This document shows, in pieces, positions 1 through 64,000 of a stretch of DNA of 64,000 bases. Every line of letters starts with the position of its first letter. Within the stretch, counting starts at the first letter, position 1. The DNA is from Catellatospora bangladeshensis (GTDB taxonomy: Bacteria; Actinomycetota; Actinomycetes; Mycobacteriales; Micromonosporaceae), in assembly GCF_016862575.1 (NCBI RefSeq), contig NZ_BONF01000010.1, positions 310,001 through 374,000 of the forward strand. Direction: 5' to 3'. The translations under genes and the position numbers were made by a program. The notes under the pieces are model-generated. The model was given only the letters and a program-made list of their open reading frames with translations. It was not told where the DNA came from and did not search any database.

Positions 1-902
1 GCGCCTCGCTGGCCGTCATCGACCGCGAGCTGACCGCGCTCTACCCCGTGCTGGCCGCGGGCCGCGAACCCGACCTGCCCGCCCCGGCCGTGCAGTACGG
101 CGACTACGCGGTGTGGCAGGCGCACGCCGACACCGAGCAGGCCGATGAGGATCGCGCCTACTGGCGCGAGCAGCTCGCCGGGCTGGTGCCGCTGGAGCTG
201 GTCGAGGCGCTGCCCCGGCCCGCCGCCAAGGGCGCGCCCGCCGCCGAGGTCACCCGGACGCTGGACGCGGAGCTGACCCGGCGGATCGAGGAGCTGGCCC
301 GTGGCGCGCGCGGCACCCGGTTCATGGTGCTGCTCGCGGCCCTGCACGTGCTGCTGGCGCAGGCGAGCGGGCAGGACGGCTTCGCGATCGGCATCCCGGT
401 GGCCGGGGCCGGGCGGGCCCGTCCCGAGCTGGCCGGGATCGTCGGCCTGTTCAACAACGCGCTGGCGCTGCGCGGCGACCTGTCCGGCGATCCGCCGTTC
501 GGCGAGCTGCTGGCCCGCACCCGGGAGACGGTGCTCGACGCGCTGGACCACCAGGAGCTGCCCTGGGGCCAGGTGGTCGCGCTGCTCGACGAACCCGCCG
601 ACCCCGGCCGGGCGCAGGGTTTCCAGGCCATGTTCCTGCACGACGAGGTCGAGCCGGCGGCCCGCCTGGTCCTGCCCGGCCTGCGGGTGGAGGGCTTCCC
701 GCTGGGCATCCCCCGCGTGCTGCACGACCTGATGGTGTACGCCGGGCCGAGCCCCGAGGGCCTGTCCCTGAAGTTCGTCTACGACACCGGAGTGCTGGCC
801 GAACCCACCGTGACCGCCCTGGCCGCCACCTACGAGCACCTGCTGCGCACCGCCGTCGAGGACCCCGGCCTCCGCCTGTCCGAGCTGGGCAAGCAGCGCT
901 GA
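1..902 (+). CDS. NRPS, C-terminal condensation domain (5' end outside window)
   Basis: The reading frame is open from the first bases of the window (frame 3), so the gene starts upstream. What is visible is the second half of a condensation domain, the NRPS domain that forms the peptide bond between two carrier-bound intermediates. It has the usual 'YGDYAVWQ' motif at the start, 'IPVAGAGRARPELAGIVGLF' with 'FNNALALR' (cf. VGxFxNTLxLR), and the 'HQELPWGQVV' helix (cf. HQxxPFExLV). The HHxxxDG active site must lie before base 1. The protein stops right after the domain with no carrier protein or thioesterase, so this is a terminal C domain. Such domains sometimes release the product by condensation or cyclisation, but that is inference. 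The gene converges on the PKS gene at 967 and the two share a hairpin terminator. An ATG at 48 is internal and not a start. Confidence 0.9.
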   Translation, partial: ASLAVIDRELTALYPVLAAGREPDLPAPAVQYGDYAVWQAHADTEQADEDRAYWREQLAGLVPLELVEALPRPAAKGAPAAEVTRTLDAELTRRIEELARGARGTRFMVLLAALHVLLAQASGQDGFAIGIPVAGAGRARPELAGIVGLFNNALALRGDLSGDPPFGELLARTRETVLDALDHQELPWGQVVALLDEPADPGRAQGFQAMFLHDEVEPAARLVLPGLRVEGFPLGIPRVLHDLMVYAGPSPEGLSLKFVYDTGVLAEPTVTALAATYEHLLRTAVEDPGLRLSELGKQR

Positions 903-908
903 CCTCGG

Positions 909-957
909 GATCGAGGCTCCCGCCAGGCCTGCCTGGCCGCAGGCGGGAGCCTCGATC
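909..957. terminator. Bidirectional hairpin between convergent NRPS and PKS genes
   Basis: A perfect 16-bp inverted repeat pairs GATCGAGGCTCCCGCC (909-924) with its complement (942-957) across a 17-nt loop that contains a smaller GGCC/GGCC pairing. It begins 7 bases after the stop of the plus-strand NRPS and 10 bases before the stop of the minus-strand PKS. It most likely serves both as a factor-independent terminator without a U tract, as is common in high-GC actinomycetes. A related hairpin lies at 28391-28444. Confidence 0.75.
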
Positions 958-966
958 AGCGGTGGA

Positions 967-3900
967 TCAGGGACGGTCGGCGGGCAGGCGCTGCTCGATG
1001 GTCTTGGCCATCGCGGACAGGGTCGGCGCGTCGAAGATCTGGCGCATCGAGAGCCGGACCCCGTAGGCCGCCCGGACTTGGGCGACGAGCTGCACGGCCG
1101 TCAGCGACGTGCCGCCCACGGCGAAGAAGTCGTCGTCAGGCCCGAGGTGCTCGATGCCGAGCAGCGCCGTCCATACGGCCGCCAGCCCTACGGCCGGGCC
1201 CGGCGAGGTTGCCTGCCCGGCGAGCTGATCCGGCGGGGCCTCGTGCCTGGCGACCTGGGCGGCCGCAGCGCCTTCCGCCGAGTTGCCGGTCGCCGCAGCG
1301 GCCGCCACGGGCGGATCGGGGTCGATCCAGTGCCGGCTCCGCTCGTAGGGGTAGCCGGGCAGCGGCACCCGGCGGCCCGTGCCGCCGACGGTGACCGGCA
1401 GGCCCTGCACCCACAGCCGCCCGGCGGCGGTGTAGCAGGTCGTGACGGCGTCGGCGGGTTCACCGGCGGCGGGCAGGCTGTGCAGCGGCGCGGGTGAGCC
1501 CTTGGGCAACTGCATCTGCGCCAGCCCGGCCAGCTGCCGCCCCGGCCCGCACTCCAGGAACTGGGTCGCGCCACCGGCCAGCGCCACCGCGACCGCAGGT
1601 CCGAACAGGACCGGCTCACCCAGCAGCCCGGCCCAGTGAGCCGGATCGGTCGCGTCGGACGGGGTCACCGGCTGCCCGGTGCGGCAGGACAGGTAGGGCT
1701 GCGCCGGGGCGGACGGGTGGGCCGCCGCCACCGCCACCGCCAGCTCGTCCAGCATGGCGGCGGTGACGGCGCCGCGCTCGGGCAGGTCCGCGCGCAGCCG
1801 CCGGGCCTGGATCGGGCGTCCCGTCGCCGGATCGGTGAGCGGCTGCGCGAACACCTCGGCCGGCGCGGTGACGACGCTGCTCGCCGGGCCGTTGACCGCC
1901 ACGACCGCCGCCTCCGGCGGCAGCAGCCCGGCCAGCGTCGCCGCGCTCGCCGACACGGTGAATGCGGGAGTCGTCGGCAGTCTCTCCTGCAGCCGCCCGT
2001 GCAGCTCGACCAGGCGCAGCGCGGCAGGCAGGGTGAACACCCCGGCCAGGGTCGCGGCGGCGTACTCGCCGGTGCCGTGGCCGAGCATGGTGGCCGGGCG
2101 CAGGCCCCACGAGCGCCAGAGCAGCGCCGTGGCGTAGCCGAGCGCGAACGAGCCCGGCAGTGGGTCGGCGAGCAGGTCCGGCACGGTCCGGCCCAGCGCG
2201 GCCGCGCAGCGGTCGACCGCCTCGGCGAACACCGGCTCGGCGGGGTGAAGGCCGGGATCCACGGGTGGGACGGCCTGGTCGCCGAAGAGCAGCACGACCC
2301 GGGGCACGGTGACCGTGGCCGGGGCCGTGAGCAGCCGCTGCGGGGTACGCAGCGCGGTCACCGCGTCTGCCGCGCCGGTCGCGACGACCGCGGCGCGGTG
2401 CGGGTGCTCGGCGCGACCGGCCCGAAGAGTGAACGCGACGTCCGCCAGGTCCGGTGCGCCGGCGGCCGCAAGGTGGTCGGCGAGCCGTGCCACAGCCGCG
2501 TCCCGGGCCGCGGCGGATCGGGCCGAGAGCACCAGCAACTGTGCGCGCGGTGTGCATCCCAGGGGTTGCGGAGGCAACTTCTGGGATGCCTCCCGCGGCA
2601 CGCCTGACATGGCGCCGGGCGGTTGCGCCACGGCGCCGTCCCGGGGCGCGTCGTCGTGCCGGGCGGGTGGCTGTTGGAGGACGACGTGCGCGTTGGTGCC
2701 GCCGATGCCGAACGAGCTGACCGCGGCGCGGCGCGGCGCGTCCCCGGCGTCCCAGGTCGCGAGGGTGGCGTTGACGTAGAACGGGCTCGCCGTGAAGTCG
2801 ATCGCCGGGTTGGGCGCGGTGTAGCCCAGGCTGGCCGGGATCAGGCCGTGTTCCAGGGCGAGCGCGGTCTTGATGAGCCCGACGACGCCCGCGCCCTGGC
2901 TCAGGTGGCCGATGTTCGACTTGACCGAGCCGATGGCGCACCACTGCCGATCAGCGCGACCACGCCCGTACACACTGGTCAGGGCCTCGACCTCGATGGG
3001 GTCGCCGAGCGCGCTGCCGGTGGCCGACGCCTCGACGTAGGTGACCGTACGCGGGTCGACGCCTGCCGTGGCCAGCGCGTTCGCGATCACGGCGGCCTGG
3101 CCCGCGACCCCGGAGGCGGTGAAGCCGACCTTGGCGGCGCCGTCGTTGTTGACCGCGTTGCCGAGCACCACCGCGTGCACGTGATCGCCGTCGGCGAGCG
3201 CGTCGCCGAGCCGTTTGAGCAGCACCACTCCCCCGCCGCTGCCCGCGACGACGCCGGTGGCGGCCGCGTCGAAGGGACGGCAGCGGCCGTCGGCGGAGTC
3301 GGCGGCGCCCTCGCGGTGCAGGTAGCCGTGGTCGGCGGGCAGCTCGATGCTGACGCCCCCGGCCAGCGCCATGTCGCACTCGCCTGCGCGCAGCGCCTCC
3401 GCGGCCGTGTGCACCGCGACCAGCGACGTCGAGCAGGCCGTGTACACCCCGACACTGGGGCCGCGCAGGTTCAGGTGGTACGAGACCAGGGTGGTGAACG
3501 TGTCGGCGTGGTTGCCGTTGCCGATCGTGGTGTGGTCGGTGACCGCCATGATCGCCCGGTTGGCGTGGATGTGCCGCCACCGGTAGTTCTCCATGCCGCG
3601 CCCGCCGTACACGCCGATGTCGCCCGGGTGGCGGGCCGGGTCCCAGCCCGCGTGCTCCAGCGCGGCGTGGCACAGCTCCAGGAACAGCCGGTGCTGCGGA
3701 TCGGCCAGCGCCGCCTCGCGCGGCGTCATGCCGAACAGCCCCGCGTCGAAGTCCTCCAGGCCGTCGAGCAGGTACGCCACCGGCACGTAGTCCGGGTCGT
3801 CGGCCTGCTCCGCCGGGACGCCCGCGCGCAGCAGGCGCTCCCGGCTCAGCTCGGTGCGCGCGTCGCGCCCGGCGACCAGGTTCTCCCAGAACCGGCCGAG

Positions 3901-3975
3901 GTCGGGCGCGCCCGGCACCCGGCAGGCCATTCCGATGATCGCGATCGGCTCGACGCCGTCGTCCGGCTCGTTCAC
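967..3975 (-). CDS. Type I PKS module KS-AT-ACP with degenerate KS and AT active sites
   Basis: About 1002 aa. Domains in order are ketosynthase (about 10-430), linker, acyltransferase (about 500-790), post-AT linker ('RVPLPGYPYERSRHWI') and ACP (about 900-985). KS Cys181 is present ('TACSTSL') and the NIGH His357 is present, but the HGTGT His is Ser317 ('VEASATGSALGDP'). In the AT, GHSxG reads GHGTG with Gly634 in place of the nucleophilic Ser, and the GQGSQ motif has become 'FGDQ'. ACP Ser957 ('GGTSL') is intact. The KS could accept an acyl chain but not condense normally, and the AT should not load an extender. The GTG start overlaps the upstream NRPS stop by 4 nt with GGGGAGGAACT before it, so the two are translationally coupled. 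A longer upstream extension of this frame is spurious. A hairpin sits in the KS-AT linker. Substrate and product are unknown. Confidence 0.92.
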   Translation of the reverse strand: MNEPDDGVEPIAIIGMACRVPGAPDLGRFWENLVAGRDARTELSRERLLRAGVPAEQADDPDYVPVAYLLDGLEDFDAGLFGMTPREAALADPQHRLFLELCHAALEHAGWDPARHPGDIGVYGGRGMENYRWRHIHANRAIMAVTDHTTIGNGNHADTFTTLVSYHLNLRGPSVGVYTACSTSLVAVHTAAEALRAGECDMALAGGVSIELPADHGYLHREGAADSADGRCRPFDAAATGVVAGSGGGVVLLKRLGDALADGDHVHAVVLGNAVNNDGAAKVGFTASGVAGQAAVIANALATAGVDPRTVTYVEASATGSALGDPIEVEALTSVYGRGRADRQWCAIGSVKSNIGHLSQGAGVVGLIKTALALEHGLIPASLGYTAPNPAIDFTASPFYVNATLATWDAGDAPRRAAVSSFGIGGTNAHVVLQQPPARHDDAPRDGAVAQPPGAMSGVPREASQKLPPQPLGCTPRAQLLVLSARSAAARDAAVARLADHLAAAGAPDLADVAFTLRAGRAEHPHRAAVVATGAADAVTALRTPQRLLTAPATVTVPRVVLLFGDQAVPPVDPGLHPAEPVFAEAVDRCAAALGRTVPDLLADPLPGSFALGYATALLWRSWGLRPATMLGHGTGEYAAATLAGVFTLPAALRLVELHGRLQERLPTTPAFTVSASAATLAGLLPPEAAVVAVNGPASSVVTAPAEVFAQPLTDPATGRPIQARRLRADLPERGAVTAAMLDELAVAVAAAHPSAPAQPYLSCRTGQPVTPSDATDPAHWAGLLGEPVLFGPAVAVALAGGATQFLECGPGRQLAGLAQMQLPKGSPAPLHSLPAAGEPADAVTTCYTAAGRLWVQGLPVTVGGTGRRVPLPGYPYERSRHWIDPDPPVAAAAATGNSAEGAAAAQVARHEAPPDQLAGQATSPGPAVGLAAVWTALLGIEHLGPDDDFFAVGGTSLTAVQLVAQVRAAYGVRLSMRQIFDAPTLSAMAKTIEQRLPADRP
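2552..2591. repeat. Hairpin element, family 3, copy 1 (inside the PKS KS-AT linker)
   Basis: GCATCCCAG (2554-2562) pairs with CTGGGATGC (2581-2589). An inner GTTGC-GGAG-GCAAC stem-loop lies at the centre, separated by two G.T-type positions. The core GTTGY-N4-RCMAC and its spacing match the hairpins at 10226-10265 and 44309-44348. It lies in coding sequence for the linker just after the KS domain and keeps the frame open. Confidence 0.6.
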
Positions 3976-6900
3976 AGTTCCTCCCCTGCCACGCCGGGCC
4001 GCTGCCGGGTCCGGGCACGCCGTGCCGCCCCCCGGCGCAGGGCCAGCTCCACCGCGTCGTCCGTGCCGTCGGCGCCCTGCCCGGCACCGTCGAGGTGGGC
4101 GGCCAGCGCCCGCACCGTCGGATACCGGAACAGGTCGACCACGCGAAGCTTCCGGCCCAGCAGCCGGTTGAGCCGCTGCTGCACGGTCGCCATCGCCAGC
4201 GAGCCGCCGCCGGAGTCGAAGAAGTTGTCGGTGACCCCGACCGCGTCCCGGCCCAGCACCTCGCACCAGACCGCGGCCACCGCCCGCTCCGTCGCCGTCT
4301 CGGGCGGCCGGCTGACCACCGCCTCCGCCTTGACCGGCCGGACCCGGGCCCTGGGCGTCGCCGCCCGCGCGCCCCGGATCGGCTCCCGCACCAGCTCCGC
4401 CGCGGACAGCTCGCCGTCGGCCGTGCCGCGGACGATGACCTCGCGCAGCGCGTCCAGGAACCCGTCCATCGTGGACCGGTCGTACAGGTCGCTGTTGTAG
4501 ACGACCTCCAGGCGCATGCGCCCGTCGCGCTCGACGCCGTACAGCGTCAGGTCGAACGCGGAGCCGGGGGCGGGCACCGGCACCGGCTCGGCGGTCAGCC
4601 CGGCCAGCTCCAGCCGGGGCGCGGCGAAGTTGAAGACGTTGAACAGCACCTGGACCAGCGGGCTGCGCACGGTCTGGCCGCCCAGCCCGAACGCCTGCAC
4701 GATGCGCTCCAGCGGCGCCTCCGGGTGCGCCAGCGCCGCGATCAGCTCGTCCCGCGCGGCGCGTACGTGCTCGGCGAAGCCGCGCCCCGGCTCGGCACGC
4801 AGCCGCAGCGGCATGATGTCGATGAAGAACCCGACCATGTCCTCGAAGTCGGGGTGGCGGCGGTCCACCGCGGGCGTGCCGACGACCAGCTCGTCCTGCC
4901 CGGCCCGGCCCGCCAGCACCAGCCCGAACGCGGCCAGCAGCACGGCCGACGGGGTCGCGCCCAGGCTCCGCGCGAAGCGGTGCAGGCCGGCGGTGGCGGG
5001 CTCGTCGAGCCAGCAGCCCGCATAGCCGCCCGCGTAGGTCTGCTCGGCCGGGCGGGGCCGGTCGCCGGGCACCTCCAGCACGGTCGGCACGCCGTCCAGG
5101 TGGGACGTCCACCAGTCCAGGTCGCCGTCCGCACGCCGGGTGCGCCGCTCGTCGCGCCAGGCGACGTAGTCGGCGTAGGTCGCGGGCAATGGCGGCAGCG
5201 CGGCCGGGTCGGCGTACGCGACGGCGAGGTCGGCGTACAGCAGGGACTGGGACCAGCCGTCGAACACCGCGTGGTGGGCGGTGATCGCCAGCACGTGCTC
5301 GTCCGGGCCGAGCCGGAACAGGCGCACCCGCCACAGCGCGTCGGCGGCCAGCCGGAACCGGCGCCCGGCCTCGGCGGACAGCGCCCCGGCCAGCTCCTGT
5401 TCACGCTGCTCGGCAGGCAGGCCGCTGAGGTCGGTCACCAGCAGCGGCACCGGGGCGGCCGGGTCCAGCACCGCGTACGGCACCCCGTCCGTGTCCGGGA
5501 TGCGCCAGCGCAGCATCTCCTGCCGGGCGGCGACGGCGGTCAGCGCGGCGCGCAGCGCCTCGGTGTCCAGCGGCCCGCGCAGCCGTTCGGCCAGCACGAT
5601 GTTGTACGCCGCCGCCGCCTCCGGCGAGTAGCGCTCCAGGAACCACAGCCGCTGCTGCGACGGCGACAGCGCGGGCGGTCGGCCGCGCACCGGCTGCTCG
5701 CCGTCCAGCGCCGCGGCGGCCGCGGCCCGCTCGGCGATCACCCGCAGCGTGCGCCCGTGCAGCACGTCCTCGACCGCGACATCCCGGCCCAGCCTGGCCC
5801 GCAGCGCCGCGACCAGCCGCATCGCGGTGATCGAGTGGCCGCCGGTGTCGAAGAAGTCGTCGCCGCGCCCGACCCGGGCCAGCCCGAGCAGCTCGGCCCA
5901 CGCCTCGGCGACCTCGCGCTCCACATCCCCGGCGGGCTCCTCGTACGGCCCCTCGCCGCCCGGCGCGGCATGGTCGGCGAGCAGCCGGTCGAGGTCGACC
6001 TTGCCGCTGGGCAGCAGCGGCAGCTCGGGCACCGGCACGACCCGGGCCGGCACCATCGCCGCACCGAGCCGCGCCGCGCAGTGCTCGCGCACCGACTCCG
6101 GCGAGGCGCTCCCGGTCACGAACGCGAGCAGCTGCGTACCGGCCGGTCCGGCGGACGCGGCGACGGCGGCGTGCCCGATCTCGGGATGCCGCCGCAGCAC
6201 CGCCTCGACCTCGCCGATCTCCACCCGCTGGCCGCGGATCTTCACCTGGCGGTCGACCCGCCCGAGGAACTCCAGCTCGCCGTCCGGCCCCCAGCGCACC
6301 AGGTCGCCGGTGCGGTAGAGGCGGGCGCCGGGCAGCCCGGAGAACGGGTCCGGAACGAACCGCTCGTCGGTCAGCTCGGGCGCCCCCAGGTAGCCCCGGG
6401 CCAGCCCCGCCCCACCGGCCAGCAGCTCGCCCGCCTCGCCCGGGGCGACCTGGCGCAGCTGCTCGTCGACGACGTACACCCGGTGGTTGAACGCCGGGCG
6501 GCCGATGGGCAGCGGGCGGTCCCAGACCCCCGCCGCCTCGAACCAGGTGACCAGCACGGTCGTCTCGGTCGGCCCGAACAGGTTGAGGAAGCGGCCGCCG
6601 CCGGCCGTCCAGCGGGCGGCCTGTTCCGGGCCGGGCGCCTCGCTGCCGGTCAGCACCACCCGCAGCTCGGGCAGCGCGGCCGGGTCGAGCACCGGCAGCA
6701 GCGCCGGGGGCAGGAACGCGATCGTGACCCCGTGCTCGGCGCAGAACCGCTGCAGCCGGACCGGATCGGCCCGGTCCGCCGTCCCGGCCAGCGCGATCGT
6801 GCCGCCCGCCGCCAGCGGCGCGAGCAGGTCGATCACCGAGGCGTCGAACCCGATCGAGGCGAACCCCAGCATCACGCTCCGCGCGCCGAGCCCCGCGATC

Positions 6901-7439
6901 GCGGCCAGGCTGCTGACGAACTCCGTCAGCGCCTCGTGCGTGATCATCACGCCCTTGGGACGGCCCGTCGAGCCGGATGTGAACATCACGTACGCGAGAT
7001 CCTCGGCCGTGGCCGGGCACCCGCCCGGGTCGGCGGCCGTGTCCGGCAGGGACAGCAGCTCCAGGCCGGAGTCGGCGAGCAGCCGCGCGCCGACGTCGTC
7101 GCAGACCACGGTACGCAAGCCCGCCTCGGCGGCGATCTCGCGCAGCCGCGCGGGCGGCAGCGCCGGGTCCAGCGGCACGTACCCGGCACCGGCGCGCAGC
7201 ACGCCGAGCAGCGCGGTGACCAGCGGCGGACGCCGGTCGGCGCATACGCCGATCAGGGGCTGCGGGGCGGCCGCGCGCAGCCGTGCCGCGAGCGCTCCGG
7301 CGGACGCGTGCAGCTCGCCGTAGGTCAGCGTGGCGTCCCACTGGCGGACCGCGACGGCGTCCGGGAACGCGCGGGCCCGGTCGGCGACCAGGTCGGGGAA
7401 CCGCCGGTCGGGATAGGGCAGCACATCGCCCTGGGTCAT
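3972..7439 (-). CDS. NRPS, A-T-C-T
   Basis: 1155 aa, cytoplasmic megasynthase. The adenylation domain (about 1-505) has 'FTSGSTGRPKG', 'NLFGPTETT', 'YRTGD' and the A10 'LPSGKVD' lysine. It is followed by a carrier protein with Ser536 ('GGHSI'), a condensation domain (about 600-1030, 'SPSQQRLWF', His722-His723 of HHAVFDG) and a second carrier with Ser1080 ('GGGSL'). Hand alignment to GrsA gives the specificity residues D-A-I-F-V-T-L-V-L-K, which I cannot assign to a substrate. The nearby panD makes beta-alanine a possible building block (inference). ATG at 7439 is preceded by AGGAGA 7 nt upstream. The stop overlaps the PKS start (GTGA), so the chain is probably handed to that PKS. No epimerase or thioesterase is present. 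Confidence 0.95.
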   Translation of the reverse strand: MTQGDVLPYPDRRFPDLVADRARAFPDAVAVRQWDATLTYGELHASAGALAARLRAAAPQPLIGVCADRRPPLVTALLGVLRAGAGYVPLDPALPPARLREIAAEAGLRTVVCDDVGARLLADSGLELLSLPDTAADPGGCPATAEDLAYVMFTSGSTGRPKGVMITHEALTEFVSSLAAIAGLGARSVMLGFASIGFDASVIDLLAPLAAGGTIALAGTADRADPVRLQRFCAEHGVTIAFLPPALLPVLDPAALPELRVVLTGSEAPGPEQAARWTAGGGRFLNLFGPTETTVLVTWFEAAGVWDRPLPIGRPAFNHRVYVVDEQLRQVAPGEAGELLAGGAGLARGYLGAPELTDERFVPDPFSGLPGARLYRTGDLVRWGPDGELEFLGRVDRQVKIRGQRVEIGEVEAVLRRHPEIGHAAVAASAGPAGTQLLAFVTGSASPESVREHCAARLGAAMVPARVVPVPELPLLPSGKVDLDRLLADHAAPGGEGPYEEPAGDVEREVAEAWAELLGLARVGRGDDFFDTGGHSITAMRLVAALRARLGRDVAVEDVLHGRTLRVIAERAAAAAALDGEQPVRGRPPALSPSQQRLWFLERYSPEAAAAYNIVLAERLRGPLDTEALRAALTAVAARQEMLRWRIPDTDGVPYAVLDPAAPVPLLVTDLSGLPAEQREQELAGALSAEAGRRFRLAADALWRVRLFRLGPDEHVLAITAHHAVFDGWSQSLLYADLAVAYADPAALPPLPATYADYVAWRDERRTRRADGDLDWWTSHLDGVPTVLEVPGDRPRPAEQTYAGGYAGCWLDEPATAGLHRFARSLGATPSAVLLAAFGLVLAGRAGQDELVVGTPAVDRRHPDFEDMVGFFIDIMPLRLRAEPGRGFAEHVRAARDELIAALAHPEAPLERIVQAFGLGGQTVRSPLVQVLFNVFNFAAPRLELAGLTAEPVPVPAPGSAFDLTLYGVERDGRMRLEVVYNSDLYDRSTMDGFLDALREVIVRGTADGELSAAELVREPIRGARAATPRARVRPVKAEAVVSRPPETATERAVAAVWCEVLGRDAVGVTDNFFDSGGGSLAMATVQQRLNRLLGRKLRVVDLFRYPTVRALAAHLDGAGQGADGTDDAVELALRRGAARRARTRQRPGVAGEEL

Positions 7440-7452
7440 CGGTCTCTCCTGG

Positions 7453-9759
7453 TCATCGGGCGGTTGCGGGGTCGCGTACGGTCATCCGCAGCTCGCTGAG
7501 GTAGCGCCGGCCCGCGCCGTCGGGCACCCACGCCTGCTCCGGCGCGGGCAGCAGCTCCGAGACGGTCAGCGGCACGTCCGGGCCGCCGTCGCGTGCCGCG
7601 GCGCGCACGAGCGCCACGAACGCGGCCACGTACGCCGGGCCGGTGAAGTCCACATAGCACGGCTTGATCTCCGTGCCCACCTTGACGAACACCCGCTCGG
7701 GCAGGCCCAGCCGCTCCCGCCAGCGGCGGATCGCCAGGTAGCGCTCCGCCTCGCCGGACCGGGGCGCGTCCACGCCGCAGTCGCCGACCGTGGTGCGCCA
7801 CGTCTCCCGCTGCACCACCAGCCTGCCCACGGCGACGCGCGGGGTGTACGGGCGCGCGTCCACCAGCTTGCACGCGTTGACCGACCGCGCCGACAGGAAC
7901 GAGCCGAACAGCTCCACCAGCGGCCACGCGCGCCCGTCCGGGGCCTGCCCGACCAGCTCACCGTCCACGACGGACACGGTCACGGCAGCCGTGGGCAGCA
8001 CCTGCGCGCCGGGCGGCACCGGTGCCGGGGTGTACGCCAGCCGTACGTCGTCCGGCCCGTTGAGGGTGAACGCCATCCGCGCCGTGAACTCGGGGAAGTC
8101 CTGCGGATACAGCGGTACGACCCGGTCGCCCAGGTCCCGGTGCACCGCGGCTCGCAACGCCCCCGGCTCCGGGTGGAACCGGGTGAAGATGCCGTTGTCG
8201 CAGGTGAGCCAGGCCACGTGCAGCTCGCCGAGCACCGCCGTGAACTCCCCCGCCGCGAGCTCCGCCACGCTCCCCGCGCTCAGGTGCAGGTCCGGGCTGT
8301 GCAGCCGGGCCGCCCGCCATCCCGGCGCCGCCGCGGGGAACTCCCGCGCGACGGCATCGGTGACCTCGGCCGGGTCCAGGCCGATCCGCCCGCCGTCGCC
8401 ACCGGCCCGGCCGTCCAGCCGGAGCACGCGGGACCAGCGTGCGGAGAAGTCGTCGATCACGTCGGCGACCGGCCCCGCGCCGAAGATCACGCCGAGCGCG
8501 GCGTCCCAGATGTCGCCGAGCGGCACCGCGCCGCCGCCTGCTTCGGCGTGCAGCTCCCGCAGTGCGGACTCGAACGCGGCGGCCATCGCGGCGGTCAGCC
8601 AGCGTGCGGCCGTGAGCAGCGGGACCAGGGTCTCGGCGAGCAGGTCGAGCACCGGCCCGCCGAGCGTCACGTCGAGATCCCGGACGGTCTCCTCGTAGGC
8701 CAGGCCGCGCCCGACGTACGTGGCTCCGGGCCGGTGCACCGCCTCACCGCCGGTGATCGCGGCGAACTCGTCGCGCAGATGGAGCGTCGCAGCGCGGACC
8801 GCGTCGGCGTCCCCCGCCGCGCGGGCCAGCCCGTCGCGGGCCGCGAGCAGCCGGGACAACCCGGATAGCGCCTCGTCCCGCAGCTCCGGCTCGCCCAGGG
8901 CGGCCAGGCTGTGCAGCAGCACGTCCTCGGCGGCGATGGTCAGCGGCAGGTCGATTCCCCGCCGGACCAGACCCTGCTCGGCCAGCTGCGCCAACGCCAG
9001 CAACGCGTCGGCCTCCTTGCGGAACCCGGCACGCGGGTCGGCCAGCACCGCGGCAGCCACCTCCCGTGCCGTCCGCCCGTCGCACGCGCCGAGCAGCGCC
9101 GCCGTCGCCGGAGCGAGCCGTTGCGGGGACAGGCCGGGCTGGAGCAGGTCGTCGCCGTCCAGCGCCAGGTCGGGGCGCCGGGACACCGGCAGCCACGGGT
9201 GGTAGCGAGTGTCTTCGGCGAGCCGTTCGGCGTACGCGGCGAGCGCCCGCCATTCCAGGTCCACCTCCCGCGCCCGGGTAAGCGCGGGTCCGGCGTGCAC
9301 CGTGGCGGCCGGGCCGCCGTCGGACAGCGCCGCCCAGCAGACGGGGCCGAAGAAGCCGATGGTGTCGTTCTTGGCGCAGTAGCGCTGCCAGTAGCGGGTG
9401 ATCACGATCTCGCGCTGCCGGTGCCGCGAGTTGCGGGCCGTGTCCGGGCCGGTGCGGGCGAGCCCGTCCAGGGCCTCCACCGAGTGCAGGCTCTGCCAGG
9501 TCACCGCCTCGCGGAACAGCGGATCGGCGGCGATCGCGGCGAGCTGCCCGCTCGACCGGGCCGTGGCGGCCGTGAACGCCGCCTCGAACCCGGCGCGGTC
9601 CAGGTCACCGGCGAGGAACGCGTCGGCATGCTTGGCGCAGTCGGGCGCGGCCAGCAGGTCCAGGCCGGACGCGGCGAACCCGGGGGCGCGCAGCACCGCG
9701 GATCGCCATACGTGCCAGCCGGTCTCGCCCAGCGGCACCAGCGCCTCCGGCTCAGCCAC
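7453..9759 (-). CDS. Stand-alone LanB-like protein (lantibiotic dehydratase N-terminal domain)
   Basis: 768 aa. The middle and end resemble the glutamylation (tRNA-dependent) domain of class I lanthipeptide dehydratases: 'RYWQRYCAKNDTIGFFGP' is close to the LanB R-x-R-x(n)-TPFGLF region, and 'LPERVFVKVGTEIKPCYVDF' matches the conserved FVKxPxExKPxYVDF stretch. LanB enzymes transfer Glu from Glu-tRNA to Ser/Thr and eliminate it to give dehydro-amino acids. Related PEARL enzymes add other amino acids from aminoacyl-tRNA to peptide C termini. There is no LanC, precursor peptide or separate SpaB_C elimination gene nearby. Instead the gene sits inside an NRPS-PKS operon, overlapping the KS gene by 8 nt and followed 13 nt later by the A-T-C-T NRPS. 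A role in dehydrating or aminoacylating a carrier-bound intermediate is inference. Confidence 0.82.
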   Translation of the reverse strand: MAEPEALVPLGETGWHVWRSAVLRAPGFAASGLDLLAAPDCAKHADAFLAGDLDRAGFEAAFTAATARSSGQLAAIAADPLFREAVTWQSLHSVEALDGLARTGPDTARNSRHRQREIVITRYWQRYCAKNDTIGFFGPVCWAALSDGGPAATVHAGPALTRAREVDLEWRALAAYAERLAEDTRYHPWLPVSRRPDLALDGDDLLQPGLSPQRLAPATAALLGACDGRTAREVAAAVLADPRAGFRKEADALLALAQLAEQGLVRRGIDLPLTIAAEDVLLHSLAALGEPELRDEALSGLSRLLAARDGLARAAGDADAVRAATLHLRDEFAAITGGEAVHRPGATYVGRGLAYEETVRDLDVTLGGPVLDLLAETLVPLLTAARWLTAAMAAAFESALRELHAEAGGGAVPLGDIWDAALGVIFGAGPVADVIDDFSARWSRVLRLDGRAGGDGGRIGLDPAEVTDAVAREFPAAAPGWRAARLHSPDLHLSAGSVAELAAGEFTAVLGELHVAWLTCDNGIFTRFHPEPGALRAAVHRDLGDRVVPLYPQDFPEFTARMAFTLNGPDDVRLAYTPAPVPPGAQVLPTAAVTVSVVDGELVGQAPDGRAWPLVELFGSFLSARSVNACKLVDARPYTPRVAVGRLVVQRETWRTTVGDCGVDAPRSGEAERYLAIRRWRERLGLPERVFVKVGTEIKPCYVDFTGPAYVAAFVALVRAAARDGGPDVPLTVSELLPAPEQAWVPDGAGRRYLSELRMTVRDPATAR

Positions 9760-11569
9760 GGCGACCTGCCACCGGCTCGATCCAGTGCCGCCGCCGCTGG
9801 AACGGATACCCCGGCAGCGGCACCTTTCGCCCGCTGCCGGCGGGCACGTCCCCGCCGCTCAGCCAGGTCTCCCGCAGCCGCCGGACCTCCTCGGGCGCAC
9901 CGTCCGGGACCGTACCCGGCCCGCCCGCCGCGACCTCGGCCAGCCCTGCTCGGGCCTCCGTCTCGTCCCGGCACAGCACGGCGGCGCGGTGCGGCAGGCG
10001 GCGGCGTCCGACGGCCAGGGTGTACGCCACGTCGGCCAGGCCGCGCGGCGCGGCGTCCCCGCCGTCGGTCCCGGTGCCCGGTCCCGCGCTCGGCGTGCGC
10101 TGCGAGCCGGTGGCCAGCGTCTCGGCCAGCCGCCCCGCGAGCTGCGGCAACGCCTGGGAATCGCCCGCGCTCAGCGGCAGCAGCAGCCAGCGCTCGCGGT
10201 CCCCGGCGGTGGGTTGCGCCGTAGTCCACGACTCAGGAGTTGTGCTCACCACTCCTGAGTCGTGGACCGCCGAAGACGGTGCCTGCTGGACGAGCACGTG
10301 GGCGTTCGTGCCGCCGAGGCCGAACGAGCTGACCCCGGCCCGGCGCGGCCCGACCCACGATCGCGCGGCGGTCTCGACGGTGAAGGGGGTCGCCGCCAGG
10401 TCGACGTCGGGGTGCGGCTGTTTGAAGTGGAGGGTCGGCGGGATGACCCCGTCCCGCACGGCCAGGGTCGCCTTGATCAGGCCGATCACCCCGGCGGCGG
10501 CGTCGAGGTTGCCGAGGCCGCCCTTCGCCGAGCCGAGCACGCAGTAGCCCGACCGGCTCGTGGACGCACGATACGCCCTGGTCAGCGCCTCTATCTCGAT
10601 CGCATCGCCGAGCGCCGTGCCGCTGCCGTGGCCCTCCACGAAGCCCACGTCGGCGGCGTCCCAGCCCGCCGCGGCCAGGGCCTCGGCCACCACGGCCGCC
10701 TGCCCCGCCACACCGGGCACGGTGAACCCGCCCCGGGCGGCCCCGTCGTTGCCGACCGCCCAGCCCGCGAGCACGCCGTACACGTGGTCGCCGTCGGCGA
10801 TCGCGTCGGCCAGTCGTTTGAGCACCACCGCGCCGCCGCCGTTGCCGAACACCTGGCCGGTCGCGTCGGCGTCGTACGGGCGGCACACGCCGTCGGACGA
10901 CCAGGTGCCGCCGGGCCGGTGCCGGTAGCCGCGCTGCACGGTCGAGGCGACGGCAGCGCCGCCCGCGATCGCCACGTCACAGCGGTAGTCGAGCAGGCTC
11001 TGCGCCGCCTGGCACACCGCCACCAGCGACGACGAGCACGCCGTCTGCACCGCGACGGCCGGGCCGGTCAGGCCCAGCGCGTACGCGACGCGGGTGGGCA
11101 GGTAGTCGCAGCTGCCACCGGCAAGCGCGTCGTCCCAGTCGTCGGGCAGCGGCCCGGCCGCTCCCACGGCGGGGTTGCCGAGCAGGTGGTGGCGCAGGTA
11201 GCGGTCGGCGCCGCAGCCCGCGAAGACGCCGATCTGCGCCTGCGCGCGGGACGGGTCGAGCGCCGCGTCCTCCAGGGCCCACCAGGCCAGCTCCAGGAAG
11301 ATCCGGTGCTGCGGGTCGAGCAGCGCCGCCTCGGCGCCGATGTACCCGAACAGGTTGGCGTCGAAGTCCTCCAGCCCGTCCAGGTGACCGAACGCGGGCA
11401 CGAACGTGCCGTCGTCCGTGGGCAGACCGGCCTCGGCCAGCTCGTCCGGGGTGAACCGGCGGATCGCGTCCACCCCGTCGCACAGGTTGCGCCACAGCGT
11501 CGCGGTGTCGGATGCGCCGGGCACCCGGCAGGCCATGCCGACCACGGCGATCAGGTCGTCGTCGCTCAC
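9752..11569 (-). CDS. AT-less ketosynthase protein with altered catalytic triad
   Basis: About 605 aa: KS domain (about 5-430), a KS-to-AT linker region, then directly a post-AT linker motif ('RKVPLPGYPFQRRRHWIEP') and the end. No acyltransferase and no ACP are present. Cys178 ('TACSSSL') and His314 ('GHGSGTALGD') are kept, but the second catalytic His, normally in SNIGH, is Asn354 ('KGGLGNLDAAAG'). That His normally supports decarboxylative condensation, so the domain may transfer or gate chains rather than extend them. GTG at 11569 overlaps the A-T gene stop (GTGA) and has GGAGG 10 nt upstream; the stop overlaps the LanB-like start by 8 nt. A 17-bp perfect palindrome lies in the linker coding sequence at 10224-10267. 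A frame extending upstream of the GTG belongs to the neighbour. Confidence 0.9.
   Translation of the reverse strand: MSDDDLIAVVGMACRVPGASDTATLWRNLCDGVDAIRRFTPDELAEAGLPTDDGTFVPAFGHLDGLEDFDANLFGYIGAEAALLDPQHRIFLELAWWALEDAALDPSRAQAQIGVFAGCGADRYLRHHLLGNPAVGAAGPLPDDWDDALAGGSCDYLPTRVAYALGLTGPAVAVQTACSSSLVAVCQAAQSLLDYRCDVAIAGGAAVASTVQRGYRHRPGGTWSSDGVCRPYDADATGQVFGNGGGAVVLKRLADAIADGDHVYGVLAGWAVGNDGAARGGFTVPGVAGQAAVVAEALAAAGWDAADVGFVEGHGSGTALGDAIEIEALTRAYRASTSRSGYCVLGSAKGGLGNLDAAAGVIGLIKATLAVRDGVIPPTLHFKQPHPDVDLAATPFTVETAARSWVGPRRAGVSSFGLGGTNAHVLVQQAPSSAVHDSGVVSTTPESWTTAQPTAGDRERWLLLPLSAGDSQALPQLAGRLAETLATGSQRTPSAGPGTGTDGGDAAPRGLADVAYTLAVGRRRLPHRAAVLCRDETEARAGLAEVAAGGPGTVPDGAPEEVRRLRETWLSGGDVPAGSGRKVPLPGYPFQRRRHWIEPVAGRRG
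10224..10267. repeat. Hairpin element, family 3, copy 2 (inside the KS linker)
   Basis: A perfect 17-bp inverted repeat (10224-10240 with 10251-10267) has a 10-nt centre, GTCCACGACTCAGGAGT and its complement. Its 40-nt core (10226-10265) aligns base for base in length with the hairpin at 44309-44348. Stem differences are compensated on the opposite arm. On the minus strand it encodes the stretch 'VHDSGVVSTTPESW' in the linker after the KS domain. Confidence 0.75.
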
Positions 11570-13512
11570 GAGCGCGCCTCCACGGGCACGGCGGCGCGCT
11601 GGCGGGCCTCGCGGCGCCGCCGCATCCGGTCGGCGGCCCGGTCCGGCGCGGCCTCCGCGGCGGGCGGCCCCGCCCGCAGGAACGCGGCCAGCCCGGCCAC
11701 CGTCGGATGCTCGACCAGCCGCAGCAGCGGGATTCGCTGCCCCAGGACGTCCGCGAGCCGCTCCTGCACCAGCGCCATCAGCAGCGAATGCCCGCCCAGC
11801 TCGAAGAACGAGGTCTCCCGCGGCACGGACTCGACGCCGAGCGCCGTGCACCACACCGCCGCGATCCGCTCCTCCAGCACGTCGGAGACGGGCGAGGGCA
11901 CACCGCCGGCGGTGGGCGGCTCGGGCAGCGCCCGCACGTCCAGCTTGCCGGTCGGCCCCATCGGCAGCGCGCCGACGAGGACGACGGCCCGGGGCAGCAT
12001 GTAGTCGGGCAGCAGCCGGGCCAGGGCGGTGCGCAGCCCGGCGGGATCCACGGACGCGCCGCGCGCCGGGACGGCGTACGCGATGATCTCCTTGGTGCGC
12101 GGGCCGGAGCCCTCGCCGGTGTCCCGGGCCACGACGGCGGCGTGGCCCACCCCGGGCAGCGCGGCCAGGCGCGACTCGACCTCGCCCAGCTCCACCCGGT
12201 AGCCGCGGATCTTCACCATGCGGTCGGCGCGGCCCAGGAAGACCAGCCGCCCGTCCGGCAGCCGCCGCGCGATGTCGCCGGTCCGGTACGCCCGCACCCC
12301 TTCGAACTCCCCGAAGCGCGTCGCGGTCAGCTCCGGCAGCCCGTGGTACCCGAGCGCGACGTGCGCACACCGGACCACCACCTCGCCGGTGTCCTCCGCG
12401 CGCCTGCCGTCCGCGCCGACCAGCACCACCTCGATGCCGTCGAGCTGCCACCCCACCGGCACCACCGCGTGGTCCAGCTCCGTGTCCGGTCCGATGTGGT
12501 GCTGCGCCGCGAAGCTGATCTCCGTGGTGCCGTACCCGTTCACGAAGACGGCGTCCGGCGCGAAGTGCCGCCGGGCCAGCTCGACGTCGTGCCGGGTGAC
12601 CTCCTCGCCGCCCAGCAGGACCGCGCGCACCGCGGGCAGCCGCCCGTCCGGCCCGAGGCTCGCCAGCAGGTAGCGGTACACGGTCGGGGTGGAGTGGTAG
12701 ACCGTCACCCGGTGCCGGGCCAGGGTCCGCGCCAGGTGCGCCAGGCCGTGGGTACGGATGTCGGACGGCACCGCCGCCGCGCCCGACAGCACCGCGCTGA
12801 ACATGTCGGTCACCGCCATGTCGTACCCGAACGAGGTGAGCACGCTGGTGCGGTCGCCGGGGCGCAGCGCGAAGTTGCGCACGTGGTTGGCCACGCCGAA
12901 CAGCACGTTGCGGTGGCTCTGCACCACGCCCTTCGGCTCCCCGGTCGAGCCGGAGGTGTAGAGCAGGTACGCCGGGTCCTCCGGCGCCGCGGCGCTCGCC
13001 AGCCCGACGACCACCTCGTGCAGGTCCGGGTCCGGCGCCGGCGGGCCGATGTGGACCATGGCCAGGCCGGGCCGCCCCGCCGCCGTGGCCAGCTCACGCG
13101 CCCACGCGGCGTGCGCGGCGTCGACCAGCAGCACGTCCGGATCGCTGTCGGCCAGGATGTGGGCCAGCCGCTCGGCCGGGAAGCTCGGCTCCAGCGGCAC
13201 GTACGCGCGCCCGCTGACCAGCACGGCGAGCAGCCCCGTGATCGTGGTCGCGCCGTGCCGGCACAGCAGCGCGGCTCGCCCGCCGCCCGTCCCGGCGTCG
13301 CCGACGGCGTCGCGGATGGCGGCCGCGGTCGCCGCCACGGCCGAGCCGAGCTGCCGGTACGTCAGCTCGGCGTCGTCGGCGAGCACCGCGGACCGCTCCG
13401 GGTGGCGCGCCACCTGCGCGGCGAACGCGGTGCAGAGGGTGTCGGCCGCGACCGTCCAGCCCAGCGGCTCCGTACGCGGGCCGCCGTGCAGCGCGGCGAG
13501 ATCGACCGTCAT
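11566..13512 (-). CDS. NRPS didomain A-T (probable loading or stand-alone module)
   Basis: About 648 aa. The adenylation domain (about 20-520) shows 'LLYTSGSTGEPKG', 'NGYGTTE', 'YRTGD', 'VKIRGYRVELGEVE' and 'GPTGKLDV'. It is followed by one carrier protein with 'FELGGHSLL' and a basic tail. It activates an amino or aryl acid as the AMP ester and loads it on its own carrier. My hand reading of the specificity pocket (D-M-T-H-L-G-G-F-A-K) matches nothing I know, and 'FGYDMAVTDMF' is unusual for an alpha-amino-acid domain. The ATG at 13512 overlaps the preceding stop (ATGA), and its own stop overlaps the KS gene start (GTGA). The lack of a condensation domain suggests it supplies the first unit or loads in trans (inference). 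Confidence 0.93.
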   Translation of the reverse strand: MTVDLAALHGGPRTEPLGWTVAADTLCTAFAAQVARHPERSAVLADDAELTYRQLGSAVAATAAAIRDAVGDAGTGGGRAALLCRHGATTITGLLAVLVSGRAYVPLEPSFPAERLAHILADSDPDVLLVDAAHAAWARELATAAGRPGLAMVHIGPPAPDPDLHEVVVGLASAAAPEDPAYLLYTSGSTGEPKGVVQSHRNVLFGVANHVRNFALRPGDRTSVLTSFGYDMAVTDMFSAVLSGAAAVPSDIRTHGLAHLARTLARHRVTVYHSTPTVYRYLLASLGPDGRLPAVRAVLLGGEEVTRHDVELARRHFAPDAVFVNGYGTTEISFAAQHHIGPDTELDHAVVPVGWQLDGIEVVLVGADGRRAEDTGEVVVRCAHVALGYHGLPELTATRFGEFEGVRAYRTGDIARRLPDGRLVFLGRADRMVKIRGYRVELGEVESRLAALPGVGHAAVVARDTGEGSGPRTKEIIAYAVPARGASVDPAGLRTALARLLPDYMLPRAVVLVGALPMGPTGKLDVRALPEPPTAGGVPSPVSDVLEERIAAVWCTALGVESVPRETSFFELGGHSLLMALVQERLADVLGQRIPLLRLVEHPTVAGLAAFLRAGPPAAEAAPDRAADRMRRRREARQRAAVPVEARS

Positions 13513-14879
13513 CTGCCGCCGCCGAGCACCGCCGCCGCGATCTCCTCCACGGTGGACACCTCCGCGTCCGGCTCGCACACGGTGTAGTCGTCGCCCCGGT
13601 AGCAGCCGGATCCGTGCACGACCAGCTCCTGCCCGGTCGGCACCAGGCCCCGGTCGATCGCGTTGAGCACGCCGGTCAGCGCCATCACGATGGACCACTC
13701 GCGCAGGTCCGCCGGGTCGGCGGGCAGCTCGCACGGCGTGCCGCGCAGCCGCTCCCGCAGCACCGGGTAGCGCTCCAGGCACTCGCGCCGCGACACCGTG
13801 ACGCCGTCGCCGCCGTACCGTCCGATCAGGTCGTTCATCGCCGGGGAGGTCACCGGGCGGTGGGTGTAGAACGTGGGGTCGAGCACCTCGTCCGGGTCGT
13901 CGGTGACGGCCGGGAAGTGCGGGTCGGCGTCCTGGCGCCACACCCCGGCGGCGTCGCGCCGGTACGCCGGCAGCCGGTCCCGCGAGAACGTGCCGTGCCG
14001 CAGGCTGAGCACCATGTCGGGGGTGCCCAGGTGCTGCACCAGCAGGAAGCCGGGACGCGGCGAGCCGTCGGCGCGGCCGGAGTCCTCCAGCACGTCACGG
14101 CCGAGGTTGTAACCGAGCAGCCCGAACGCGCTGGACACGGCGTGCGCGTGCCAGCGCGGCGCGGCGGCGGTGGCCGGGGCGGCGTCCAGCTCGAACGCGG
14201 CCCGCGCCGCGTCGGCGACCAGGTAGTTGGGCAGCGCCAGCGAGAACCACAGCGCGGTGCCGTGCTTGTCGTACGCCTCCCGCGCGTACGCGTCCACGAA
14301 GGCCCGGCCCAGCGCCTTGACCCCCTCCGGCTCGTCGCCGGTGAAGCGCAGCAGCGGGTTAAGCGCCCGCAGCGCCGGGTCGGCGGCCAGCGGGTCGTGG
14401 CGGAACTTGTGCCGCGTCGAGCCGGGCGCGAGCACGACCACCCGCAGCTGGCCGGGGGTGACCAGGCCCGCGGCGACGGCCCGGCCGACCGCGTCGCGCA
14501 GCGCGATGCCCTTGTTGGCCGAGGTGGGGGTGAAGATGCAGACGCGCTCGCCGGTGCGCCGGATGTGCTCCACCGCCCGCGCCACGATCAGCATGGACGG
14601 GAACGTCTTGGTGGTGTGCGTGCCGGGGTTGCCGGTCAGGTCCATGAACCGCAGCTCGTGACCGCCGTACGCGCCCAGCTCGCGCCAGGTGGCGGTGGCC
14701 ACGGCGAAGAACTGCCGCACGTCGCCGGACAGCTCCGGCAGGTCGAAGCCGGGCGCGAAGCCCGGGGTGCCGGCGGGGTCGCCGGGTCCCGCGCCGAGCC
14801 GGGCGACGGCGGACGAGATCACGTCGTAGTAGTCGACGATGAGGTTCCGGGTGACCGGAGCGGTGGCTGTGGTGAGCAC
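13509..14879 (-). CDS. PLP fold-type-II-like enzyme (resembles DUF6002 proteins)
   Basis: About 456 aa. The sequence has features of the cysteine/threonine synthase superfamily: 'LTGNPGTHTTKTFPS', with a Lys where the Schiff-base Lys would lie, and 'FTPTSANKGIALRDAV', which resembles the phosphate-gripping SGN-x-G loop. It also has a C-terminal 'HGSGCYRGDDYT'. I believe it matches the actinobacterial family DUF6002, seen near NRPS genes, but this is from memory. It could make or modify an unusual amino acid for the assembly line (inference). The GTG at 14879 has AAGGAGCACCG directly before it. It overlaps the A-T gene by 4 nt and lies 35 nt after the Rossmann-protein gene. Confidence 0.65.
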   Translation of the reverse strand: MLTTATAPVTRNLIVDYYDVISSAVARLGAGPGDPAGTPGFAPGFDLPELSGDVRQFFAVATATWRELGAYGGHELRFMDLTGNPGTHTTKTFPSMLIVARAVEHIRRTGERVCIFTPTSANKGIALRDAVGRAVAAGLVTPGQLRVVVLAPGSTRHKFRHDPLAADPALRALNPLLRFTGDEPEGVKALGRAFVDAYAREAYDKHGTALWFSLALPNYLVADAARAAFELDAAPATAAAPRWHAHAVSSAFGLLGYNLGRDVLEDSGRADGSPRPGFLLVQHLGTPDMVLSLRHGTFSRDRLPAYRRDAAGVWRQDADPHFPAVTDDPDEVLDPTFYTHRPVTSPAMNDLIGRYGGDGVTVSRRECLERYPVLRERLRGTPCELPADPADLREWSIVMALTGVLNAIDRGLVPTGQELVVHGSGCYRGDDYTVCEPDAEVSTVEEIAAAVLGGGR

Positions 14880-14914
14880 CGGTGCTCCTTCTGGGGTTCG
14901 GTGGAAGGGGTGAG

Positions 14915-15988
14915 TCAGACGGCGGCCGGGCTCGTGGCCCGCAGCCGCCGGCGCAGGGCGCGCAGGCGGTCGTGCACCTCGTCGTATGCGGCGGCGTCCC
15001 AGCCCTGCGCGAACTCCGGCAGGTGCGGCGCCAGGACCGCGGCGGCCTGCGGCAGGTGCCGCACCCGCCCGTCGGCGATCTCGATGCCGTCCCGGCGCCC
15101 GGCGTGGTGGTTCCACGCGACCGCCTCCGGCAGGGTCAGGCCCGGCAGGTCCGGGGCGAGCGCCCCGCCGGACACGCGCACCGGGTAGCCGCCGGGCAGT
15201 CCCAGCGGCCCCGGCACGCTGGTGTGGAACTCCGCCCCGGACAGCAGGTCGGTCAGCAGCCGCGCGGCGGCGTGCCCGGCCAGCGCGTTCAGGTCGGCGC
15301 GCGGCAGGGCGCGGTAGGGCGCCAGCAGCTCGGTCACGCCGGGCACCGGCACGCCGTCGCACCAGGCCAGCACCTCGCCGTCCGGTCCGTCCGGGGCGTC
15401 GAGCTGGGCGTGGTGCCCGAGCACGGCCAGCCGCCGCTGGTCGGGCAGCCCGAGCGCCGCCTGCAGGCACGCGGCCAGGGTGGCCACGTTGCCGATCCCG
15501 CACAGGACCGGCAGGCCCAGCGCGGCCAGCAGCGGGTTCACCGCGTCCGGGAAGCAGCCGTTGACCAGCCTGGTCTGCGGGCACTCCGCGGCGACCGCCC
15601 GCGCCAGCCGCACCGCGAGCACCGCCTGCAACGGCAGCGTCACCCCGAACCCGGCCTGCCCGAGCAGGTGCGTCCAGGCCGAGGGCTGGAGCGCCTTCTC
15701 GTACGGCGAGTGCGCGGACGCGCAGCACACCAGCAGGTCCGGTTTCAGCCGGGCGGGGGCGGCGAGGTCGTCGCCGAGCGCCTGCCCGGTGAAAGTGACG
15801 GTGGTGCCGGCCACGGCGGCCCGCACCCGGCAGTCGCGGACGATGGCGTCCACGGCCGCGGCGTTGCGGGCCGACACGGTGACCTGGAGCGGGGCCGCGC
15901 CGGGCGGGGTAAGCACCGCCAGCGAGCGGCAGATCGCGGCGGCCAGGCTGCCGCTGCCGACGACGGCGACGTGGTGCGGGCTGGTCAT
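14915..15988 (-). CDS. NAD(P)-binding Rossmann protein, dehydrogenase-like
   Basis: 357 aa. An N-terminal dinucleotide-binding fold is clear ('VAVVGSGSLAAAICRSLAVL'). The next part recalls the lactate/malate dehydrogenase layout: a strand ending 'LLVCCASAHSP', the segment 'AAECPQTRLVNGCFPDAVNP' (cf. the NPVD loop) and 'GIGN'. It is an oxidoreductase-like protein, possibly acting on an amino or hydroxy acid made for the NRPS; the substrate is unknown. It starts 3 nt after the panD stop and precedes the PLP-enzyme gene, so it is in the same operon. A dehydrogenase next to a fold-type-II PLP enzyme recalls the SbnA/SbnB-style pairs that make 2,3-diaminopropionate, but neither sequence shows direct kinship to those. 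Confidence 0.6.
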   Translation of the reverse strand: MTSPHHVAVVGSGSLAAAICRSLAVLTPPGAAPLQVTVSARNAAAVDAIVRDCRVRAAVAGTTVTFTGQALGDDLAAPARLKPDLLVCCASAHSPYEKALQPSAWTHLLGQAGFGVTLPLQAVLAVRLARAVAAECPQTRLVNGCFPDAVNPLLAALGLPVLCGIGNVATLAACLQAALGLPDQRRLAVLGHHAQLDAPDGPDGEVLAWCDGVPVPGVTELLAPYRALPRADLNALAGHAAARLLTDLLSGAEFHTSVPGPLGLPGGYPVRVSGGALAPDLPGLTLPEAVAWNHHAGRRDGIEIADGRVRHLPQAAAVLAPHLPEFAQGWDAAAYDEVHDRLRALRRRLRATSPAAV

Positions 15989-15991
15989 GGT

Positions 15992-16363
15992 TCAGACGGC
16001 GGGATCGCTGTGCACCGCGGCGATGCGGTTGGCCTCGTCGACGAAGACCACCTTCGGCTTGCAGTCGCGGGCCTCGTCGTCGGACATGACGGCGTACGCC
16101 GCGATGATGACCAGGTCACCGGGGTTGACCAGGTGTGCGGCGGCGCCGTTGATGCACACCACGCCGCTGCCGCGCTCGCCCTCGATGACGTAGGTCTCCA
16201 GGCGCGCGCCGTTGGTGACGTCGAGGACGTGGATCAGCTCGCCGGGCAGCAGGTCGGCGGCGTCCATCAGGTCGGGGTCCAGGGTCAGCGAGCCCACGTA
16301 GTGCAGCTCGGCCTGGGTGACGGTGGCACGGTGAACCTTGGACTTGAGCATTGTGCGGAACAT
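15992..16363 (-). CDS. panD: Aspartate 1-decarboxylase (PanD)
   Basis: 123 aa, the normal family length. PanD is a pyruvoyl enzyme that decarboxylates L-aspartate to beta-alanine. The self-cleavage site Gly24-Ser25 is in place ('[10 protein letters not shown]'), as are '[12 protein letters not shown]', '[17 protein letters not shown]' and Lys9 near the N terminus ('MLKSKVHRA'). The ATG at 16363 is chosen because it gives the conserved N terminus and has GGAGG 11 nt upstream. It is the first gene of the eight-gene minus-strand operon, so it probably provides beta-alanine to the NRPS rather than for pantothenate. Whether another panD copy serves coenzyme A synthesis cannot be seen here. Confidence 0.95.
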
Positions 16364-16440
16364 GTGGAGCAGAGCCTCCGGGATGACGACCGTCTGAATG
16401 GGACACGACGGCGAAGGCCATGCCCCTTCGCGCAAGCGAT

Positions 16441-16469
16441 TCTTACATGGGGATACAGCGATCTTTAAG
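16441..16469 (-). promoter_or_regulatory. Predicted promoter of the panD-PKS operon
   Basis: On the minus strand TTAAAG (16469-16464) and TAAGAA (16446-16441) are separated by 17 bp, in the only AT-rich patch between the acyl-CoA ligase stop and panD. It would start transcription near 16434, giving a leader of about 70 nt. It is an SigA-type guess from sequence only. Confidence 0.5.
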
Positions 16470-16486
16470 AGCTTGTCTCACATGCG

Positions 16487-18061
16487 TCAGACGGCGCCGC
16501 GGTCCCGCGCGGAACCCCTGCCAGCAGCATGCACAGCCCGCAGCGCCTTCTTGTCGACCTTGCCGAGCCCGGTCAGCGGAAGGCGTGACACGAACTCCAC
16601 CGATAACGGCGCCCACAGGTCATTGAGGCGCTCCGTGCACCATTGCCGCAATTCGTCGGCTTCGGCCCGCGCGCCGGGGCGCAGCCGCACCACGGCGTGC
16701 ACCGCCTCGCCCAGGCGCTCGTCCGGCACCCCGATCACGGCGGCCTCGCGCACCGCCGGATGCGCGGCGAGCACGTCCTCGACCGTGCGGGAGTACACGT
16801 TGGACGAGGTCAACCCCGTGACGATCATGTCCTTGGCCCGGTCCACCAGGTAGAGGTAACCGCCGTCGTCCAGGTAGCCGAGGTCGCCCGTGCGCAGCCA
16901 CCCGTCGACCAGGGTGCTCGCGGTGAGCTCGGGCTGGCCCCAGTACCCGGAGGTCATCAGGCGGGCCGACGCCCACACCTCGCCCACCTCGCCGGGCGGC
17001 AGGGGTGTGCCGACGTCGTCGCGGATCTCGACCCGGGACGTGCCGACCGGCTGCCCGCACGAGGCCAGGCGCTCCGGGTGCGCCGGATCGTGCGACGCCG
17101 CCGGGTACGCGGCGATCAGCGTCGCCTCGCTCATCCCGTACGCGACCAGCAGCACCGGCCCGAACCGGTCCATCGCCTCGGCCAGCCGCGACGGCGCGAC
17201 CGCGCTGCCCGCGCAGGACAGCATGGCCAGGCTGGAGGTGTCCGTGCCGGGCAGGTCCGGGTGGTCCAGCACCTGGTAGAGCATCGGCGGCGGCAGCGTC
17301 GCCACCGTGATCCGCTCCCGCTGCACCGTCTGGAGGAACCGCCCCGCGTCGAACGCGTCGTGCTGCACCAGCAGCCCGCCGCTGAACAGCGTGATCAGCC
17401 CGGACGCCTGCTGGCTGGAGTGCCAGAACCCGGCCACGGCGAGCTGCCGCAACCGCGGCCCGCCCGCGTCGCGCTGCCGTATCGCGGCGTCCAGCACGTT
17501 GCGGAAGAAGTCGTGCCGGTGGTGCACCAGCTTGGGCCGCCCGGTGGTGCCACCGGTCTGGAACAGCGACTGCGGCTCGGCCTCCGTCCCCGCCGATGTC
17601 TCGGTCTCCGGCAGCGGCCAGGCGCCGTCCGGCGCGGTCAGATCCGGTCCATCCCCGTCCGCGCCGAGACACCAGACGGGCAGGTGCGGCAGGTGCCGGG
17701 CAAGGGCCAGCCCAGGCGCCGCGTGGGTACTCGGGTCGTAGACGAACCCGTCGACCTCGGCCAGCGCGAGGTACTCGGCGCACAGCGCGGGCGGGGCGTT
17801 CGGCGCGACCCACACCGACCGGCAGCCCAGCAGATGCAGGGCGAGCTGCGCGTACACCGCCTCCGGCCGGTTGCCGGCGAGCACGGCGATCGCGGCGCCC
17901 GGCCTCACCCCGTGCCGCAGCAGCGCCCCGGCGACCCGGAACACCCCGGCGCGCAGCTCGGCGTACGTGATCCGCCGGTCGCCGTGCACGATCGCCTCGG
18001 CCTCGCCCTGGCCCGCGAACAGGGCCAGCCCACGCCGGACGTAGTTGTCCTCAGCCGCCAT
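16487..18061 (-). CDS. Acyl-CoA / acyl-acid ligase (ANL superfamily)
   Basis: 524 aa, normal length for a stand-alone ANL enzyme. Motifs are 'FQTGGTTGRPKLVHH' (P-loop), 'VAYGMSEATLIAAYP', 'LRTGDLGYLDDGGYLYLVDR' and the C-terminal 'LTGLGKVDKKAL' lysine. It activates a carboxylic acid with ATP and transfers it to CoA or a carrier. The substrate is unknown; a side chain or starter acid for the assembly line is plausible. ATG at 18061 overlaps the P450 stop by 11 nt, so the two are co-transcribed. It is separated from panD by 123 nt containing a likely promoter. Confidence 0.9.
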   Translation of the reverse strand: MAAEDNYVRRGLALFAGQGEAEAIVHGDRRITYAELRAGVFRVAGALLRHGVRPGAAIAVLAGNRPEAVYAQLALHLLGCRSVWVAPNAPPALCAEYLALAEVDGFVYDPSTHAAPGLALARHLPHLPVWCLGADGDGPDLTAPDGAWPLPETETSAGTEAEPQSLFQTGGTTGRPKLVHHRHDFFRNVLDAAIRQRDAGGPRLRQLAVAGFWHSSQQASGLITLFSGGLLVQHDAFDAGRFLQTVQRERITVATLPPPMLYQVLDHPDLPGTDTSSLAMLSCAGSAVAPSRLAEAMDRFGPVLLVAYGMSEATLIAAYPAASHDPAHPERLASCGQPVGTSRVEIRDDVGTPLPPGEVGEVWASARLMTSGYWGQPELTASTLVDGWLRTGDLGYLDDGGYLYLVDRAKDMIVTGLTSSNVYSRTVEDVLAAHPAVREAAVIGVPDERLGEAVHAVVRLRPGARAEADELRQWCTERLNDLWAPLSVEFVSRLPLTGLGKVDKKALRAVHAAGRGSARDRGAV

Positions 18062-19250
18062 GGCACGCGACGGCGAGGGTGTCGTGGCCGCGCAGGATCA
18101 GCGGCTTGGGCGCGCCGCCGGACGGCTCGACCAGCGCCAGCTTCGGGAACCGCGCCAGCAGCGCGGGGAACGCGACCTGGCCCTCCAGCCGGGACAGCGC
18201 CGCGCCCATGCAGTAGTGCGGCCCGAACCCGAAGCTCAGCGAACCCGCGTCGGCCCGGCCGGGGTCGAACGTGTCCGGGTCGGCGAACCGCGCCGGGTCC
18301 CGGTTGGCCGCGCCGACCATGGCGAGCACCGCCTGCCCCGCGGGCACGGGCACGCCCTCGATCTCGGCGTCCTCCGGCGCGTACCGCACCAGGATCTGCA
18401 CCGGCGGCTCGAAGCGCAGCATCTCCTCCACGTAGGACGCGACGTTCTCCCCCGACAGCGACGCGGCCAGCTCCGGGCGCTCCAGCAGCATGGTCAGGCC
18501 GTTGCCGAGCAGGTGCGTGGTCGTCACGAAGCCGGCGTTGAACGTCGTGATCAGGTTGCCGATCAGCGCGTCCTCGCTGAGGTCCTCGGCGGCCAGCAGG
18601 CTGATCAGGTCGTCGCGCGGCTCGGCCCGCCGCAACGCGACCAGCTCGGTGAAGTAGGCGGTCAGCTCGCGCGCGGCCGTGTCGGCGCGGGCCATGTTGC
18701 GCCAGGTCGCCCCGTCCAGCTCCAGGATCGCGCCGATCGCGAGCACCCGCGGCCGGAACCAGGCCAGATCGTTCTGCGGCACCCCGAGCAGCTCCGCCAT
18801 CACGCTGCTGGGCAGCAGGTACGCGAACTCGCCCATGAACTCGACCGGGCCGTCCGCGGACAGCTCGTCCATGCGGTCGAGCAGGCGGTGGGTCAGCCCG
18901 GTCACGGCATGCTCCAGCCGCGCCACCCGCCGCGCGGTGAACACCCGGCCGATCATCTGCCGGACGCGGTCGTGGGCCGGGCCGTCGGTGAAGAACATCG
19001 AATCGCGCAGCACGCGCAGCGCCGGGTGGCGCCGCCACTGCGGCGTGTGCAGGTCCAGGTAGGCCGCGTCGAGCTGGTGGAACCGCCCGTCCTTGAGCAC
19101 CTGGGCGACCGCCTCGAAGCCGTGCACCGCGACGGCGAAACCCCGCGCGCCACCATCCACCGCCACGGCGGCGCCGGCACGGTGCAGGCGGGCGTAGAGG
19201 GCTGGTGGATCCACGCGTCCCTCCTCGGAGAGGAGTTCATTGAGATCCAT
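18051..19250 (-). CDS. Cytochrome P450 (bacterial class I type)
   Basis: About 399 aa, soluble, no membrane anchor. The heme-binding loop is 'FGFGPHYCMGAALSRLE' with Cys347. The K-helix ExxR is in 'EEMLRFEPPVQ' and the I-helix motif is 'NAGFVTTTHLL', where the usual acidic residue of AG(D/E)T is missing. It resembles tailoring P450s that oxidise carrier-bound amino acids or the finished scaffold; it needs ferredoxin partners not found here. The ATG at 19250 is preferred (AGGACT about 10 nt upstream), while a GTG two codons earlier at 19256 is possible. It overlaps the acyl ligase gene, suggesting a joint step such as preparing a side-chain acid. The 5' region to 19401 has no other gene. Confidence 0.93.
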   Translation of the reverse strand: MDLNELLSEEGRVDPPALYARLHRAGAAVAVDGGARGFAVAVHGFEAVAQVLKDGRFHQLDAAYLDLHTPQWRRHPALRVLRDSMFFTDGPAHDRVRQMIGRVFTARRVARLEHAVTGLTHRLLDRMDELSADGPVEFMGEFAYLLPSSVMAELLGVPQNDLAWFRPRVLAIGAILELDGATWRNMARADTAARELTAYFTELVALRRAEPRDDLISLLAAEDLSEDALIGNLITTFNAGFVTTTHLLGNGLTMLLERPELAASLSGENVASYVEEMLRFEPPVQILVRYAPEDAEIEGVPVPAGQAVLAMVGAANRDPARFADPDTFDPGRADAGSLSFGFGPHYCMGAALSRLEGQVAFPALLARFPKLALVEPSGGAPKPLILRGHDTLAVACHGG

Positions 19251-19401
19251 GAGCACAGTCCTACCACAACGCGCCTCCCCCGAGGAGTCGCGTTTTCCGT
19301 ACGAATACCCGCTCCCGCAACACCTTCCGCAGCCCGCCCCACCTCAGGCATGCCGCCCCTCCGAACGCGACGGAAAGACGACTCCCGCCCGCGCCCCCCA
19401 T

Positions 19402-19476
19402 GATCGCCCGACTTGCCTGGCACACGGGCGAATCTTGAGTACTCATTCGCCCATGTGCCAGGCAAGTTCGATGATC
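19402..19476. repeat. 75-nt palindromic element, family 1, copy A
   Basis: The element begins and ends in GATC. Long terminal inverted repeats (core CGACTTGCCTGGCACA and complement) flank a short asymmetrical centre containing AATCTTGAG. It lies between the P450 start and the DUF5682 gene stop. Three other copies (32673, 47277, 51441) are each exactly 75 nt. This copy has the same orientation as copy B. Confidence 0.85.
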
Positions 19477-19518
19477 TTCGCGGGGCGCGGGCGCGGGGCC
19501 CGGCGGGTCGGCGGCCGG

Positions 19519-22335
19519 TTAGCGGGTGGCCACGGTGGCGAGGGCGGTGGCCGTGTCGGGGTGGCGGCGGAGGAGGTCGTGGACGGGGCCGGTGCCCGGC
19601 TCGGGGTCGGGCTGCTGCCAGGGGCCGGGGCAGCCGAGCAGCGCGGCCAGCGCGTCGGTCGGCTCCGGGTGGGCCGTGAGCAGCGCCGTCACCGGACCCG
19701 CCGCGGCCCGCGGCGCACCGGTGGCGGCCGGTTCGGCCGGCTGCGCCGACCAGGGCGGGGTCCACGAGTCCAGGGCGGCGAGGCCCGCCGGGAAGACCCG
19801 GCCCGCCTCGCGGACCAGCAGGCCGACGTGGTCGCCGCCCTCCTTGCGCAGCGTGGTGATCAGCGTCGGCAGCCACGGCAGCAGCACCGGATCGGGCAGC
19901 TTCGCGAACGCCTCCGAGATCGCCTCGACGACGAACCCGGCCAGCGCCGGGACCGGTTCGAGCGCCTGCACGAAACCGCTCAGGTACTGCGGGTAGGCGG
20001 GCAGGACCAGCGGGTTGGCCAGCAGCTCCGCGCAGCGTTCGCGCAGCTCGGCACGCGACATCCGGCCGAGCTGGTGCTGGGCCGCCCACAGCAGCGCGGT
20101 CTTGGCGGGCGTGGTCGGGTGCGACTGCGCCACCGCCAGCTCCAGCTGCGTACGGTCGCAGCCCAGCGACAGCGCCAGGCTCTCCATGCTGAACAGGAAG
20201 CCCAGCATCGCGGCCACCTGCCGGGTGCCCGTCTCCTCGTCGACGAACGCGTTCGGCAGCAGGGTGCAGTAATGGGCGTACCCGGCCTTGACGAACGACT
20301 CCAGCCAGCCGGGGAGCACCGGCTCGGTGGCCCGGTAGTGCGCGAGCAGGCGCCGGGCCCGCCGCAGCACCTCGGGCGCGTCGTCGACGGTGCGCTCGGC
20401 GGCCAGCAGGTCCACCGCGCGGGCCCCGAGTTCGTCGGCGAAGCGGCGGCTGCGCAGGTAGAGCGTGGCGTCCTCGACCGCTCGCAGCGCGACCGAGGCG
20501 GTGGCCTGCGGCCCCCACACCGAGCGGCGCAGCCGCTGTTCGAGGACCTGCTCGACGGTGATGCCCTCGTACCCCAGCTCGATCAGCTCCCGCTGGTGGG
20601 TGCCGAGCGCCAGGTCCCAGGACTCCTGGATGGCCGTCTCGCCGAGCCGCCGCTCGCCCATGATCGGCCGGACCGCGGCCTGCGGCATCAGGTAGCGCAG
20701 CATCCACAGCACGTCCGAGCAGCGGCCGAGCTCCGGCCGGGCGGCGATGTCGAGCAGCGCCCGCTGCACGCCGCGCTGCTCCAGCTTCAGCCCCAGCGGG
20801 GTGAGCCGGTCGTGCACGTCACGGGCCAGCGGCGGCAGCGAGTCGTAGCCGACCTGCCCGATCCGGTCGCCGCCGAGCATGATCTCGCAGAGCCGCCGCA
20901 CGTCGCGCCGGCCGGGCACGGACTCCTTCTCGATGCAGGTGACCGCCGCGTCCTGGAAGTCGTACGGCGTCGGCCGGGCCCGGTTGCGCATCCCCGCGAG
21001 CAGGATCGACGTCTCGAACACGGCGATGGCGTCGGCGGTGCTGGCCAGGTAGCCGTTGCGCCGGGCCAGCCGCACGATCTCCACCGACCAGCCGAGCAGC
21101 TCGTCCTCGTCGAGCGTGTCCAGCACCGGCGGCCGGGCCAGGAACCCGGACAGCCGGTCGGCGACCTGCCGCGACACCGGCGACACGACCGCCGCCGCCT
21201 TGGCCTTCTTCTTGGGCGCGGCGCCCGAGCCCTGCTGGCCCTCCAGCCGGTAGGGCGTGACGCCGGTGCGGGTCAGCGACTTCCCGAACACCGCCGCCGC
21301 GATCGACACCGAGCCCGAGGCCAGCCCGAACTGCGCCTCGATCGCCGAGTGGCTGGACGGGATGAGCCCGTAGTGCCACTTCGTCGCCGTACGCGGGCTG
21401 ATCTCGTACGTGTCCGCGCCGTCGAGCCCGAACTCGTCCACCCGGCTCGCCGCGTGGAACGCGCCGCACACGTAGAGGCAGTCCGCCGCGTCGGCCCCGG
21501 TCGCGGCGAGGTGCTGCCGCATCCGGGTCCACATGTAGCGCTCGCGCTCCTCGTCGGAGGCGACCCGGTCGTGCGCGCCCGGCGCCAGCCGCCGGAACAG
21601 GCTGCCGATCAGGACCATGACCTGCCGGTACGTGTCGTAGTCGGCGTCGCCGAGCGGCTGCTCGACGTACTGGTCCCACCACTCCGACCAGTGCCGGACC
21701 TTGCCGTGGTGCAGCAGGTGCTGCTCCAGCTCGGCGAAGCGCGGCCGCAGGTCGCCCATCTCGACGCCGACCGCGTCGCCGTGCAGGTCGGCGTCCTCCG
21801 GCGGGGCCTCGGGCAGTTCCTCGCCCTCCGGCGCGACGGCCGTCTCAGCCGTCTTGTCCTTGCGCGGCTGCCACTGGAACACGTGGTCGGTCGACCGGTC
21901 CACCAGCACCAGCTCGACCCCGGGCGTGTCCAGCGCGTACGCGATGGCCTGGTATTCGGCCGACGCCTCGGTGATCGGGGCGACCACCGACAGCGGCGCC
22001 CAGTCCTGCGGGAAGCCGTCCAGCTCGGACGCGAACGCCTGCACCGCCACCGGCAGCCGGCAGTTGCGCAGCTCGGTGAGCAGCGGGAGCATGTCCTCAC
22101 ACAGCTCCATGTAGATCACCTTGGGCTGCTTCTCGCGCAGCCGCCGGGCCATCGCCAGCGCGGACGCGGGCGAGTGGTGGCACACCGGGAAGATCTCCAT
22201 GCGCTCGCGCAGCGCCCGGTCCACGTCGTCCACGATGCCGGACAGGATCCCGGCCAGCGCGTCCGGACCGTCGGCCAGCGCCGCGGCGGCGTCGAGCAGC
22301 TGCCCGCGCAGCGCGTCGAAGGTGGGAGTGGTCAC
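19519..22335 (-). CDS. DUF5682-type protein of a MoxR-VWA system
   Basis: About 938 aa, soluble, large. The N-terminal half has 'PVCHHSPASALAMARRL', 'VIYMELCEDMLPLL' and 'LYVCGAFHAAS'. This spaced HH, E and GxxH pattern recalls the EreA/ChaN/TraB type fold (inference). An Ala/Lys-rich linker ('APKKKAKAAA') at about 390 leads to a long helical C-terminal half. I recognise the whole as DUF5682, which in actinomycetes accompanies a MoxR ATPase and a VWA protein. The biochemical activity is unknown; it may be the effector or substrate of the ATPase. GTG at 22335 overlaps the MoxR stop by 4 nt. It is the last gene of the five-gene operon and is followed by the palindromic element at 19402. Confidence 0.8.
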   Translation of the reverse strand: MTTPTFDALRGQLLDAAAALADGPDALAGILSGIVDDVDRALRERMEIFPVCHHSPASALAMARRLREKQPKVIYMELCEDMLPLLTELRNCRLPVAVQAFASELDGFPQDWAPLSVVAPITEASAEYQAIAYALDTPGVELVLVDRSTDHVFQWQPRKDKTAETAVAPEGEELPEAPPEDADLHGDAVGVEMGDLRPRFAELEQHLLHHGKVRHWSEWWDQYVEQPLGDADYDTYRQVMVLIGSLFRRLAPGAHDRVASDEERERYMWTRMRQHLAATGADAADCLYVCGAFHAASRVDEFGLDGADTYEISPRTATKWHYGLIPSSHSAIEAQFGLASGSVSIAAAVFGKSLTRTGVTPYRLEGQQGSGAAPKKKAKAAAVVSPVSRQVADRLSGFLARPPVLDTLDEDELLGWSVEIVRLARRNGYLASTADAIAVFETSILLAGMRNRARPTPYDFQDAAVTCIEKESVPGRRDVRRLCEIMLGGDRIGQVGYDSLPPLARDVHDRLTPLGLKLEQRGVQRALLDIAARPELGRCSDVLWMLRYLMPQAAVRPIMGERRLGETAIQESWDLALGTHQRELIELGYEGITVEQVLEQRLRRSVWGPQATASVALRAVEDATLYLRSRRFADELGARAVDLLAAERTVDDAPEVLRRARRLLAHYRATEPVLPGWLESFVKAGYAHYCTLLPNAFVDEETGTRQVAAMLGFLFSMESLALSLGCDRTQLELAVAQSHPTTPAKTALLWAAQHQLGRMSRAELRERCAELLANPLVLPAYPQYLSGFVQALEPVPALAGFVVEAISEAFAKLPDPVLLPWLPTLITTLRKEGGDHVGLLVREAGRVFPAGLAALDSWTPPWSAQPAEPAATGAPRAAAGPVTALLTAHPEPTDALAALLGCPGPWQQPDPEPGTGPVHDLLRRHPDTATALATVATR

Positions 22336-23444
22336 GACAGGGTCTTGATCGCGTCGCGGCCGCCCTCGAGGAACTCCGGCCACAGCCCGCCCTCGGCCTT
22401 GCTGCGCGGCTCGACCACGCCGTGCCAGTACTTGTTGAGGATGGCCAGGTCCTCCGGTGCGCGGCGGGCCAGCGAGCCGACGAGCGAACCGGCCAGGGTC
22501 TGCGCACGCAGGGCCCGGTCGCCGAAGAAGTTGCTGTGCAGGATCGCGTCCTCCAGCACGCCGATCTGCTCGGCGGTGGACAGCGCGGACTCCAGCTTCT
22601 CGTCGTCGCTTCCCGCCGACGCGGCCGCCGCACGCAGGTCGGCGAAGCTCTGCAGCAGGATGTCCAGCAGCGTCGGCGGCACCTCCAGCTCGATCTGGTG
22701 GCGGCGCAGCAGCTCGCCGGTGCGGAAGCGGACGATCTCCGCCTCGCTCTTCTTGTTGGTCACCACGGGGATGCGCACGAAGTTGAACCGCCGCTTGAGC
22801 GCCGAGGACAGATCGTTGACGCCCCGGTCCCGGCTGTTCGCGGTGGCGATGATCGAGAAACCAGGCTTGGCGAAGACGATGTTGTCGTCGTCCAGCTCCG
22901 GGATGGACACGTACTTCTCGGACAGGATCGAGATCAGCGCGTCCTGCACATCGCTGGTGGAGCGGGTCAGCTCCTCGAAGCGGCCGATGACGCCCCGCTC
23001 CATCGCCGTCATGATCGGCGACGGGATCATCGAGGCCCGGGACTGGCCGTTGGCGATGACCGCCGACACGTTCCACGAGTACTTGATGTGGTCCTCGGTG
23101 GTGCCGGCGGTGCCCTGCACCACCAGCGTCGAGTTGCGGCAGATCGCTGCGGACAGCAGCTCGGCCAGCCAGCTCTTGCCGGTGCCGGGGTCGCCGATGA
23201 GCAGCAGACCCCGGTCGGAGGCCAGGGTCACGATGGCCCGCTCCACGAAACTGCGGTCGCCGAACCACTTCTGGCTGATCTCACGGTCCAGCCCGTCGGC
23301 GCGCTCGGAGCCGAGCACGAACAGGCGCACCATCTTCGGGCTGAGCCGCCACGAGAACGGCTTCGGGCCGTCGTCGACCGACTCCAGCCAGTCCAGCTCC
23401 TCGGCGTACTTCACTTCGGCGGGGGCGCGCAGCATGTCAGACAT
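22332..23444 (-). CDS. MoxR-type AAA+ ATPase
   Basis: 370 aa. It has Walker A 'GDPGTGKSWLAELL', a helix-2-insert region 'IKYSWNVSAVIANGQSRASM' typical of MoxR/ChlI clade ATPases, a Walker B-like 'GVIGRFEELTR', sensor 1 'FSIIATANSRDRG' and an arginine in 'LSSALKRRFNF'. MoxR ATPases act with VWA proteins as chaperones that remodel target complexes, often inserting metals or activating effectors. The upstream gene encodes the VWA partner (12 nt gap) and the downstream DUF5682 gene overlaps by 4 nt. ATG at 23444 is preceded by GGAGATCGACCCT. Confidence 0.93.
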   Translation of the reverse strand: MSDMLRAPAEVKYAEELDWLESVDDGPKPFSWRLSPKMVRLFVLGSERADGLDREISQKWFGDRSFVERAIVTLASDRGLLLIGDPGTGKSWLAELLSAAICRNSTLVVQGTAGTTEDHIKYSWNVSAVIANGQSRASMIPSPIMTAMERGVIGRFEELTRSTSDVQDALISILSEKYVSIPELDDDNIVFAKPGFSIIATANSRDRGVNDLSSALKRRFNFVRIPVVTNKKSEAEIVRFRTGELLRRHQIELEVPPTLLDILLQSFADLRAAAASAGSDDEKLESALSTAEQIGVLEDAILHSNFFGDRALRAQTLAGSLVGSLARRAPEDLAILNKYWHGVVEPRSKAEGGLWPEFLEGGRDAIKTLS

Positions 23445-23456
23445 AGGGTCGATCTC

Positions 23457-24791
23457 CTAGGCGAGGAAGTTCTTGAGTTCGAACACGAGCTTGCGAATGT
23501 GGCCCGAGATCACGGGCGTGCCGAGGTCCTTGAACCGCTGGCGGAACCAGGGGTTGACGATGCCCTGGCCGGAACTGGTCACCGAGCCGACCGGGATGAA
23601 GCGCACCCCGGACCGGTGCACCGCGACGATGCTGTCGTACAGCGGCTGGGAGCGGTCGAACTCGTAGAAGTCCGAGATCCATACCATGGCGGTGTTCTTC
23701 GGCTCGGCGATCTTCGGGCGGGCCATGGCCATCGCCACCGGGCCGTCGTTGCCGCCGCCGAGCTTGGTGCGCAGCAGCACCTCGAACGGGTCGTGCACCC
23801 ACGGCGTCAGGTCGATCGCCTTGGTGTCGTACGCGATCAGGTGCACGTCGACCTTCGGCAGGCCCGCGAAGATCGAGGCCAGGATCGTGCAGTTGACCAT
23901 CGAGTCGAGCATGGAACCGGACTGGTCCACCACCACGATCAGCCGCGACGGCGTCGTCCTGCTGGCGGTGTGCCGGTAGAAGAGCCGGTCGACGTAGAGC
24001 TTCTGGTCGTCGGGGCTCCAGTTGGTCAGGTTCTTCCAGATGGTGCGGTCCAGGTCCAGGTTCCGGAACACCCGCTTCGGCGGCACGCTGCGGTCGATCG
24101 TGCCCGCCGCCGTGCGCTCCACCTGGGTACGCAGCACCGCCGCGACCTCTTCGACGAAGCGCCGGATCAGCGCCTTGGCGTTGGCCAGCGCGACGCCCGA
24201 CAGGTTCGACTTGTCCCGCAGCAGCTGCTCGATCAGCGACATGCTCGGCGTGAGCTGCGCGGCCAGCTTCGGGTCGGCCAGCACCTCGCGCAGCTGCATC
24301 CGGCTGATCAGGTCGCCTTCCAGCTCGCCGAGCGTGCCGCCCATCCCGCCGCCCTCGCCGCCCGGCCCGCCGCCGCCCTGGCGGCGCAGGCTGCCCGGCT
24401 CCTGCCCGAGCGCCCGCTCCAGCCAGCCCGCGTCGGACTGCCACTTGGCCAGCTGCGTCGCCGACACCGATCCCGACCCGGTGTCGAACACGTTCAGCAG
24501 CACCTTCGCCGCCAGCGCCGCCCGCCGCACCTCCGCCGCCGAGTCACGCCCGGCGTCCGCGTCGGTCTCCGGGGTCATCAGGCCGTCGAAGTCCTCGGCC
24601 AGGTCCGGGAAGCGCTGGACGATGTTGTCCACCGAGACCGACGGGTCGAGCAGCGCGGCGGGCAGGCCGAGGTCCTCGACGACGGCGAGGCTCGCCGATT
24701 CGAGGGCGGCCTGCTCCTCGCGGCTGAACAGCCGGGCGATGAGCCGCCAGTAGAGCACCTGGCGGCGGTTGAAGTCCGCGTCCACGGTCAT
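23457..24791 (-). CDS. VWA-domain protein (CoxE/MoxR partner type)
   Basis: About 444 aa. The N-terminal half is helical with a Gly-rich segment (about 130-160). A von Willebrand A domain follows with a complete MIDAS: 'VVVDQSGSMLDS' (Asp289), a downstream Thr in 'YDTKA' or 'NTAMVW', and 'ISDFYEF'. Such proteins bind a divalent cation and partner with MoxR ATPases. The gene overlaps its upstream neighbour (ATGA) and precedes the MoxR gene by 12 nt. No signal peptide or TM segment is present, so it acts in the cytoplasm. Confidence 0.9.
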   Translation of the reverse strand: MTVDADFNRRQVLYWRLIARLFSREEQAALESASLAVVEDLGLPAALLDPSVSVDNIVQRFPDLAEDFDGLMTPETDADAGRDSAAEVRRAALAAKVLLNVFDTGSGSVSATQLAKWQSDAGWLERALGQEPGSLRRQGGGGPGGEGGGMGGTLGELEGDLISRMQLREVLADPKLAAQLTPSMSLIEQLLRDKSNLSGVALANAKALIRRFVEEVAAVLRTQVERTAAGTIDRSVPPKRVFRNLDLDRTIWKNLTNWSPDDQKLYVDRLFYRHTASRTTPSRLIVVVDQSGSMLDSMVNCTILASIFAGLPKVDVHLIAYDTKAIDLTPWVHDPFEVLLRTKLGGGNDGPVAMAMARPKIAEPKNTAMVWISDFYEFDRSQPLYDSIVAVHRSGVRFIPVGSVTSSGQGIVNPWFRQRFKDLGTPVISGHIRKLVFELKNFLA

Positions 24792-26161
24792 TTCCGCAGC
24801 AGCCTTCCCGCGCGTTCGCGCAGCACCTTCACCGCGTCGGCGGCGGCCGCCTCGGCCTTGGCCCCGGCGGCGTCGCTCGCCCCGCCCGCCCACGCGCCCG
24901 CGTGCACGGCGACGGTCTTGCGCTTCACCGGCGTCTCGACCGCCAGCGGCTGGAGCAGCCAGCGGCCGTCCCAGCGCAGCAGCCCGACGCACGCCGTCGA
25001 CGCGGCGACCAGGGCGGGGGTGAGGGGACCGGCGCTGTGCAGTCCGTCCACCTCGATGGTGAGGCCGGGCAGGGTGAACGTGACGACGTCGTCCTGCGCA
25101 GCGGCGGCGTACCCCTCGACGAGCACCGGCTCGGCCAGCCGCACCGGGTGCCGCTCCAGCGGCGGGACCGGCGCGGCCGTCGCCCCCGCGAGCAGCACCC
25201 GCGCCGTGGCGAACGACTCGGCGGGCTCCCCCGCCTTGGCACACGCGTCGGACCAGATCAGATCCCCGCCCGCGGTGACCGGCATGTCCGTCAGCTCCAT
25301 CGCCCGCTGCTCGGAGTACGCCCCCAGCAGGGCGCTGTGCACGCGCAGCAGCTGCCACACGCCCGGCCCGACCAGCGTGTCCACCTTCGGCGCGGACACG
25401 CTCGCCCGCACCAGGCGCGGCCCGTCCGCCGTCTCCAGCACCGCGTGGACCTGCGCCTGCACCGCCGTCGGGTGCTCGTGCAGGTCGACGCCGAGCGGCA
25501 GCAGCCGCCCGGACACCGTGCCCACCGGCACCGGCGCGAGCGCGCCCGGCTGCGCCAGCAGCACCGCCCGCGCCCACAGGTCGGCCCAGCGCCGCACCGG
25601 CACCCGGGGCATCGTCGCCCCGGGGCACCAGGCGCGCAGCTCGCCGGCGAACCCGTCGAGCAGCACGCCCAGCCGCCGCAGCCGGGGCTCGGCCAGCAGC
25701 GCCGCGACCGCTTGGTCGGCGTGCGACACCAGGTCGTGGTCGATGCCGCGCCAGCCCGCGATGGCCAGGTCGGACAGCCACGACCGGGCCGCCGCCAGCA
25801 GGTTCTCCCCCGCGACGTCGCCCGCCGGGGTCACCGGCCACGGCTCGCGGGAACGTCCCGCGGCCTCGTCGAGCCGGGCCAGCAGCGCGTCGTGCGCCGC
25901 GCCGAGCAGCGCGGACCGCGCCGCGACCAGCGCCGCCACGTGCTCCTCGGCGATCGAACCGGCGATCGTCTTCTCCACCGCCTCGGCCACCCGGCCCGCC
26001 AGCGGCGTCACCGACACCGCGCCGCCCAGCGCCTGCAGCGCCGCCACCTGCTCCGTGCCCGGCCGCAGCAGGCCCTGCACCAGCACCTCGTCAAACCCGG
26101 CCACCACGTCGTACGCCTCGGCGACGCCGTCGACCGGCGCGGCCAGCATGTCGAACCGCAT
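24788..26161 (-). CDS. Unrecognised protein of the MoxR-VWA operon
   Basis: About 457 aa, soluble, Ala/Leu-rich, no motif I recognise. The first part (1-200) looks helical; the second part has beta-rich stretches ('DVVTFTLPGLTIEVDG', 'GPRLVRASVSAPKV') suggesting a separate C-terminal domain. It ends in a basic helix ('VLRERAGRLLRK'). The ATG at 26161 shares a base with the stop of the SWIM-like gene (TGATG), and its stop overlaps the VWA start. Invariant coupling with the VWA and MoxR genes suggests a dedicated subunit. Confidence 0.75.
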   Translation of the reverse strand: MRFDMLAAPVDGVAEAYDVVAGFDEVLVQGLLRPGTEQVAALQALGGAVSVTPLAGRVAEAVEKTIAGSIAEEHVAALVAARSALLGAAHDALLARLDEAAGRSREPWPVTPAGDVAGENLLAAARSWLSDLAIAGWRGIDHDLVSHADQAVAALLAEPRLRRLGVLLDGFAGELRAWCPGATMPRVPVRRWADLWARAVLLAQPGALAPVPVGTVSGRLLPLGVDLHEHPTAVQAQVHAVLETADGPRLVRASVSAPKVDTLVGPGVWQLLRVHSALLGAYSEQRAMELTDMPVTAGGDLIWSDACAKAGEPAESFATARVLLAGATAAPVPPLERHPVRLAEPVLVEGYAAAAQDDVVTFTLPGLTIEVDGLHSAGPLTPALVAASTACVGLLRWDGRWLLQPLAVETPVKRKTVAVHAGAWAGGASDAAGAKAEAAAADAVKVLRERAGRLLRK

Positions 26162-26667
26162 CAGCGCACCGCCCCGCCCGCCGGGAACCACTGCAGCTCC
26201 GCCAGCGGCTCGGTCGACGCCGGCAGCTCCAGGTAGGCCAGGTGGCGCAGGAAGCGGCTGAACACCGGCGCGCCCGCCGACGGCTGGTGCCACGCGTTCA
26301 CCGCGCTGAGCACCTCACCGCCCGTGGTGGCGCTGTCGGCCACGTCGGCGCGCAGGTAGCGGGCCACCCGGGCGATGCCGTACTGCAGCACCGCCTCGTC
26401 GGCCAGCGCCCGCAGGTGGTTGCAGCCGCCGGAGCGGATGCCGCCGCAGGGGCGGTTGTTGTTGGTGCTGCAGTGGAACGAGTAGTCCTTGGCGGTCAGT
26501 GACGACACGTACACGCGCTCGATGTCCGAGCCGCTCGACACGACACCCTGCAACCGGCCGTCGGCCAGCTCGACGAACGGCACCTTCGCCAGCTTGCGCG
26601 GCCGGGCCGGCGACAGCACCCGCGCCGTGCTGCGCTGCTCCCACGGCGGCGTCTGGGCAGCATTCAC
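26161..26667 (-). CDS. SWIM-like zinc-binding protein
   Basis: 168 aa. A cysteine/histidine cluster 'HCSTNNNRPCGGIRSGGCNH' (C-x7-C-x6-C-x-H) at about 67-86 follows two short strands ('VVSSGSDIERVYVSSL'). This is the layout of SWIM zinc fingers, which bind nucleic acid or protein. It heads the five-gene MoxR-VWA-DUF5682 operon and may recruit the complex to its target (inference). The ATG at 26667 follows GGGAGGTGTACGCGG. The 110-nt gap upstream presumably carries the operon promoter, though I could not place it. Confidence 0.75.
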   Translation of the reverse strand: MNAAQTPPWEQRSTARVLSPARPRKLAKVPFVELADGRLQGVVSSGSDIERVYVSSLTAKDYSFHCSTNNNRPCGGIRSGGCNHLRALADEAVLQYGIARVARYLRADVADSATTGGEVLSAVNAWHQPSAGAPVFSRFLRHLAYLELPASTEPLAELQWFPAGGAVR

Positions 26668-26777
26668 CCGCGTACACCTCCCTCAACGGTGGTTTCCACC
26701 GGCCAGAGCGGCTGCGGCGGCGCGGTGAAACTACCGTCGGCGCACGACAATTTCCATTCGCCGCCGCGTACGGGCGC

Positions 26778-27746
26778 TCACTCGGCCGCGACGGTGACGA
26801 CGACGTTGCCGGTCTTGTGGCCGGAGTCGACGTAGCGGTGCGCCTCGACGATGTCTGCCAGCGGGTAGGTGCGGTCGATGACGATGCGCAGGCGGTCCTG
26901 CTCGATCAGGTCGCGGATGTAGACCAGCGCCTCGTTCTTGGACACCGACATGCCGGTGACCACGCGCGGGCCACCGCGCAGCGCCGTCCACCAGGACAGC
27001 GGCAGGTGGTGCAGGCCGGTCGTGGGCAGGTAGCAGCCGCGCGGCGCGAGCACCCGGCGGCACCGGGTGAACGAGCTGCGGCCGACCGTGTCGAACACGA
27101 CGTCATAGGTGTCGCCGGTGGCCGTGAAGTCCTCGGCCGTGTAGTCGATCACCCGGTCGGCGCCGAGGGACGTGACCAGTTCCACGTTGCGCGTGCCGCA
27201 CACGGCGGTCACATGCGCCCCGAGGTGCCTGGCCAGCTGCACCGCGTACGTGCCGATGCTGCCGGACGCGCCGATGACCAGCACCCGCTGACCGGGCTGG
27301 AGTCTCGCCCGGTCACGGAGGAAGAACAGCGCGGTCGTCGCCCCGTCCACGGCGGCCGCTGCCTGCGGGTAGCCGACGTTCGCGGGCATGGCCGCGAGCG
27401 AGCCGCGCTCCGGCATCGCCTTGTAGTCGGCGTACGCGCCCAGGCCGAAGCCGGTGAAGCCGAACACCCGGTCGCCGGGCCGGAACCGGGTGACCCGAGC
27501 ACCGACCGCGACCACGTCCCCGGCCAGCTCCATGCCGAGCGTCCGCAGCCTCCGGCGGGGCCGGGTGAAGCCGATGATCACCCGCCCCCAGCGCGGCTCC
27601 CCGCGCCGCATCGCGCACTCGGCCGAGGTGACCGTGGTCGCGGCCACCCGGATCAGCACGTCCCGCTCGCCCGGCACGGGAGTGTCCACTTCGGTGAGCC
27701 GGAGGACGTCCGGCGACCCGAACGCGGTGTGCACGACAGCTCGCAT
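26778..27746 (-). CDS. Zinc-independent MDR-family NAD(P)H oxidoreductase (quinone oxidoreductase-like)
   Basis: 322 aa. It is a medium-chain dehydrogenase/reductase with an N-terminal GroES-like domain ('RAVVHTAFGSPDVLRLTEVD') and a Rossmann domain with 'VLVIGASGSIGTYAVQLARHLGA'. The catalytic zinc Cys/His ligands of alcohol dehydrogenases are absent, which fits quinone oxidoreductases or enone reductases using NADPH. It is monocistronic and divergent from the membrane protein at 27913. ATG at 27746 follows GGGATGAGGTCGTC. Confidence 0.9.
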   Translation of the reverse strand: MRAVVHTAFGSPDVLRLTEVDTPVPGERDVLIRVAATTVTSAECAMRRGEPRWGRVIIGFTRPRRRLRTLGMELAGDVVAVGARVTRFRPGDRVFGFTGFGLGAYADYKAMPERGSLAAMPANVGYPQAAAAVDGATTALFFLRDRARLQPGQRVLVIGASGSIGTYAVQLARHLGAHVTAVCGTRNVELVTSLGADRVIDYTAEDFTATGDTYDVVFDTVGRSSFTRCRRVLAPRGCYLPTTGLHHLPLSWWTALRGGPRVVTGMSVSKNEALVYIRDLIEQDRLRIVIDRTYPLADIVEAHRYVDSGHKTGNVVVTVAAE

Positions 27747-27912
27747 GACGACCTCATCCCTGCGGCGGCAACGGCATCGGGCGGCGTCGGCCGATACCTC
27801 ACGCTAGGCAGCGGGCCCGCCGCACCGCATCGGCGTGAACCCTGAACCCGCCCCTTAGGTGCCCGTCCCCGCGGGATCGATGGATGTCGAGAAGGGCTGC
27901 TATTCTCCGGCC

Positions 27913-28383
27913 ATGTCCGATGTTTCGGGGGCGCCGCACTCCGGGCGACCGCCCACCCCCCGTTTCCTCGCGGCCTGGCTGTGCGCGGCCGGGGCCGCCG
28001 TCCTGATGGTGCTGATCGCGGTCGCGCTCGTGTCCGGCGACGCCTTCGGCCGGGGCGACGCGAGCCTGAGCGGCAGTGCGCTCGCCGCCGTGGTCGTGGC
28101 CCTGCTGCTGGTGGCCGCCGTCGCGACGGCCCTCGCCTACGCAGGGCACGCCGTCTGGCGGCACGGCCGCCGGCTGCCCGCCGGGGTGCTGGCGGGCCTC
28201 GCTCTGCTGCTCAGCGTCTGGGGGCTGGTCGCGGAGTTCGCCGAGTCCGGCGGCGGCGAGCAGCGAGCGCTGCTCAGCTGGGGCGCGCTGGCGGCATGGG
28301 CCGTGGCCGTGCTGGTGTCCCTCACCATCCCGGCACCCGCGGCCTCGATCACCACAGCCGCGACGCTCCCACCGCCGAGCTGA
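27913..28383 (+). CDS. Small integral membrane protein, four predicted TM helices
   Basis: 156 aa with hydrophobic segments at about 20-40, 55-78, 88-108 and 125-145. I do not recognise the family. The start is chosen because TATTCT (27901-27906) lies 6 nt before the ATG, the arrangement of a leaderless actinobacterial promoter; longer in-frame starts at 27859 and 27880 would lie upstream of that -10. It converges on the DUF2236 gene and shares a hairpin terminator with it. Confidence 0.7.
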   Translation: MSDVSGAPHSGRPPTPRFLAAWLCAAGAAVLMVLIAVALVSGDAFGRGDASLSGSALAAVVVALLLVAAVATALAYAGHAVWRHGRRLPAGVLAGLALLLSVWGLVAEFAESGGGEQRALLSWGALAAWAVAVLVSLTIPAPAASITTAATLPPPS

Positions 28384-28390
28384 GCCGTCC

Positions 28391-28444
28391 GTCACCGAAG
28401 CTCCGGTCCTGCCGCATCCCTGGCACGGCGGGAGCTTCGATGAC
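28391..28444. terminator. Hairpin terminator between convergent genes
   Basis: GTCACCGAAGCTCC (28391-28404) pairs with GGAGCTTCGATGAC (28431-28444) with one mismatch. An inner GCCG/CGGC pair extends the stem. The right arm GGCGGGAGCTTCGATGA is nearly the same as the right arm of the hairpin at 909-957, so the two belong to one family. It sits between the stops at 28383 and 28459. Confidence 0.65.
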
Positions 28445-28458
28445 CGTGGCGGGAGCCG

Positions 28459-29292
28459 TCACCGGCGCGGGACCGGGCGCAGCGGGTCGGGGCCGAGCTG
28501 TTCGAGTTCGTAGCCGCCGGGATAGTGCCGGGACGGCTGGCCGGGCACGAAGAAGTCCTTCGGCCTGCGGAACCGCCGTGTCACCGCGCTCATCCGCAGC
28601 ATCGCCGCAACCGTGACCCGCACGGCCAGACCCGGCCTGGGCACGCCCAGCGCCCGGCGCAGGTCCTCGTCGAGCAGCGCGTCGCCGAACGCGCCCGCGA
28701 ACCGGCGCAGCGGCCGCGGGAACTTCGCGGCCAGCAGGTGCCGGGTCGCGCCGATCAGCGCCGTCGCGGCCGGGTCGTGGCCCAGCTCGGCCCGCTCGAA
28801 CCCGTCGAACCACGCCTCGAACTCCGCCCACGTCGGCGGCAGGTCGCGGATGTTCATCAGGCGGCCGACCTCGCTCCAGAAGTGGAACGCCGCGTCCCGC
28901 TCCTCCGGCCGCAGCCGTCGCGGGCCGTGCCGGTCCACCCAGCGCACCGGGATGAAGATCAGCGTGCCGAGCACGTAGCGGTACTCGTCCGGCGTGATGT
29001 CGTACACCCGGTGGATGCGGTTGAGGGCCGCGATGACGTGGCGGCCGCGCGGGTGCGCCGGGCCGTGGTGGATCAGCTCGTACAGCATCAGGCCGGTGTC
29101 GTCGGCGCGCTTGCCGGTCCGCTCGGTCATCTCGCCCGTGTCGGCCAGCAGCCGGGCGATCCGCGGGATGGCGAACGTACGGTAGAACGCCAGGTTCAGG
29201 CCGATGCGCATGTCCGGGCCCAGCTCCCGCAACGCGACCCGCCGGTACACCGCGTGGTGCTGCGCGAGCGGCCCCGCCTCCTGCGACGACAT
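28459..29292 (-). CDS. DUF2236 / MpaB-type oxygenase family protein
   Basis: About 277 aa. The pattern 'AFYRTFAIPRIARLLADTGE', 'LIHHGPAHPRGRHVIAALNRIHRVYDIT' and 'EYRYVLGTLIFIPVRWVDR' is typical of the DUF2236 family, which includes rubber oxygenase Lcp and MpaB'-type heme proteins. Several His residues in the helical bundle could bind heme, but I cannot assign the ligands. The ATG at 29292 with GGGAGGTG 7 nt upstream is preferred over longer starts. It is divergent from the sigma-factor gene at 29364. Confidence 0.8.
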   Translation of the reverse strand: MSSQEAGPLAQHHAVYRRVALRELGPDMRIGLNLAFYRTFAIPRIARLLADTGEMTERTGKRADDTGLMLYELIHHGPAHPRGRHVIAALNRIHRVYDITPDEYRYVLGTLIFIPVRWVDRHGPRRLRPEERDAAFHFWSEVGRLMNIRDLPPTWAEFEAWFDGFERAELGHDPAATALIGATRHLLAAKFPRPLRRFAGAFGDALLDEDLRRALGVPRPGLAVRVTVAAMLRMSAVTRRFRRPKDFFVPGQPSRHYPGGYELEQLGPDPLRPVPRR

Positions 29293-29363
29293 GCCGTGGC
29301 ACCTCCCGTGAGAAACCTCGTGGCAGGTGGTAACCGCGACGGCGCTGGTGGACATTCCCGGGT

Positions 29364-29933
29364 ATGGAATCAGACGACGCGGCCGCACGCGCGCGCTTCG
29401 AGGCGCTGTTCGACGCGCACTACGCGGAACTGACGCGGTTCGCCTCCCGCCGGGTCGGCGCGGACACGGCCGGGGACGTCGTCTCCGGCACGTTCCTCAT
29501 CGCCTGGCGCAGGCTCGCCGAGGTGCCCGAGACGCACCCCCGGGCCTGGCTGTACGGCGTGGCACGGCACGTCATCGCCAACGAGCTGCGCTCCCGCGAA
29601 CGCCGGGACCGCCTCGTCGCGAAGGCGGGAGGTGCCGAGCACGCCGTCACCGAGGACCACGCCGGGCAGGTCGGCGAGCACCTGCGGGTCCGGGCGGCGC
29701 TGTCCGCGCTGTCCCCCGCCGATCAGGAGGTGCTGCGGCTGACCGCCTGGGACGGGCTGGACGTGGCCGAGGCCGCGCTGGTGCTGGGCTGCAGCCGCAC
29801 CGCGCTCAAGGTCCGCCTGCACCGTGCCCGCCGCCGCTTCGCGGCCCGCCTGCGGGCGGCCGAGGGAGCCGACCTCTCCACCGCCCGGCGCGGTCCACTG
29901 CCGACGATCCTTCCCGAAGGGAGCACCCGCTGA
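29364..29933 (+). CDS. ECF-type RNA polymerase sigma factor
   Basis: 189 aa. Region 2 is 'FEALFDAHYAELTRFASRRV' to 'FLIAWRRLAEVP...WLYGVARHV'; region 4 is 'LSALSPADQEVLRLTAWDGL' with the helix-turn-helix 'VAEAALVLGCSRTALKVRLH'. It redirects RNA polymerase to a small regulon. The start has no ribosome-binding site; GACATT lies 7 nt upstream and GGTAACC at 29329-29335 could be the -35 of an autoregulated ECF promoter. The stop overlaps the next gene (TGATG), which encodes a one-TM protein probably serving as regulator. A similar sigma/one-TM pair is at 55852-57200. Confidence 0.92.
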   Translation: MESDDAAARARFEALFDAHYAELTRFASRRVGADTAGDVVSGTFLIAWRRLAEVPETHPRAWLYGVARHVIANELRSRERRDRLVAKAGGAEHAVTEDHAGQVGEHLRVRAALSALSPADQEVLRLTAWDGLDVAEAALVLGCSRTALKVRLHRARRRFAARLRAAEGADLSTARRGPLPTILPEGSTR

Positions 29934-30598
29934 TGAACGACGTCGTCGAACACAGCCTGCACCGGCTGCGCGCCGCCGACCCGGCCGTCGCGCCGCCCGA
30001 CCCGCACGACCCGTACGCCCGCGCCCTGCTCGACCGGGTGCTGGCCACCGAGGACCGCACCGTCCCCACCCGGCCGCGCCGCCTCCTGCCCCGCCTCGCG
30101 ATCGGCGCCGCCGCGGTGCTGACCGCCGGGGCGCTCGCGGTGGTCCAGCCCTGGTCCGCCGGGGACCCGGCCACGGCGTACACCGTCGACCGGCACCCCG
30201 ACGGGTCGGTCAGCGTGACCATCCGCGCGCCGCAGCTGACGGACCCGGCGAAGCTGAACGCCGAGCTGGCCCGGTCCGGCACGCCGGTGACCGTGCTGGC
30301 GATGGTGCCCGCCGAGCGCTGCCCGGTGCCGCCCGGCGTCGACCCGGCCTTCCAGCTGCCGCCGGACCCCACCGCCGAGCAGCGCGACGCACTGTTCGCG
30401 CGGATGCCGGTCCGGTACGAGCTGCGCGGCGAGCAGGTCGTCATCCTGATCCAGCCGTGGAAGATCCCGGCCGGGGACACGCTCGTGCTCGGATACACCA
30501 TCCGCCGTGACGCGGATCGCACCACCCTGGTGTGGCCCGCCGTGGTGACCGCGGTGCCGTCCTGCGTGGCGGAACCGGTTCCGGGCGCGGGACGCTGA
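29933..30598 (+). CDS. One-TM protein co-encoded with ECF sigma (probable anti-sigma or signal-linked protein)
   Basis: 221 aa. It has a cytoplasmic N terminus of about 50 residues, one TM segment ('LAIGAAAVLTAGALAVV' at about 54-72) and an extracytoplasmic domain of about 145 residues with two Cys (Cys124 and Cys213 approx.). I see no zinc anti-sigma HxxxCxxC motif. By position (1-nt overlap with the sigma gene, GAAGGGAG before the ATG) it is likely to control or respond with the sigma factor. The extracytoplasmic part is not recognised. Confidence 0.75.
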   Translation: MNDVVEHSLHRLRAADPAVAPPDPHDPYARALLDRVLATEDRTVPTRPRRLLPRLAIGAAAVLTAGALAVVQPWSAGDPATAYTVDRHPDGSVSVTIRAPQLTDPAKLNAELARSGTPVTVLAMVPAERCPVPPGVDPAFQLPPDPTAEQRDALFARMPVRYELRGEQVVILIQPWKIPAGDTLVLGYTIRRDADRTTLVWPAVVTAVPSCVAEPVPGAGR

Positions 30599-30698
30599 CC
30601 AGCGTCGCACGGCTGCTGCCGGACGTCGGCGGGGACGGCTACAGTTCCGTTCGCCGCCGGACGAGGGCCAGCAGCCGTGCGGTGAAGGGATGCCGTCC

Positions 30699-31208
30699 AT
30701 GTCCGACCCCACCACCGAGGGCTACACCGTCTCCGTCGCCGAGATCGAGGGGATGGTCCGCAACCTGTGCGGGTACGCGCTCAGCGAGCCCGATCCGCTG
30801 CAGCGCTACCTGGACCTCACCCATCACCAGGTGCTGTTCGACGGGATCGTCGAGGCGCTCCGGCGCGAACGGGGCCGTGCCCTGGCCGACCTGGTGGTGT
30901 CCGGGACGCCGGTAGAGGCGGTCGCGGCTAAGACGAACCTCGGCGCGGTCCCGAAGGTGCGCAAGCTGATCACCCTGGCCGGGGAGAACGACCGGGTCAA
31001 GGCCGCGGCCGCCGCCGCCAAACCGGCCAAGGCCGCGAAGCCGAAGAAGGCGGCGGAGGCCGAGCAGCCCGAGACCCCGCCGCCGCCACCGATCCCGATC
31101 ACCGGCAAGCGCATGCTCACCGCCGCCGAACGCATCGCCCTCGGCCTACCCGCCGACGGCCCTGCCCCCCGCCCGAAACCGGCCAAGCGCCGCCGAGCCG
31201 CGGCCTGA
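30699..31208 (+). CDS. Hypothetical protein with Lys/Ala/Pro-rich tail
   Basis: 169 aa. The N-terminal 95 residues form a compact helical domain ('VSVAEIEGMVRNLCGYALS' to 'LGAVPKVRKLITLAGENDRV') that could include a helix-turn-helix ('TPVEAVAAKTNLGAVPKVRKL'). It is followed by a low-complexity histone-like tail ('KAAKPKKAAEAEQPE', 'PPPPPIPI') and a basic end ('KPAKRRRAAA'). A nucleic-acid binding role is possible but unproven. The second ATG (30699) is used since AAGGG lies 9 nt upstream. Confidence 0.65.
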   Translation: MSDPTTEGYTVSVAEIEGMVRNLCGYALSEPDPLQRYLDLTHHQVLFDGIVEALRRERGRALADLVVSGTPVEAVAAKTNLGAVPKVRKLITLAGENDRVKAAAAAAKPAKAAKPKKAAEAEQPETPPPPPIPITGKRMLTAAERIALGLPADGPAPRPKPAKRRRAAA

Positions 31209-31270
31209 CCGGCCCACCCCGCGTGCCGCGCGTGCCGCGCTCCGCCCGCCGCGCGCAGCGCGCCGCACCC

Positions 31271-31335
31271 AAGATCGCTGGTTCGTGTCAGAAAGTGCGG
31301 TCTGACCATAGGTTTCGACACGAGACAGCGATCTT
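31271..31335. repeat. Long imperfect hairpin after the gene ending at 31208
   Basis: Arms of 19 nt (AAGATCGCTGGTTCGTGTC at 31271 and its near-complement ending 31335) differ at two positions. An inner AGAAA/TTTC pairing extends them. It begins with AAGATC and ends GATCTT like the 75-nt elements, but the rest of the sequence is different. It probably ends transcription of the upstream gene. The remaining 31209-31453 shows nothing else except the -10 of the next gene. Confidence 0.6.
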
Positions 31336-31453
31336 CGCGGGCCGGCCGTCGAGCCGAGCCGGTCAGGACAGCTCCAGGACGTCGTAGGCGTCGAGTGCGT
31401 CGGTGTAGTGGTCCGGGTGGAAGGTCGCGAGGGGGTGGACTACGTTGCTCGCC

Positions 31454-32656
31454 ATGGGTCTGCTGGACAGGTTCTTCGGATCGCCCCGGGACAGGTTCGC
31501 GGCCGAGGCGCTGCGGATCGCCCGCCGCGCGCCCGGCATCGTGCGCGCCGCCTACGACGCGGAGAAGTTCGCCGTCGCCGCGTGGCGCGACGGCTCGGGC
31601 AGCCCGGTCTGGATCTACCTGGCGAACGTGTTCGCCGAGACCCAGGACGCCCGCCCGGCCGATCGGGCGGCCCGCCTGACGCAGCTCGTACGCATCATCC
31701 TGACCCCGCACGACGACGAGAGCTGGGACGAGGTGCGGACCCGGCTGCGGCCGGTGCTGCGCCCCGACACGTTCGGCCAGGCCGGGCCGATGGGCATGGT
31801 GCCGCCGCTGTCCCGGGCCGCCCTGCCGCACCTGCGCGAGCTGGTCGTCGTGGACCGCCCCGAGTCGATGGCGTACGTGACGCCGCCGCGCCTGGAGGAG
31901 TGGGGCGTCAGCGCCGACGACGTCTTCGCCGCCGCCCGGCAGAACCTCGCCGAGCTGGCCGAGCAGTCGCTGCGACAGCACTGGCCGGACGGCAACGCCA
32001 TGGTGCGCATGGTCGACTCCGGGGACGGCTACTTCACCTCGCTGCTGCTCGCTCCCGGCTGGCTGGCCGGGGTCAGCGAGCGGATGGGCGAGCCGGTCGT
32101 CGCGTTCGTGCCGGACGTGAACACGGTGCTGCTGTGCCCGGCCGACGGCGGCGCGGCGACCGCGCTGCACACGATCGTGGAGAGCGAGTTCGGCGAGGCG
32201 GCGCGCAGCATCTCGCCGGTCGGCTACATCGCCGGGGACGGCGGCCGGGTGGTGCCGTACGCGCCGCCGCCCGGCCACCCCGCACATCCCGCCGCCCAGC
32301 GCGCCCGGGTCCTGCTCACGGTGACGCAGTACCGCTCGCAGACCGAGTGGCTGTCCGCGCAGTACGCCGAGCACGGCATCGACGTGTACGTCGGCGGCCT
32401 GCTCGCGGCGGCGGGGGCGGACGAGCCGCCGTTCACCGTGGCGTCCTGGGGCGACGGCATCGAGTCGTTGCTGCCGGAGGCGGACTTCATCGCGTTCGCC
32501 GGGCCGGACGGCGTCTGGGGCCGGGTGCCGTGGGACGCCGTCGCCCGGCTCGTCCCGCTCGCACCGGAGCCCCTGCTCACCCCTGCCCGCTACCGCGTCG
32601 GCGGCTGGCCCGCCCCCGACGTCATGCAGCAACTCCGCGCGTACGCCGTCGACTGA
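31454..32656 (+). CDS. Hypothetical soluble protein (DUF1444-like pattern)
   Basis: 400 aa. The N-terminal helix 'MGLLDRFFGSPRDRFAAEAL' is followed by alternating strands and helices; 'ETQDARPADRAARLTQLVRIIL' and 'VAFVPDVNTVLLCPADGG' recall DUF1444 proteins, which are soluble and uncharacterised, but I am not sure of the match. The start is set by TACGTT (31441-31446) 7 nt before the ATG, a leaderless promoter layout; TTG at 31445 lies inside that -10. Downstream is a 75-nt palindromic element, then a convergent CBS gene. Confidence 0.7.
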   Translation: MGLLDRFFGSPRDRFAAEALRIARRAPGIVRAAYDAEKFAVAAWRDGSGSPVWIYLANVFAETQDARPADRAARLTQLVRIILTPHDDESWDEVRTRLRPVLRPDTFGQAGPMGMVPPLSRAALPHLRELVVVDRPESMAYVTPPRLEEWGVSADDVFAAARQNLAELAEQSLRQHWPDGNAMVRMVDSGDGYFTSLLLAPGWLAGVSERMGEPVVAFVPDVNTVLLCPADGGAATALHTIVESEFGEAARSISPVGYIAGDGGRVVPYAPPPGHPAHPAAQRARVLLTVTQYRSQTEWLSAQYAEHGIDVYVGGLLAAAGADEPPFTVASWGDGIESLLPEADFIAFAGPDGVWGRVPWDAVARLVPLAPEPLLTPARYRVGGWPAPDVMQQLRAYAVD

Positions 32657-32672
32657 CGCCCCACGCCCACAA

Positions 32673-32747
32673 GATCATCCGACTTGCCTGGCAGACGGGC
32701 GAATCTTGCACGCGCTTCCGCCCAGGTGCCTGGCAAGTCGGATGATC
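32673..32747. repeat. 75-nt palindromic element, family 1, copy B
   Basis: Terminal inverted repeats of 21 bp are perfect at the ends (GATCATCCGACTTGCC at the left, complement at the right). The centre contains AATCTTGCAC. It lies exactly between convergent genes (stop at 32656 and stop at 32753), a position suited to bidirectional termination. It has the same orientation as copy A. Confidence 0.85.
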
Positions 32748-32752
32748 AGAGG

Positions 32753-33181
32753 TCACTTGTTCGGCGGCGATTGGCTGATGTCGGCCAGGGCCGAGTCGGG
32801 GTCACGCTCCGTGGCCAGGTCGCCGATGGAGACGATGCCCACGGCGTGCCCGTTCTCGGTCACCGGCAGGCGTCGCAGCGCGTGCTCGCGCATCAGCTGC
32901 ACGGCCCGGGATACGGGCTCGTCCGGGCGGATCGTCACGGCGGGTTCGCTGACGACGTCCCGGAGCAGGGTGCTGTCGGGCTGCCTGTGCTCGGCGAGCG
33001 CGCGTACCACGATGTCGCGGTCGGTGAGCACGCCCTCCAGATTGCCCTGCCGGTCGGTCACCAGCACGTCACCGATGTTGCGCCGGCGCATCTGCTCGGC
33101 CGCCTCCGTGACGGTGGCACTGTCGAGCATGCACACCGGATCGGTGGTCATGATGTCTCGGACCATCTGCGCGGTTGCCAT
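32753..33181 (-). CDS. Two-CBS-domain protein (HRP1-like)
   Basis: About 142 aa, consisting almost only of two CBS domains ('VRDIMTTDPVCMLDSATVTEAAEQM' and 'VVSEPAVTIRPDEPVSRAVQLM'), a Bateman module that binds adenine nucleotides. The length and layout resemble the hypoxic response protein of mycobacteria. The ATG at 33181 has AAGGAGG 6 nt upstream, which rules out longer in-frame starts. The GPGG miniprotein gene lies upstream on the same strand, 89 nt away, so the two may share a stress regulon. Confidence 0.9.
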   Translation of the reverse strand: MATAQMVRDIMTTDPVCMLDSATVTEAAEQMRRRNIGDVLVTDRQGNLEGVLTDRDIVVRALAEHRQPDSTLLRDVVSEPAVTIRPDEPVSRAVQLMREHALRRLPVTENGHAVGIVSIGDLATERDPDSALADISQSPPNK

Positions 33182-33270
33182 CTCGAACCTCCTTGTGTGG
33201 CATTTCCGTGCAATGGTTGTCTTCCCCGCCCGAACCGGACCAAACGTGATCCGGTCGAGCGGGACGCCCG

Positions 33271-33414
33271 TCAGGTGAAGATGCTGACTCCACCCGGGCC
33301 GACCAGCAGGCCGACGACGATCAGCACGATCCCCCACAGGATCTCCCTGCGCAGCAGGGCGAAGATACCCGCGATCACGAGTACGACCGCGAGGATCCAC
33401 AGCAGCGTGGCCAT
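33271..33414 (-). CDS. GPGG-motif small transmembrane protein
   Basis: 47 aa. One or two short TM segments ('LLWILAVVLVIAGIFALL' and 'ILWGIVLIVVGLLVGPGG') are followed by the signature GPGGVSIF close to the C terminus. It is the actinobacterial GPGG-motif membrane miniprotein, whose function is unknown. The ATG at 33414 has AAGGGGG about 6 nt upstream and the frame is intact, though the gene is shorter than common ORF cut-offs. The proteins are often encoded beside stress genes, here a CBS protein. Confidence 0.88.
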   Translation of the reverse strand: MATLLWILAVVLVIAGIFALLRREILWGIVLIVVGLLVGPGGVSIFT

Positions 33415-33526
33415 GTGCGTCCCCCTTCGATCTGTGCATCGGCCCGCGCTCCGCGTCGGAGGGTGGTGCCGATTCGCACCATTTATCCGTTACCCGGGAA
33501 GGATCTCGGCCAAACGCGGGGCGGCC

Positions 33527-34195
33527 TCAGCCGGTCAGCGCCGAGGCGGCCAGGCGCAGATCGGCGACCAGGCCGTCGTAGAGCGCATCGCGGTCGACGG
33601 CGCGCAGCACCGCCGACGGGTGGACGGTGGCCAGCAGCCGCGCCCCCTCCTCGGCGAACAGCTCCGGCCGGTGCGCCGAGGCCGGCCACGGCAGGAGCAC
33701 CCCGCGCGAGCCCGAGACCGTCGCAGCCGGGCCGAGCAGGCCCTTGAGCGCGGTCCCGCCGAGCGCCACCAGCACCTGCGGGTGCAGCAGGCTCAGCTCG
33801 GCGGCCAGCCAGGGCAGGCACGCCACGATCTCGGTGCGGTTGGGATTCTGGTGGATCCGGCGCTTGCCGGACGCCGTGGCCTTGAACTTGAAGTGCTTGA
33901 CCACGTTCGTCACGTACGCGTCCGCGCGGTCCAGGCCCGCCTCCGCGATCGCCCGGTCCAGCAGCTTGCCGGCGGGGCCGACGAACGGAGCCCCGCGCCG
34001 GTCCTCGACGTCACCGGGCTGCTCGCCGATCAGCACCACCCGGGCGTGCTCCGGCCCCGCCCCGAACACCGTCTGGGTGGCGTCGCGGTAGAGATGGCAG
34101 CCCCGGCAGTGTGCGGCGGCCGCCCGCAGCCCTTCGATCGACCCCGGATCGTCCGGTACGTACTCCTGAGCACCCCGCTCTGTCCGCACAGCCAT
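33527..34195 (-). CDS. udgX: UdgX family uracil-DNA-binding protein
   Basis: 222 aa. It belongs to the family 4-like uracil-DNA glycosylases with an Fe-S cluster (Cys pair 'CRGC' at about 30-33). The motif A 'GEQPGDVEDRRGAPFVGPAG' and the loop 'KRRIHQNP' with His115 mark it as UdgX, whose His forms a covalent bond to the abasic site left after uracil excision in the mycobacterial protein. Motif B is 'HPSAVLRA'. It protects uracil sites in DNA and acts alone. It starts at ATG 34195 and is followed 35 nt upstream on the same strand by an unrecognised gene. Confidence 0.93.
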   Translation of the reverse strand: MAVRTERGAQEYVPDDPGSIEGLRAAAAHCRGCHLYRDATQTVFGAGPEHARVVLIGEQPGDVEDRRGAPFVGPAGKLLDRAIAEAGLDRADAYVTNVVKHFKFKATASGKRRIHQNPNRTEIVACLPWLAAELSLLHPQVLVALGGTALKGLLGPAATVSGSRGVLLPWPASAHRPELFAEEGARLLATVHPSAVLRAVDRDALYDGLVADLRLAASALTG

Positions 34196-34229
34196 GAGGG
34201 GACGCGTACCCAGCCAGGCCGGGTGGGAA

Positions 34230-34757
34230 TCAGGCGACCTCGACCGGGTCCAGCCGCAGCCGCTCGATCAGCAGCGCCCGGTGCAGGTTCGCCACCGGCG
34301 CGACCAGGTCCGGGTGGCGCAGCAGCGCGGCCGCGCGCCGGTCCTCGGCGTCCGGCTCGGCCAGCCGGGCGAAGTCGTGGCCGCTCTCGGCGGCGTGCTC
34401 GCAGCCGGCCACCGCGGTCACCGCGTCGGCGGTCAGGCGCGCGTCCGACAGCAGGCAGGCGGCCCAGCTCGCGACGACCTCGTCGACCCAGCCGCGCCAG
34501 ACCCGCTCGCTCTCGCGGTCGCCGTCGTACTCGTCGGCGCGCACGGCCCGGTCCAGCCCTGCGGTGCCGCCGGGGCCGAGCATCGACAGCAGGCTCGCGT
34601 CCGTCTCGGTCGGGTAGCGCAGCCACGCGGCCACGGTCGCGGCCTGGCGGGCCTGGGCGAGCACGCGCGCGGCCTGCGCCGGGCCGCCGTCGGACGGGTA
34701 GGCGCGGGCCAGCCAGTGGGTGGTGGCGGCGATGACGGGGGCGAGGCCTGCGGTCAC
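34230..34757 (-). CDS. Hypothetical helical protein
   Basis: 175 aa, all-helical by eye, rich in Ala and Arg, no TM segment. Features are 'TTHWLARAYPSDGGPAQAARVL', 'CEHAAESGHDFARLAEPD' and an end in 'LLIERLRLDPVEVA'. I do not recognise the family. The GTG at 34757 is preceded by GAGAGGTTGTC. It lies 34 nt upstream of udgX on the same strand and may be co-transcribed; a DNA-repair link is only suggested by position. Confidence 0.65.
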   Translation of the reverse strand: MTAGLAPVIAATTHWLARAYPSDGGPAQAARVLAQARQAATVAAWLRYPTETDASLLSMLGPGGTAGLDRAVRADEYDGDRESERVWRGWVDEVVASWAACLLSDARLTADAVTAVAGCEHAAESGHDFARLAEPDAEDRRAAALLRHPDLVAPVANLHRALLIERLRLDPVEVA

Positions 34758-34928
34758 GACAACCTCTCAGGGTGGCGCGGCCGCGTCGTCGCGGCCTGCC
34801 CCGCCGGGTCCGGCGAGGATCCGCAAGCTTAGCCGCGAATCCGCCCTGGTCGGTCCGCCATCTTCGACGGGTACGCGCGGACCCGCCGCTGAATGTGACA
34901 TGTCCGATACCTGTGGTATGCAGCAGGG

Positions 34929-35975
34929 GTGGATCGGGACCCCGCCGAGGACCTGCTGGCCATCGCCATCGAGCTGGAGCGGGCCGGCGAGGCCGGCTAC
35001 CGGATCAAGGCGTTCCGGCGGGCCGCCCAGACCGTGGCGGCCACCGGCCGGGCGGAGCTGGCCGCCCGCGCCGCCGAGGGCAGCCTGGCCAGGCTGCCCG
35101 GCCTGGGCGACGTGACGGCCCGCTGCGTCGCCGAGTCGCTGGCCGGGGAGGAGCCGGTCTACCTGCGGCGGCTGCTGGCCACCGCGGACCGGCCGCTGGA
35201 CGAGGCGACCGAGGAGCTGCACGCCGCCCTGCGCGGCGACTGCCACAGCCACTCGGACTGGTCCGACGGCACCGAGAGCATCGCGGTCATGGCCGACGCC
35301 GCCCGCGCCCTCGGCCGGGAGTACCTCGTGCTCACCGACCACTCCCCCCGGCTGACCATCGCCCGGGGCCTGTCCGCCGAGCGCCTCGAAGCGCAGCTGA
35401 TCGAGGTCGAGCGGCTCAACACCGGCTACGGCGACGGCTTCCGGCTGCTCAGCGGCATCGAGGTGGACATACTCGACGACGGGTCGCTGGACCAGACACC
35501 CGAGCTGCTCGGGCGCCTGGACGTCGTGGTCGCCAGCGTGCACAGCAAGCTGCGCTCCCCCGCCGACGTGATGACGGCCCGGATGCTGGCGGCGGTCGCC
35601 GACCCGCACATCGACATCCTGGGCCACTGCACCGGCCGCCTGGTCCGCCGCGCGGCCGGCGACACGAGCACGCAGACCCGGCCCGAGAGCGAGTTCGACG
35701 CGGCGGCCGTGTTCGCCGCCTGCGCCGCCCGGGGCGTCGCCGTGGAGATCAACTCGCGGCCGGACCGGCTCGACCCGCCCAAGCGGCTGCTCCGGCTCGC
35801 GGTGGAGGCGGGCTGCCTGTTCGCGATCGACTCCGACGCGCACTACCGCACCCAGCTCGACTGGCTGCGTTTCGGCTGCGAGCGGGCCGCCCGCTGCGGC
35901 GTGCCGGTGGACCGGGTCGTCAACACCTGGCCCGCCGAGCGCCTGCTGGCCTGGACCCGCCGCGACCGCGGCTGA
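34929..35975 (+). CDS. PHP-domain phosphoesterase with N-terminal HhH (PolX-like tail)
   Basis: 348 aa. The first 75 residues are a helix-hairpin-helix unit ('YRIKAFRRAAQTVAATG', 'LARLPGLGDVTARCVAESLAG') like the 8-kDa region of family X polymerases. A PHP domain follows with metal ligands in 'DCHSHSDWSDGTE', 'VLTDHSPR', 'SGIEVDI', 'VASVHSK', 'ILGHCTG' and 'AIDSDAHY'. The polymerase palm between them is missing. It probably hydrolyses a phosphoester on nucleic acid or a small phosphate with bound metals. GTG at 34929 fits a TATGCA 6 nt upstream but is not firmly set. Confidence 0.88.
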   Translation: MDRDPAEDLLAIAIELERAGEAGYRIKAFRRAAQTVAATGRAELAARAAEGSLARLPGLGDVTARCVAESLAGEEPVYLRRLLATADRPLDEATEELHAALRGDCHSHSDWSDGTESIAVMADAARALGREYLVLTDHSPRLTIARGLSAERLEAQLIEVERLNTGYGDGFRLLSGIEVDILDDGSLDQTPELLGRLDVVVASVHSKLRSPADVMTARMLAAVADPHIDILGHCTGRLVRRAAGDTSTQTRPESEFDAAAVFAACAARGVAVEINSRPDRLDPPKRLLRLAVEAGCLFAIDSDAHYRTQLDWLRFGCERAARCGVPVDRVVNTWPAERLLAWTRRDRG

Positions 35976-36150
35976 TCATCGTCCAGGCTCCGGGTCCCGC
36001 GGAGGACCTGTGAACCCGGTCTCCGGGGTAGGGTGTCGGACAGCACCTGAAGTCTGGACTGCTGGAACGAAACCAGGGTCACGTGGAACTCGCGTTGTAC
36101 GCGTCGTCGCGTCACCGACATCGACACTGATGCAACGTGAGGAGCCGTCA

Positions 36151-36525
36151 ATGGCAGACCGGATGCTGCGTGGAACGCGGTTGGGAGCCAACAGCTACAC
36201 GCCGGTGCGGGAGACCCAGTTCGCGCCGAGGCAAATCTGCGAGTTCAGCTGTGCCCACGGACACTTCTTCGAGGTGACCTTCGCCGAGGACGTGGCCGCG
36301 CCCGTGACGTGGGACTGCAGTTTCGACGGCACCCCGGCGCGGCGCGTCGACGCACCCGAGGACTCGCCGCAGCACGGCAGGGCCCGGCGTACGCACTGGG
36401 ACATGCTGCTGGAACGGCGCTCCCTCGACGAGCTCGAGATCCTGCTCGACGAGCGGCTGGCGGTGGTCCGCGAGCGACGCGGCCGCGCCGAACCCGGCGC
36501 ACGGCGCGCCCACCGCGAAGGGTGA
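36151..36525 (+). CDS. rbpA: RNA polymerase-binding protein RbpA
   Basis: 124 aa. The conserved start 'MADRMLRGTRLGANSYTPVR', the core 'FAPRQICEFSCAHGHFFEVTF' and the sigma-interaction domain 'RTHWDMLLERRSLDELEILL' identify RbpA, which stabilises open complexes with the principal sigma factor in actinomycetes. Cysteines in 'CEFSCAHGH' and 'WDC' could form the zinc site found in Streptomyces RbpA but missing in mycobacteria. ATG 36151 has GAGGAG 7 nt upstream; the upstream in-frame codons are the leader. It is followed by a cold-shock gene, an RNA helicase and an anti-anti-sigma gene. Confidence 0.96.
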   Translation: MADRMLRGTRLGANSYTPVRETQFAPRQICEFSCAHGHFFEVTFAEDVAAPVTWDCSFDGTPARRVDAPEDSPQHGRARRTHWDMLLERRSLDELEILLDERLAVVRERRGRAEPGARRAHREG

Positions 36526-36738
36526 CGCCCCGCACCGGCCGCGGGCCGGACGGCCGAGGCGGTGGTTCCCCGCGTGTATGGTGGGGAGACAGTTTCTTGT
36601 TTGTGGTTCTTCCACCTCCCCTGGATCATCTATCCCGGGGTCGGGTTCTCCTTCCGGATTACCGCGGTTGCCGCTGCTCGAGACGGCCCATCGGGGCCTC
36701 GCGACGCATGCGGGCCCCTCTGTATCAAGGAGAACTAC
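36526..36738 (+). promoter_or_regulatory. Long 5' leader of the cold-shock gene
   Basis: This 213-nt gap has a TATGGT -10-like box at 36577-36582, giving a leader of about 150 nt. A GGGGCC...GGCCCC stem (36693-36698 with 36713-36718) lies just before AAGGAG. Long structured leaders are typical of cspA genes, where they sense temperature; here this is an inference. I saw no coding sequence in it. Confidence 0.5.
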
Positions 36739-36942
36739 ATGGCCACCGGCACTGTGAAATGGTTCAACGCCGACAAGGGCTTCGGCTTCATCTCCGTCGA
36801 CGGCGGCGGCGCCGACGTCTTCGTGCACCACTCGGTCATCCAGCTCGACGGCTTCCGTGAGCTGCGCGAGAACGAGCGCGTCGAGTTCGACGTCGTCCAG
36901 GGCCCGAAGGGCCCGCAGGCTGAGGCAGTGCGCCTCGTCTGA
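36739..36942 (+). CDS. Cold-shock protein (CspA family)
   Basis: 67 aa, the normal length. RNP1 'KGFGFIS' and RNP2 'VFVHHS' motifs are present in a typical OB fold ('[17 protein letters not shown]'). It binds single-stranded RNA and DNA and melts RNA structure. ATG 36739 follows AAGGAGAACTAC. A strong hairpin terminator follows at 36968. Its place between rbpA and a DEAD-box helicase gene suggests a cold or stress RNA block. Confidence 0.97.
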
Positions 36943-36967
36943 GCCCGGTCAACCGCCGGCGTGACAC

Positions 36968-37020
36968 GGACGCCGCAGCCCGGTTCCGCGGATCACCTCA
37001 CGGAACCGGGCCCGGCGTCC
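36968..37020 (+). terminator. Two-part stem terminator after the cold-shock gene
   Basis: The outer stem GGACGCCG (36968-36975) pairs with CGGCGTCC (37013-37020). The inner stem CCCGGTTCCG (36979-36988) pairs with CGGAACCGGG (37001-37010). It starts 26 nt after the csp stop and ends before the helicase start at 37108. Confidence 0.8.
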
Positions 37021-37107
37021 GGCCGGTCCCCAGCTCGCCGGCGGCCGGCTCTCCCCGGTCCGGGTCGAGAGCCGCCGTCTGGTCCACCTACCGCGAAAGG
37101 CTCCAGT

Positions 37108-38484
37108 TTGAGCACAGCAGCACCCGACCGGGCACGTCGGCGCAGGCGCCGCCCCCCGCAGGCTCCCGCCGCGACCGCACCCGAGACCGCCGCGGCAGTC
37201 CCGCCACAGCCCGCCGTCCACCACGACGCGCCCGGCTTCGCGGACCTGCCCCTGCACCCGGCGCTGCTGGGCGTCCTGGCGAAGCAGGGGCTGACCGTGC
37301 CGTCGCCGATCCAGGCCCGCACGATCCCCGACGCCGTCGCCGGACGGGACGTGCTCGGCGGGGCGCGCACCGGCTCGGGCAAGACCCTGGCGTTCGGGCT
37401 GCCGATGCTGACCCGCCTGGCCGGTCGCCGCGCCGCCGCCCGCCGGCCGCTGGCCCTGGTGCTCGTGCCCACGCGGGAGCTGGCCGCGCAGGTCAGCACC
37501 GCGCTGGCCCCGTACGCCAGGGAACTCAAACTGCGTACCGTCACCGTGGTCGGCGGCCTGTCGCTGGGCCGCCAGAGCGACCAGCTGCGCAACGGCGCCG
37601 AGATCGTCATCGCCACCCCCGGCCGCCTGAACGACCTGCTCGAACGCGGCGACTGCCGGCTCGACGAGGTCGCCGTCACGGTGCTCGACGAGGCGGACCA
37701 GATGGCCGACATGGGCTTCCTGCCGCAGGTGACCTCGCTGCTGATCGCGACCCCGCCGGGCGGGCAGCGGATGCTGTTCTCCGCCACGCTGGACGGCGAC
37801 GTCGACCGGCTGATCCGCCGGTTCCTGAACGAGCCGGCCCGGCACTCGGTCGACCCTCCGGCCGGCGCGGTCGCCACCATGGACCACCACCTGCTGCACA
37901 TCGAGGCGGCCGACAAGGACGCCGCGACGGCGCGCATCGGAGCCCGCGACGGCCGCGTCATCATGTTCGTCAAGACGCAGCACCGCGCGGACCGGGTCGC
38001 CAAGCGCCTGCTGGCCAGCGGTGTCACCGCGGCCGCCCTGCACGGCGGCAAGAGCCAGCCGCAGCGCACCCGCATCCTGGAACAGTTCCGGTCCGGCGCG
38101 GTCAACGCGCTGATCGCCACCGACCTGGCGGCCCGGGGCATCCACATCGACGACCTGGACCTCGTCGTCAACTACGATCCGCCCAACGACGCCAAGGACT
38201 ACCTGCACCGCGGCGGCCGCACCGCCCGCGCCGGGCGCAGCGGCACGGTCGTCACCCTGGTGTCCGGCGACGAGCGCCGCGCCACCTCGCGCCTGCTGGC
38301 CGCCGCCGGGGTCAAGGCGCGTACGACGACGGTCGGCCCGCACGATCACGAGCTGACGCGCATCACCGGGGCGCGTACGCCCTCCGGTGTCCCCGCCGTG
38401 CTGCCCGCGCCGACGCCCGCGACACCCGAGCAGGCACCGCCGACCGCCCGCGGCCGCCGCAGCCGCGGCCGGAGAGCACGTTGA
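37108..38484 (+). CDS. DEAD-box ATP-dependent RNA helicase
   Basis: About 458 aa. A short basic N terminus ('RARRRRRRPPQAP') is followed by the Q motif ('GLTVPSPIQARTIP'), Walker A 'GARTGSGKT', 'PTRELAAQ', 'TPGRL', 'LDEADQM', 'SAT', and in the second RecA domain 'ATDLAARGIHI' and 'HRGGRTARAG'. It unwinds RNA with ATP and often acts in cold adaptation and ribosome assembly. The TTG at 37108 is chosen because GAAAGG lies 8 nt upstream; longer starts run into the csp terminator. The C-terminal tail is Pro/Arg-rich. Confidence 0.94.
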   Translation: MSTAAPDRARRRRRRPPQAPAATAPETAAAVPPQPAVHHDAPGFADLPLHPALLGVLAKQGLTVPSPIQARTIPDAVAGRDVLGGARTGSGKTLAFGLPMLTRLAGRRAAARRPLALVLVPTRELAAQVSTALAPYARELKLRTVTVVGGLSLGRQSDQLRNGAEIVIATPGRLNDLLERGDCRLDEVAVTVLDEADQMADMGFLPQVTSLLIATPPGGQRMLFSATLDGDVDRLIRRFLNEPARHSVDPPAGAVATMDHHLLHIEAADKDAATARIGARDGRVIMFVKTQHRADRVAKRLLASGVTAAALHGGKSQPQRTRILEQFRSGAVNALIATDLAARGIHIDDLDLVVNYDPPNDAKDYLHRGGRTARAGRSGTVVTLVSGDERRATSRLLAAAGVKARTTTVGPHDHELTRITGARTPSGVPAVLPAPTPATPEQAPPTARGRRSRGRRAR

Positions 38485-38541
38485 ACGCGCCGCTGCGGCA
38501 GCCGGCATCTCCCCCGGCCGTCCGGCCCGAGGGGGGCCGCC

Positions 38542-38958
38542 ATGTCTGACGATCTGCGGATCCGCCTGCACACCCGGGCGGGCGATCTCTGCCTGCTCGT
38601 CGCGGGCGAGGTCGACATGGCCACCGCGTACCTGCTCGGCAGGGTGACCACGGCGGTGCTGCGCACCCGCGACGCGGCGAGCCTGTCCATGGACATGTCC
38701 GCGGTCACCTTCATCGACGCCGCCGGGATCGCCGCGGTCATCGGCTGCCGCCGCGAGGCGGCCGAACACCGCCTCCCCTTCGCCATCGTCAACCCGTCAC
38801 GTGCGGTGACCTCGACCATCGGCTTGTGTGGGGCGGAGCACCTGCTCAGGGACCCGGTGACCGGCCGCCTGCCCGCACCCGTGGGGCAGGCGGCGCCCAG
38901 CCGGCACCGCCACCGCAGCCGGCCGCCGTCCGGACGGCCACTGCCCGCCCGTCCCTGA
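38542..38958 (+). CDS. STAS-domain protein (anti-anti-sigma-like) lacking the phospho-Ser
   Basis: 138 aa. The STAS fold spans about 5-105 ('LLVAGEVDMATAYLL', 'SLSMDMSAVTFIDAAGIAAVIG'). In anti-sigma antagonists the loop reads D-S-S-G and the Ser is phosphorylated by the anti-sigma kinase; here it is D-A-A-G (Ala60-Ala61), so this regulation should be absent. It may be a constitutively active antagonist or a scaffold. The tail from 110 is basic and disordered. ATG 38542 has GAGGGGGG upstream and follows the helicase by 57 nt. Confidence 0.85.
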   Translation: MSDDLRIRLHTRAGDLCLLVAGEVDMATAYLLGRVTTAVLRTRDAASLSMDMSAVTFIDAAGIAAVIGCRREAAEHRLPFAIVNPSRAVTSTIGLCGAEHLLRDPVTGRLPAPVGQAAPSRHRHRSRPPSGRPLPARP

Positions 38959-38985
38959 CGACGCCGAAGCAGCTGATGAGGGGAC

Positions 38986-39396
38986 TCAGCCCCGGGTCCC
39001 CTCACGGTGCTCCAGGCCGACCGCGTCCCGCAGCTCGATCATGTCCTGCGCCAGCCGGGACTTGTCCTCGCTGTGCGCCTCCATCAGGTCGGCCAGCCCG
39101 TCGGCGATCGCGTTCAGCTTGTGCTGCACCGCCTCGTTCGCCCGGGTCTGACTGTTCTGCAACAGCGCCACCAGCAGGAACGTGATGATCGTGGTGGCCG
39201 TGTTGATGATCAGCTGCCACGTGTCGATGTCCCGGAAGATCAGGATCGACGGCGCCCACAGCAGAATGAGCAGCACACACAGGGCGAAGAACCACGCCTT
39301 AGACGCGAAACTGCTCGCCGCCTCGGCGAACCGGTCGAACGGCGACATGTCCTTCCCGGACACCGACGACGGCATGTCCTCCCTGCGCCCGGTCAT
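38986..39396 (-). CDS. Low-affinity iron permease family membrane protein
   Basis: About 136 aa. Two TM helices ('AWFFALCVLLILLWAPSILI' and 'LIINTATTIITFLLVALLQN') are followed by the family's conserved 'NSQTRANEAVQHKLNAI' and an acidic helical tail. The family (PF04120-like) is annotated low-affinity iron permease, but its bacterial role is not settled. ATG 39396 has GAAAGGGG 7 nt upstream. It is convergent with the STAS gene and divergent from the serine hydrolase, with a family-2 repeat in the promoter gap. Confidence 0.82.
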   Translation of the reverse strand: MTGRREDMPSSVSGKDMSPFDRFAEAASSFASKAWFFALCVLLILLWAPSILIFRDIDTWQLIINTATTIITFLLVALLQNSQTRANEAVQHKLNAIADGLADLMEAHSEDKSRLAQDMIELRDAVGLEHREGTRG

Positions 39397-39450
39397 GGCC
39401 GTCCCCTTTCCACCGGCTCCCCCGTTCCCCACCCCCACCGCTTTCATGCG

Positions 39451-39502
39451 AAGGAAGGGCACCTTCTTATCGTTATGTGTATAAGAAGGTGCCCTTCTTA
39501 AC
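39451..39502. repeat. Family-2 repeat, copy a (inverted pair)
   Basis: AAGGAAGGGCACCTTCTTAT is followed after 10 nt by ATAAGAAGGTGCCCTTCTTA, its near complement. Unlike the other copies, this one lies in a divergent promoter gap, between the starts at 39396 and 39548, so it cannot be a simple terminator there. Confidence 0.85.
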
Positions 39503-39547
39503 CGCTCATCGGCCCGCGACACGGCGCGGTGACCTAGGGTCGGTGAC

Positions 39548-40468
39548 ATGCCCCCATCCAAGATCCCCGGCGCGACGCTGCTCCGGCGCGGCGGCACGGT
39601 GCTGGCCGAGACCCTCGCCCCTGGCACCACCGCCCGCACCCGCTACCAGATCGCCTCGGTGAGCAAGCAGTTCACGGCGGCCGCCGTGCTCCTGCTGGCG
39701 CAGCGTGGGGCACTGGCCCTGGACGATCCGATCGGACACCGGCTCGGCGGCTGTCCGCCGGCCTGGCGCGACATCACCCTGCACCACCTGCTGAGCAACT
39801 CGTCCGGGCTGGGGCACTGGGACGAGTACCCGCTGATCGACCTGCACCGCCGGGTCGAGCCCGGTGAGCTGCTCGCCTCGTTCCACGAGGTGCCGCCGCT
39901 GTTCGCGCCCGGCGCCCGCTTCCACTACAGCAGCCCCGGGTTCGTGCTGCTGGCGCACGTGGTGGCCGAGGCCGCCGGGACGGCGTACCACAAGGCGCTG
40001 GCTGAAATGATCTTCACGCCGCTCGGCATGGCGGACACGTTCGCCGGGGAGCCCGGCGACCGCGCGGACCTCGCCGTGGGCCGCGACGCGAGCGGCGAGC
40101 CGGTGTCGCCGTACGAGCTGGACGTCGTGGCGATGGGCGCGGGCGACATCTGGTCCACCACCGGCGACCTGCTGCGCTGGGTGGACGCGCTGGGCTCCGG
40201 GCGGCTGCTCGACGAGCGCCGTCGCCGCCTGATGCACACCGCGCACACGCCGACCGGCGGCGGGCCGGATGCCGCCGGGTACGGCTACGGCCTGTTCACG
40301 GGCACGGTCGGCGGGACGCCGTGGTTCCACCACGACGGCGGCAACGCCGGGTTCCGCTCGTTCCTGGCGTGGGTGCCGGAGCGGGACGTACGCATCGTGG
40401 TGCTGAGCGACTCCGAGGCGACCGGCGCCGGCGACCTCGAACCGCTGCTGGCGACGGCACTCTCCTGA
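39548..40468 (+). CDS. Serine hydrolase of the class C beta-lactamase / PBP-like family
   Basis: 306 aa with no signal peptide visible. The SxxK motif is 'ASVSKQFTAAA', the Tyr motif is 'FHYSSPGFVLLAHV', and 'WFHHDGGNAGFRSFLA' supplies the HxG in place of KTG. Family members are esterases, D-aminopeptidases or beta-lactamase relatives. The start is supported by TAGGGT (39535-39540) 7 nt before the ATG, a leaderless promoter layout. It converges on the DUF4132 gene with a family-2 repeat between. Confidence 0.9.
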   Translation: MPPSKIPGATLLRRGGTVLAETLAPGTTARTRYQIASVSKQFTAAAVLLLAQRGALALDDPIGHRLGGCPPAWRDITLHHLLSNSSGLGHWDEYPLIDLHRRVEPGELLASFHEVPPLFAPGARFHYSSPGFVLLAHVVAEAAGTAYHKALAEMIFTPLGMADTFAGEPGDRADLAVGRDASGEPVSPYELDVVAMGAGDIWSTTGDLLRWVDALGSGRLLDERRRRLMHTAHTPTGGGPDAAGYGYGLFTGTVGGTPWFHHDGGNAGFRSFLAWVPERDVRIVVLSDSEATGAGDLEPLLATALS

Positions 40469-40487
40469 GCAGCCCGGACCGCTGAGG

Positions 40488-40539
40488 GTTAAGAAGGGCA
40501 CCTTCCTCTACGCATACCGTTAAGAAGGTGCCCTTCCTT
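40488..40539. repeat. Family-2 repeat, copy b (overlaps the DUF4132 3' end)
   Basis: GTTAAGAAGGGCACCTTCC and GTTAAGAAGGTGCCCTTCC are separated by TCTACGCATACC. It is nearly identical to copy d at 59486. It lies between convergent stops, and its right half supplies the last codons and TAA stop of the DUF4132 gene. Confidence 0.88.
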
Positions 40540-43024
40540 GCAGTTGGGTGAGGATGGTGGGGTCGGTGATCCTGGCGTCGTCGGCGAGCAGGAGGACCTT
40601 GCTGAGGATGACGCTGGTCATCCGGTCGTCGTCGGCGAAGGGCAGGAACAGGCGCCGGTGCGGCTTGTCGCCGAACCCGGCGGGGACGATGCAGAGGTGG
40701 CCGCCCGGTTCGAGGTGGATGCTGCCGCTGGTGAGGTGGATGCGGTAGGTCGCGCGGGTGCCGCGCACCACGGCGGCGGTGCCGTCCACGGTGACGTTGC
40801 GCAGGCGGAGGTCGGCGACGAGGGCGGCGAGCACCTCGGCCCGGCTCTGCGCGGCCGGGGTGGACAGGTGCCCGGCGGCGTCGCGGCCGGCCACCGACAC
40901 GACCAGGTCCAGGTCGCGCATGACCTCGGAGAAGACCACCGGCGGGACCTCGGCCAGCGGCACGGCGTCCTTTCCGGACAGGAAGCGCACCCGGCCGACC
41001 TCGACCTCGCCCATGCCCCAGTACCCGTGGAAGTCGCAGCTCAGTGCCGCGGTCAGGGCGCCGGCCGGGCGGGTCGCCTGGTGGTCGGCGTACTCGTGGT
41101 GGGTGTGCCAGCCCCGCCCGGACAGCAGCCGCGCGGCCACCCGGCCCGACACGACGTGCCCGGCGAATCGCGCCGACGCGTCCCCGGCCTCCCGCTCGGG
41201 TGGGGTGAGCAGGTACAGCTCCCGGAACGCCTGCCGCACCGGCTGGCGCAGCCGCCGCCGGACCACCTCCGCCTGCCAGCGGGCCAGCTCCCCCGCCTGA
41301 AAGAGGTGGTAGGGGTGCACGGCGGTAACCGGCCCGCCCGCGTCCACGTCGCCCAGGAACCCGATCCCGCCGGACGCGTCCTGCCACAGCAGACCCGCCG
41401 CCATCGCCGCACCGGCGGGCAGCCGCCGCAGCCGCGCCAGGTCCGCGGGCGCGAGCGCGCCGCCCCCGGCGACCAGCCGTTCCATGGTGCCGGCGCGCAT
41501 CCGGCGGGCCTGGTCGCGCAGCAGGTCCTGGTGTTCGCGGCTCGCGGTGTAGCGGGCGTCGGACCGCACCTGCTTCGGCACCGTCTTGAGCGGCTTGCCC
41601 GCGCTGGTCACGGTGATGACCGGGTCGGGACCGTCGAGCACCACCGCGACCGTGTAGTCGCCGAGCTGCCACGCCGGTGCGGGCTCCTCGGCGAGCCGGG
41701 ACTCGCAGTCCCACTCCAGCGCGCTCGCGTCGGGCAGCCCGGCGACCTGCGCCAGGTGCTCCAGCGCCACCTCGACCGCGGCGGCGTGGCTGTGCCGCCG
41801 GTTCGGGCCGAGCTTCGGCCCGCGCCGGGCGGCCTCCCGCAGCGCCAGATAGCGGTCCAGCACGGTCTCGCCGTCGGCCAGGGGCAGCATGCCGTACGCG
41901 GCGATGCCCGCCAGCGCGTTGTGCTTCACGCGTTTGAGCACCGCCGCCCGGTTGTGGCCGAGCACCGCGCTCACCAGCTCGCTGGGCACGAGCTTGAGCA
42001 GCTCCCGGGTGCCGTCCGGCCCCGCCGTCGCGGCCGCGGCGAGGATCGCGGCCCGGTCGTGGCGCACCACCTCGCCGCCCTCGATCTCCTCCAGCAGCCG
42101 GAACAGCTCGACGGCGGGCGCGAGGCCGAGCAGCGGCAGCACCGCGTACGCGTCGCCCGCCGCGCGGCGCAGCCGGAACGCGCGCTGCCGCACCGCCTCC
42201 GGCTGCCCGTCCAGGTGGGCGACGTACGCCGCCAGCTCGTCCGGGGTCAGCGCGGCGGCGCCGAAACGCTCGCCGGTGGCCGCCTCACCCGCCCAGTCCA
42301 GCCCGCGTAGCGCGAACCGCAGCCCGTGCGGCCTGAACTGCGGCAGCTCGTCGTCCGGCGGCGCCTCAGCGCTGAGGCGCCACAGCACCTCCTGCGCGTA
42401 CGGCCGCACCGCCGCCGCGTGCGGCGACGGCGCCTGCGCGGCCCCGCCGTATCTCGACGCGTCGCCGAACAGCTCGTTGCCCAGGAACCGGTCCGCGGCG
42501 AACGCCTCCTCGACCAGCGCCTCGTCCAGCGCGCCCGCCGTGGCGAGCCCGCCCAGCAGCCGCACCGTGTCGGTGCGCGACAGCCAGCCCAGCGGCGTAC
42601 GCAGCAGCACCCGCATCCCGGGCACGTCACCGGCGCTCACCACCTGCGTGACGATCTCACCCAGCGGCGGGCGTGGGACCAGGCCGAAGTGGAGCAGCTT
42701 GCACAGCGCCGCCAGCCGGGTGGCCGTGGGCCAGGGCGCGTCCAGCACCTGCACCGCGCCCGCGCCGGGGGCCAGCGGGAACGCCTCGTCGTAGGCCGCA
42801 TTCAGCGCCGCGTCGAGGTCGGCGATGCGGGCGCCGTGCAGATTGCCGAGCAGCCGGTCGTCGCCGCGTTTGACCTGGCGGCGGATCTGCGGCCCCAGCT
42901 CCAGCAGCCGCCCGCGATCACCGGCGCGCAGCGCCGCCCGGACCTCCTCGACGCGGGCCTGCAGCGCGGCCCGCTCCTGCTCGAACGCCTCGCGGTACTG
43001 CTCCGGCACCGGATAATGCAGCAC
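40520..43024 (-). CDS. DUF4132-domain protein (MolR-like C-terminal family)
   Basis: About 834 aa, soluble, mostly helical repeats. Near the C terminus 'LAEVPPVVFSEVMRDLDLVVSVAG' and 'VILSKVLLLADDARITDPTIL' are typical of DUF4132, the domain found behind WGR in E. coli MolR. There is no WGR domain here. GTG at 43024 starts 1 nt after the stop of a MoaD-like gene, a very tight coupling. The last residues (GRAPS) and TAA come from a family-2 repeat, so the original C terminus may have been a few residues different. The role is unknown; a partnership with a ubiquitin-like protein is suggested by the operon. Confidence 0.85.
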   Translation of the reverse strand: MLHYPVPEQYREAFEQERAALQARVEEVRAALRAGDRGRLLELGPQIRRQVKRGDDRLLGNLHGARIADLDAALNAAYDEAFPLAPGAGAVQVLDAPWPTATRLAALCKLLHFGLVPRPPLGEIVTQVVSAGDVPGMRVLLRTPLGWLSRTDTVRLLGGLATAGALDEALVEEAFAADRFLGNELFGDASRYGGAAQAPSPHAAAVRPYAQEVLWRLSAEAPPDDELPQFRPHGLRFALRGLDWAGEAATGERFGAAALTPDELAAYVAHLDGQPEAVRQRAFRLRRAAGDAYAVLPLLGLAPAVELFRLLEEIEGGEVVRHDRAAILAAAATAGPDGTRELLKLVPSELVSAVLGHNRAAVLKRVKHNALAGIAAYGMLPLADGETVLDRYLALREAARRGPKLGPNRRHSHAAAVEVALEHLAQVAGLPDASALEWDCESRLAEEPAPAWQLGDYTVAVVLDGPDPVITVTSAGKPLKTVPKQVRSDARYTASREHQDLLRDQARRMRAGTMERLVAGGGALAPADLARLRRLPAGAAMAAGLLWQDASGGIGFLGDVDAGGPVTAVHPYHLFQAGELARWQAEVVRRRLRQPVRQAFRELYLLTPPEREAGDASARFAGHVVSGRVAARLLSGRGWHTHHEYADHQATRPAGALTAALSCDFHGYWGMGEVEVGRVRFLSGKDAVPLAEVPPVVFSEVMRDLDLVVSVAGRDAAGHLSTPAAQSRAEVLAALVADLRLRNVTVDGTAAVVRGTRATYRIHLTSGSIHLEPGGHLCIVPAGFGDKPHRRLFLPFADDDRMTSVILSKVLLLADDARITDPTILTQLQGRAPS

Positions 43025-43025
43025 C

Positions 43026-43439
43026 TCAGCCCCCGACCAGCGCGGTGAGCCGCACGAACACCACCGGCTCGCCGAGCCGCAACACGATCTCCTCGTCCAG
43101 GGCGTCGGCCTGGACACCGTTCACGAACAGGGCGAACGCGCCCGCCTCGAACGCGCGCCAGGCGCGAGCCACCTCGGCGTCCGGGTCCGGGTCCGCCTCG
43201 GCACGGCCGGGCAGGCGCACCACTCCCGTGGCGGCCTGCGCGCGGACCTCGGCGTCGGTGAGGTACTGCCGGTCCAGCATGGCCCGGCAGCGTGAGTGGT
43301 CCCCACGCCAGGCGCGGACCTGCTCGGCGACCGCGGCCCGGATCAGCTCGCGCACCGTCGTCCGCTCCCGCGCCAGCTCGATCAGCACGTCCGGCAGCCG
43401 TTCCCCGCCCGGGACCCGGCTACGCACCTCCACCCGCAT
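43026..43439 (-). CDS. MoaD/ThiS-like beta-grasp protein ending in Gly-Gly
   Basis: About 137 aa. The end, 'FVNGVQADALDEEIVLRLGE' followed by PVVFVRLTALVGG, has the pattern of sulfur carriers of the MoaD/ThiS family (VNG...L..GDEV.F.PPVxGG) including the terminal diglycine (136-137), which is adenylated by an E1-like enzyme in that family. The N terminus ('MRVEVRSRVPGG', 'RTTVRELIRAAVAEQV') fits the first hairpin and helix. Between them an insert of about 60 residues makes the protein longer than MoaD. No E1 gene lies nearby. ATG 43439 is used since GGAGG lies 5 nt upstream. It is directly coupled to the DUF4132 gene. Confidence 0.65.
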   Translation of the reverse strand: MRVEVRSRVPGGERLPDVLIELARERTTVRELIRAAVAEQVRAWRGDHSRCRAMLDRQYLTDAEVRAQAATGVVRLPGRAEADPDPDAEVARAWRAFEAGAFALFVNGVQADALDEEIVLRLGEPVVFVRLTALVGG

Positions 43440-43676
43440 CGTCGCCTCCACGCCTCGAAGATCGCCCGACCCTAACCGCCTGGTACGACACCGTCCGGAC
43501 CGGACGGACGCGGTGCGGGTGACCGGCGTCCTACGTATGACTAGACGGCCCCACGCACCCCTCTAGGTAGGCCACGGCCAGGCAAGATACGCCATCGCTG
43601 CGGATGGATCGAGCCCGCCGGGAGACGAGTATTGGTCATGTCAGAAAGACAGGAACCACGGACTGAGGAGTCTGAG

Positions 43677-43823
43677 ATGTTCGGATCGCCCGAGCTGTAC
43701 TTCGATCTCGCGAAGCTGCACCACCGCGAGCTCCTGGACGAGGCCGAGAAGGAGCGGGTGGCCGCGAGGCTGCAGCGCCACGGCCGCAAGCGCCGCCAGG
43801 CGCACGACCGCAACGCGCGGTGA
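43677..43823 (+). CDS. Small charged actinobacterial protein
   Basis: 48 aa: 'MFGSPELYFDLAKLHHRELL' then a basic helix 'EKERVAARLQRHGRKRRQAH'. One amphipathic helix, probably cytoplasmic; no function known to me. The ATG at 43677 is preceded by GAGGAG 7 nt upstream, so it is chosen over the in-frame ATG at 43638. The region 43440-43676 upstream shows no other feature. Confidence 0.65.
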   Translation: MFGSPELYFDLAKLHHRELLDEAEKERVAARLQRHGRKRRQAHDRNAR

Positions 43824-43935
43824 ACCCCACCGGCACAGGCCCGGGAGCCGTCACACGGCCCCGGGCCTGTTCGTATGCCCCGCCCGCCGCGAAACCCGGT
43901 GCCCTCGCGCGGCACCCGGACGGCACAATGTCCCG

Positions 43936-44328
43936 ATGCCCGGACTGAGCGCCGCCCTGCTGACCGAGATCAACCCGCTCGCCCGTCCCGAGCGGCTGCG
44001 CCTGCTGGCACGCCGCGCGCGGGAGCTGGCCGGGACGCCCGCGCTCGACGCCCTGCTGGCCGAACTCCGCACGGGCGACACGTTCCACCGTGAGCTGAGG
44101 CTGTTTTTCGCCACCGTCGCCGGGCACCGCGACGCCGTCATCGCCACGCTGGCCGACCCCGACCCCGAGCTGCAGTCCATCGCCCTGGGCGGCTGGCTGC
44201 GCAGCCGCCCCGTCACCGCGGGCGAGTTGTGGGACCTGCTCGCCGACGCGCCCGCCCGGCTGCGCCGCACCGCCTACCGCGCCCTGCGTGGAGGCATCTC
44301 CGCAGCCGCCACAACTTCTGGGTTGTAA
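43936..44328 (+). CDS. Probable N-terminal remnant of a large HEAT-like protein
   Basis: 130 aa. The first residues 'LTEINPLARPERLRLLARRA' and the repeat 'LADPDPELQSIALGGWLRSR' to 'LADAPARLRRTAYRALRGG' resemble the N terminus of very large (about 1000 aa) actinomycete proteins of HEAT-like repeats, as I remember them. Here the frame ends at 130 aa inside the 40-nt hairpin at 44309-44348, whose bases encode the last residues and stop. This looks like a truncation. CACAAT 6 nt before the ATG suggests a leaderless promoter, so the fragment may still be expressed. Confidence 0.5.
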   Translation: MPGLSAALLTEINPLARPERLRLLARRARELAGTPALDALLAELRTGDTFHRELRLFFATVAGHRDAVIATLADPDPELQSIALGGWLRSRPVTAGELWDLLADAPARLRRTAYRALRGGISAAATTSGL

Positions 44329-44348
44329 CCACAACGCAGAAGTTGTGG
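44309..44348. repeat. Hairpin element, family 3, copy 3
   Basis: CCACAACTTCTG (44309-44320) pairs with CAGAAGTTGTGG (44337-44348), with an inner GTTGT-AACC-ACAAC stem-loop. It has the same 40-nt length and core as the hairpin at 10226-10265, with matching compensatory changes. It contains the TAA that ends the fragment gene at 44328. Confidence 0.75.
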
Positions 44349-44502
44349 CCCGGCGACGGTGATTGCTCCGGACGGGGCCCGCCCGCGATGCCGACCTCGC
44401 CGGGTGACGGCTCACCCGTGGCGCGAATGAGGCCGAGCACACAGTCCGGCGGGCGGAAAACGCCTGGCGGTCCTGTCCGTACCCGCCGGTACGCTGTCGC
44501 CC

Positions 44503-47235
44503 GTGGGTAGTCAGCGTGGTGGGGTCAGCTCGGCGATGATCGGGCGCGACCGTGAGCTGCGCCAGCTGACCCAGCTCGTGGCGGCCCGGCGACCGGCGGT
44601 GGTGTTCGTCGGCGGCGAGCCCGGCATCGGCAAGACCCGCCTGGTCCGCGAGCTGCTGACGACCCTGCCCGAGCAGGCCGTGGCGCTGGTCGGCCAGGCC
44701 GAGCCCGACTCCCTGGCCCGGCCGTACGAGCTGCTCCTCGACGCGGTCGACGGCGTGGACGTGCCCGCCGGCCGCCTGACCGCCCTGACCGATCCGCAGC
44801 TCAGCCCGGTCGAGCGGCTGCACAGCGGGCTGTCGCTGGTCGCGGACCTGTCCGGCGAGGCGCCGACGGTCATCGTGTTCGAGGACCTGCACTGGGCCGA
44901 CTCGGAGAGCGCGGCCCTGTTCGAGCGCCTGGCCGACACCGACGGCCCGCGCCTGCTCGTCGGCACCTACCGGCCGGACGAGGTGAGCAACCGCCACCCG
45001 CTGGCCTCGCTGCTGGAGCGCATGGAACGCCGCCACGCCGTGACGCACCTGCGGCTGGAGCGGCTCACCGAGTCGGAGACCGCGGCGCTGCTGGCGACCG
45101 TCACCGGCCGCCCGGTGCCCTACCGCACCGCCGCCGCGCTCTTCCACCGCACGGGCGGCAACCCGTTCTTCCTGGAGGAGCTGCTCGGCTCCTGCGCGCC
45201 CGGCGACCTGGAGTCGCTGGTCGAGAAGCCGCTGCCGTGGAGCCTGGCCGAGGTGCTGCGGCGCCAGGTGGCCAGCCTCGACCCGGCGGCGCAGCGGGTC
45301 GTCGAGGCCGCGGCGGTGCTCGGCCGCCGGGCCCCGTTCGACCTGCTCGCGGAGGTGACCGGGGCGGGCGAGGACGAGCTGATCGGCGTGCTGCGCGACC
45401 TGGTGGTGCGCGGCGTGCTGGTCGAGGCGGGCGAGGACGAGTTCAGCTTCCGGCACGCGCTGGTGCGCGAGGCCATCACCGGCCAGATGCTGGGCCGCCA
45501 GCGCCGCCGCCTGCACGAGAGCGCCCTGGAGGCGCTGCAGCGCGGCGGCGACGCCGACCCGGCGCTGGTCGCCCACCACGCCCAGGCCGCCGGTCGGTAC
45601 GCCGACATGGTGTCCGCGGCCCGCCGCGGCGCGCTGGAGTACCTGGCCATCGGCTCGGCGTACCAGGCACTCCAGCTGGCGGAGATGGGCATGGCCGAGG
45701 AGCCCGACGACCTGGTGCTGCTGTCGGCGGCGGCGCGCGCCGCGTGGCTGGCCGGGCTGCTCGACGACGCCGCCGGGTACGCCCGGCGCTGGCGCGACCT
45801 GGCCGACGGCCCCGCCGACCGGGCCGACGCGCTCTACCTGCTGATCCGGCTGTCCTGGGAGGCCGACGACCTGCCGTGGCTGGAGCGGGTCACCGCCGAC
45901 CTGGAGCAGCTCATCGCCGAGCTGCCGCCCGGCGCGGACCAGGCGCGGGCGATGACCGCGGTGGCCCAGTCGGCGATGCTGCGCGACTACGACGACGAGT
46001 CGCTGGCCTGGGCCGACCGGGCGCTCGCGCTGGCCGCCGAGTTCGATCTGCCGCAGATCCGGCTGGCCGCGCTGGTCGAGAAGGGCACCGTGCTCACCGG
46101 CTACTCCGAGCGCGCCGTCGAGGGCCGGGCGATCCTGTCCGGGCTCGTCGCCGAGGCCGAGCGGCGCGGCGAGTGGGTGCTGGCCGCCCGCGCGCTCAAC
46201 CGCCTGCTGCACATGCCGCAGACCTCCTCGCTCACCGAGCAGGCCGAGCTGCTGGAGCGGATGCGCCGCGACGCCGAGCGGGCCGGGTTCGAGGCGCTGG
46301 CCGTGGCCGCGTACTACCAGGGCCGGGCCCGGCTGGCCATGCGCGAGGGCGACCTGCGGGCGGCGATCGGCGCGCTCGACGACGGCCGCGCCCGCGACCG
46401 CGGCTACCACTACTCGGGCCGCCGTGCCGACTACCACGCGGTGTTCCTGGCCGGGCTGTGCCTGGAGTCCGGCGCGCTGGACCGGGTGCGCCGACTGCTG
46501 GCCGACCTCGGCGGGATCGAGAAGGTCGACCCGATGGTGCTGCACAGCGTCGGCTTCCACCTGGCCTGCCGCGACGGCGACCTCGCCACCGCCGACGCGC
46601 TGCTGGACCGGGTCCTGGACGCCCTGCGCGCCCAGCCCTGGCGCAGCGGCGAGCAGGCCCACGACCTGCTGTCCGCCGCGCTGCACCTCGGGCTGCCGCT
46701 GCCCCGGCTCAAGCAGCTGTCCGAGGCGCTGCTCGACGGCCAGGTCTGGGACCACTGGCGCACCCTGGTCGAAGCCCAGGTCGCCGAGGTATGCGGCCGG
46801 ACCGCCGCGGCGTTCGACGGCTACCGTTCCGTCGCGGGGACACCCCTGCTCGCCCCGGCCGTCAACGGCACGGCCCACCTCGGCGCGGCCCGCTGCCTGC
46901 TCGCCCTGGGCCGCGACGCCGAAGCCGCCGACCGGGTGAACCGGGCCGGTGAGCTGCTACGACACTGGGCGGGCTGGCGCGTCGAGCAGCTCACCCAGCT
47001 CCAGGCGCAGCTCGGCCTCGCCCCCGCCGACAGCCGCCACACCGTCACCGGCATCGCCGCCCTCACCACCCGCGAACGCGAGGTCGCCCTCCTGGTCGCC
47101 GACGGCCTCACCAACGCCGAACTGGCCCGCCGCCTCTACATCTCCCCCCGCACCGCGGCCGTCCACGTCTCCAGCATCCTCCGCAAACTAGGCGTCACCT
47201 CCCGCACCGAAGTAACCACCGCCCTCACCCACTGA
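44503..47235 (+). CDS. LAL-type transcriptional regulator (ATPase + TPR-like + LuxR HTH)
   Basis: 910 aa. The N-terminal AAA/STAND ATPase has Walker A 'GGEPGIGKTRL' and Walker B 'TVIVFEDLHWAD'. A long helical tetratricopeptide-like middle follows, then a C-terminal LuxR helix-turn-helix ('LTTREREVALLVADGL', 'NAELARRLYISPRTAAVHVS'). This is the MalT-like LAL family that senses a ligand with ATP. The GTG at 44503 has TACGCT 7 nt upstream (leaderless). It sits just before the galactan genes, so it might act on them, though those carry LacI-type operators. It is far from the NRPS-PKS locus. Confidence 0.93.
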   Translation: MGSQRGGVSSAMIGRDRELRQLTQLVAARRPAVVFVGGEPGIGKTRLVRELLTTLPEQAVALVGQAEPDSLARPYELLLDAVDGVDVPAGRLTALTDPQLSPVERLHSGLSLVADLSGEAPTVIVFEDLHWADSESAALFERLADTDGPRLLVGTYRPDEVSNRHPLASLLERMERRHAVTHLRLERLTESETAALLATVTGRPVPYRTAAALFHRTGGNPFFLEELLGSCAPGDLESLVEKPLPWSLAEVLRRQVASLDPAAQRVVEAAAVLGRRAPFDLLAEVTGAGEDELIGVLRDLVVRGVLVEAGEDEFSFRHALVREAITGQMLGRQRRRLHESALEALQRGGDADPALVAHHAQAAGRYADMVSAARRGALEYLAIGSAYQALQLAEMGMAEEPDDLVLLSAAARAAWLAGLLDDAAGYARRWRDLADGPADRADALYLLIRLSWEADDLPWLERVTADLEQLIAELPPGADQARAMTAVAQSAMLRDYDDESLAWADRALALAAEFDLPQIRLAALVEKGTVLTGYSERAVEGRAILSGLVAEAERRGEWVLAARALNRLLHMPQTSSLTEQAELLERMRRDAERAGFEALAVAAYYQGRARLAMREGDLRAAIGALDDGRARDRGYHYSGRRADYHAVFLAGLCLESGALDRVRRLLADLGGIEKVDPMVLHSVGFHLACRDGDLATADALLDRVLDALRAQPWRSGEQAHDLLSAALHLGLPLPRLKQLSEALLDGQVWDHWRTLVEAQVAEVCGRTAAAFDGYRSVAGTPLLAPAVNGTAHLGAARCLLALGRDAEAADRVNRAGELLRHWAGWRVEQLTQLQAQLGLAPADSRHTVTGIAALTTREREVALLVADGLTNAELARRLYISPRTAAVHVSSILRKLGVTSRTEVTTALTH

Positions 47236-47276
47236 CCACCCGCCCCGCCCCGCGCCTCGAGCCTCGCCCGCGCCAA

Positions 47277-47351
47277 GATCGCGCGATTTGCCTGGCACAT
47301 GGGCGAATGCGCGCTCAAGATACGCCCGAGTGCCAGGCAAGTCGGATGATC
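47277..47351. repeat. 75-nt palindromic element, family 1, copy C (reverse orientation)
   Basis: It lies 41 nt after the LAL gene stop and is bounded by GATC. The complement contains GGGCGTATCTTGAG and then GCGCATTCGCCCATG, matching copy A closely, so this copy is inverted relative to A and B. In the 419-nt gap 47236-47654, the stretch 47352-47544 shows nothing else to me. Confidence 0.85.
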
Positions 47352-47544
47352 ATGGCGGCTCGCGGCCGGCACGGGGTGGCGGTCCGGGAAGAAGGTGGGA
47401 GGACCCCTCAGCAAGTCCGCAAGGGACGTGTCAGGTCACACGCACGAGGCGTGGACAGAGGAGGGGCCCTCCACGGCAGCGATCCTCCACCGAACGCCCC
47501 CGCCCGGTCAAGCCGGAGCGCGGCGGAGCAGGCGGCAGGGGCAC

Positions 47545-47586
47545 TTGACAGCGCGGGCTCGTGGATGTTTTCTGTGAACGTTCACA
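47545..47586 (+). promoter_or_regulatory. Promoter and LacI-type operator of the GH53 gene
   Basis: TTGACA (47545-47550), a 17-bp spacer and TTTTCT (47568-47573) are followed by the perfect palindrome TGTGAACGTTCACA (47573-47586), which overlaps the -10. Binding of the repressor encoded at 54755 would block transcription. Confidence 0.8.
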
Positions 47587-47654
47587 GCGGGCGCCCGGTC
47601 CGGTGTGGACGCCTCCGATGTGTCTGTGGGCAAACAAACACCTCAGGAGGACCC

Positions 47655-49208
47655 ATGCACAGAACGAAGGCACTGCTCGCCGCCGCGGCGCTGGCCGTCG
47701 CGACGGCGCTGGCCGCTCCCGCGCTGCCTGCGGCGGCCGCCTCGACGGTCACCAACCCCGGGTTCGAGTCCAACGGGGCGAGCCAGACCCCGTCCGGCTG
47801 GTCCGAGTCGGGCACGGTCGCGGCGTCGAAGTCCGAGGCGGGCGGGCGCAGCGGCAGCTACCGCGGCACGCACTGGTCGGCCTCGGCGTACACCGTCGAG
47901 ACGTACCAGACCCTGACCGGCCTGACCAGCGGGTCGTACACGCTGAGCGCGTGGGTGCGCTCGGGCGGCGGCCAGTCGGCGGCGTACGTCGCGATGAAGA
48001 ACTGCGGCGGTGCGCAGGCCCAGGCGAACATACCCACGAGCAGCTCGACCTGGGTGCAGGTGTCGGTGACGGCCAACGTCAGCTCCACCAACTGCACCAT
48101 CAGCGTCTACTCCAACGCCGCCGCCAACCAGTGGATCAACGTGGACGACGTCACCTTCGCCAAGAACGGCGGCGGCACCACCCTGCAGGTCAAGGGCGGT
48201 GACGTGTCCTCGGTGAAGAAGAACGAGGACAAGGGCGCGCTGTACTACAACGCCTCCGGCACGCAGCAGGACCCGCTGCTCATCCTCAGGAACGCGGGGA
48301 TGAACTACGCCCGGCTCAAGGTCTGGGTCAACCCGGCCGACGGCTACAACAACAAGGCCCGCGTGCTCACCATGGCCAGCCGGATCAAGGCGCAGGGCAT
48401 GAAGCTGCTGGTCGACTTCCACTACTCCGACTCGTGGGCCGACCCGGGCAAGCAGGTGCCGCCCGCGGCCTGGTCCGGCCACTCGCTGTCGCAGCTGGTG
48501 ACGGACGTCTACAACCACACGTACGACGTGCTCAACGCGCTGAAGGCGCAGGGCACGACGGCGGACATGGTGCAGGTCGGCAACGAGATCAACCCCGGCA
48601 TGCTGCTCCCGACCGGCAGCACCTCCAACTGGGGCAACCTGTCGCAGCTGCTCAAGTCCGGTATCAGCGCGGTCAAGGCCGTCAACTCGTCGACGCTGGT
48701 CATGCTGCACCTGGCCGAGGGCGGCGACAACGCCACCTTCCGCTGGTGGTTCGACCAGGCCGTGGCGTACGGGGTGCCGTTCGACGTGATCGGCGCGTCC
48801 TACTACTGCTACTGGCACGGCCCGATGTCCGGCCTGCAGACGAACCTGAACGACATGGCCTCGCGCTACGGCAAGCCGGTGCTCGTCGCGGAGACTGCCT
48901 ACGGGTTCACCACCGCGCAGGACGACGCGGAGACCAACATCTTCACCTCGTCGCTCGCGAGCACCTGCGGCTACCCGGCGACGGCGCAGGGCCAGCGGGA
49001 CGCGTTCCAGGCGGTGGTGAACATCGTGAAGAACGTGCCCAACGGCCGCGGCATGGGCGTCTTCTACTGGGAGCCGGCCTGGACCGCGCAGGCGGGCGCC
49101 GGCTGGGACCCCACCAACCCGTCGTCGGGCAACGGCTGGGAGAACCAGGCCCTGTTCGACTACAGCTCGCGGGCGCTGACCGCGATGTCGGTGTACGGCT
49201 CGATGTAG
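47655..49208 (+). CDS. Secreted arabinogalactan endo-beta-1,4-galactanase (GH53) with N-terminal CBM
   Basis: 517 aa. A Sec signal peptide (about 1-30, cleavage near AAA-ST) is followed by a carbohydrate-binding module ('VTNPGFESNGASQTPSGWSE', jelly-roll style, about 30-170) and the GH53 domain. The proton donor is Glu311 in 'QVGNEINPGML' and the nucleophile is Glu413 in 'VLVAETAYG'. It cuts beta-1,4-galactan outside the cell; the oligosaccharides feed the importer and GH42 enzyme nearby. ATG 47655 has AGGAGG 4 nt upstream. Controlled by the operator at 47573. Confidence 0.95.
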   Translation: MHRTKALLAAAALAVATALAAPALPAAAASTVTNPGFESNGASQTPSGWSESGTVAASKSEAGGRSGSYRGTHWSASAYTVETYQTLTGLTSGSYTLSAWVRSGGGQSAAYVAMKNCGGAQAQANIPTSSSTWVQVSVTANVSSTNCTISVYSNAAANQWINVDDVTFAKNGGGTTLQVKGGDVSSVKKNEDKGALYYNASGTQQDPLLILRNAGMNYARLKVWVNPADGYNNKARVLTMASRIKAQGMKLLVDFHYSDSWADPGKQVPPAAWSGHSLSQLVTDVYNHTYDVLNALKAQGTTADMVQVGNEINPGMLLPTGSTSNWGNLSQLLKSGISAVKAVNSSTLVMLHLAEGGDNATFRWWFDQAVAYGVPFDVIGASYYCYWHGPMSGLQTNLNDMASRYGKPVLVAETAYGFTTAQDDAETNIFTSSLASTCGYPATAQGQRDAFQAVVNIVKNVPNGRGMGVFYWEPAWTAQAGAGWDPTNPSSGNGWENQALFDYSSRALTAMSVYGSM

Positions 49209-49213
49209 GCGAC

Positions 49214-49249
49214 GGCGCCGCCGGGTGGTAGGGCACCCGGCGACGCCGC
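49214..49249 (+). terminator. Hairpin terminator after the GH53 gene
   Basis: GCCGGGTG (49221-49228) pairs with CACCCGGC (49235-49242). The outer CGGCG/CGCCG pairs extend the stem to 49214-49249. It starts 6 nt after the GH53 stop. Confidence 0.75.
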
Positions 49250-49252
49250 CGT

Positions 49253-49293
49253 TGACAGCCGACGCGACTGTTGCGAGTATGTGAACGCTCACA
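49253..49293 (+). promoter_or_regulatory. Orphan promoter and operator in a convergent gap
   Basis: TTGACA (49253-49258) is followed 21 nt later by TGTGAACGCTCACA (49280-49293), nearly the same layout as the GH53 promoter. Yet both flanking genes end here, and no plus-strand gene follows. It could drive RNA antisense to the GH42 gene or be a leftover of a lost regulon gene. Confidence 0.6.
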
Positions 49294-49362
49294 GACACAT
49301 CGGCGGTCTTCGCGCCGCGCCCGCCGCGACCACGCATCGCGCGTGGCGTCCGGCGGCGCGGT

Positions 49363-51348
49363 TCAGGCGGTGGCGATCACGCGCACTCCGCCACCCGGCA
49401 CGGTGACCTCCCCGGCCCAGCCGGTGCCGTCGAGCAGGTCGGTCCCGGCCACGTCCGGCACGGTGACCGGCTCGTCACCGTGGTTGATCAGGAACAGAAA
49501 CGCGCCGCGCCGCACCGCCTCGACCGTCTCCGGCAGGCCGCGCGGGCGGTCCACCCCGGCCGCGTCGAGCGCCCGCGCCAGCACCGGCCGCAGCTCGTCC
49601 ACGCTGGTGGCGACATACCAGGCGGTGCCGTTGCCCAGCTCGTGCCGGGTGATCGCGGGATGCCCGGCGTCGGGGCCGGAGGCGAAGTCGGCGACGCTCA
49701 CGGCACCGGCCGGGCGCACCCGCTCCGACCACACCCGCGAGGACGAGCCGTCCGACAGCGCGACCGTCTCGTGCTCCCGCAGCGGGTGGAACTCCTCGAC
49801 GGACAGTCCCAGCACGTCGCGCAGCGCACCCGGGTACGCCCCCGGGTGCACCGTGTCATGTTCGTCGACGATCCCGGAGAAGTACGACACCAGCAGGTGC
49901 CCGCCCGATTCGACGAAGCAGCGCAGGTTCTTGGCCGCGGCCTCCCCCAGCAGGTAACCGCTGGGCACCACCACCAGCCGGTACGCCGACAGGTTCTCGG
50001 CCGGGTGCACGAAGTCGACCGTGGCGTGCTCGCGCCAGAGCGCCTGGTAGTACGCGTCGACGCGCTCGCGGAAGCGCAGGTCCACGCTGGGCCGCCACTC
50101 CAGCTCCAGCGCCCAGTAGGACTCCCAGTCCCAGACCACGGCCACTTCGGCGTGCACGCGCGAGCCGCGTACCCCCTCCAGAGCTTGCAGCTCAGCACCC
50201 AGACAGACCACGTCGCGCCAGAGCTGGGAGCCGGTGCCGGCGTGCGGGACCATCGCCGAGTGGAACTTCTCCGCACCCGACCGCGAGGCCCGCCACTGGA
50301 AGAACAGCACCGCGTCCGAGCCGCGCGCGACGTGCGCGAGGCTGTTGCGGCGCATCTCCCCCGGCCGCTTGGCGATGTTGCGCGGCTGCCAGCTGACCGC
50401 GCCCGTGGAGTGCTCCATCAGCAGCCACGGCCGGCCGTTGCCCAGCGAGCGGCTCAGGTCCGCCGACAGGGCCAGGTCGATGTGGTTGTCGGGCTGCTCG
50501 GCGTTGAGGTAGTGGTCGTTGGACACCACGTCCACCTCGGGCGCCCACCGCCACAGGTCCATCGACTTGCAGTTGGTGGTCATGAAGTTGGTGGTCACCG
50601 GCAGGCCCGGCGTCACCTCGTGCAGGACGTCGCGCTGCACGGTGAAGCAGGCCAGGTTCTCCGCCGAGCTGAAGCGGGCGAAGTCCAGCCGCTGCGCCGG
50701 GTTGACCACGGTGTGGTTCGCGCGCGGCAGGTCGATCTCGTCCCAGTCGCCGTAGCGCTGGCCCCAGAAGTTCGTGCCCCACGCCGCGTTGAGCGCGTCC
50801 AGCTCGCCATAGGTCTGGCGCAGCCAGTCGCGGAACGCGTGCAGGCTGGTGTCGCAGTAGCACTCGCCGAGCGGCGCGCCGTACTCGTTGTGCACGTGCC
50901 ACATCACCACGGCCGGGTGGTCGCGGTAGTGCTCGGCCAGCTTCCGCGCCAGCGCAGCGGTGGCCGCGCGGTACTCCGGCGAGCTGGGGCAGGCGGTCTC
51001 CCGCCCGCCCACGCCGTAGCGCACCCCCTCGCGGTTGACCGGCAGGGTGTGCGGGTACGCCTTGGCGAACCACGGCGGCGGGGCGGCGCTGGGCGTGGCG
51101 AGGTCGACGCTGACCCCGTTGGCGTGCAGCCGGTCCACGATCTCGTCGAGCCACCCGAACTCGTAGCGCCCCGGCGCCGGCTCCAGCAGCGCCCAGGCGA
51201 ACACCCCGAGGCTGACCAGGTTGACCCCGGCCTCGCGCATCAGCGCGACGTCCTCCTCCTGCACCTCGCGGGGCCACTGCTCCGGGTTGTAGTCGCCGCC
51301 GTAGGCCAGCCCCCGCAGGCGTGGCACGACATGATCGGACTGAGGCAC
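49363..51348 (-). CDS. Beta-galactosidase (GH42), intracellular
   Basis: About 661 aa, no signal peptide. GH42 layout: TIM barrel start 'GGDYNPEQWPREVQEEDVAL', acid/base Glu155 in 'WHVHNEYGAP', nucleophile Glu312 in 'WLLMEHSTGAVSW', then a trimerisation domain ('VVVPSGYLLGEAAAKNLRCF') and a small C-terminal beta domain. It releases galactose from imported beta-galacto-oligosaccharides. The cysteines in 'ECYCDTSLHA' may join a zinc site seen in some members. GTG 51348 is preceded by AGGGGGATCCT. The operator at 51377 controls it; it is divergent from the importer operon. Confidence 0.95.
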   Translation of the reverse strand: MPQSDHVVPRLRGLAYGGDYNPEQWPREVQEEDVALMREAGVNLVSLGVFAWALLEPAPGRYEFGWLDEIVDRLHANGVSVDLATPSAAPPPWFAKAYPHTLPVNREGVRYGVGGRETACPSSPEYRAATAALARKLAEHYRDHPAVVMWHVHNEYGAPLGECYCDTSLHAFRDWLRQTYGELDALNAAWGTNFWGQRYGDWDEIDLPRANHTVVNPAQRLDFARFSSAENLACFTVQRDVLHEVTPGLPVTTNFMTTNCKSMDLWRWAPEVDVVSNDHYLNAEQPDNHIDLALSADLSRSLGNGRPWLLMEHSTGAVSWQPRNIAKRPGEMRRNSLAHVARGSDAVLFFQWRASRSGAEKFHSAMVPHAGTGSQLWRDVVCLGAELQALEGVRGSRVHAEVAVVWDWESYWALELEWRPSVDLRFRERVDAYYQALWREHATVDFVHPAENLSAYRLVVVPSGYLLGEAAAKNLRCFVESGGHLLVSYFSGIVDEHDTVHPGAYPGALRDVLGLSVEEFHPLREHETVALSDGSSSRVWSERVRPAGAVSVADFASGPDAGHPAITRHELGNGTAWYVATSVDELRPVLARALDAAGVDRPRGLPETVEAVRRGAFLFLINHGDEPVTVPDVAGTDLLDGTGWAGEVTVPGGGVRVIATA

Positions 51349-51376
51349 AGGATCCCCCTGAGAAGCACGGTACGTC

Positions 51377-51390
51377 TGTGAACGTGCACA
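51377..51390 (-). promoter_or_regulatory. LacI-type operator upstream of GH42 gene
   Basis: TGTGAACGTGCACA differs from the perfect palindrome at one base. It is 29 nt before the GTG start and overlaps a TACTGT -10-like box on the minus strand (51393-51388). It places the GH42 gene under the repressor of this locus. Confidence 0.75.
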
Positions 51391-51440
51391 GTAGCCGAGC
51401 GCTGCCGCCGCCGGAAGGGCGGTCCGGGGCGCGGCGGCAT

Positions 51441-51515
51441 GATCATCCGACTTGCCAGGCACAAGGGCGAAAGCCGGCTCAAGATTCGCCCGATTGCCAG
51501 GCAAGTCGGACGATC
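51441..51515. repeat. 75-nt palindromic element, family 1, copy D (reverse orientation)
   Basis: It lies between the divergent promoters of the GH42 gene and the importer operon, so it is not a terminator of either. Ends are GATCATCCGACTTGCC and complement with a single change; the centre contains CTCAAGATT, the complement of AATCTTGAG. Confidence 0.85.
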
Positions 51516-51557
51516 ATGCGAGCCCAGACCCGCGTGTAACGCGTCGGACACGGGGCC

Positions 51558-51609
51558 TTGACGGGGTCGATACGGCAGCGCAGACTGTGGCGCACTGTGA
51601 ACGTTCACA
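51558..51609 (+). promoter_or_regulatory. Promoter and operator of the sugar importer operon
   Basis: TTGACG (51558-51563), a 17-bp spacer and CAGACT (51581-51586) precede the perfect operator TGTGAACGTTCACA (51596-51609), 27 nt before the first gene. This controls the four-gene operon that ends in the repressor itself, giving negative feedback. Confidence 0.75.
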
Positions 51610-51636
51610 GAGATTTCGCCTTTTGACGGAGGACCT

Positions 51637-52932
51637 ATGCGTACCAAGCGGCTCAGCGCGGCGCTGTCCGTGCTGCTCGCCGGCGCCCTCGTGGCGGGCT
51701 GTTCGAGCGGCGCGGAGGAGCAGACCCCGCAGGAGACCGGACCGGTCGAGCTGACCTTCTGGACCTGGGCGCCCAACATGGACAAGATCGCGGCGGTGTG
51801 GAACGAGGCGCACCCCGACATCAAGGTCACGGTCAGCAAGCAGGCCGGCGGCGACGAGGCGGCGGCGAAGTTCCTCACCGCGGCCAAGGCGGGCAACGCG
51901 CCCGACCTGGTGCAGGCCGAGTACCAGATGCTCCCGTCGTTCGTGGCCGCCGAGGCGGTCGCCGACATCAAGGCCGACGTCGAGGGCGTGCGCGGCGAGT
52001 TCTCCGACGGCATCTGGAGCCTGGTGACGCTCGGGACGGATGCCGTCTACGGGCTGCCGCAGGACAGCGGCCCGATGATGCTCTACTACCGCCAGGACCT
52101 GTTCGCCAAGTACGGCATCGCCGTGCCGAAGACGTGGGACGAGTACGCCGCCGCGGCGCGTACGGTGCGCGCCAAGGACAAGTCGGTCTACCTGGGCGGC
52201 TTCTCCACGAAGGACCCGGGCTGGTTCGCCGGGCTGTCGCAGCAGGCGGGCGGCCAGTGGTGGGCCATCACCGGCGAGGCGTGGAAGGTCGGCATCAACG
52301 ACGAGGCCACGAAGAAGGTCGCCGACTTCTGGGGCGGCCTGGCCAAGGAGGGCGCCGTCGACACGCAGGCGCCGTGGACGCCGGAGTGGAACGCCGCGCT
52401 CAACGGGGGCAAGCTGCTGACCTGGGCGTCGGCGGTCTGGGGTCCGGGCGTGCTGTCCAGCAACGCCCCTGACGGCAAGGGCAAGTGGGCGATCGCGCCG
52501 CTGCCGCAGTGGAGCGCCGGGGAGAGCTACTCCGGCTTCTGGGGCGGCTCGTCGATCGCGGTGTCCGCGGGCAGCAAGCACCGCAAGGCCGCCGCGCAGT
52601 TCCTGAGCTGGCTCAACACCGACGCCAAGGCTGTCGACCTGCTGATCAAGGAGGCGGCGATCTACCCGGCCGCCAAGAGCGGGCAGAAGCTGCTCACGAC
52701 GGCGCCCGAGTACTTCGCCAACCAGCCCGACTTCTGGCAGCAGGCCACCACCATCGCGGGCACCGCGCGCGGCTTCACCTTCGGCCCGAACGTCAACGTG
52801 GCGTACGGCGCGTACAAGGACGCCTTCGACAAGGCGGTGCAGCAGAAGTCCTCCTTCGCCGACGCGCTCACGTCGGTGCAGGACGCGACGGTCGCCGACA
52901 TGAAGAAGTCCGGCTTCACGCTGGCCGGCTGA
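51637..52932 (+). CDS. Sugar ABC transporter substrate-binding lipoprotein
   Basis: 431 aa. A lipoprotein signal peptide ends at the lipobox LVAG-Cys22. The mature protein is a family 1 (MalE-like) extracellular binding protein ('VELTFWTWAPNMDKIAAVWN', 'GLPQDSGPMMLYYRQDLFAK'). It likely captures galacto-oligosaccharides released by the GH53 enzyme (inference from locus). ATG 51637 has GGAGG about 5 nt upstream. It is followed by two permease genes; no ATPase gene is in the operon, so a shared MsmK-type ATPase is expected elsewhere. Confidence 0.95.
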   Translation: MRTKRLSAALSVLLAGALVAGCSSGAEEQTPQETGPVELTFWTWAPNMDKIAAVWNEAHPDIKVTVSKQAGGDEAAAKFLTAAKAGNAPDLVQAEYQMLPSFVAAEAVADIKADVEGVRGEFSDGIWSLVTLGTDAVYGLPQDSGPMMLYYRQDLFAKYGIAVPKTWDEYAAAARTVRAKDKSVYLGGFSTKDPGWFAGLSQQAGGQWWAITGEAWKVGINDEATKKVADFWGGLAKEGAVDTQAPWTPEWNAALNGGKLLTWASAVWGPGVLSSNAPDGKGKWAIAPLPQWSAGESYSGFWGGSSIAVSAGSKHRKAAAQFLSWLNTDAKAVDLLIKEAAIYPAAKSGQKLLTTAPEYFANQPDFWQQATTIAGTARGFTFGPNVNVAYGAYKDAFDKAVQQKSSFADALTSVQDATVADMKKSGFTLAG

Positions 52933-52935
52933 CCC

Positions 52936-53862
52936 ATGTCCACGGCACAGAAGGGCGCCCGCGCGCACCGCGCGGGCGCCACCCCCTACCTGTACCTGGC
53001 CCCGGCGGTCGTGCTGTTCACGCTGTTCGTGGCCGCGCCCATCGGCTACACGGCCTACCTGAGCATGCGCCGGGTCAAGTTCTCCGGCCTGGGCCTGGGC
53101 AAGAACTCGCGCACCGAGATCTTCGCCGGGCTGGACAACTACCGGGCCGCCGTCGCCGACGGCGAGTTCTGGGCGGGCTGGCTGCGCGTGCTCGGGTACG
53201 CCGGGCTGGTGCTGACCCTGATGCTGGGGCTGGCGCTGGTGTTCGCGCTGCTGCTGGACTCGGCGCGGGTGCGGCTGGCCCGCTTCTCCCGCATCGCGAT
53301 CTTCCTGCCGTACGCGGTCCCGGGCGTGGTCGCCACGCTGCTCTGGGGCTTCCTCTACCTGCCCAGCCTGAGCCCGATCCACGCCACGCTGCGCGCGTTC
53401 GGGGTGGAGAACGTGGACCTGCTCGACCCGAGCACGGTGCTGTTCTCCATGGTCAACGTCGCGATCTGGGGCGGCACCGGGTTCAACATGCTGGTCCTCT
53501 ACACGCAGCTGCGGGCCATCCCCCGCGACTACTACGAGGCGGCCCGCATCGACGGCGCGGGCGAGCTGGCCATCGCGCTGCGGGTCAAGGTGCCGATGCT
53601 GGCCCCGGCGCTGGTGCTGACCACGGTGTTCTCCATCATCGCGACGATCCAGGTGTTCACCGAGCCGATGACGCTGCGGCCCATCTCCAACGCGGTCAGC
53701 TCCACCTGGAGCCCGCTGATGAAGGTGTACACGGACGCGTTCATCAACGGCGACCTCTACTCGGCGGCGGCGACGTCGCTGGTCATCGCGGTGATCTCGG
53801 TGGTGCCGTCGCTGCTGTTCATGCGGCTGGTCCGCCGCCAGGCGTTCGGGGAGGAACGATGA
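52936..53862 (+). CDS. Sugar ABC transporter permease (MalF/MsmF type)
   Basis: 308 aa with six TM helices. The EAA loop is 'YYEAARIDGAGELAIALRVKVP'-like (segment near 195-215), which contacts the ATPase. It begins 3 nt after the stop of the binding-protein gene and overlaps the next permease by 4 nt (ATGA). It forms the membrane channel for the galacto-oligosaccharide importer with its partner. Confidence 0.95.
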   Translation: MSTAQKGARAHRAGATPYLYLAPAVVLFTLFVAAPIGYTAYLSMRRVKFSGLGLGKNSRTEIFAGLDNYRAAVADGEFWAGWLRVLGYAGLVLTLMLGLALVFALLLDSARVRLARFSRIAIFLPYAVPGVVATLLWGFLYLPSLSPIHATLRAFGVENVDLLDPSTVLFSMVNVAIWGGTGFNMLVLYTQLRAIPRDYYEAARIDGAGELAIALRVKVPMLAPALVLTTVFSIIATIQVFTEPMTLRPISNAVSSTWSPLMKVYTDAFINGDLYSAAATSLVIAVISVVPSLLFMRLVRRQAFGEER

Positions 53863-54755
53863 CCGCCATCGCGGAGAAGCCGCGCACCAGCGTCGCCGCG
53901 GAGAAGTCTCGGCCGCGGGGGGTACGCCGGGGCCTGGGGCTCGCGCCGACGGCCGTGCTGCTGCTCGGGGCGCTGTACTGCCTGCTGCCGGTGTGCTGGG
54001 TGCTCGCCGCGTCCACCAAGACCCGCGGCGAGCTGTTCACCTCGAACGCGTTCGCGCCGGGCACGGGGCTGCTGGACAACATCGCCGACCTGTCGGCGTA
54101 CCGGGACGGCATCTTCTGGCAGTGGATGGCCAACACCGCGCTGTACGCGGGCGTCGGCGCGCTGCTGTCCACGGCGGTGTCGGTGCTGGCCGGATACGCC
54201 CTGGCCAAGTTCCGGTTCTTCGGCCGCGACACCATCTTCACCGTGCTGATCGGCGGCATCCTGGTGCCGGCGGTGGTGCTCGCGGTCCCGCAGTACCTGC
54301 TGCTGGCCAAGGCCGGGCTGGCGAACACGTACTGGGCGGTGCTGCTGCCCAGCATCCTGCACCCGTACAGCATCTACCTGGCCCGGATCTACGCCGCCGC
54401 GGCGATCCCGGACGCGCTGCTGGAGGCGGGCCGCATCGACGGGGCCGGCGAGCACCGGCTGCTGCGGGTGGTGGCGCTGCCGCTGATGGCGCCGGGCATG
54501 GTGACGATCTTCCTGTTCCAGTTCGTGGCGATCTGGAACAACTTCCTGCTGCCGTTCATCATGCTCGCCGACGACGAGCGCTTCCCGCTCACCGTCGGCC
54601 TCTACACGCTGCTGGCCACCGGGGCCAACCAGCCTGCCCTGTACAACCTGGTGATCACCGGGGCGCTGCTGTCGATCATCCCGCTGATCGCGCTGTTCCT
54701 GACCATGCAGCGGTACTGGCGCACGGACCTGTCCGGCGGGTCTGTGAAAAGCTGA
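53859..54755 (+). CDS. Sugar ABC transporter permease (MalG/MsmG type)
   Basis: 298 aa, six TM helices, the second half of the channel. The EAA loop 'LLEAGRIDGAGEHRLLRVVA' is present. ATG 53859 overlaps the upstream stop with GAGGAA before it, and its own stop shares a base with the repressor start (TGATG). This indicates one transcript for importer and regulator. Confidence 0.95.
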   Translation: MTAIAEKPRTSVAAEKSRPRGVRRGLGLAPTAVLLLGALYCLLPVCWVLAASTKTRGELFTSNAFAPGTGLLDNIADLSAYRDGIFWQWMANTALYAGVGALLSTAVSVLAGYALAKFRFFGRDTIFTVLIGGILVPAVVLAVPQYLLLAKAGLANTYWAVLLPSILHPYSIYLARIYAAAAIPDALLEAGRIDGAGEHRLLRVVALPLMAPGMVTIFLFQFVAIWNNFLLPFIMLADDERFPLTVGLYTLLATGANQPALYNLVITGALLSIIPLIALFLTMQRYWRTDLSGGSVKS

Positions 54756-55768
54756 TGGCCGTGACGAACAAGCGGCGTCCCACGATCCACGACGTGGCCC
54801 GTGCCTCGGGAGTCTCCCGGGGCACGGTGTCCCGTGCGCTGAACGGCGACCCCTACGTGAGCACGGCCGCGCTCGCCGCCGTGAAACGCGCCGTCGCGGA
54901 GACCGGGTACGTGGTCAACCGCGCCGCGCGCAGCCTGGTCACCCAGCGCACCGGCACCGTGGTCATGGTGCTGTCCGAGCCGCAGGAGAAGCTGTTCGAG
55001 GACCCGAACTTCAGCGTGCTGCTGCGCGTGGCCACCCGGCGGCTGGCCCAGCGCGACGTCGCGCTGGTCATGATGGTGGCCGGCGACGACGGCGACCGCG
55101 AGCGGGTCATCCGCTACCTGCGCGGCGGCCACGCCGACGGGGTGCTGCTGCTGTCGGCGCACTCCGGCGACCCGCTGCTCGCCGAACTCGACGGCCTGTC
55201 CATCCCGGCCGTGGCCTGCGGCGCGGTGCTCGGCCGCGAGGGCGTGATCCCGTACGCCGCCGCCGACGACCGCGAGGGCGCCCGCCAGATGACGCAGTAC
55301 CTCGTCGACCAGGGCCGTAGGAAGATCGCCACGATCACCGGCCCGCTCGACACCCCCGGCGGCCTGAACCGGCTGGAGGGCTTCTGCGACGTGCTCGGCC
55401 GCAAGGCCGTCAAGAAGCTCATCGCCCACGGCGACTACTCCCGGCACAGCGGCGAGACCGCGATGGCCGAACTGCTCGACCGCACCCCCGACCTGGACGC
55501 CGTCTTCGTCGGCTCGGACCTCATGGCCGCCGGGGCGCTCGCCGTGCTGCGCGCCCGCGGCCGCCGCGTCCCGGAGGACGTCGCCGTCGGCGGCTTCGAC
55601 GACTCCGCCATCGCCTCCTCCACCCACCCCCGCCTCACCACCGTCCGCCAGCCCCTGGAGCAGGTAGCCACCGAAACCGTCCGCCTCCTCCTCGAACTCA
55701 TCGACGGCGCCGAGACCGTGACCCCCGTAGTCCTCCCCACCGAACTCGTCACCCGCGAATCCGCCTGA
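54755..55768 (+). CDS. LacI-family repressor of the galactan regulon
   Basis: About 337 aa. The N-terminal helix-turn-helix with hinge is 'PTIHDVARASGVSRGTVSRA' and 'AARSLVTQRTG'; the ligand-binding periplasmic-type domain follows ('TGTVVMVLSEP', 'GVLLLSAH', 'VAVGGFDDSAIASSTHP'). The four TGTGAACGnnCACA sites in this locus are LacI-type palindromes, so it most likely binds them and is released by a galactose-type sugar. It is the last gene of the importer operon. The stop is followed directly by a family-2 repeat. Confidence 0.94.
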   Translation: MAVTNKRRPTIHDVARASGVSRGTVSRALNGDPYVSTAALAAVKRAVAETGYVVNRAARSLVTQRTGTVVMVLSEPQEKLFEDPNFSVLLRVATRRLAQRDVALVMMVAGDDGDRERVIRYLRGGHADGVLLLSAHSGDPLLAELDGLSIPAVACGAVLGREGVIPYAAADDREGARQMTQYLVDQGRRKIATITGPLDTPGGLNRLEGFCDVLGRKAVKKLIAHGDYSRHSGETAMAELLDRTPDLDAVFVGSDLMAAGALAVLRARGRRVPEDVAVGGFDDSAIASSTHPRLTTVRQPLEQVATETVRLLLELIDGAETVTPVVLPTELVTRESA

Positions 55769-55821
55769 AAGGAAGGGCACCTTCTTAACGCTATTGGTAG
55801 AGGAAGGGCACCTTCTTAACG
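55769..55821. repeat. Family-2 repeat, copy c (direct pair)
   Basis: AAGGAAGGGCACCTTCTTAAC occurs twice in the same orientation (from 55769 and from 55800) with CTATTGGTAG between. It begins immediately after the LacI-gene stop and lies before the convergent gene ending at 55852. Confidence 0.85.
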
Positions 55822-55851
55822 TCGCCGCCGCCGCACCTGCTCAGGCGCCGC

Positions 55852-56706
55852 TCAGCGCCAGGTGAAGCCGTCGAGCAGCGCGATGAACTCGGCGCGGGAT
55901 AGGCGCAACCGCACGGGCGTCACCTCGTAGCCCAGCTCCCCACCCGGGGCGGGCACCCGCCACAGGAAGCGGTACTCGCCGAGCACGTCGTAGAGGACCC
56001 CGTCGACCGGGCCGACCCGCAGCGGCACACCACCCTGGGTCGCCTTGGCCGGATCGGTGCCCACGATGTCCACCTGCGATGTGACGACTTCGAGGTTCTT
56101 CGGCTTCCTCGTCATGTACGAGACGGTGAACGTCTCCGGGCCCGCGTCGCGGCTGATGGCCCCGTAGCCGTTGAGCTCCAGGCCCCGCCACGCGACCGGC
56201 AGGTGTGCCCGGTCGTACACGGGCGGCCTGCGGCCCGTGACCGGGTCCACGAGGATCTGCCCGGCGCCGACGGAGTGCGGCGGCAGCTCGACCATCGGGA
56301 TGCCCGCACGGGTGCAGTCGTCGGGGCGGCGCAGGGTCCCGGTGACGGTCACGACCGCCGTGTTCCCCTGCGGCTCGACCGCCACCACGGGCGCGTCGAG
56401 CACCTGGCAGTCCTGCCGGTGCAGGTAGAGCCGCACCTGCTCGCCGTCGCGGTAGGCGAACGACCACGGCAGGCTGTTCGCCGGGGGCCGGGACACGGCC
56501 GGGTCGGGCGCGGGCTGCGGGACGCCGCGCAGCAGCGGCACCAGCCCTGCCGCGACCAGGGCCGCTACGGCCGCGACCGTGATCGTCCGGCGGGCGCGGC
56601 GGCGGCGTACCCGGTGGCGGATCTCGCCCAGCGGCGCCCGCGCGACGTCGGCGGGCAGCTCACGGGTCGCCTCGTCCAGCAGGGTGCGCATGTCGGAGGT
56701 GCTCAC
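55852..56706 (-). CDS. One-TM protein co-encoded with ECF sigma factor
   Basis: About 284 aa. A cytoplasmic N terminus of about 40 residues ('MRTLLDEATRELPADV') with a basic stretch ('RHRVRRRRARR') leads to one TM helix ('TITVAAVAALVAAGLVPLL') and an extracytoplasmic domain with a Cys pair (in 'RQDCQVLDAP' and 'PDDCTRAG'). No zinc anti-sigma motif is seen. GTG 56706 overlaps the sigma stop (GTGA) and has GGAG upstream. It probably regulates or serves the sigma factor; the pair parallels 29364-30598. Confidence 0.8.
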   Translation of the reverse strand: MSTSDMRTLLDEATRELPADVARAPLGEIRHRVRRRRARRTITVAAVAALVAAGLVPLLRGVPQPAPDPAVSRPPANSLPWSFAYRDGEQVRLYLHRQDCQVLDAPVVAVEPQGNTAVVTVTGTLRRPDDCTRAGIPMVELPPHSVGAGQILVDPVTGRRPPVYDRAHLPVAWRGLELNGYGAISRDAGPETFTVSYMTRKPKNLEVVTSQVDIVGTDPAKATQGGVPLRVGPVDGVLYDVLGEYRFLWRVPAPGGELGYEVTPVRLRLSRAEFIALLDGFTWR

Positions 56707-57200
56707 AGCGGTGCTCCTTCCGTGACGAGGTCGCGCAGGCCGGCGTGGCCGCGCAGGGTGGTGAGGGCGCGTGCGGTGTACGACTTGACGGTGCCGACGC
56801 TGATGCCCAGCGCCGCGGCGGTCGCCGCCTCGGTCAGGTCGGCGTGGAAGCGCAGCATCAGCACCGCCCGCTGCTGCTGCGGCAGCGACAGCAGCGCGGC
56901 CCGGACGACCCGCTGCGTCTCCACCGGCGAGAGCGCGTCGGCGCCCGCGCGCTCCGGCAGCGCCTCGGTCGGGATCTCGGCCCGCCACTTACGCCGCCAC
57001 CAGGTCAGGAACGTGGTGGCGAGCATGGCCCGCAGGTACGCGTCAGGCGCGTCGTCCCTGATCCGCGACCAGCGGCCGTACGCCCGCGCCAGCACCGTCT
57101 GCACGAGGTCCTCGGCCTTGTGCCAGTCCCCCGTCAGCAGCCAGGCGGAGCGCACCAGCCGTGGCCATGCCGCCACGACGTACGCGTCGAAGTCCTCCAC
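56703..57200 (-). CDS. ECF sigma factor, SigE-like (SIG/SACE type)
   Basis: About 165 aa. Region 2 is 'AYVVAAWPRLVRSAWLLTGD' to 'LVQTVLARAYGRW'; region 4 is 'LLSLPQQQRAVLMLRFHADL' with 'AATAAALGISVGTVKSYTARAL'. It is the compact actinobacterial SigE-type (SigE70-like) sigma. The second of two adjacent GTG codons (57200) is 6 nt from GAGGAGG and preferred over 57203. GGCAACC at 57249-57243 resembles the AAC-type -35 seen before the other sigma gene. Confidence 0.92.
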   Translation of the reverse strand: MEDFDAYVVAAWPRLVRSAWLLTGDWHKAEDLVQTVLARAYGRWSRIRDDAPDAYLRAMLATTFLTWWRRKWRAEIPTEALPERAGADALSPVETQRVVRAALLSLPQQQRAVLMLRFHADLTEAATAAALGISVGTVKSYTARALTTLRGHAGLRDLVTEGAPL

Positions 57201-57303
57201 CACCGACCTCCTCGGCCCACCAACAACCCCTGGTCGACGAATGGTTGCCAAGGTTCGCAAGATCTTCGCAGTAGGTTCTCCCACCGGGCGCGGGAGGATC
57301 CGG

Positions 57304-58374
57304 TCAGGCGAGGCCGACGGCCCAGACACCGATCATGACGAGGAGCGGGACCAGCACCAGGACGGGGAACGGGCGGCGCAGCGGCGCGTACGGCGGCGCG
57401 AGACCGATCGGCGGCTCACTGGCTGTCACGCTCCCGGCGCCGGTCGGACCGGGGGTGGGCGTCTCCACCGTGTCGCCCAGCTCCCCGAGCCGCGTGTAGA
57501 GCGCATCCGCGGTCTCGCCCATCCACCGCCAGGTCTGCGGATCACAGCAGGACAGCGATCGGAGGTGGGAGTACACGAACAGGCGGTCCGCCACGACCTC
57601 CACGTCGAAAGCGGTCTTCCCGGGGCCGACGAGCCGCGCGACGACGTCCGGCGTGAACAGCGCACGTGCCCAGCCCTCCGCCTCGGGCGGGCACCAGAGC
57701 CGGAACGTCTCCTCGAACGGGCCGCCCAGCGCCGCCCGCCTGTCCATCCCGGCCGGGCTCGATCCGAGCAGGCGTCCGCCGCCGACGCGGGCTTCCAGCA
57801 CGACCCGCGCCATCGGCCGGTCGAGCGTGAGCGCGAAGTAGGACCAGCTCAGCGACTCGCCCGCGCGCCCCTTGGGGATCCAGGCGCGGTAGTTCGCGAC
57901 CTCCAGCGGGCGAGGGCCGGAGCGGCGCAGGCGCGCCGAAGCCCGACGCAGGGTGCCGCGCTGGAAGATGAGCCCCGGCAGGTCAGGCTCCTTGACCTCG
58001 GGCGCGAACTCGAACCCGTTGGCGGCGGCGAACCGGTGCAGCCGGAACAGCTCCTCCCGGTCGCCCCTCTTCACGTGGGCGACCAGGATGAAGACGACGG
58101 CGACGAGGCAGGCCGCCGTGCCGGCCGCCAGGAGCACGGCGTGCTCGCGCAACGGCCCGGCCTGCGCCTGCGCGCCCAGCACGCCGAGCATCAGGGCGAC
58201 GTAGACGAGGGCGGCGACGGCGGCCGTCGCGACCGCGTAGAGGGCGACCAGACCGGCCCAGACGTTCCACCGCGGGCGGTGTCCGAGGACGCGCGTGGTG
58301 TACTCCCGCAGCTCCGGGCCGGTGGAGCCGACGGTGAGCGGCGTCTGGTCGAGCGGTTCACTGATCATGGACAC
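57304..58374 (-). CDS. Hypothetical membrane protein with two N-terminal TM helices
   Basis: About 356 aa. Two TM helices (about 50-75 and 88-110) are followed by a cytoplasmic domain of about 210 residues ('RFAAANGFEFAPEVKEPDLP', 'ALTLDRPMARVVLEARVGGG', 'FDVEVVADRLFVYSH') and a C-terminal TM segment ('FPVLVLVPLLVMIGVWAV'). I do not recognise the family. On the minus strand TATGGT (58386-58381) lies 6 nt before GTG 58374, a leaderless start; ATG 58368 two codons later is the alternative. Confidence 0.75.
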   Translation of the reverse strand: MSMISEPLDQTPLTVGSTGPELREYTTRVLGHRPRWNVWAGLVALYAVATAAVAALVYVALMLGVLGAQAQAGPLREHAVLLAAGTAACLVAVVFILVAHVKRGDREELFRLHRFAAANGFEFAPEVKEPDLPGLIFQRGTLRRASARLRRSGPRPLEVANYRAWIPKGRAGESLSWSYFALTLDRPMARVVLEARVGGGRLLGSSPAGMDRRAALGGPFEETFRLWCPPEAEGWARALFTPDVVARLVGPGKTAFDVEVVADRLFVYSHLRSLSCCDPQTWRWMGETADALYTRLGELGDTVETPTPGPTGAGSVTASEPPIGLAPPYAPLRRPFPVLVLVPLLVMIGVWAVGLA

Positions 58375-58446
58375 GGCGACACCATACGTGAGTACCCCAA
58401 ACGTGCCGCCCACGACGAGGTGGCGGCCTGTCCGGCACCACGCCGC

Positions 58447-59418
58447 TCAGGACACCAGGACCTCCACCGAGCGCAGGTCGCGATTCGCGTAGTGCACGGC
58501 GGCGATCTCGGCGAGCGCGTCCCGGCCCAGTGCCCGGTATGCGCCGGTAAGCAGCCGCAGCGCGTCCTCGCGGTGGTCCGCGGCGTCGAGCCAGTGCAGT
58601 TCCCTGCCGAGGACCAGGGCGTACGCGGGCAGCCCGGCCGCCAGCTCGCGTTCGGCGTCCGCGATCCACTCCCGCACGAGCGGCGAGCGCGCCCGGTACG
58701 CCTGATACCGCTCGTCGTAGCGCTCGTAGCCGCCGCGCGGATCGCCGGAGCCCTCCGGCAGCGCGGGCCCGAACCCGCCGAGGATCGCCGGGCGTGGCGT
58801 GCCCCGCCAGCGCACCGGCCCGTCCTGCGTACAGGCCCGCTCGTCGGCCTCGGCGAACGCCTCGATCGCGCGGAGCAGTTCGGCGCGCTGCCGGGCGCCG
58901 TCCGGGGCGTCGTAGTCGGGGTCGTCGGCGGCGTCCCGCTCGGCGTCGTCGAGGCGCCTGCGCACCTGGGCGAGCACCGTGGGCAGGGCTTCGCTCCAGG
59001 TCTCGGCGGAGTCGCGCGCGTAATTGTGCACCACCTGGGTGGGCAGCTCGGCCGGGTCGTCGTACCACAGCCCGAAGTGGAGCCCGTCGGTGTCGCCCCA
59101 CAGGACGGTGACGAACTCGGGCGCGTCGCAGCGGAAGCGGCAGTCCAGCCGCTCGTCGAGGCCGTCGCGCCCGGTCAGCGCGAGGCCGCCGTCCTCGAAG
59201 TAGCGCACGATGCCGCCGGAGCTGACGCCCACGCCGTCGGCCAGAGCGCGCCTGCCCGAGGCGCCGATCGCGTCGAGGTACGCGGCGAAGACGGCCAGGT
59301 GGCGGGGCAGGCGCAGGCCGTACACGGTGCGCAGCCGCGCGGCGACGTCATCGAAGCGGGCCTCCATCGCGGCCAGGGAAGGCTCGACCCGGTCGTGGTC
59401 GAACACGAAGTCACCCAT
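58447..59418 (-). CDS. DUF2228 / HPF1-like (ADP-ribosylation family) protein
   Basis: 323 aa, soluble. The segment 'GDTDGLHFGLWYDDPAELP' followed by 'VVHNYARDSAETW' matches the DUF2228 (PF10228) style of proteins, the family of the eukaryotic PARP1 partner HPF1, as I remember it. The N terminus 'MGDFVFDHDRVEPSLAAMEA' also fits bacterial members. Bacterial function is not known. ATG 59418 has AAGGAGCGGCTC upstream. The gene is alone on its transcript, and a family-2 repeat lies just before its promoter region. Confidence 0.65.
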   Translation of the reverse strand: MGDFVFDHDRVEPSLAAMEARFDDVAARLRTVYGLRLPRHLAVFAAYLDAIGASGRRALADGVGVSSGGIVRYFEDGGLALTGRDGLDERLDCRFRCDAPEFVTVLWGDTDGLHFGLWYDDPAELPTQVVHNYARDSAETWSEALPTVLAQVRRRLDDAERDAADDPDYDAPDGARQRAELLRAIEAFAEADERACTQDGPVRWRGTPRPAILGGFGPALPEGSGDPRGGYERYDERYQAYRARSPLVREWIADAERELAAGLPAYALVLGRELHWLDAADHREDALRLLTGAYRALGRDALAEIAAVHYANRDLRSVEVLVS

Positions 59419-59485
59419 GAGCCGCTCCTTCACCGCTGTCCGCCCGCGCGGGCCGAACCGCCACCATGCCACAGCGCGGTGACAG

Positions 59486-59537
59486 GTTAAGAAGGGCACC
59501 TTCCTCTACGCATAGCGTTAAGAAGGTGCCCTTCCTT
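59486..59537. repeat. Family-2 repeat, copy d
   Basis: GTTAAGAAGGGCACCTTCC and GTTAAGAAGGTGCCCTTCC are spaced by TCTACGCATAGC, one or two bases different from copy b at 40488. It ends 2 nt before the stop (TAG) of the long secreted hydrolase gene and lies upstream of the DUF2228 gene, in a same-direction gap. Confidence 0.88.
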
Positions 59538-59538
59538 T

Positions 59539-62500
59539 CTAGAGGGTGATCAAGGGGAAGGTGCCGGAGGGGGTGGGGAGGCGGTCGGTGGTGTTGTTCT
59601 TGATGTAGCCGAGGCGGAGCTGGGCGCCGGGGGTTAGGGCGAGGCTGGAGAGGGGGATGGCGGCTTCGATGACCGTGTCGTTGCGGACGAAGGTCATGGC
59701 GCCGAGCGGGGTCCAGGACCAGCCGCTGCCGCCGTGGTCGTACAGGTTGGCGTTCTCCAGCATGTAGTCGGCGCCGGAGGGGTTGGTCCAGCCGGCCGCG
59801 TTGTAGCCGGTGGCGGTGTTGTTGTCGGTGTTTAGGAAGAACTGGCCGAGCACGTTCAGGCCGGTGCCCTTGACGCACAGGTAGAGCGTGGTGCCGTTGC
59901 TGGTGACCGACACCGACTGCACGCCGGTGCCGCCGGACAGCACGGGCGTGACGGCCGCCCAGTCGGCCGCGTTGCCGTCGACCGTGATCGCCGGAGTGCC
60001 GCCGCCGCTCGTGGCCGTGGTGAAGGTGCCGTTGGGGCTGTTGGTGGTGCCGCCGGCGGAGACCGAGCGGACCCGGAACTGGTACGCCGTGCCCGGAGAC
60101 AGCCCCGAGAGCGTGACCGAGTGGCTGGTCACGTTGCTCGCGCCGGTCGCGGTCGAGCCGTAGGCGGTGCTGGTGCCGTACTCGACCACCGACGACGAGG
60201 CCACGTCGGTCGTCCAGGTGACCGTCGCGCCGGTGGTGGTGACGTTGGCGTACTGGACGTTGGTGATGACGGGTGCGCCGCCCCCGCCGCCGGAGCCGTT
60301 GAGCAGGGTGACCACCGGGAACGTGCCGCTCGCGGCCGGAAGCCGGTCGGTGGCGGAGTTGTTCTTCAGGTAGCCGGCGCGCAGCTGCGATCCCGGCGAC
60401 AGGCCCAGCGTGGACAGCGGGATCGCCGCCTCGGCGACGGTGTCGTTGCGGCTGAAGGTGACCGCGCCCAGGGACGTCCACGCCCAGCCGCCACCGGCGT
60501 GCCGGTAGAGGTTGCCGTTCTCCAGCATGTAGTCGGCGCCGGACGGGTTCGTCCAGCCGGTGGCGTTGTAGCCGGTCACCGTGTTGTTGTCGGTGTTCAG
60601 GTAGAACTGGCCGAGCACGTTCAGCCCCGTGCCCCGCGCGAGCAGGTACAGGTTCGTGGCGTTGTTGGTCACCGACAGGGACTGCACGGTGGTGTTGCCG
60701 GTCAGCACCGGGGAGACGCTCCCCCAGTCACCGGCCGATCCGTCGACAGTGATCGCCGGGTAGCTCCCGCCGCTCGTCGCGGTGGTGAACGTGCCGTTGG
60801 GGCTGTTCGTGGTGCCACCGGTGGACACCGAGCGGACCCGGAACTGGTACGCCGTGCCCGGAGACAGCCCCGAGAGCGTGACCGAGTGGCTGGTCACGTT
60901 GCTCGCGCCGGTCGCGGTCGAGCCGTAGGCGGTGCTGGTGCCGTACTCGACCACCGACGTCGAGGCCACGTCCGTGGTCCAGGTGACGGTCGCGCCGGTC
61001 GTGGTGACGTTCGTGTACTGCACGTTCGAGATCACCGGCGGCTGCGCCGGGAGCGGCGAGCTGGACGGCGTCGGCGACGGCGTCGGCGGGGTGCCGCCGC
61101 CGGGCACGGTGAACTTCACCGAGGAACCGCCGAAGTTGGCCACCCGCAGCCACGTCCACACCTCCGTGCCCGCCATCGCGGCCGGGAACACGTAGTTGCG
61201 GTCGAACTCGAACTCGGCGCGGGTGCCCGACTGCACCACCCGCACCGGCCAGCCCCGGTTCGTCGGCGCGCTCGGGCTGCTGAACTTGAACACGTCGCCC
61301 TGCCCGGCCCCGGCGTGCGGCAGCAGGTACGCCTGGTTCAGGTTCTCCAGGTAGATCCGCGAGTCCGGCGAGGTGGGCCAGGACGGCTGCCAGCCGGTCG
61401 GCCCGTCCTTGTCGTAGTCGAAGTAGATCATCTCCTGGGCCAGGCTGATGGTCTGCTTCGCCTCGACCATCATGAAGAACCGGTCCCCGACGAACTTCAC
61501 GTAGATCTTCGTGATGCCCTTGCCGTTGTTCCCTGCCGCGTCGTTGAAGATCGGCGTCTCGGCGCCCCACTCCCCCGTGCTGCCGTCCGCGACGAACCCG
61601 CCGTAGAGGTCGGCCGGGTGCGCCCCCGTCTGCGCCGGCGCGGCCAGGCCCTGCGCGTCGAGCCAGTTCTTGGCGTCGTCGTACACGGCCGAGTTGAAGT
61701 GGTTCGCCCCCGACACGTCGTAGGCGAGGTAGTCGGAGTTGCCCACGACCTCGTTCATCCACTTCTGCGTGCCCGTGCTGGGCACCCGGAAGTCGATGAT
61801 CGCCACGTTGAACCCGTCGGCCTGGCCGGCCTGCGCGTTCACGTAGTCCTTCCAGAACCCACCGAAGTTGTCCCGGCTGCGGTAGGTCGGCGAGGACGTG
61901 TTCGTGTTCCAGTTGGCCTCGAACCCGGGGCTGGTGTCGTAGAAGCCCGGGATGTACGTGTTGTAGTACCAGGACTCGGTGACGAAGATGTTGATCGCGT
62001 GCCGGTAGCGGGCGGCGAACTGCGAGGTGCCCTCGTCGGGGTTGAAGTACCAGTAGCCCCGGTTGGAGGCGACGACCTTGCTCGGGTCCACCGCCTTGAT
62101 CTTCTCGACGAGGTCGACCATGCCGCCCGCGGTGAAGCCGAAGTTGCCGCGCGGCCCCCACGAGATGCCCGGTCCCGCGCCGCCGACCGGGTCGGGCGTG
62201 TCCACGGTGTCCAGGAAGACGCCGTCGTAGTCGCCGTCGTGCACGATCTTGTCGACCTGGTAGGTGACGAACTTCTGCCAGGCCGGGTCGCCGCCGTTGA
62301 TGTACCCGCCGCCGTAGGTCGGGTTGACGTCGACCGTCCCGTCGCCGTCCTTCCAGTAGCCGCCGTAGAGGTAGCGGCTGTCGTTGACCCAGGTGCCCTG
62401 CTGGTCGAGGTACCACGGCATGACGCCGTTGTTGCGCCAGGTCAGGCGGTTGCCCCAGGAGGAGTAGTTCGCGCCGATCGAGGTCCCGGCGTAGTTCGCG

Positions 62501-63126
62501 TACCCATCCTCGTAGGTGCCGTCGGGGGTCGCGCCGCCCTCGACGTTCAGGTAGGAGCCGGAGGCGTTGTAGTTCCACGGGTTCGGGCCGTGCAGCGGGC
62601 CGGACGGGCCGCCGTAGCCCGCGGGCAGCAGGCCCAGCTCGATGCCCTTCTGGATGGTCATGTGCCCGCTGTGGCCGGGGATGATGGTCGGCAGCATCTC
62701 GCCGACCGACAGGTAGCCGAGCACGATCACGTCGTCGGCCGTGCCCAGCGCCCCGTCCACGCCGCGCTTGATCTCCTGCACCTGCGCGGACGTGACGGAC
62801 TCGAAGTAGAAGTGGTCGGCGGTCACGTTCAGCACGCGCAGGGTCGGTTCGAGGACGACCAGGTCGTACCCCTTGAGCTGGGTGACCTTCGCCTGGTCGA
62901 CCGCGCCGTACCAGAACGCGGTGCGGCTGTGCTGGTTGAGCGTGGGGACCTTGCCGTAGAACGGGGTGCGGCCGATCTCGAAGCCGGCCGCGGCCGCCGG
63001 GGTCGCCGCGGTGGCGACGAACCCGGCGGTCAGCGCGGTGGCGGCGACCATGGCCGCGGCGAGCAGCCGGGCGATGCCCCGGCGCGCGGGTGGAGCGGTG
63101 TGGTGCGGATGAGCTTGGCGGTTCAT
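59539..63126 (-). CDS. Secreted GH114/TM1410-like glycoside hydrolase with duplicated FnIII-CBM tail
   Basis: About 1195 aa. A long signal peptide with Arg residues ('APPARRGIARLLAAAMVAAT', cleavage near AAA-GF at about 48) is followed by a TIM-barrel domain of the endo-alpha-1,4-polygalactosaminidase type ('YDLVVLEPTLRVL', 'VIVLGYLSVGEM', 'YDGVFLDTVDTPDP', 'VASNRGYWYF'). Next come a CBM-like domain, a Pro/Ser linker ('TPPTPSPTPSSSPLPAQPP') and two tandem units of FnIII plus a CBM-like domain, each 255 aa. It probably attacks galactosamine-containing polymer. ATG 63126 has GAGGTG upstream. The next gene upstream also carries FnIII and the same CBM type. Confidence 0.85.
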   Translation of the reverse strand: MNRQAHPHHTAPPARRGIARLLAAAMVAATALTAGFVATAATPAAAAGFEIGRTPFYGKVPTLNQHSRTAFWYGAVDQAKVTQLKGYDLVVLEPTLRVLNVTADHFYFESVTSAQVQEIKRGVDGALGTADDVIVLGYLSVGEMLPTIIPGHSGHMTIQKGIELGLLPAGYGGPSGPLHGPNPWNYNASGSYLNVEGGATPDGTYEDGYANYAGTSIGANYSSWGNRLTWRNNGVMPWYLDQQGTWVNDSRYLYGGYWKDGDGTVDVNPTYGGGYINGGDPAWQKFVTYQVDKIVHDGDYDGVFLDTVDTPDPVGGAGPGISWGPRGNFGFTAGGMVDLVEKIKAVDPSKVVASNRGYWYFNPDEGTSQFAARYRHAINIFVTESWYYNTYIPGFYDTSPGFEANWNTNTSSPTYRSRDNFGGFWKDYVNAQAGQADGFNVAIIDFRVPSTGTQKWMNEVVGNSDYLAYDVSGANHFNSAVYDDAKNWLDAQGLAAPAQTGAHPADLYGGFVADGSTGEWGAETPIFNDAAGNNGKGITKIYVKFVGDRFFMMVEAKQTISLAQEMIYFDYDKDGPTGWQPSWPTSPDSRIYLENLNQAYLLPHAGAGQGDVFKFSSPSAPTNRGWPVRVVQSGTRAEFEFDRNYVFPAAMAGTEVWTWLRVANFGGSSVKFTVPGGGTPPTPSPTPSSSPLPAQPPVISNVQYTNVTTTGATVTWTTDVASTSVVEYGTSTAYGSTATGASNVTSHSVTLSGLSPGTAYQFRVRSVSTGGTTNSPNGTFTTATSGGSYPAITVDGSAGDWGSVSPVLTGNTTVQSLSVTNNATNLYLLARGTGLNVLGQFYLNTDNNTVTGYNATGWTNPSGADYMLENGNLYRHAGGGWAWTSLGAVTFSRNDTVAEAAIPLSTLGLSPGSQLRAGYLKNNSATDRLPAASGTFPVVTLLNGSGGGGGAPVITNVQYANVTTTGATVTWTTDVASSSVVEYGTSTAYGSTATGASNVTSHSVTLSGLSPGTAYQFRVRSVSAGGTTNSPNGTFTTATSGGGTPAITVDGNAADWAAVTPVLSGGTGVQSVSVTSNGTTLYLCVKGTGLNVLGQFFLNTDNNTATGYNAAGWTNPSGADYMLENANLYDHGGSGWSWTPLGAMTFVRNDTVIEAAIPLSSLALTPGAQLRLGYIKNNTTDRLPTPSGTFPLITL
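59543..61045 (-). repeat. Tandem duplication (765-bp period) of FnIII-CBM units
   Basis: Two units of about 765 bp lie at the 3' end of the hydrolase gene. The FnIII parts are identical for about 130 bp (from about 60062 and from about 60827), while the flanking CBM parts have diverged to about 75-80% by eye. Local identity inside diverged units suggests recent gene conversion. Confidence 0.8.
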
Positions 63127-63152
63127 GGGCACCTCGCTTCGGTGGGAGGGGA

Positions 63153-64000
63153 TCAGCTGATGGTGATCACTGCGGTGTAGGTCTCCGGCGAGCTGCCGGA
63201 GCCGTGGAACACCGCCCGGTGCGGGCCTACCGGTGCGCCGCCGAGCACGTCGGACAGCACGGACGCGGGCACGCGCCAGACGTAGTGGTCGTCGTCGCTG
63301 GACACCAGCGGGCTCGGCCCGTCCACCGGCGCCCAGCTCCAGCCGGTGCCGGTGTGCCGGTAGAACCAGGCGTTCTCGATGAGCAGGTCCGCCCCGATGC
63401 CGGCGGTGGCGAACCCGGTCGCGGCGTCGTTGTCGACGTCGATGAACAGGTGGTGGAAGTCGAACGGCAGGTTGAACTGCGCCTGGTAGGTCACGCTGTC
63501 GGTGCCGATGACCCCGCCCGCGTCGGTGATCGGGTCGCCGGAGGGCACAGTCGTGGTGACGGTCAGCGGCCCGGCGGCGGCCGAGCGGTTGCCACTGCTG
63601 TCCCGGGTGTACGCCGTGAACGTGTACGCCGTCCCCGGCTCCAGCCCGCTGACCGGCACGCCGACCGTGTCCCCGGCCGTGACCAGCCACGACGGCAGCG
63701 ACAGCAGCGGCTGCCCGTTCACCTCGACGTCATAGCCCGCGAGGTCCGCCGCACCCGACGCGTCCCAGGCCAGCCGCACGCTGGCGACCTTGATCTCGGC
63801 AGTCCGCAGCCCGGACGGGGCAGCGGGCACCGACGCGTCGGCGGCCTTCGTGGTCACCGTCGCGGCCCGGCCGGGCGCGGAAACGTTGCCCGCCGCGTCC
63901 CGCGCGGCCACGGCCACCCGGTATGACCGCGCCGGGTCCAGCCCGTGCAGCGTGACCAGCGGCAGCGCGTTCAGCGTGCCGGTGACCCGGACCCCGTCGA
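63153..64000 (-). CDS. Secreted FnIII/CBM protein (5' end outside window)
   Basis: The frame is open to the window edge, so the gene starts beyond 64000. What remains (about 282 aa) has part of one FnIII domain ('LDPARSYRVAVAARDAAGNV'), a complete second one ('PSGLRTAEIKVASVRLAWDA' to 'AYTRDSSGNRSAAAG') and a C-terminal domain like the CBM of the neighbour ('NLPFDFHHLFIDVDNDAATG', 'ADLLIENAWFYRHTGTGWSW'). Both genes share strand and a 26-nt gap, so they are likely one operon of extracellular polysaccharide-degrading enzymes. The catalytic domain, if any, is not in view. Confidence 0.85.
   Translation of the reverse strand, partial: DGVRVTGTLNALPLVTLHGLDPARSYRVAVAARDAAGNVSAPGRAATVTTKAADASVPAAPSGLRTAEIKVASVRLAWDASGAADLAGYDVEVNGQPLLSLPSWLVTAGDTVGVPVSGLEPGTAYTFTAYTRDSSGNRSAAAGPLTVTTTVPSGDPITDAGGVIGTDSVTYQAQFNLPFDFHHLFIDVDNDAATGFATAGIGADLLIENAWFYRHTGTGWSWAPVDGPSPLVSSDDDHYVWRVPASVLSDVLGGAPVGPHRAVFHGSGSSPETYTAVITIS

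Follow-up and report, generated by a model that had tools for sequence, protein, structure and literature searches.

A PEARL-type LanB-like ligase in an NRPS cluster of Catellatospora bangladeshensis and its probable role in aminoacyl-tRNA-dependent peptide extension

Introduction

The 64,000-nt stretch of high-GC actinomycete DNA from Catellatospora bangladeshensis analyzed here (the window; G000:C10:310001-374000) carries a LanB-like gene whose product is, by sequence, a peptide aminoacyl-tRNA ligase (PEARL). This ligase probably extends a peptide made by nonribosomal peptide synthetase (NRPS) proteins by one amino acid derived from aminoacyl-tRNA. Using ATP, it would phosphorylate the free carboxylate of a small NRPS-made peptide; the alpha-amine of an aminoacyl-tRNA would attack the acyl phosphate, and the peptide would leave the enzyme one amino acid longer. 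We infer that the reaction is amide formation and that the NRPS product, rather than a carrier or precursor protein, serves as acceptor. The cluster is real and functionally plausible, and its originality lies more in the genes surrounding the ligase than in the ligase itself.

Known PEARLs use free carboxylates, which are coupled to aminoacyl-tRNA after activation by ATP. They act on ribosomal peptides or, in the case of SnaE, after a chain reversal whose ureido motif is absent from the cluster described here. SnaE, characterized in 2024, adds Thr and comes from the cluster for threopeptin in Stackebrandtia nassauensis; in the same paper Yu and van der Donk reported roughly two thousand NRPS/PKS clusters that contain genes of this type (PMC11212132). 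The reading of the present ligase as an enzyme that adds an amino acid to an NRPS product is supported by SnaE, a Thr-adding enzyme in such a setting (PMC11212132). An earlier note on this DNA had called the chemistry not standard for NRPS-PKS lines; its kind has already been published (PMC11212132), although the present cluster differs from the SnaE type. Titles and abstract openings in the open-licence literature yielded, among the matches listed, no further reports of PEARLs in NRPS clusters beyond PMC11212132 and its preprint.

Results

The ligase gene and its operon

The earlier note had described the product as a full LanB N-domain protein and proposed a profile search. In a Pfam scan the ligase matched PF04738 (Lant_dehydr_N) with 109.8 bits against a cut-off of 28 (E 1.4e-31), which upholds the family; ‘full’ overstated the case, as the profile was covered only at positions 1-428 and 574-646 of 649 and the match is therefore partial. 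No second Pfam family was matched at E 0.001, and hence no PF14028 elimination domain. The best PDB match of the ligase profile was TbtB (6ec7; E 4.4e-12), and the single sequence gave no PDB match. The ligase is under purifying selection (dN/dS of 0.16 and 0.28 against two congeners). In a family search, 7 of 11 genomes of the genus, its own among them, gave a strong match, and identities were 69-71% to three named Catellatospora species and 95% to another same-genus genome. Counting weak matches, some of them to canonical LanBs, E <= 0.001 was reached in 89 of the 200 family genomes and in 74 of the 397 genomes of the order.

Ten genes are transcribed in the order P450, AMP-binding ligase, PanD, 357-aa protein, DUF6002, A-T, ketosynthase (KS), LanB-like ligase, A-T-C-T and KS-AT-T (Table 1), with a stand-alone C domain gene and an MFS transporter gene on the opposite strand, convergent to the operon. 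The nine junctions from P450 through KS-AT-T measure -11 to +123 nt. The proposed translational coupling of the ligase to KS and NRPS genes was borne out: the end of the upstream KS gene overlaps the ligase start by 8 nt, and the A-T-C-T gene begins 13 nt past the ligase stop. The statement that no precursor or cyclase lies nearby also held, with the left flank included. Neither LanC nor another RiPP gene was found among 25 Pfam-scanned genes, a subset of those in a span that starts about 10.6 kb beyond the left end of the window and runs to 32.7 kb; the scan covered called genes, not small ORFs that overlap them or run antisense to them. No gap within the operon exceeds 123 nt, which speaks against a RiPP precursor between its genes. 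Further along, window positions 19519-26619 hold a probable MoxR-type AAA/VWA_CoxE operon with three proteins lacking a Pfam match, which seems unrelated.

Table 1. Genes of the cluster, in window coordinates
Feature	Position	Strand	Basis and remarks
Stand-alone C domain, 440 aa	1..902, start 420 nt left of window (L088:17581-18903)	plus	PF00668 E 8.7e-76; IHHILADG
KS-AT-T, 1002 aa, degenerate	967..3975	minus	Pfam; KS EASATGS, AT GHGTGE
A-T-C-T NRPS, 1155 aa	3972..7439	minus	Pfam; C motif AHHAVFDG; one A for two T
PEARL-type LanB-like ligase, 768 aa	7453..9759	minus	GTG start; PF04738 and PEARL residues
Stand-alone KS, 605 aa	9752..11569	minus	Cys present; Asn in place of the second catalytic His (GLGNLDAA)
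A-T protein, 648 aa	11566..13512	minus	Pfam; read-off code DMTHLGGFAK, matched to no amino acid
DUF6002, 456 aa	13509..14879	minus	PF19465 E 1.2e-192; predicted fold-type-II PLP enzyme
357-aa protein, Rossmann-like N-terminal motif	14915..15988	minus	No Pfam match; weak OCD/SbnB likeness
Aspartate 1-decarboxylase (PanD) paralog	15992..16363	minus	PF02261 E 2.3e-52
AMP-binding acyl ligase, 524 aa	16487..18061	minus	PF00501/PF13193
Cytochrome P450, 401 aa	18051..19256	minus	PF00067

The ligase carries the PEARL residue pattern

Residues equivalent to those of PEARLs were placed in the ligase at R24, Y123, R126, D490, E512, H514, R651, F691, K699, E756 and R758, by motif and spacing from published residues rather than by alignment with a characterized PEARL sequence. 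In BhaBC-Trp the residues given in PMC11962472 and PMC12945691 for ATP/Mg and the carboxylate are D558, E575, H577, R715, F755, K763, E813 and R815; the papers on PEARLs also name residues for the tRNA CCA end. The ligase reproduces the spacings E575-x-H577, R715-40-F755-8-K763 and E813-x-R815; the exception is that D558 and E575 are 17 apart, whereas the D490/E512 pair is separated by 22.

The pattern was followed through 124 LanB-like rows, all chosen for their similarity to the query and 121 of them distinct (the window occurs twice and two loci are repeated). D490, H514, R651 and R758 were conserved in all 124, E756 in 123, E512 in 122 (two Asp) and Y123 in 122; F691 was present in 108 (16 Tyr), K699 in 94 (30 Arg) and R24 in 93 (30 gaps). 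The four full-length canonical LanBs of the genome, which have the elimination domain in the same frame, share R24, Y123, R126 and E756, and D490, E512, H514, R651 and R758 were found in none of them.

These comparisons set the ligase beside two known groups. With NisB, MibB and TbtB it shares PF04738 and the tRNA-end residues; it differs in lacking an elimination domain and in bearing PEARL-specific residues that were absent from the four canonical LanBs tested. With the RiPP PEARLs TglB, AmmB and BhaBC it shares the residues that bind ATP, Mg and the CCA end of the tRNA (PMC11962472), but those enzymes act on ribosomal scaffold peptides, and no such peptide was found at the window locus. A class I lantibiotic dehydratase was considered and rejected: the protein has no elimination domain, no PF14028 match on the contig lies closer than about 90 kb, and neither a precursor nor LanC was found among the 25 genes scanned. 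Elsewhere in the genome (L142; G000:C14:156320-159267), a diverged PF04738 match lies beside PF14028 in another frame, as in split LanB systems.

Chain reversal is disfavored by the C domain

Among the closest described systems is that of SnaE, with which the cluster was compared by its published description; SnaE itself was not found in the order-wide search or in 12 neighborhoods, nor was EHHxxHDG found in those neighborhoods. Both systems combine a stand-alone PEARL-like protein, an A-T-C-type NRPS and KS-AT-T, with no precursor peptide. The window cluster differs in having no ureido C motif and no thioesterase found, in an A-T-C-T in place of A-T-C-A-T, in an AT without Ser, and in the additional A-T and KS proteins and DUF6002, Rossmann, PanD, AMP-binding ligase and P450 genes.

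In a SnaE-type chain reversal the C domain would couple two amino acids head to head, leaving an exposed carboxylate for the ligase to extend. The kit resembles that of sna (A-T-C-(A)-T, KS-AT-T, PEARL; PMC11212132), and in the LanB tree the 36-row clade of the window is sister (support 82) to a clade containing L038, a locus with a ureido-type C motif. However, the A-T-C-T protein has AHHAVFDG in place of the ureido motif EHHxxHDG; ureido-type motifs are rare among the loci gathered (2 of 71 HHxxxDG motifs in called genes of the first loci and L088, and 0 of 31 in later loci); and in the C-domain tree this cluster family falls into a single 24-row clade (support 100), separate from the two ureido-type domains. 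The C motif and the C-domain tree therefore disfavor chain reversal, which we consider unlikely for this cluster. The rationale for SnaE is that chain reversal leaves a carboxylate beyond the reach of thioester chemistry, to be extended by the PEARL, and so the usual chemical reason for a PEARL seems to be missing here.

Ligase fusions and the source of the carboxylate

The ligase family is tied to the assembly line by two kinds of fusion: a thioesterase (TE) precedes the ligase in 17 distinct loci, and C-A-T-LanB fusions occur in 8. Within 60 kb at L140, the only NRPS/PKS genes seen encode TE-PEARL, A-T-C-A-T and KS-AT-KR-DH-T. Megaproteins of the C-A-T-PEARL type, with C-A or C-A-T proteins nearby, were seen at L048, L051, L055, L059, L069, L084, L137 and L139, and L048 additionally carries an FAD enzyme and DUF6875. 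A different pairing is known from livipeptin, in which an aminoacyl-tRNA-dependent enzyme works with a C-minus NRPS, as does the ligase in the reading preferred here, except that the livipeptin enzyme is called an L/F transferase and not LanB-like (PMC10548850).

In relatives the fused thioesterase would provide the free carboxylate. No thioesterase was found among the scanned genes of this cluster, and because the window clade sits among TE fusions in the ligase tree (it adjoins the TE-fused L012 with support 94, with further TE fusions around), the thioesterase was probably lost in this clade. The carboxylate must then arise in another way. One guess is that the stand-alone C domain would release the chain with a free amino acid as acceptor, for instance beta-alanine supplied by PanD; another is that a spare carboxylate would be carried by an amino acid made by the DUF6002/Rossmann pair.

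Degenerate ketosynthases and probable loading of a carrier in trans

The description of the operon as NRPS-PKS was right as to the NRPS genes; its PKS half is in doubt, as neither KS keeps both catalytic His residues and the sole AT lacks its Ser. Relatives of KS-AT-T have EAHGTGT and GHSxGE at the altered KS and AT motifs, and the forms EASATGS and GHGxGE were present in 7 of 7 compared genomes of the genus. The KS-AT of Rhizocola (L011) likewise lacks the AT Ser and the first of the KS His residues; the remaining tabulated KS-AT proteins have both KS His residues and, where it was read, the AT Ser. This shared loss, together with a dN/dS of 0.28-0.36, favors a changed role for KS-AT-T over decay. 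Constraint looked looser for the lone KS (0.46 and 0.32) and the Rossmann gene (0.46).

Among the free-standing KS rows of the group, the second His is Asn in 21 of 21 and the Cys is present in all 20 that reach the site (L129 is cut before the Cys; L141 repeats L025). We take the retained Cys and lost NIGHL His of the KS at 9752-11569 to mean a non-elongating ketosynthase. A normal elongating KS is disfavored by the His-to-Asn change. The residues suggest that the stand-alone KS may be an acyl-transfer enzyme; the fused A-T-KS proteins, which belong to the same clade as the free KS (support 94) and retain the His in 11 of 11, argue against a simple rule.

A candidate role is offered by the A-T-C-T protein, whose second carrier has no A domain of its own. 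The earlier note had proposed to look for the same neighborhood in other actinomycetes; A-T-C-T and a LanB-like gene were found together in 34 loci. A free KS or A-T-KS was present in 30 of these 34 and in 0 of 9 loci whose module 2 has an A domain, counts that are not independent, as they share ancestry through one KS clade and near-copies among Micromonospora loci, and flanks are limited. The A-T-C-T loci with no free KS in view are L024, L029 and L042, together with L131, which is cut by the region end; at L024 none was found on the other side to the contig end or 20 kb upstream. Nor was a free KS found 20 kb further out on both sides of L133, L136 and L140 or on one side of L135. The counts leave out L063, L128, the truncated KS-AT of L013 and KS fragments too short for the length limit. 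The locus L026, an 11-kb contig with an A domain in module 2, comes from the same genome as L013 (A-T-C-T, free KS) and may be part of one cluster with it. In the A-domain tree, the A-T protein's domain has as its sister (support 88) a group that includes module-2 A domains. These observations suggest that the separate A-T protein and the His-to-Asn KS may load the A-T-C-T carrier in trans, probably moving an unusual amino acid onto its second carrier. Among the papers listed in a literature search, none dealt with aminoacyl shuttling by a KS, judged by title and abstract opening.

The second T domain without an A domain might instead indicate that the ligase aminoacylates a carrier or carrier-bound intermediate directly, by loading or amine capping, rather than a free acid, and C-A-T-LanB fusions do place the enzyme next to a T domain. 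However, its ATP-site residues are conserved, which simple aminoacyl transfer should not need, and the A-T and KS proteins account better for the missing A domain, given the distribution above among related loci with limited flanks. Direct aminoacylation of a carrier is accordingly quite improbable.

A predicted amino-acid supply

An AlphaFold2 model of DUF6002 (pLDDT 81.4, pTM 0.84; five models spanning 81.4 to 60.2) was compared using Foldseek, and the best matches were threonine synthases (E 1.6e-11). The best 50 of 947 matches were all fold-type-II PLP enzymes judged by name, CapA2 being named only as a PLP complex, with TM scores on the DUF6002 query of 0.40-0.52. On this model, DUF6002 is predicted to be a threonine-synthase-like fold-type-II PLP enzyme. 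A candidate PLP-binding lysine is K91, which is invariant in 8 of 8 aligned DUF6002 proteins; the TTK motif was seen by eye in L126 and L127 and was absent from the distant L128. A PDB sequence search with DUF6002 and the Rossmann protein returned nothing up to E 1. With hhalign, DUF6002 aligned to PALP with P 0.0025 and a probability of 12% using the better ORF set (P 0.09 with the poorer set). The 357-aa protein aligned to PF02423 members with P 0.0013 and a probability of 18%, and to three other sets with P 0.16-0.41, which relates it weakly to the OCD/SbnB family.

Diaminopropionate destined for a siderophore is produced by SbnA (fold II) together with SbnB (OCD family). By analogy, it is a fair guess that the DUF6002/Rossmann pair would yield a diaminopropionate-like product. 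PanD is the second of two copies in the genome, which suggests dedicated beta-alanine. DUF6002 was found in 4 of 396 phylum genomes, the present one counted. Among 107 tallied PEARL loci, a PF00291 relative was present in 16 (one a fragment) and a PF02423 relative in 8, with both in L064 and L072.

Other loci deserve description in their own right. In L050 (4747-12292) and the majority of the 16 loci that carry a PALP relative, from Streptomyces and relatives, the gene order is PEARL, A domain, PALP (PF00291), carrier protein, PEARL; in Amycolatopsis L064 and L072 the cassette is replaced by PEARL, PALP, PEARL, OCD. The PALP/PEARL cassette looks like a conserved unexplained pathway. In acidobacterial loci (L041:983-15409, L042, L053, L056), NRPS or PKS genes are accompanied by a PEARL and an OCD-family gene, with TauD in addition at L041 and L042 and a MacB/FtsX protein at L041. 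At L127 (9173-18572) a PF04738 protein that has most of the PEARL residues is accompanied by a DUF6002-TauD fusion, a Rossmann-like protein and a split ThDP enzyme (PF02776/PF02775). No NRPS domain was detected there, and the locus may encode a PEARL-containing pathway of the phosphonate or sulfonate type. The DUF6002 genes at L126 (9470-11867) and L128 (9327-12085) have no LanB-like gene labelled within 20 kb and adjoin other unassigned genes.

Dehydration and RiPP-type activity

Of the two activities named in the earlier note, Ser dehydration or amino acid addition by a probable aminoacyl-tRNA-dependent enzyme, the residue pattern and the missing elimination domain support the second. A thiotemplated intermediate, as proposed in the note, is a possible substrate, although known PEARLs act on free carboxylates and relatives have the ligase fused to a thioesterase. 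Glutamyl-tRNA-driven dehydration of a carrier-bound Ser or Thr is very improbable: R24, Y123 and R126 are indeed common to canonical LanBs, but PF14028 was found neither in the protein nor nearby, and the five residues specific to PEARLs leave Ser dehydration unsupported. It is just as hard to credit a RiPP-type pearlin enzyme acting on a scaffold peptide encoded elsewhere, for which a weak PqqD-like match within the ligase profile (E 0.26) and the pairing at L127 might speak, against the translational coupling to NRPS genes, the repeated TE or C-A-T fusions and the tight spacing of the operon.

Discussion

Extension of an NRPS-made peptide by a PEARL is the reading preferred here for the ligase. 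A more far-reaching reading of the whole cluster can be offered only tentatively, and it is rather doubtful. The operon would be an NRPS-PKS lookalike that forms no polyketide bond, with a KS devoid of its decarboxylation histidine as aminoacyl shuttle to the carrier that lacks an A domain, a dead KS-AT lending only its carrier, release by the stand-alone C domain, extension of the freed acid by the PEARL with a tRNA-derived amino acid and without chain reversal, and a DUF6002/Rossmann pair analogous to SbnA/SbnB making the unusual amino acid that is shuttled.

The implications extend to the wider family. The scarcity of ureido motifs implies that many PEARL-NRPS clusters need an explanation other than chain reversal, and the TE-ligase fusions suggest a testable route, that of hydrolytic release followed by tRNA-dependent extension. 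For DUF6002, a family whose name marks its function as unknown, a fold and an enzyme class are now predicted. If the KS does shuttle amino acids between carriers, ketosynthases would have a role beyond polyketide elongation.
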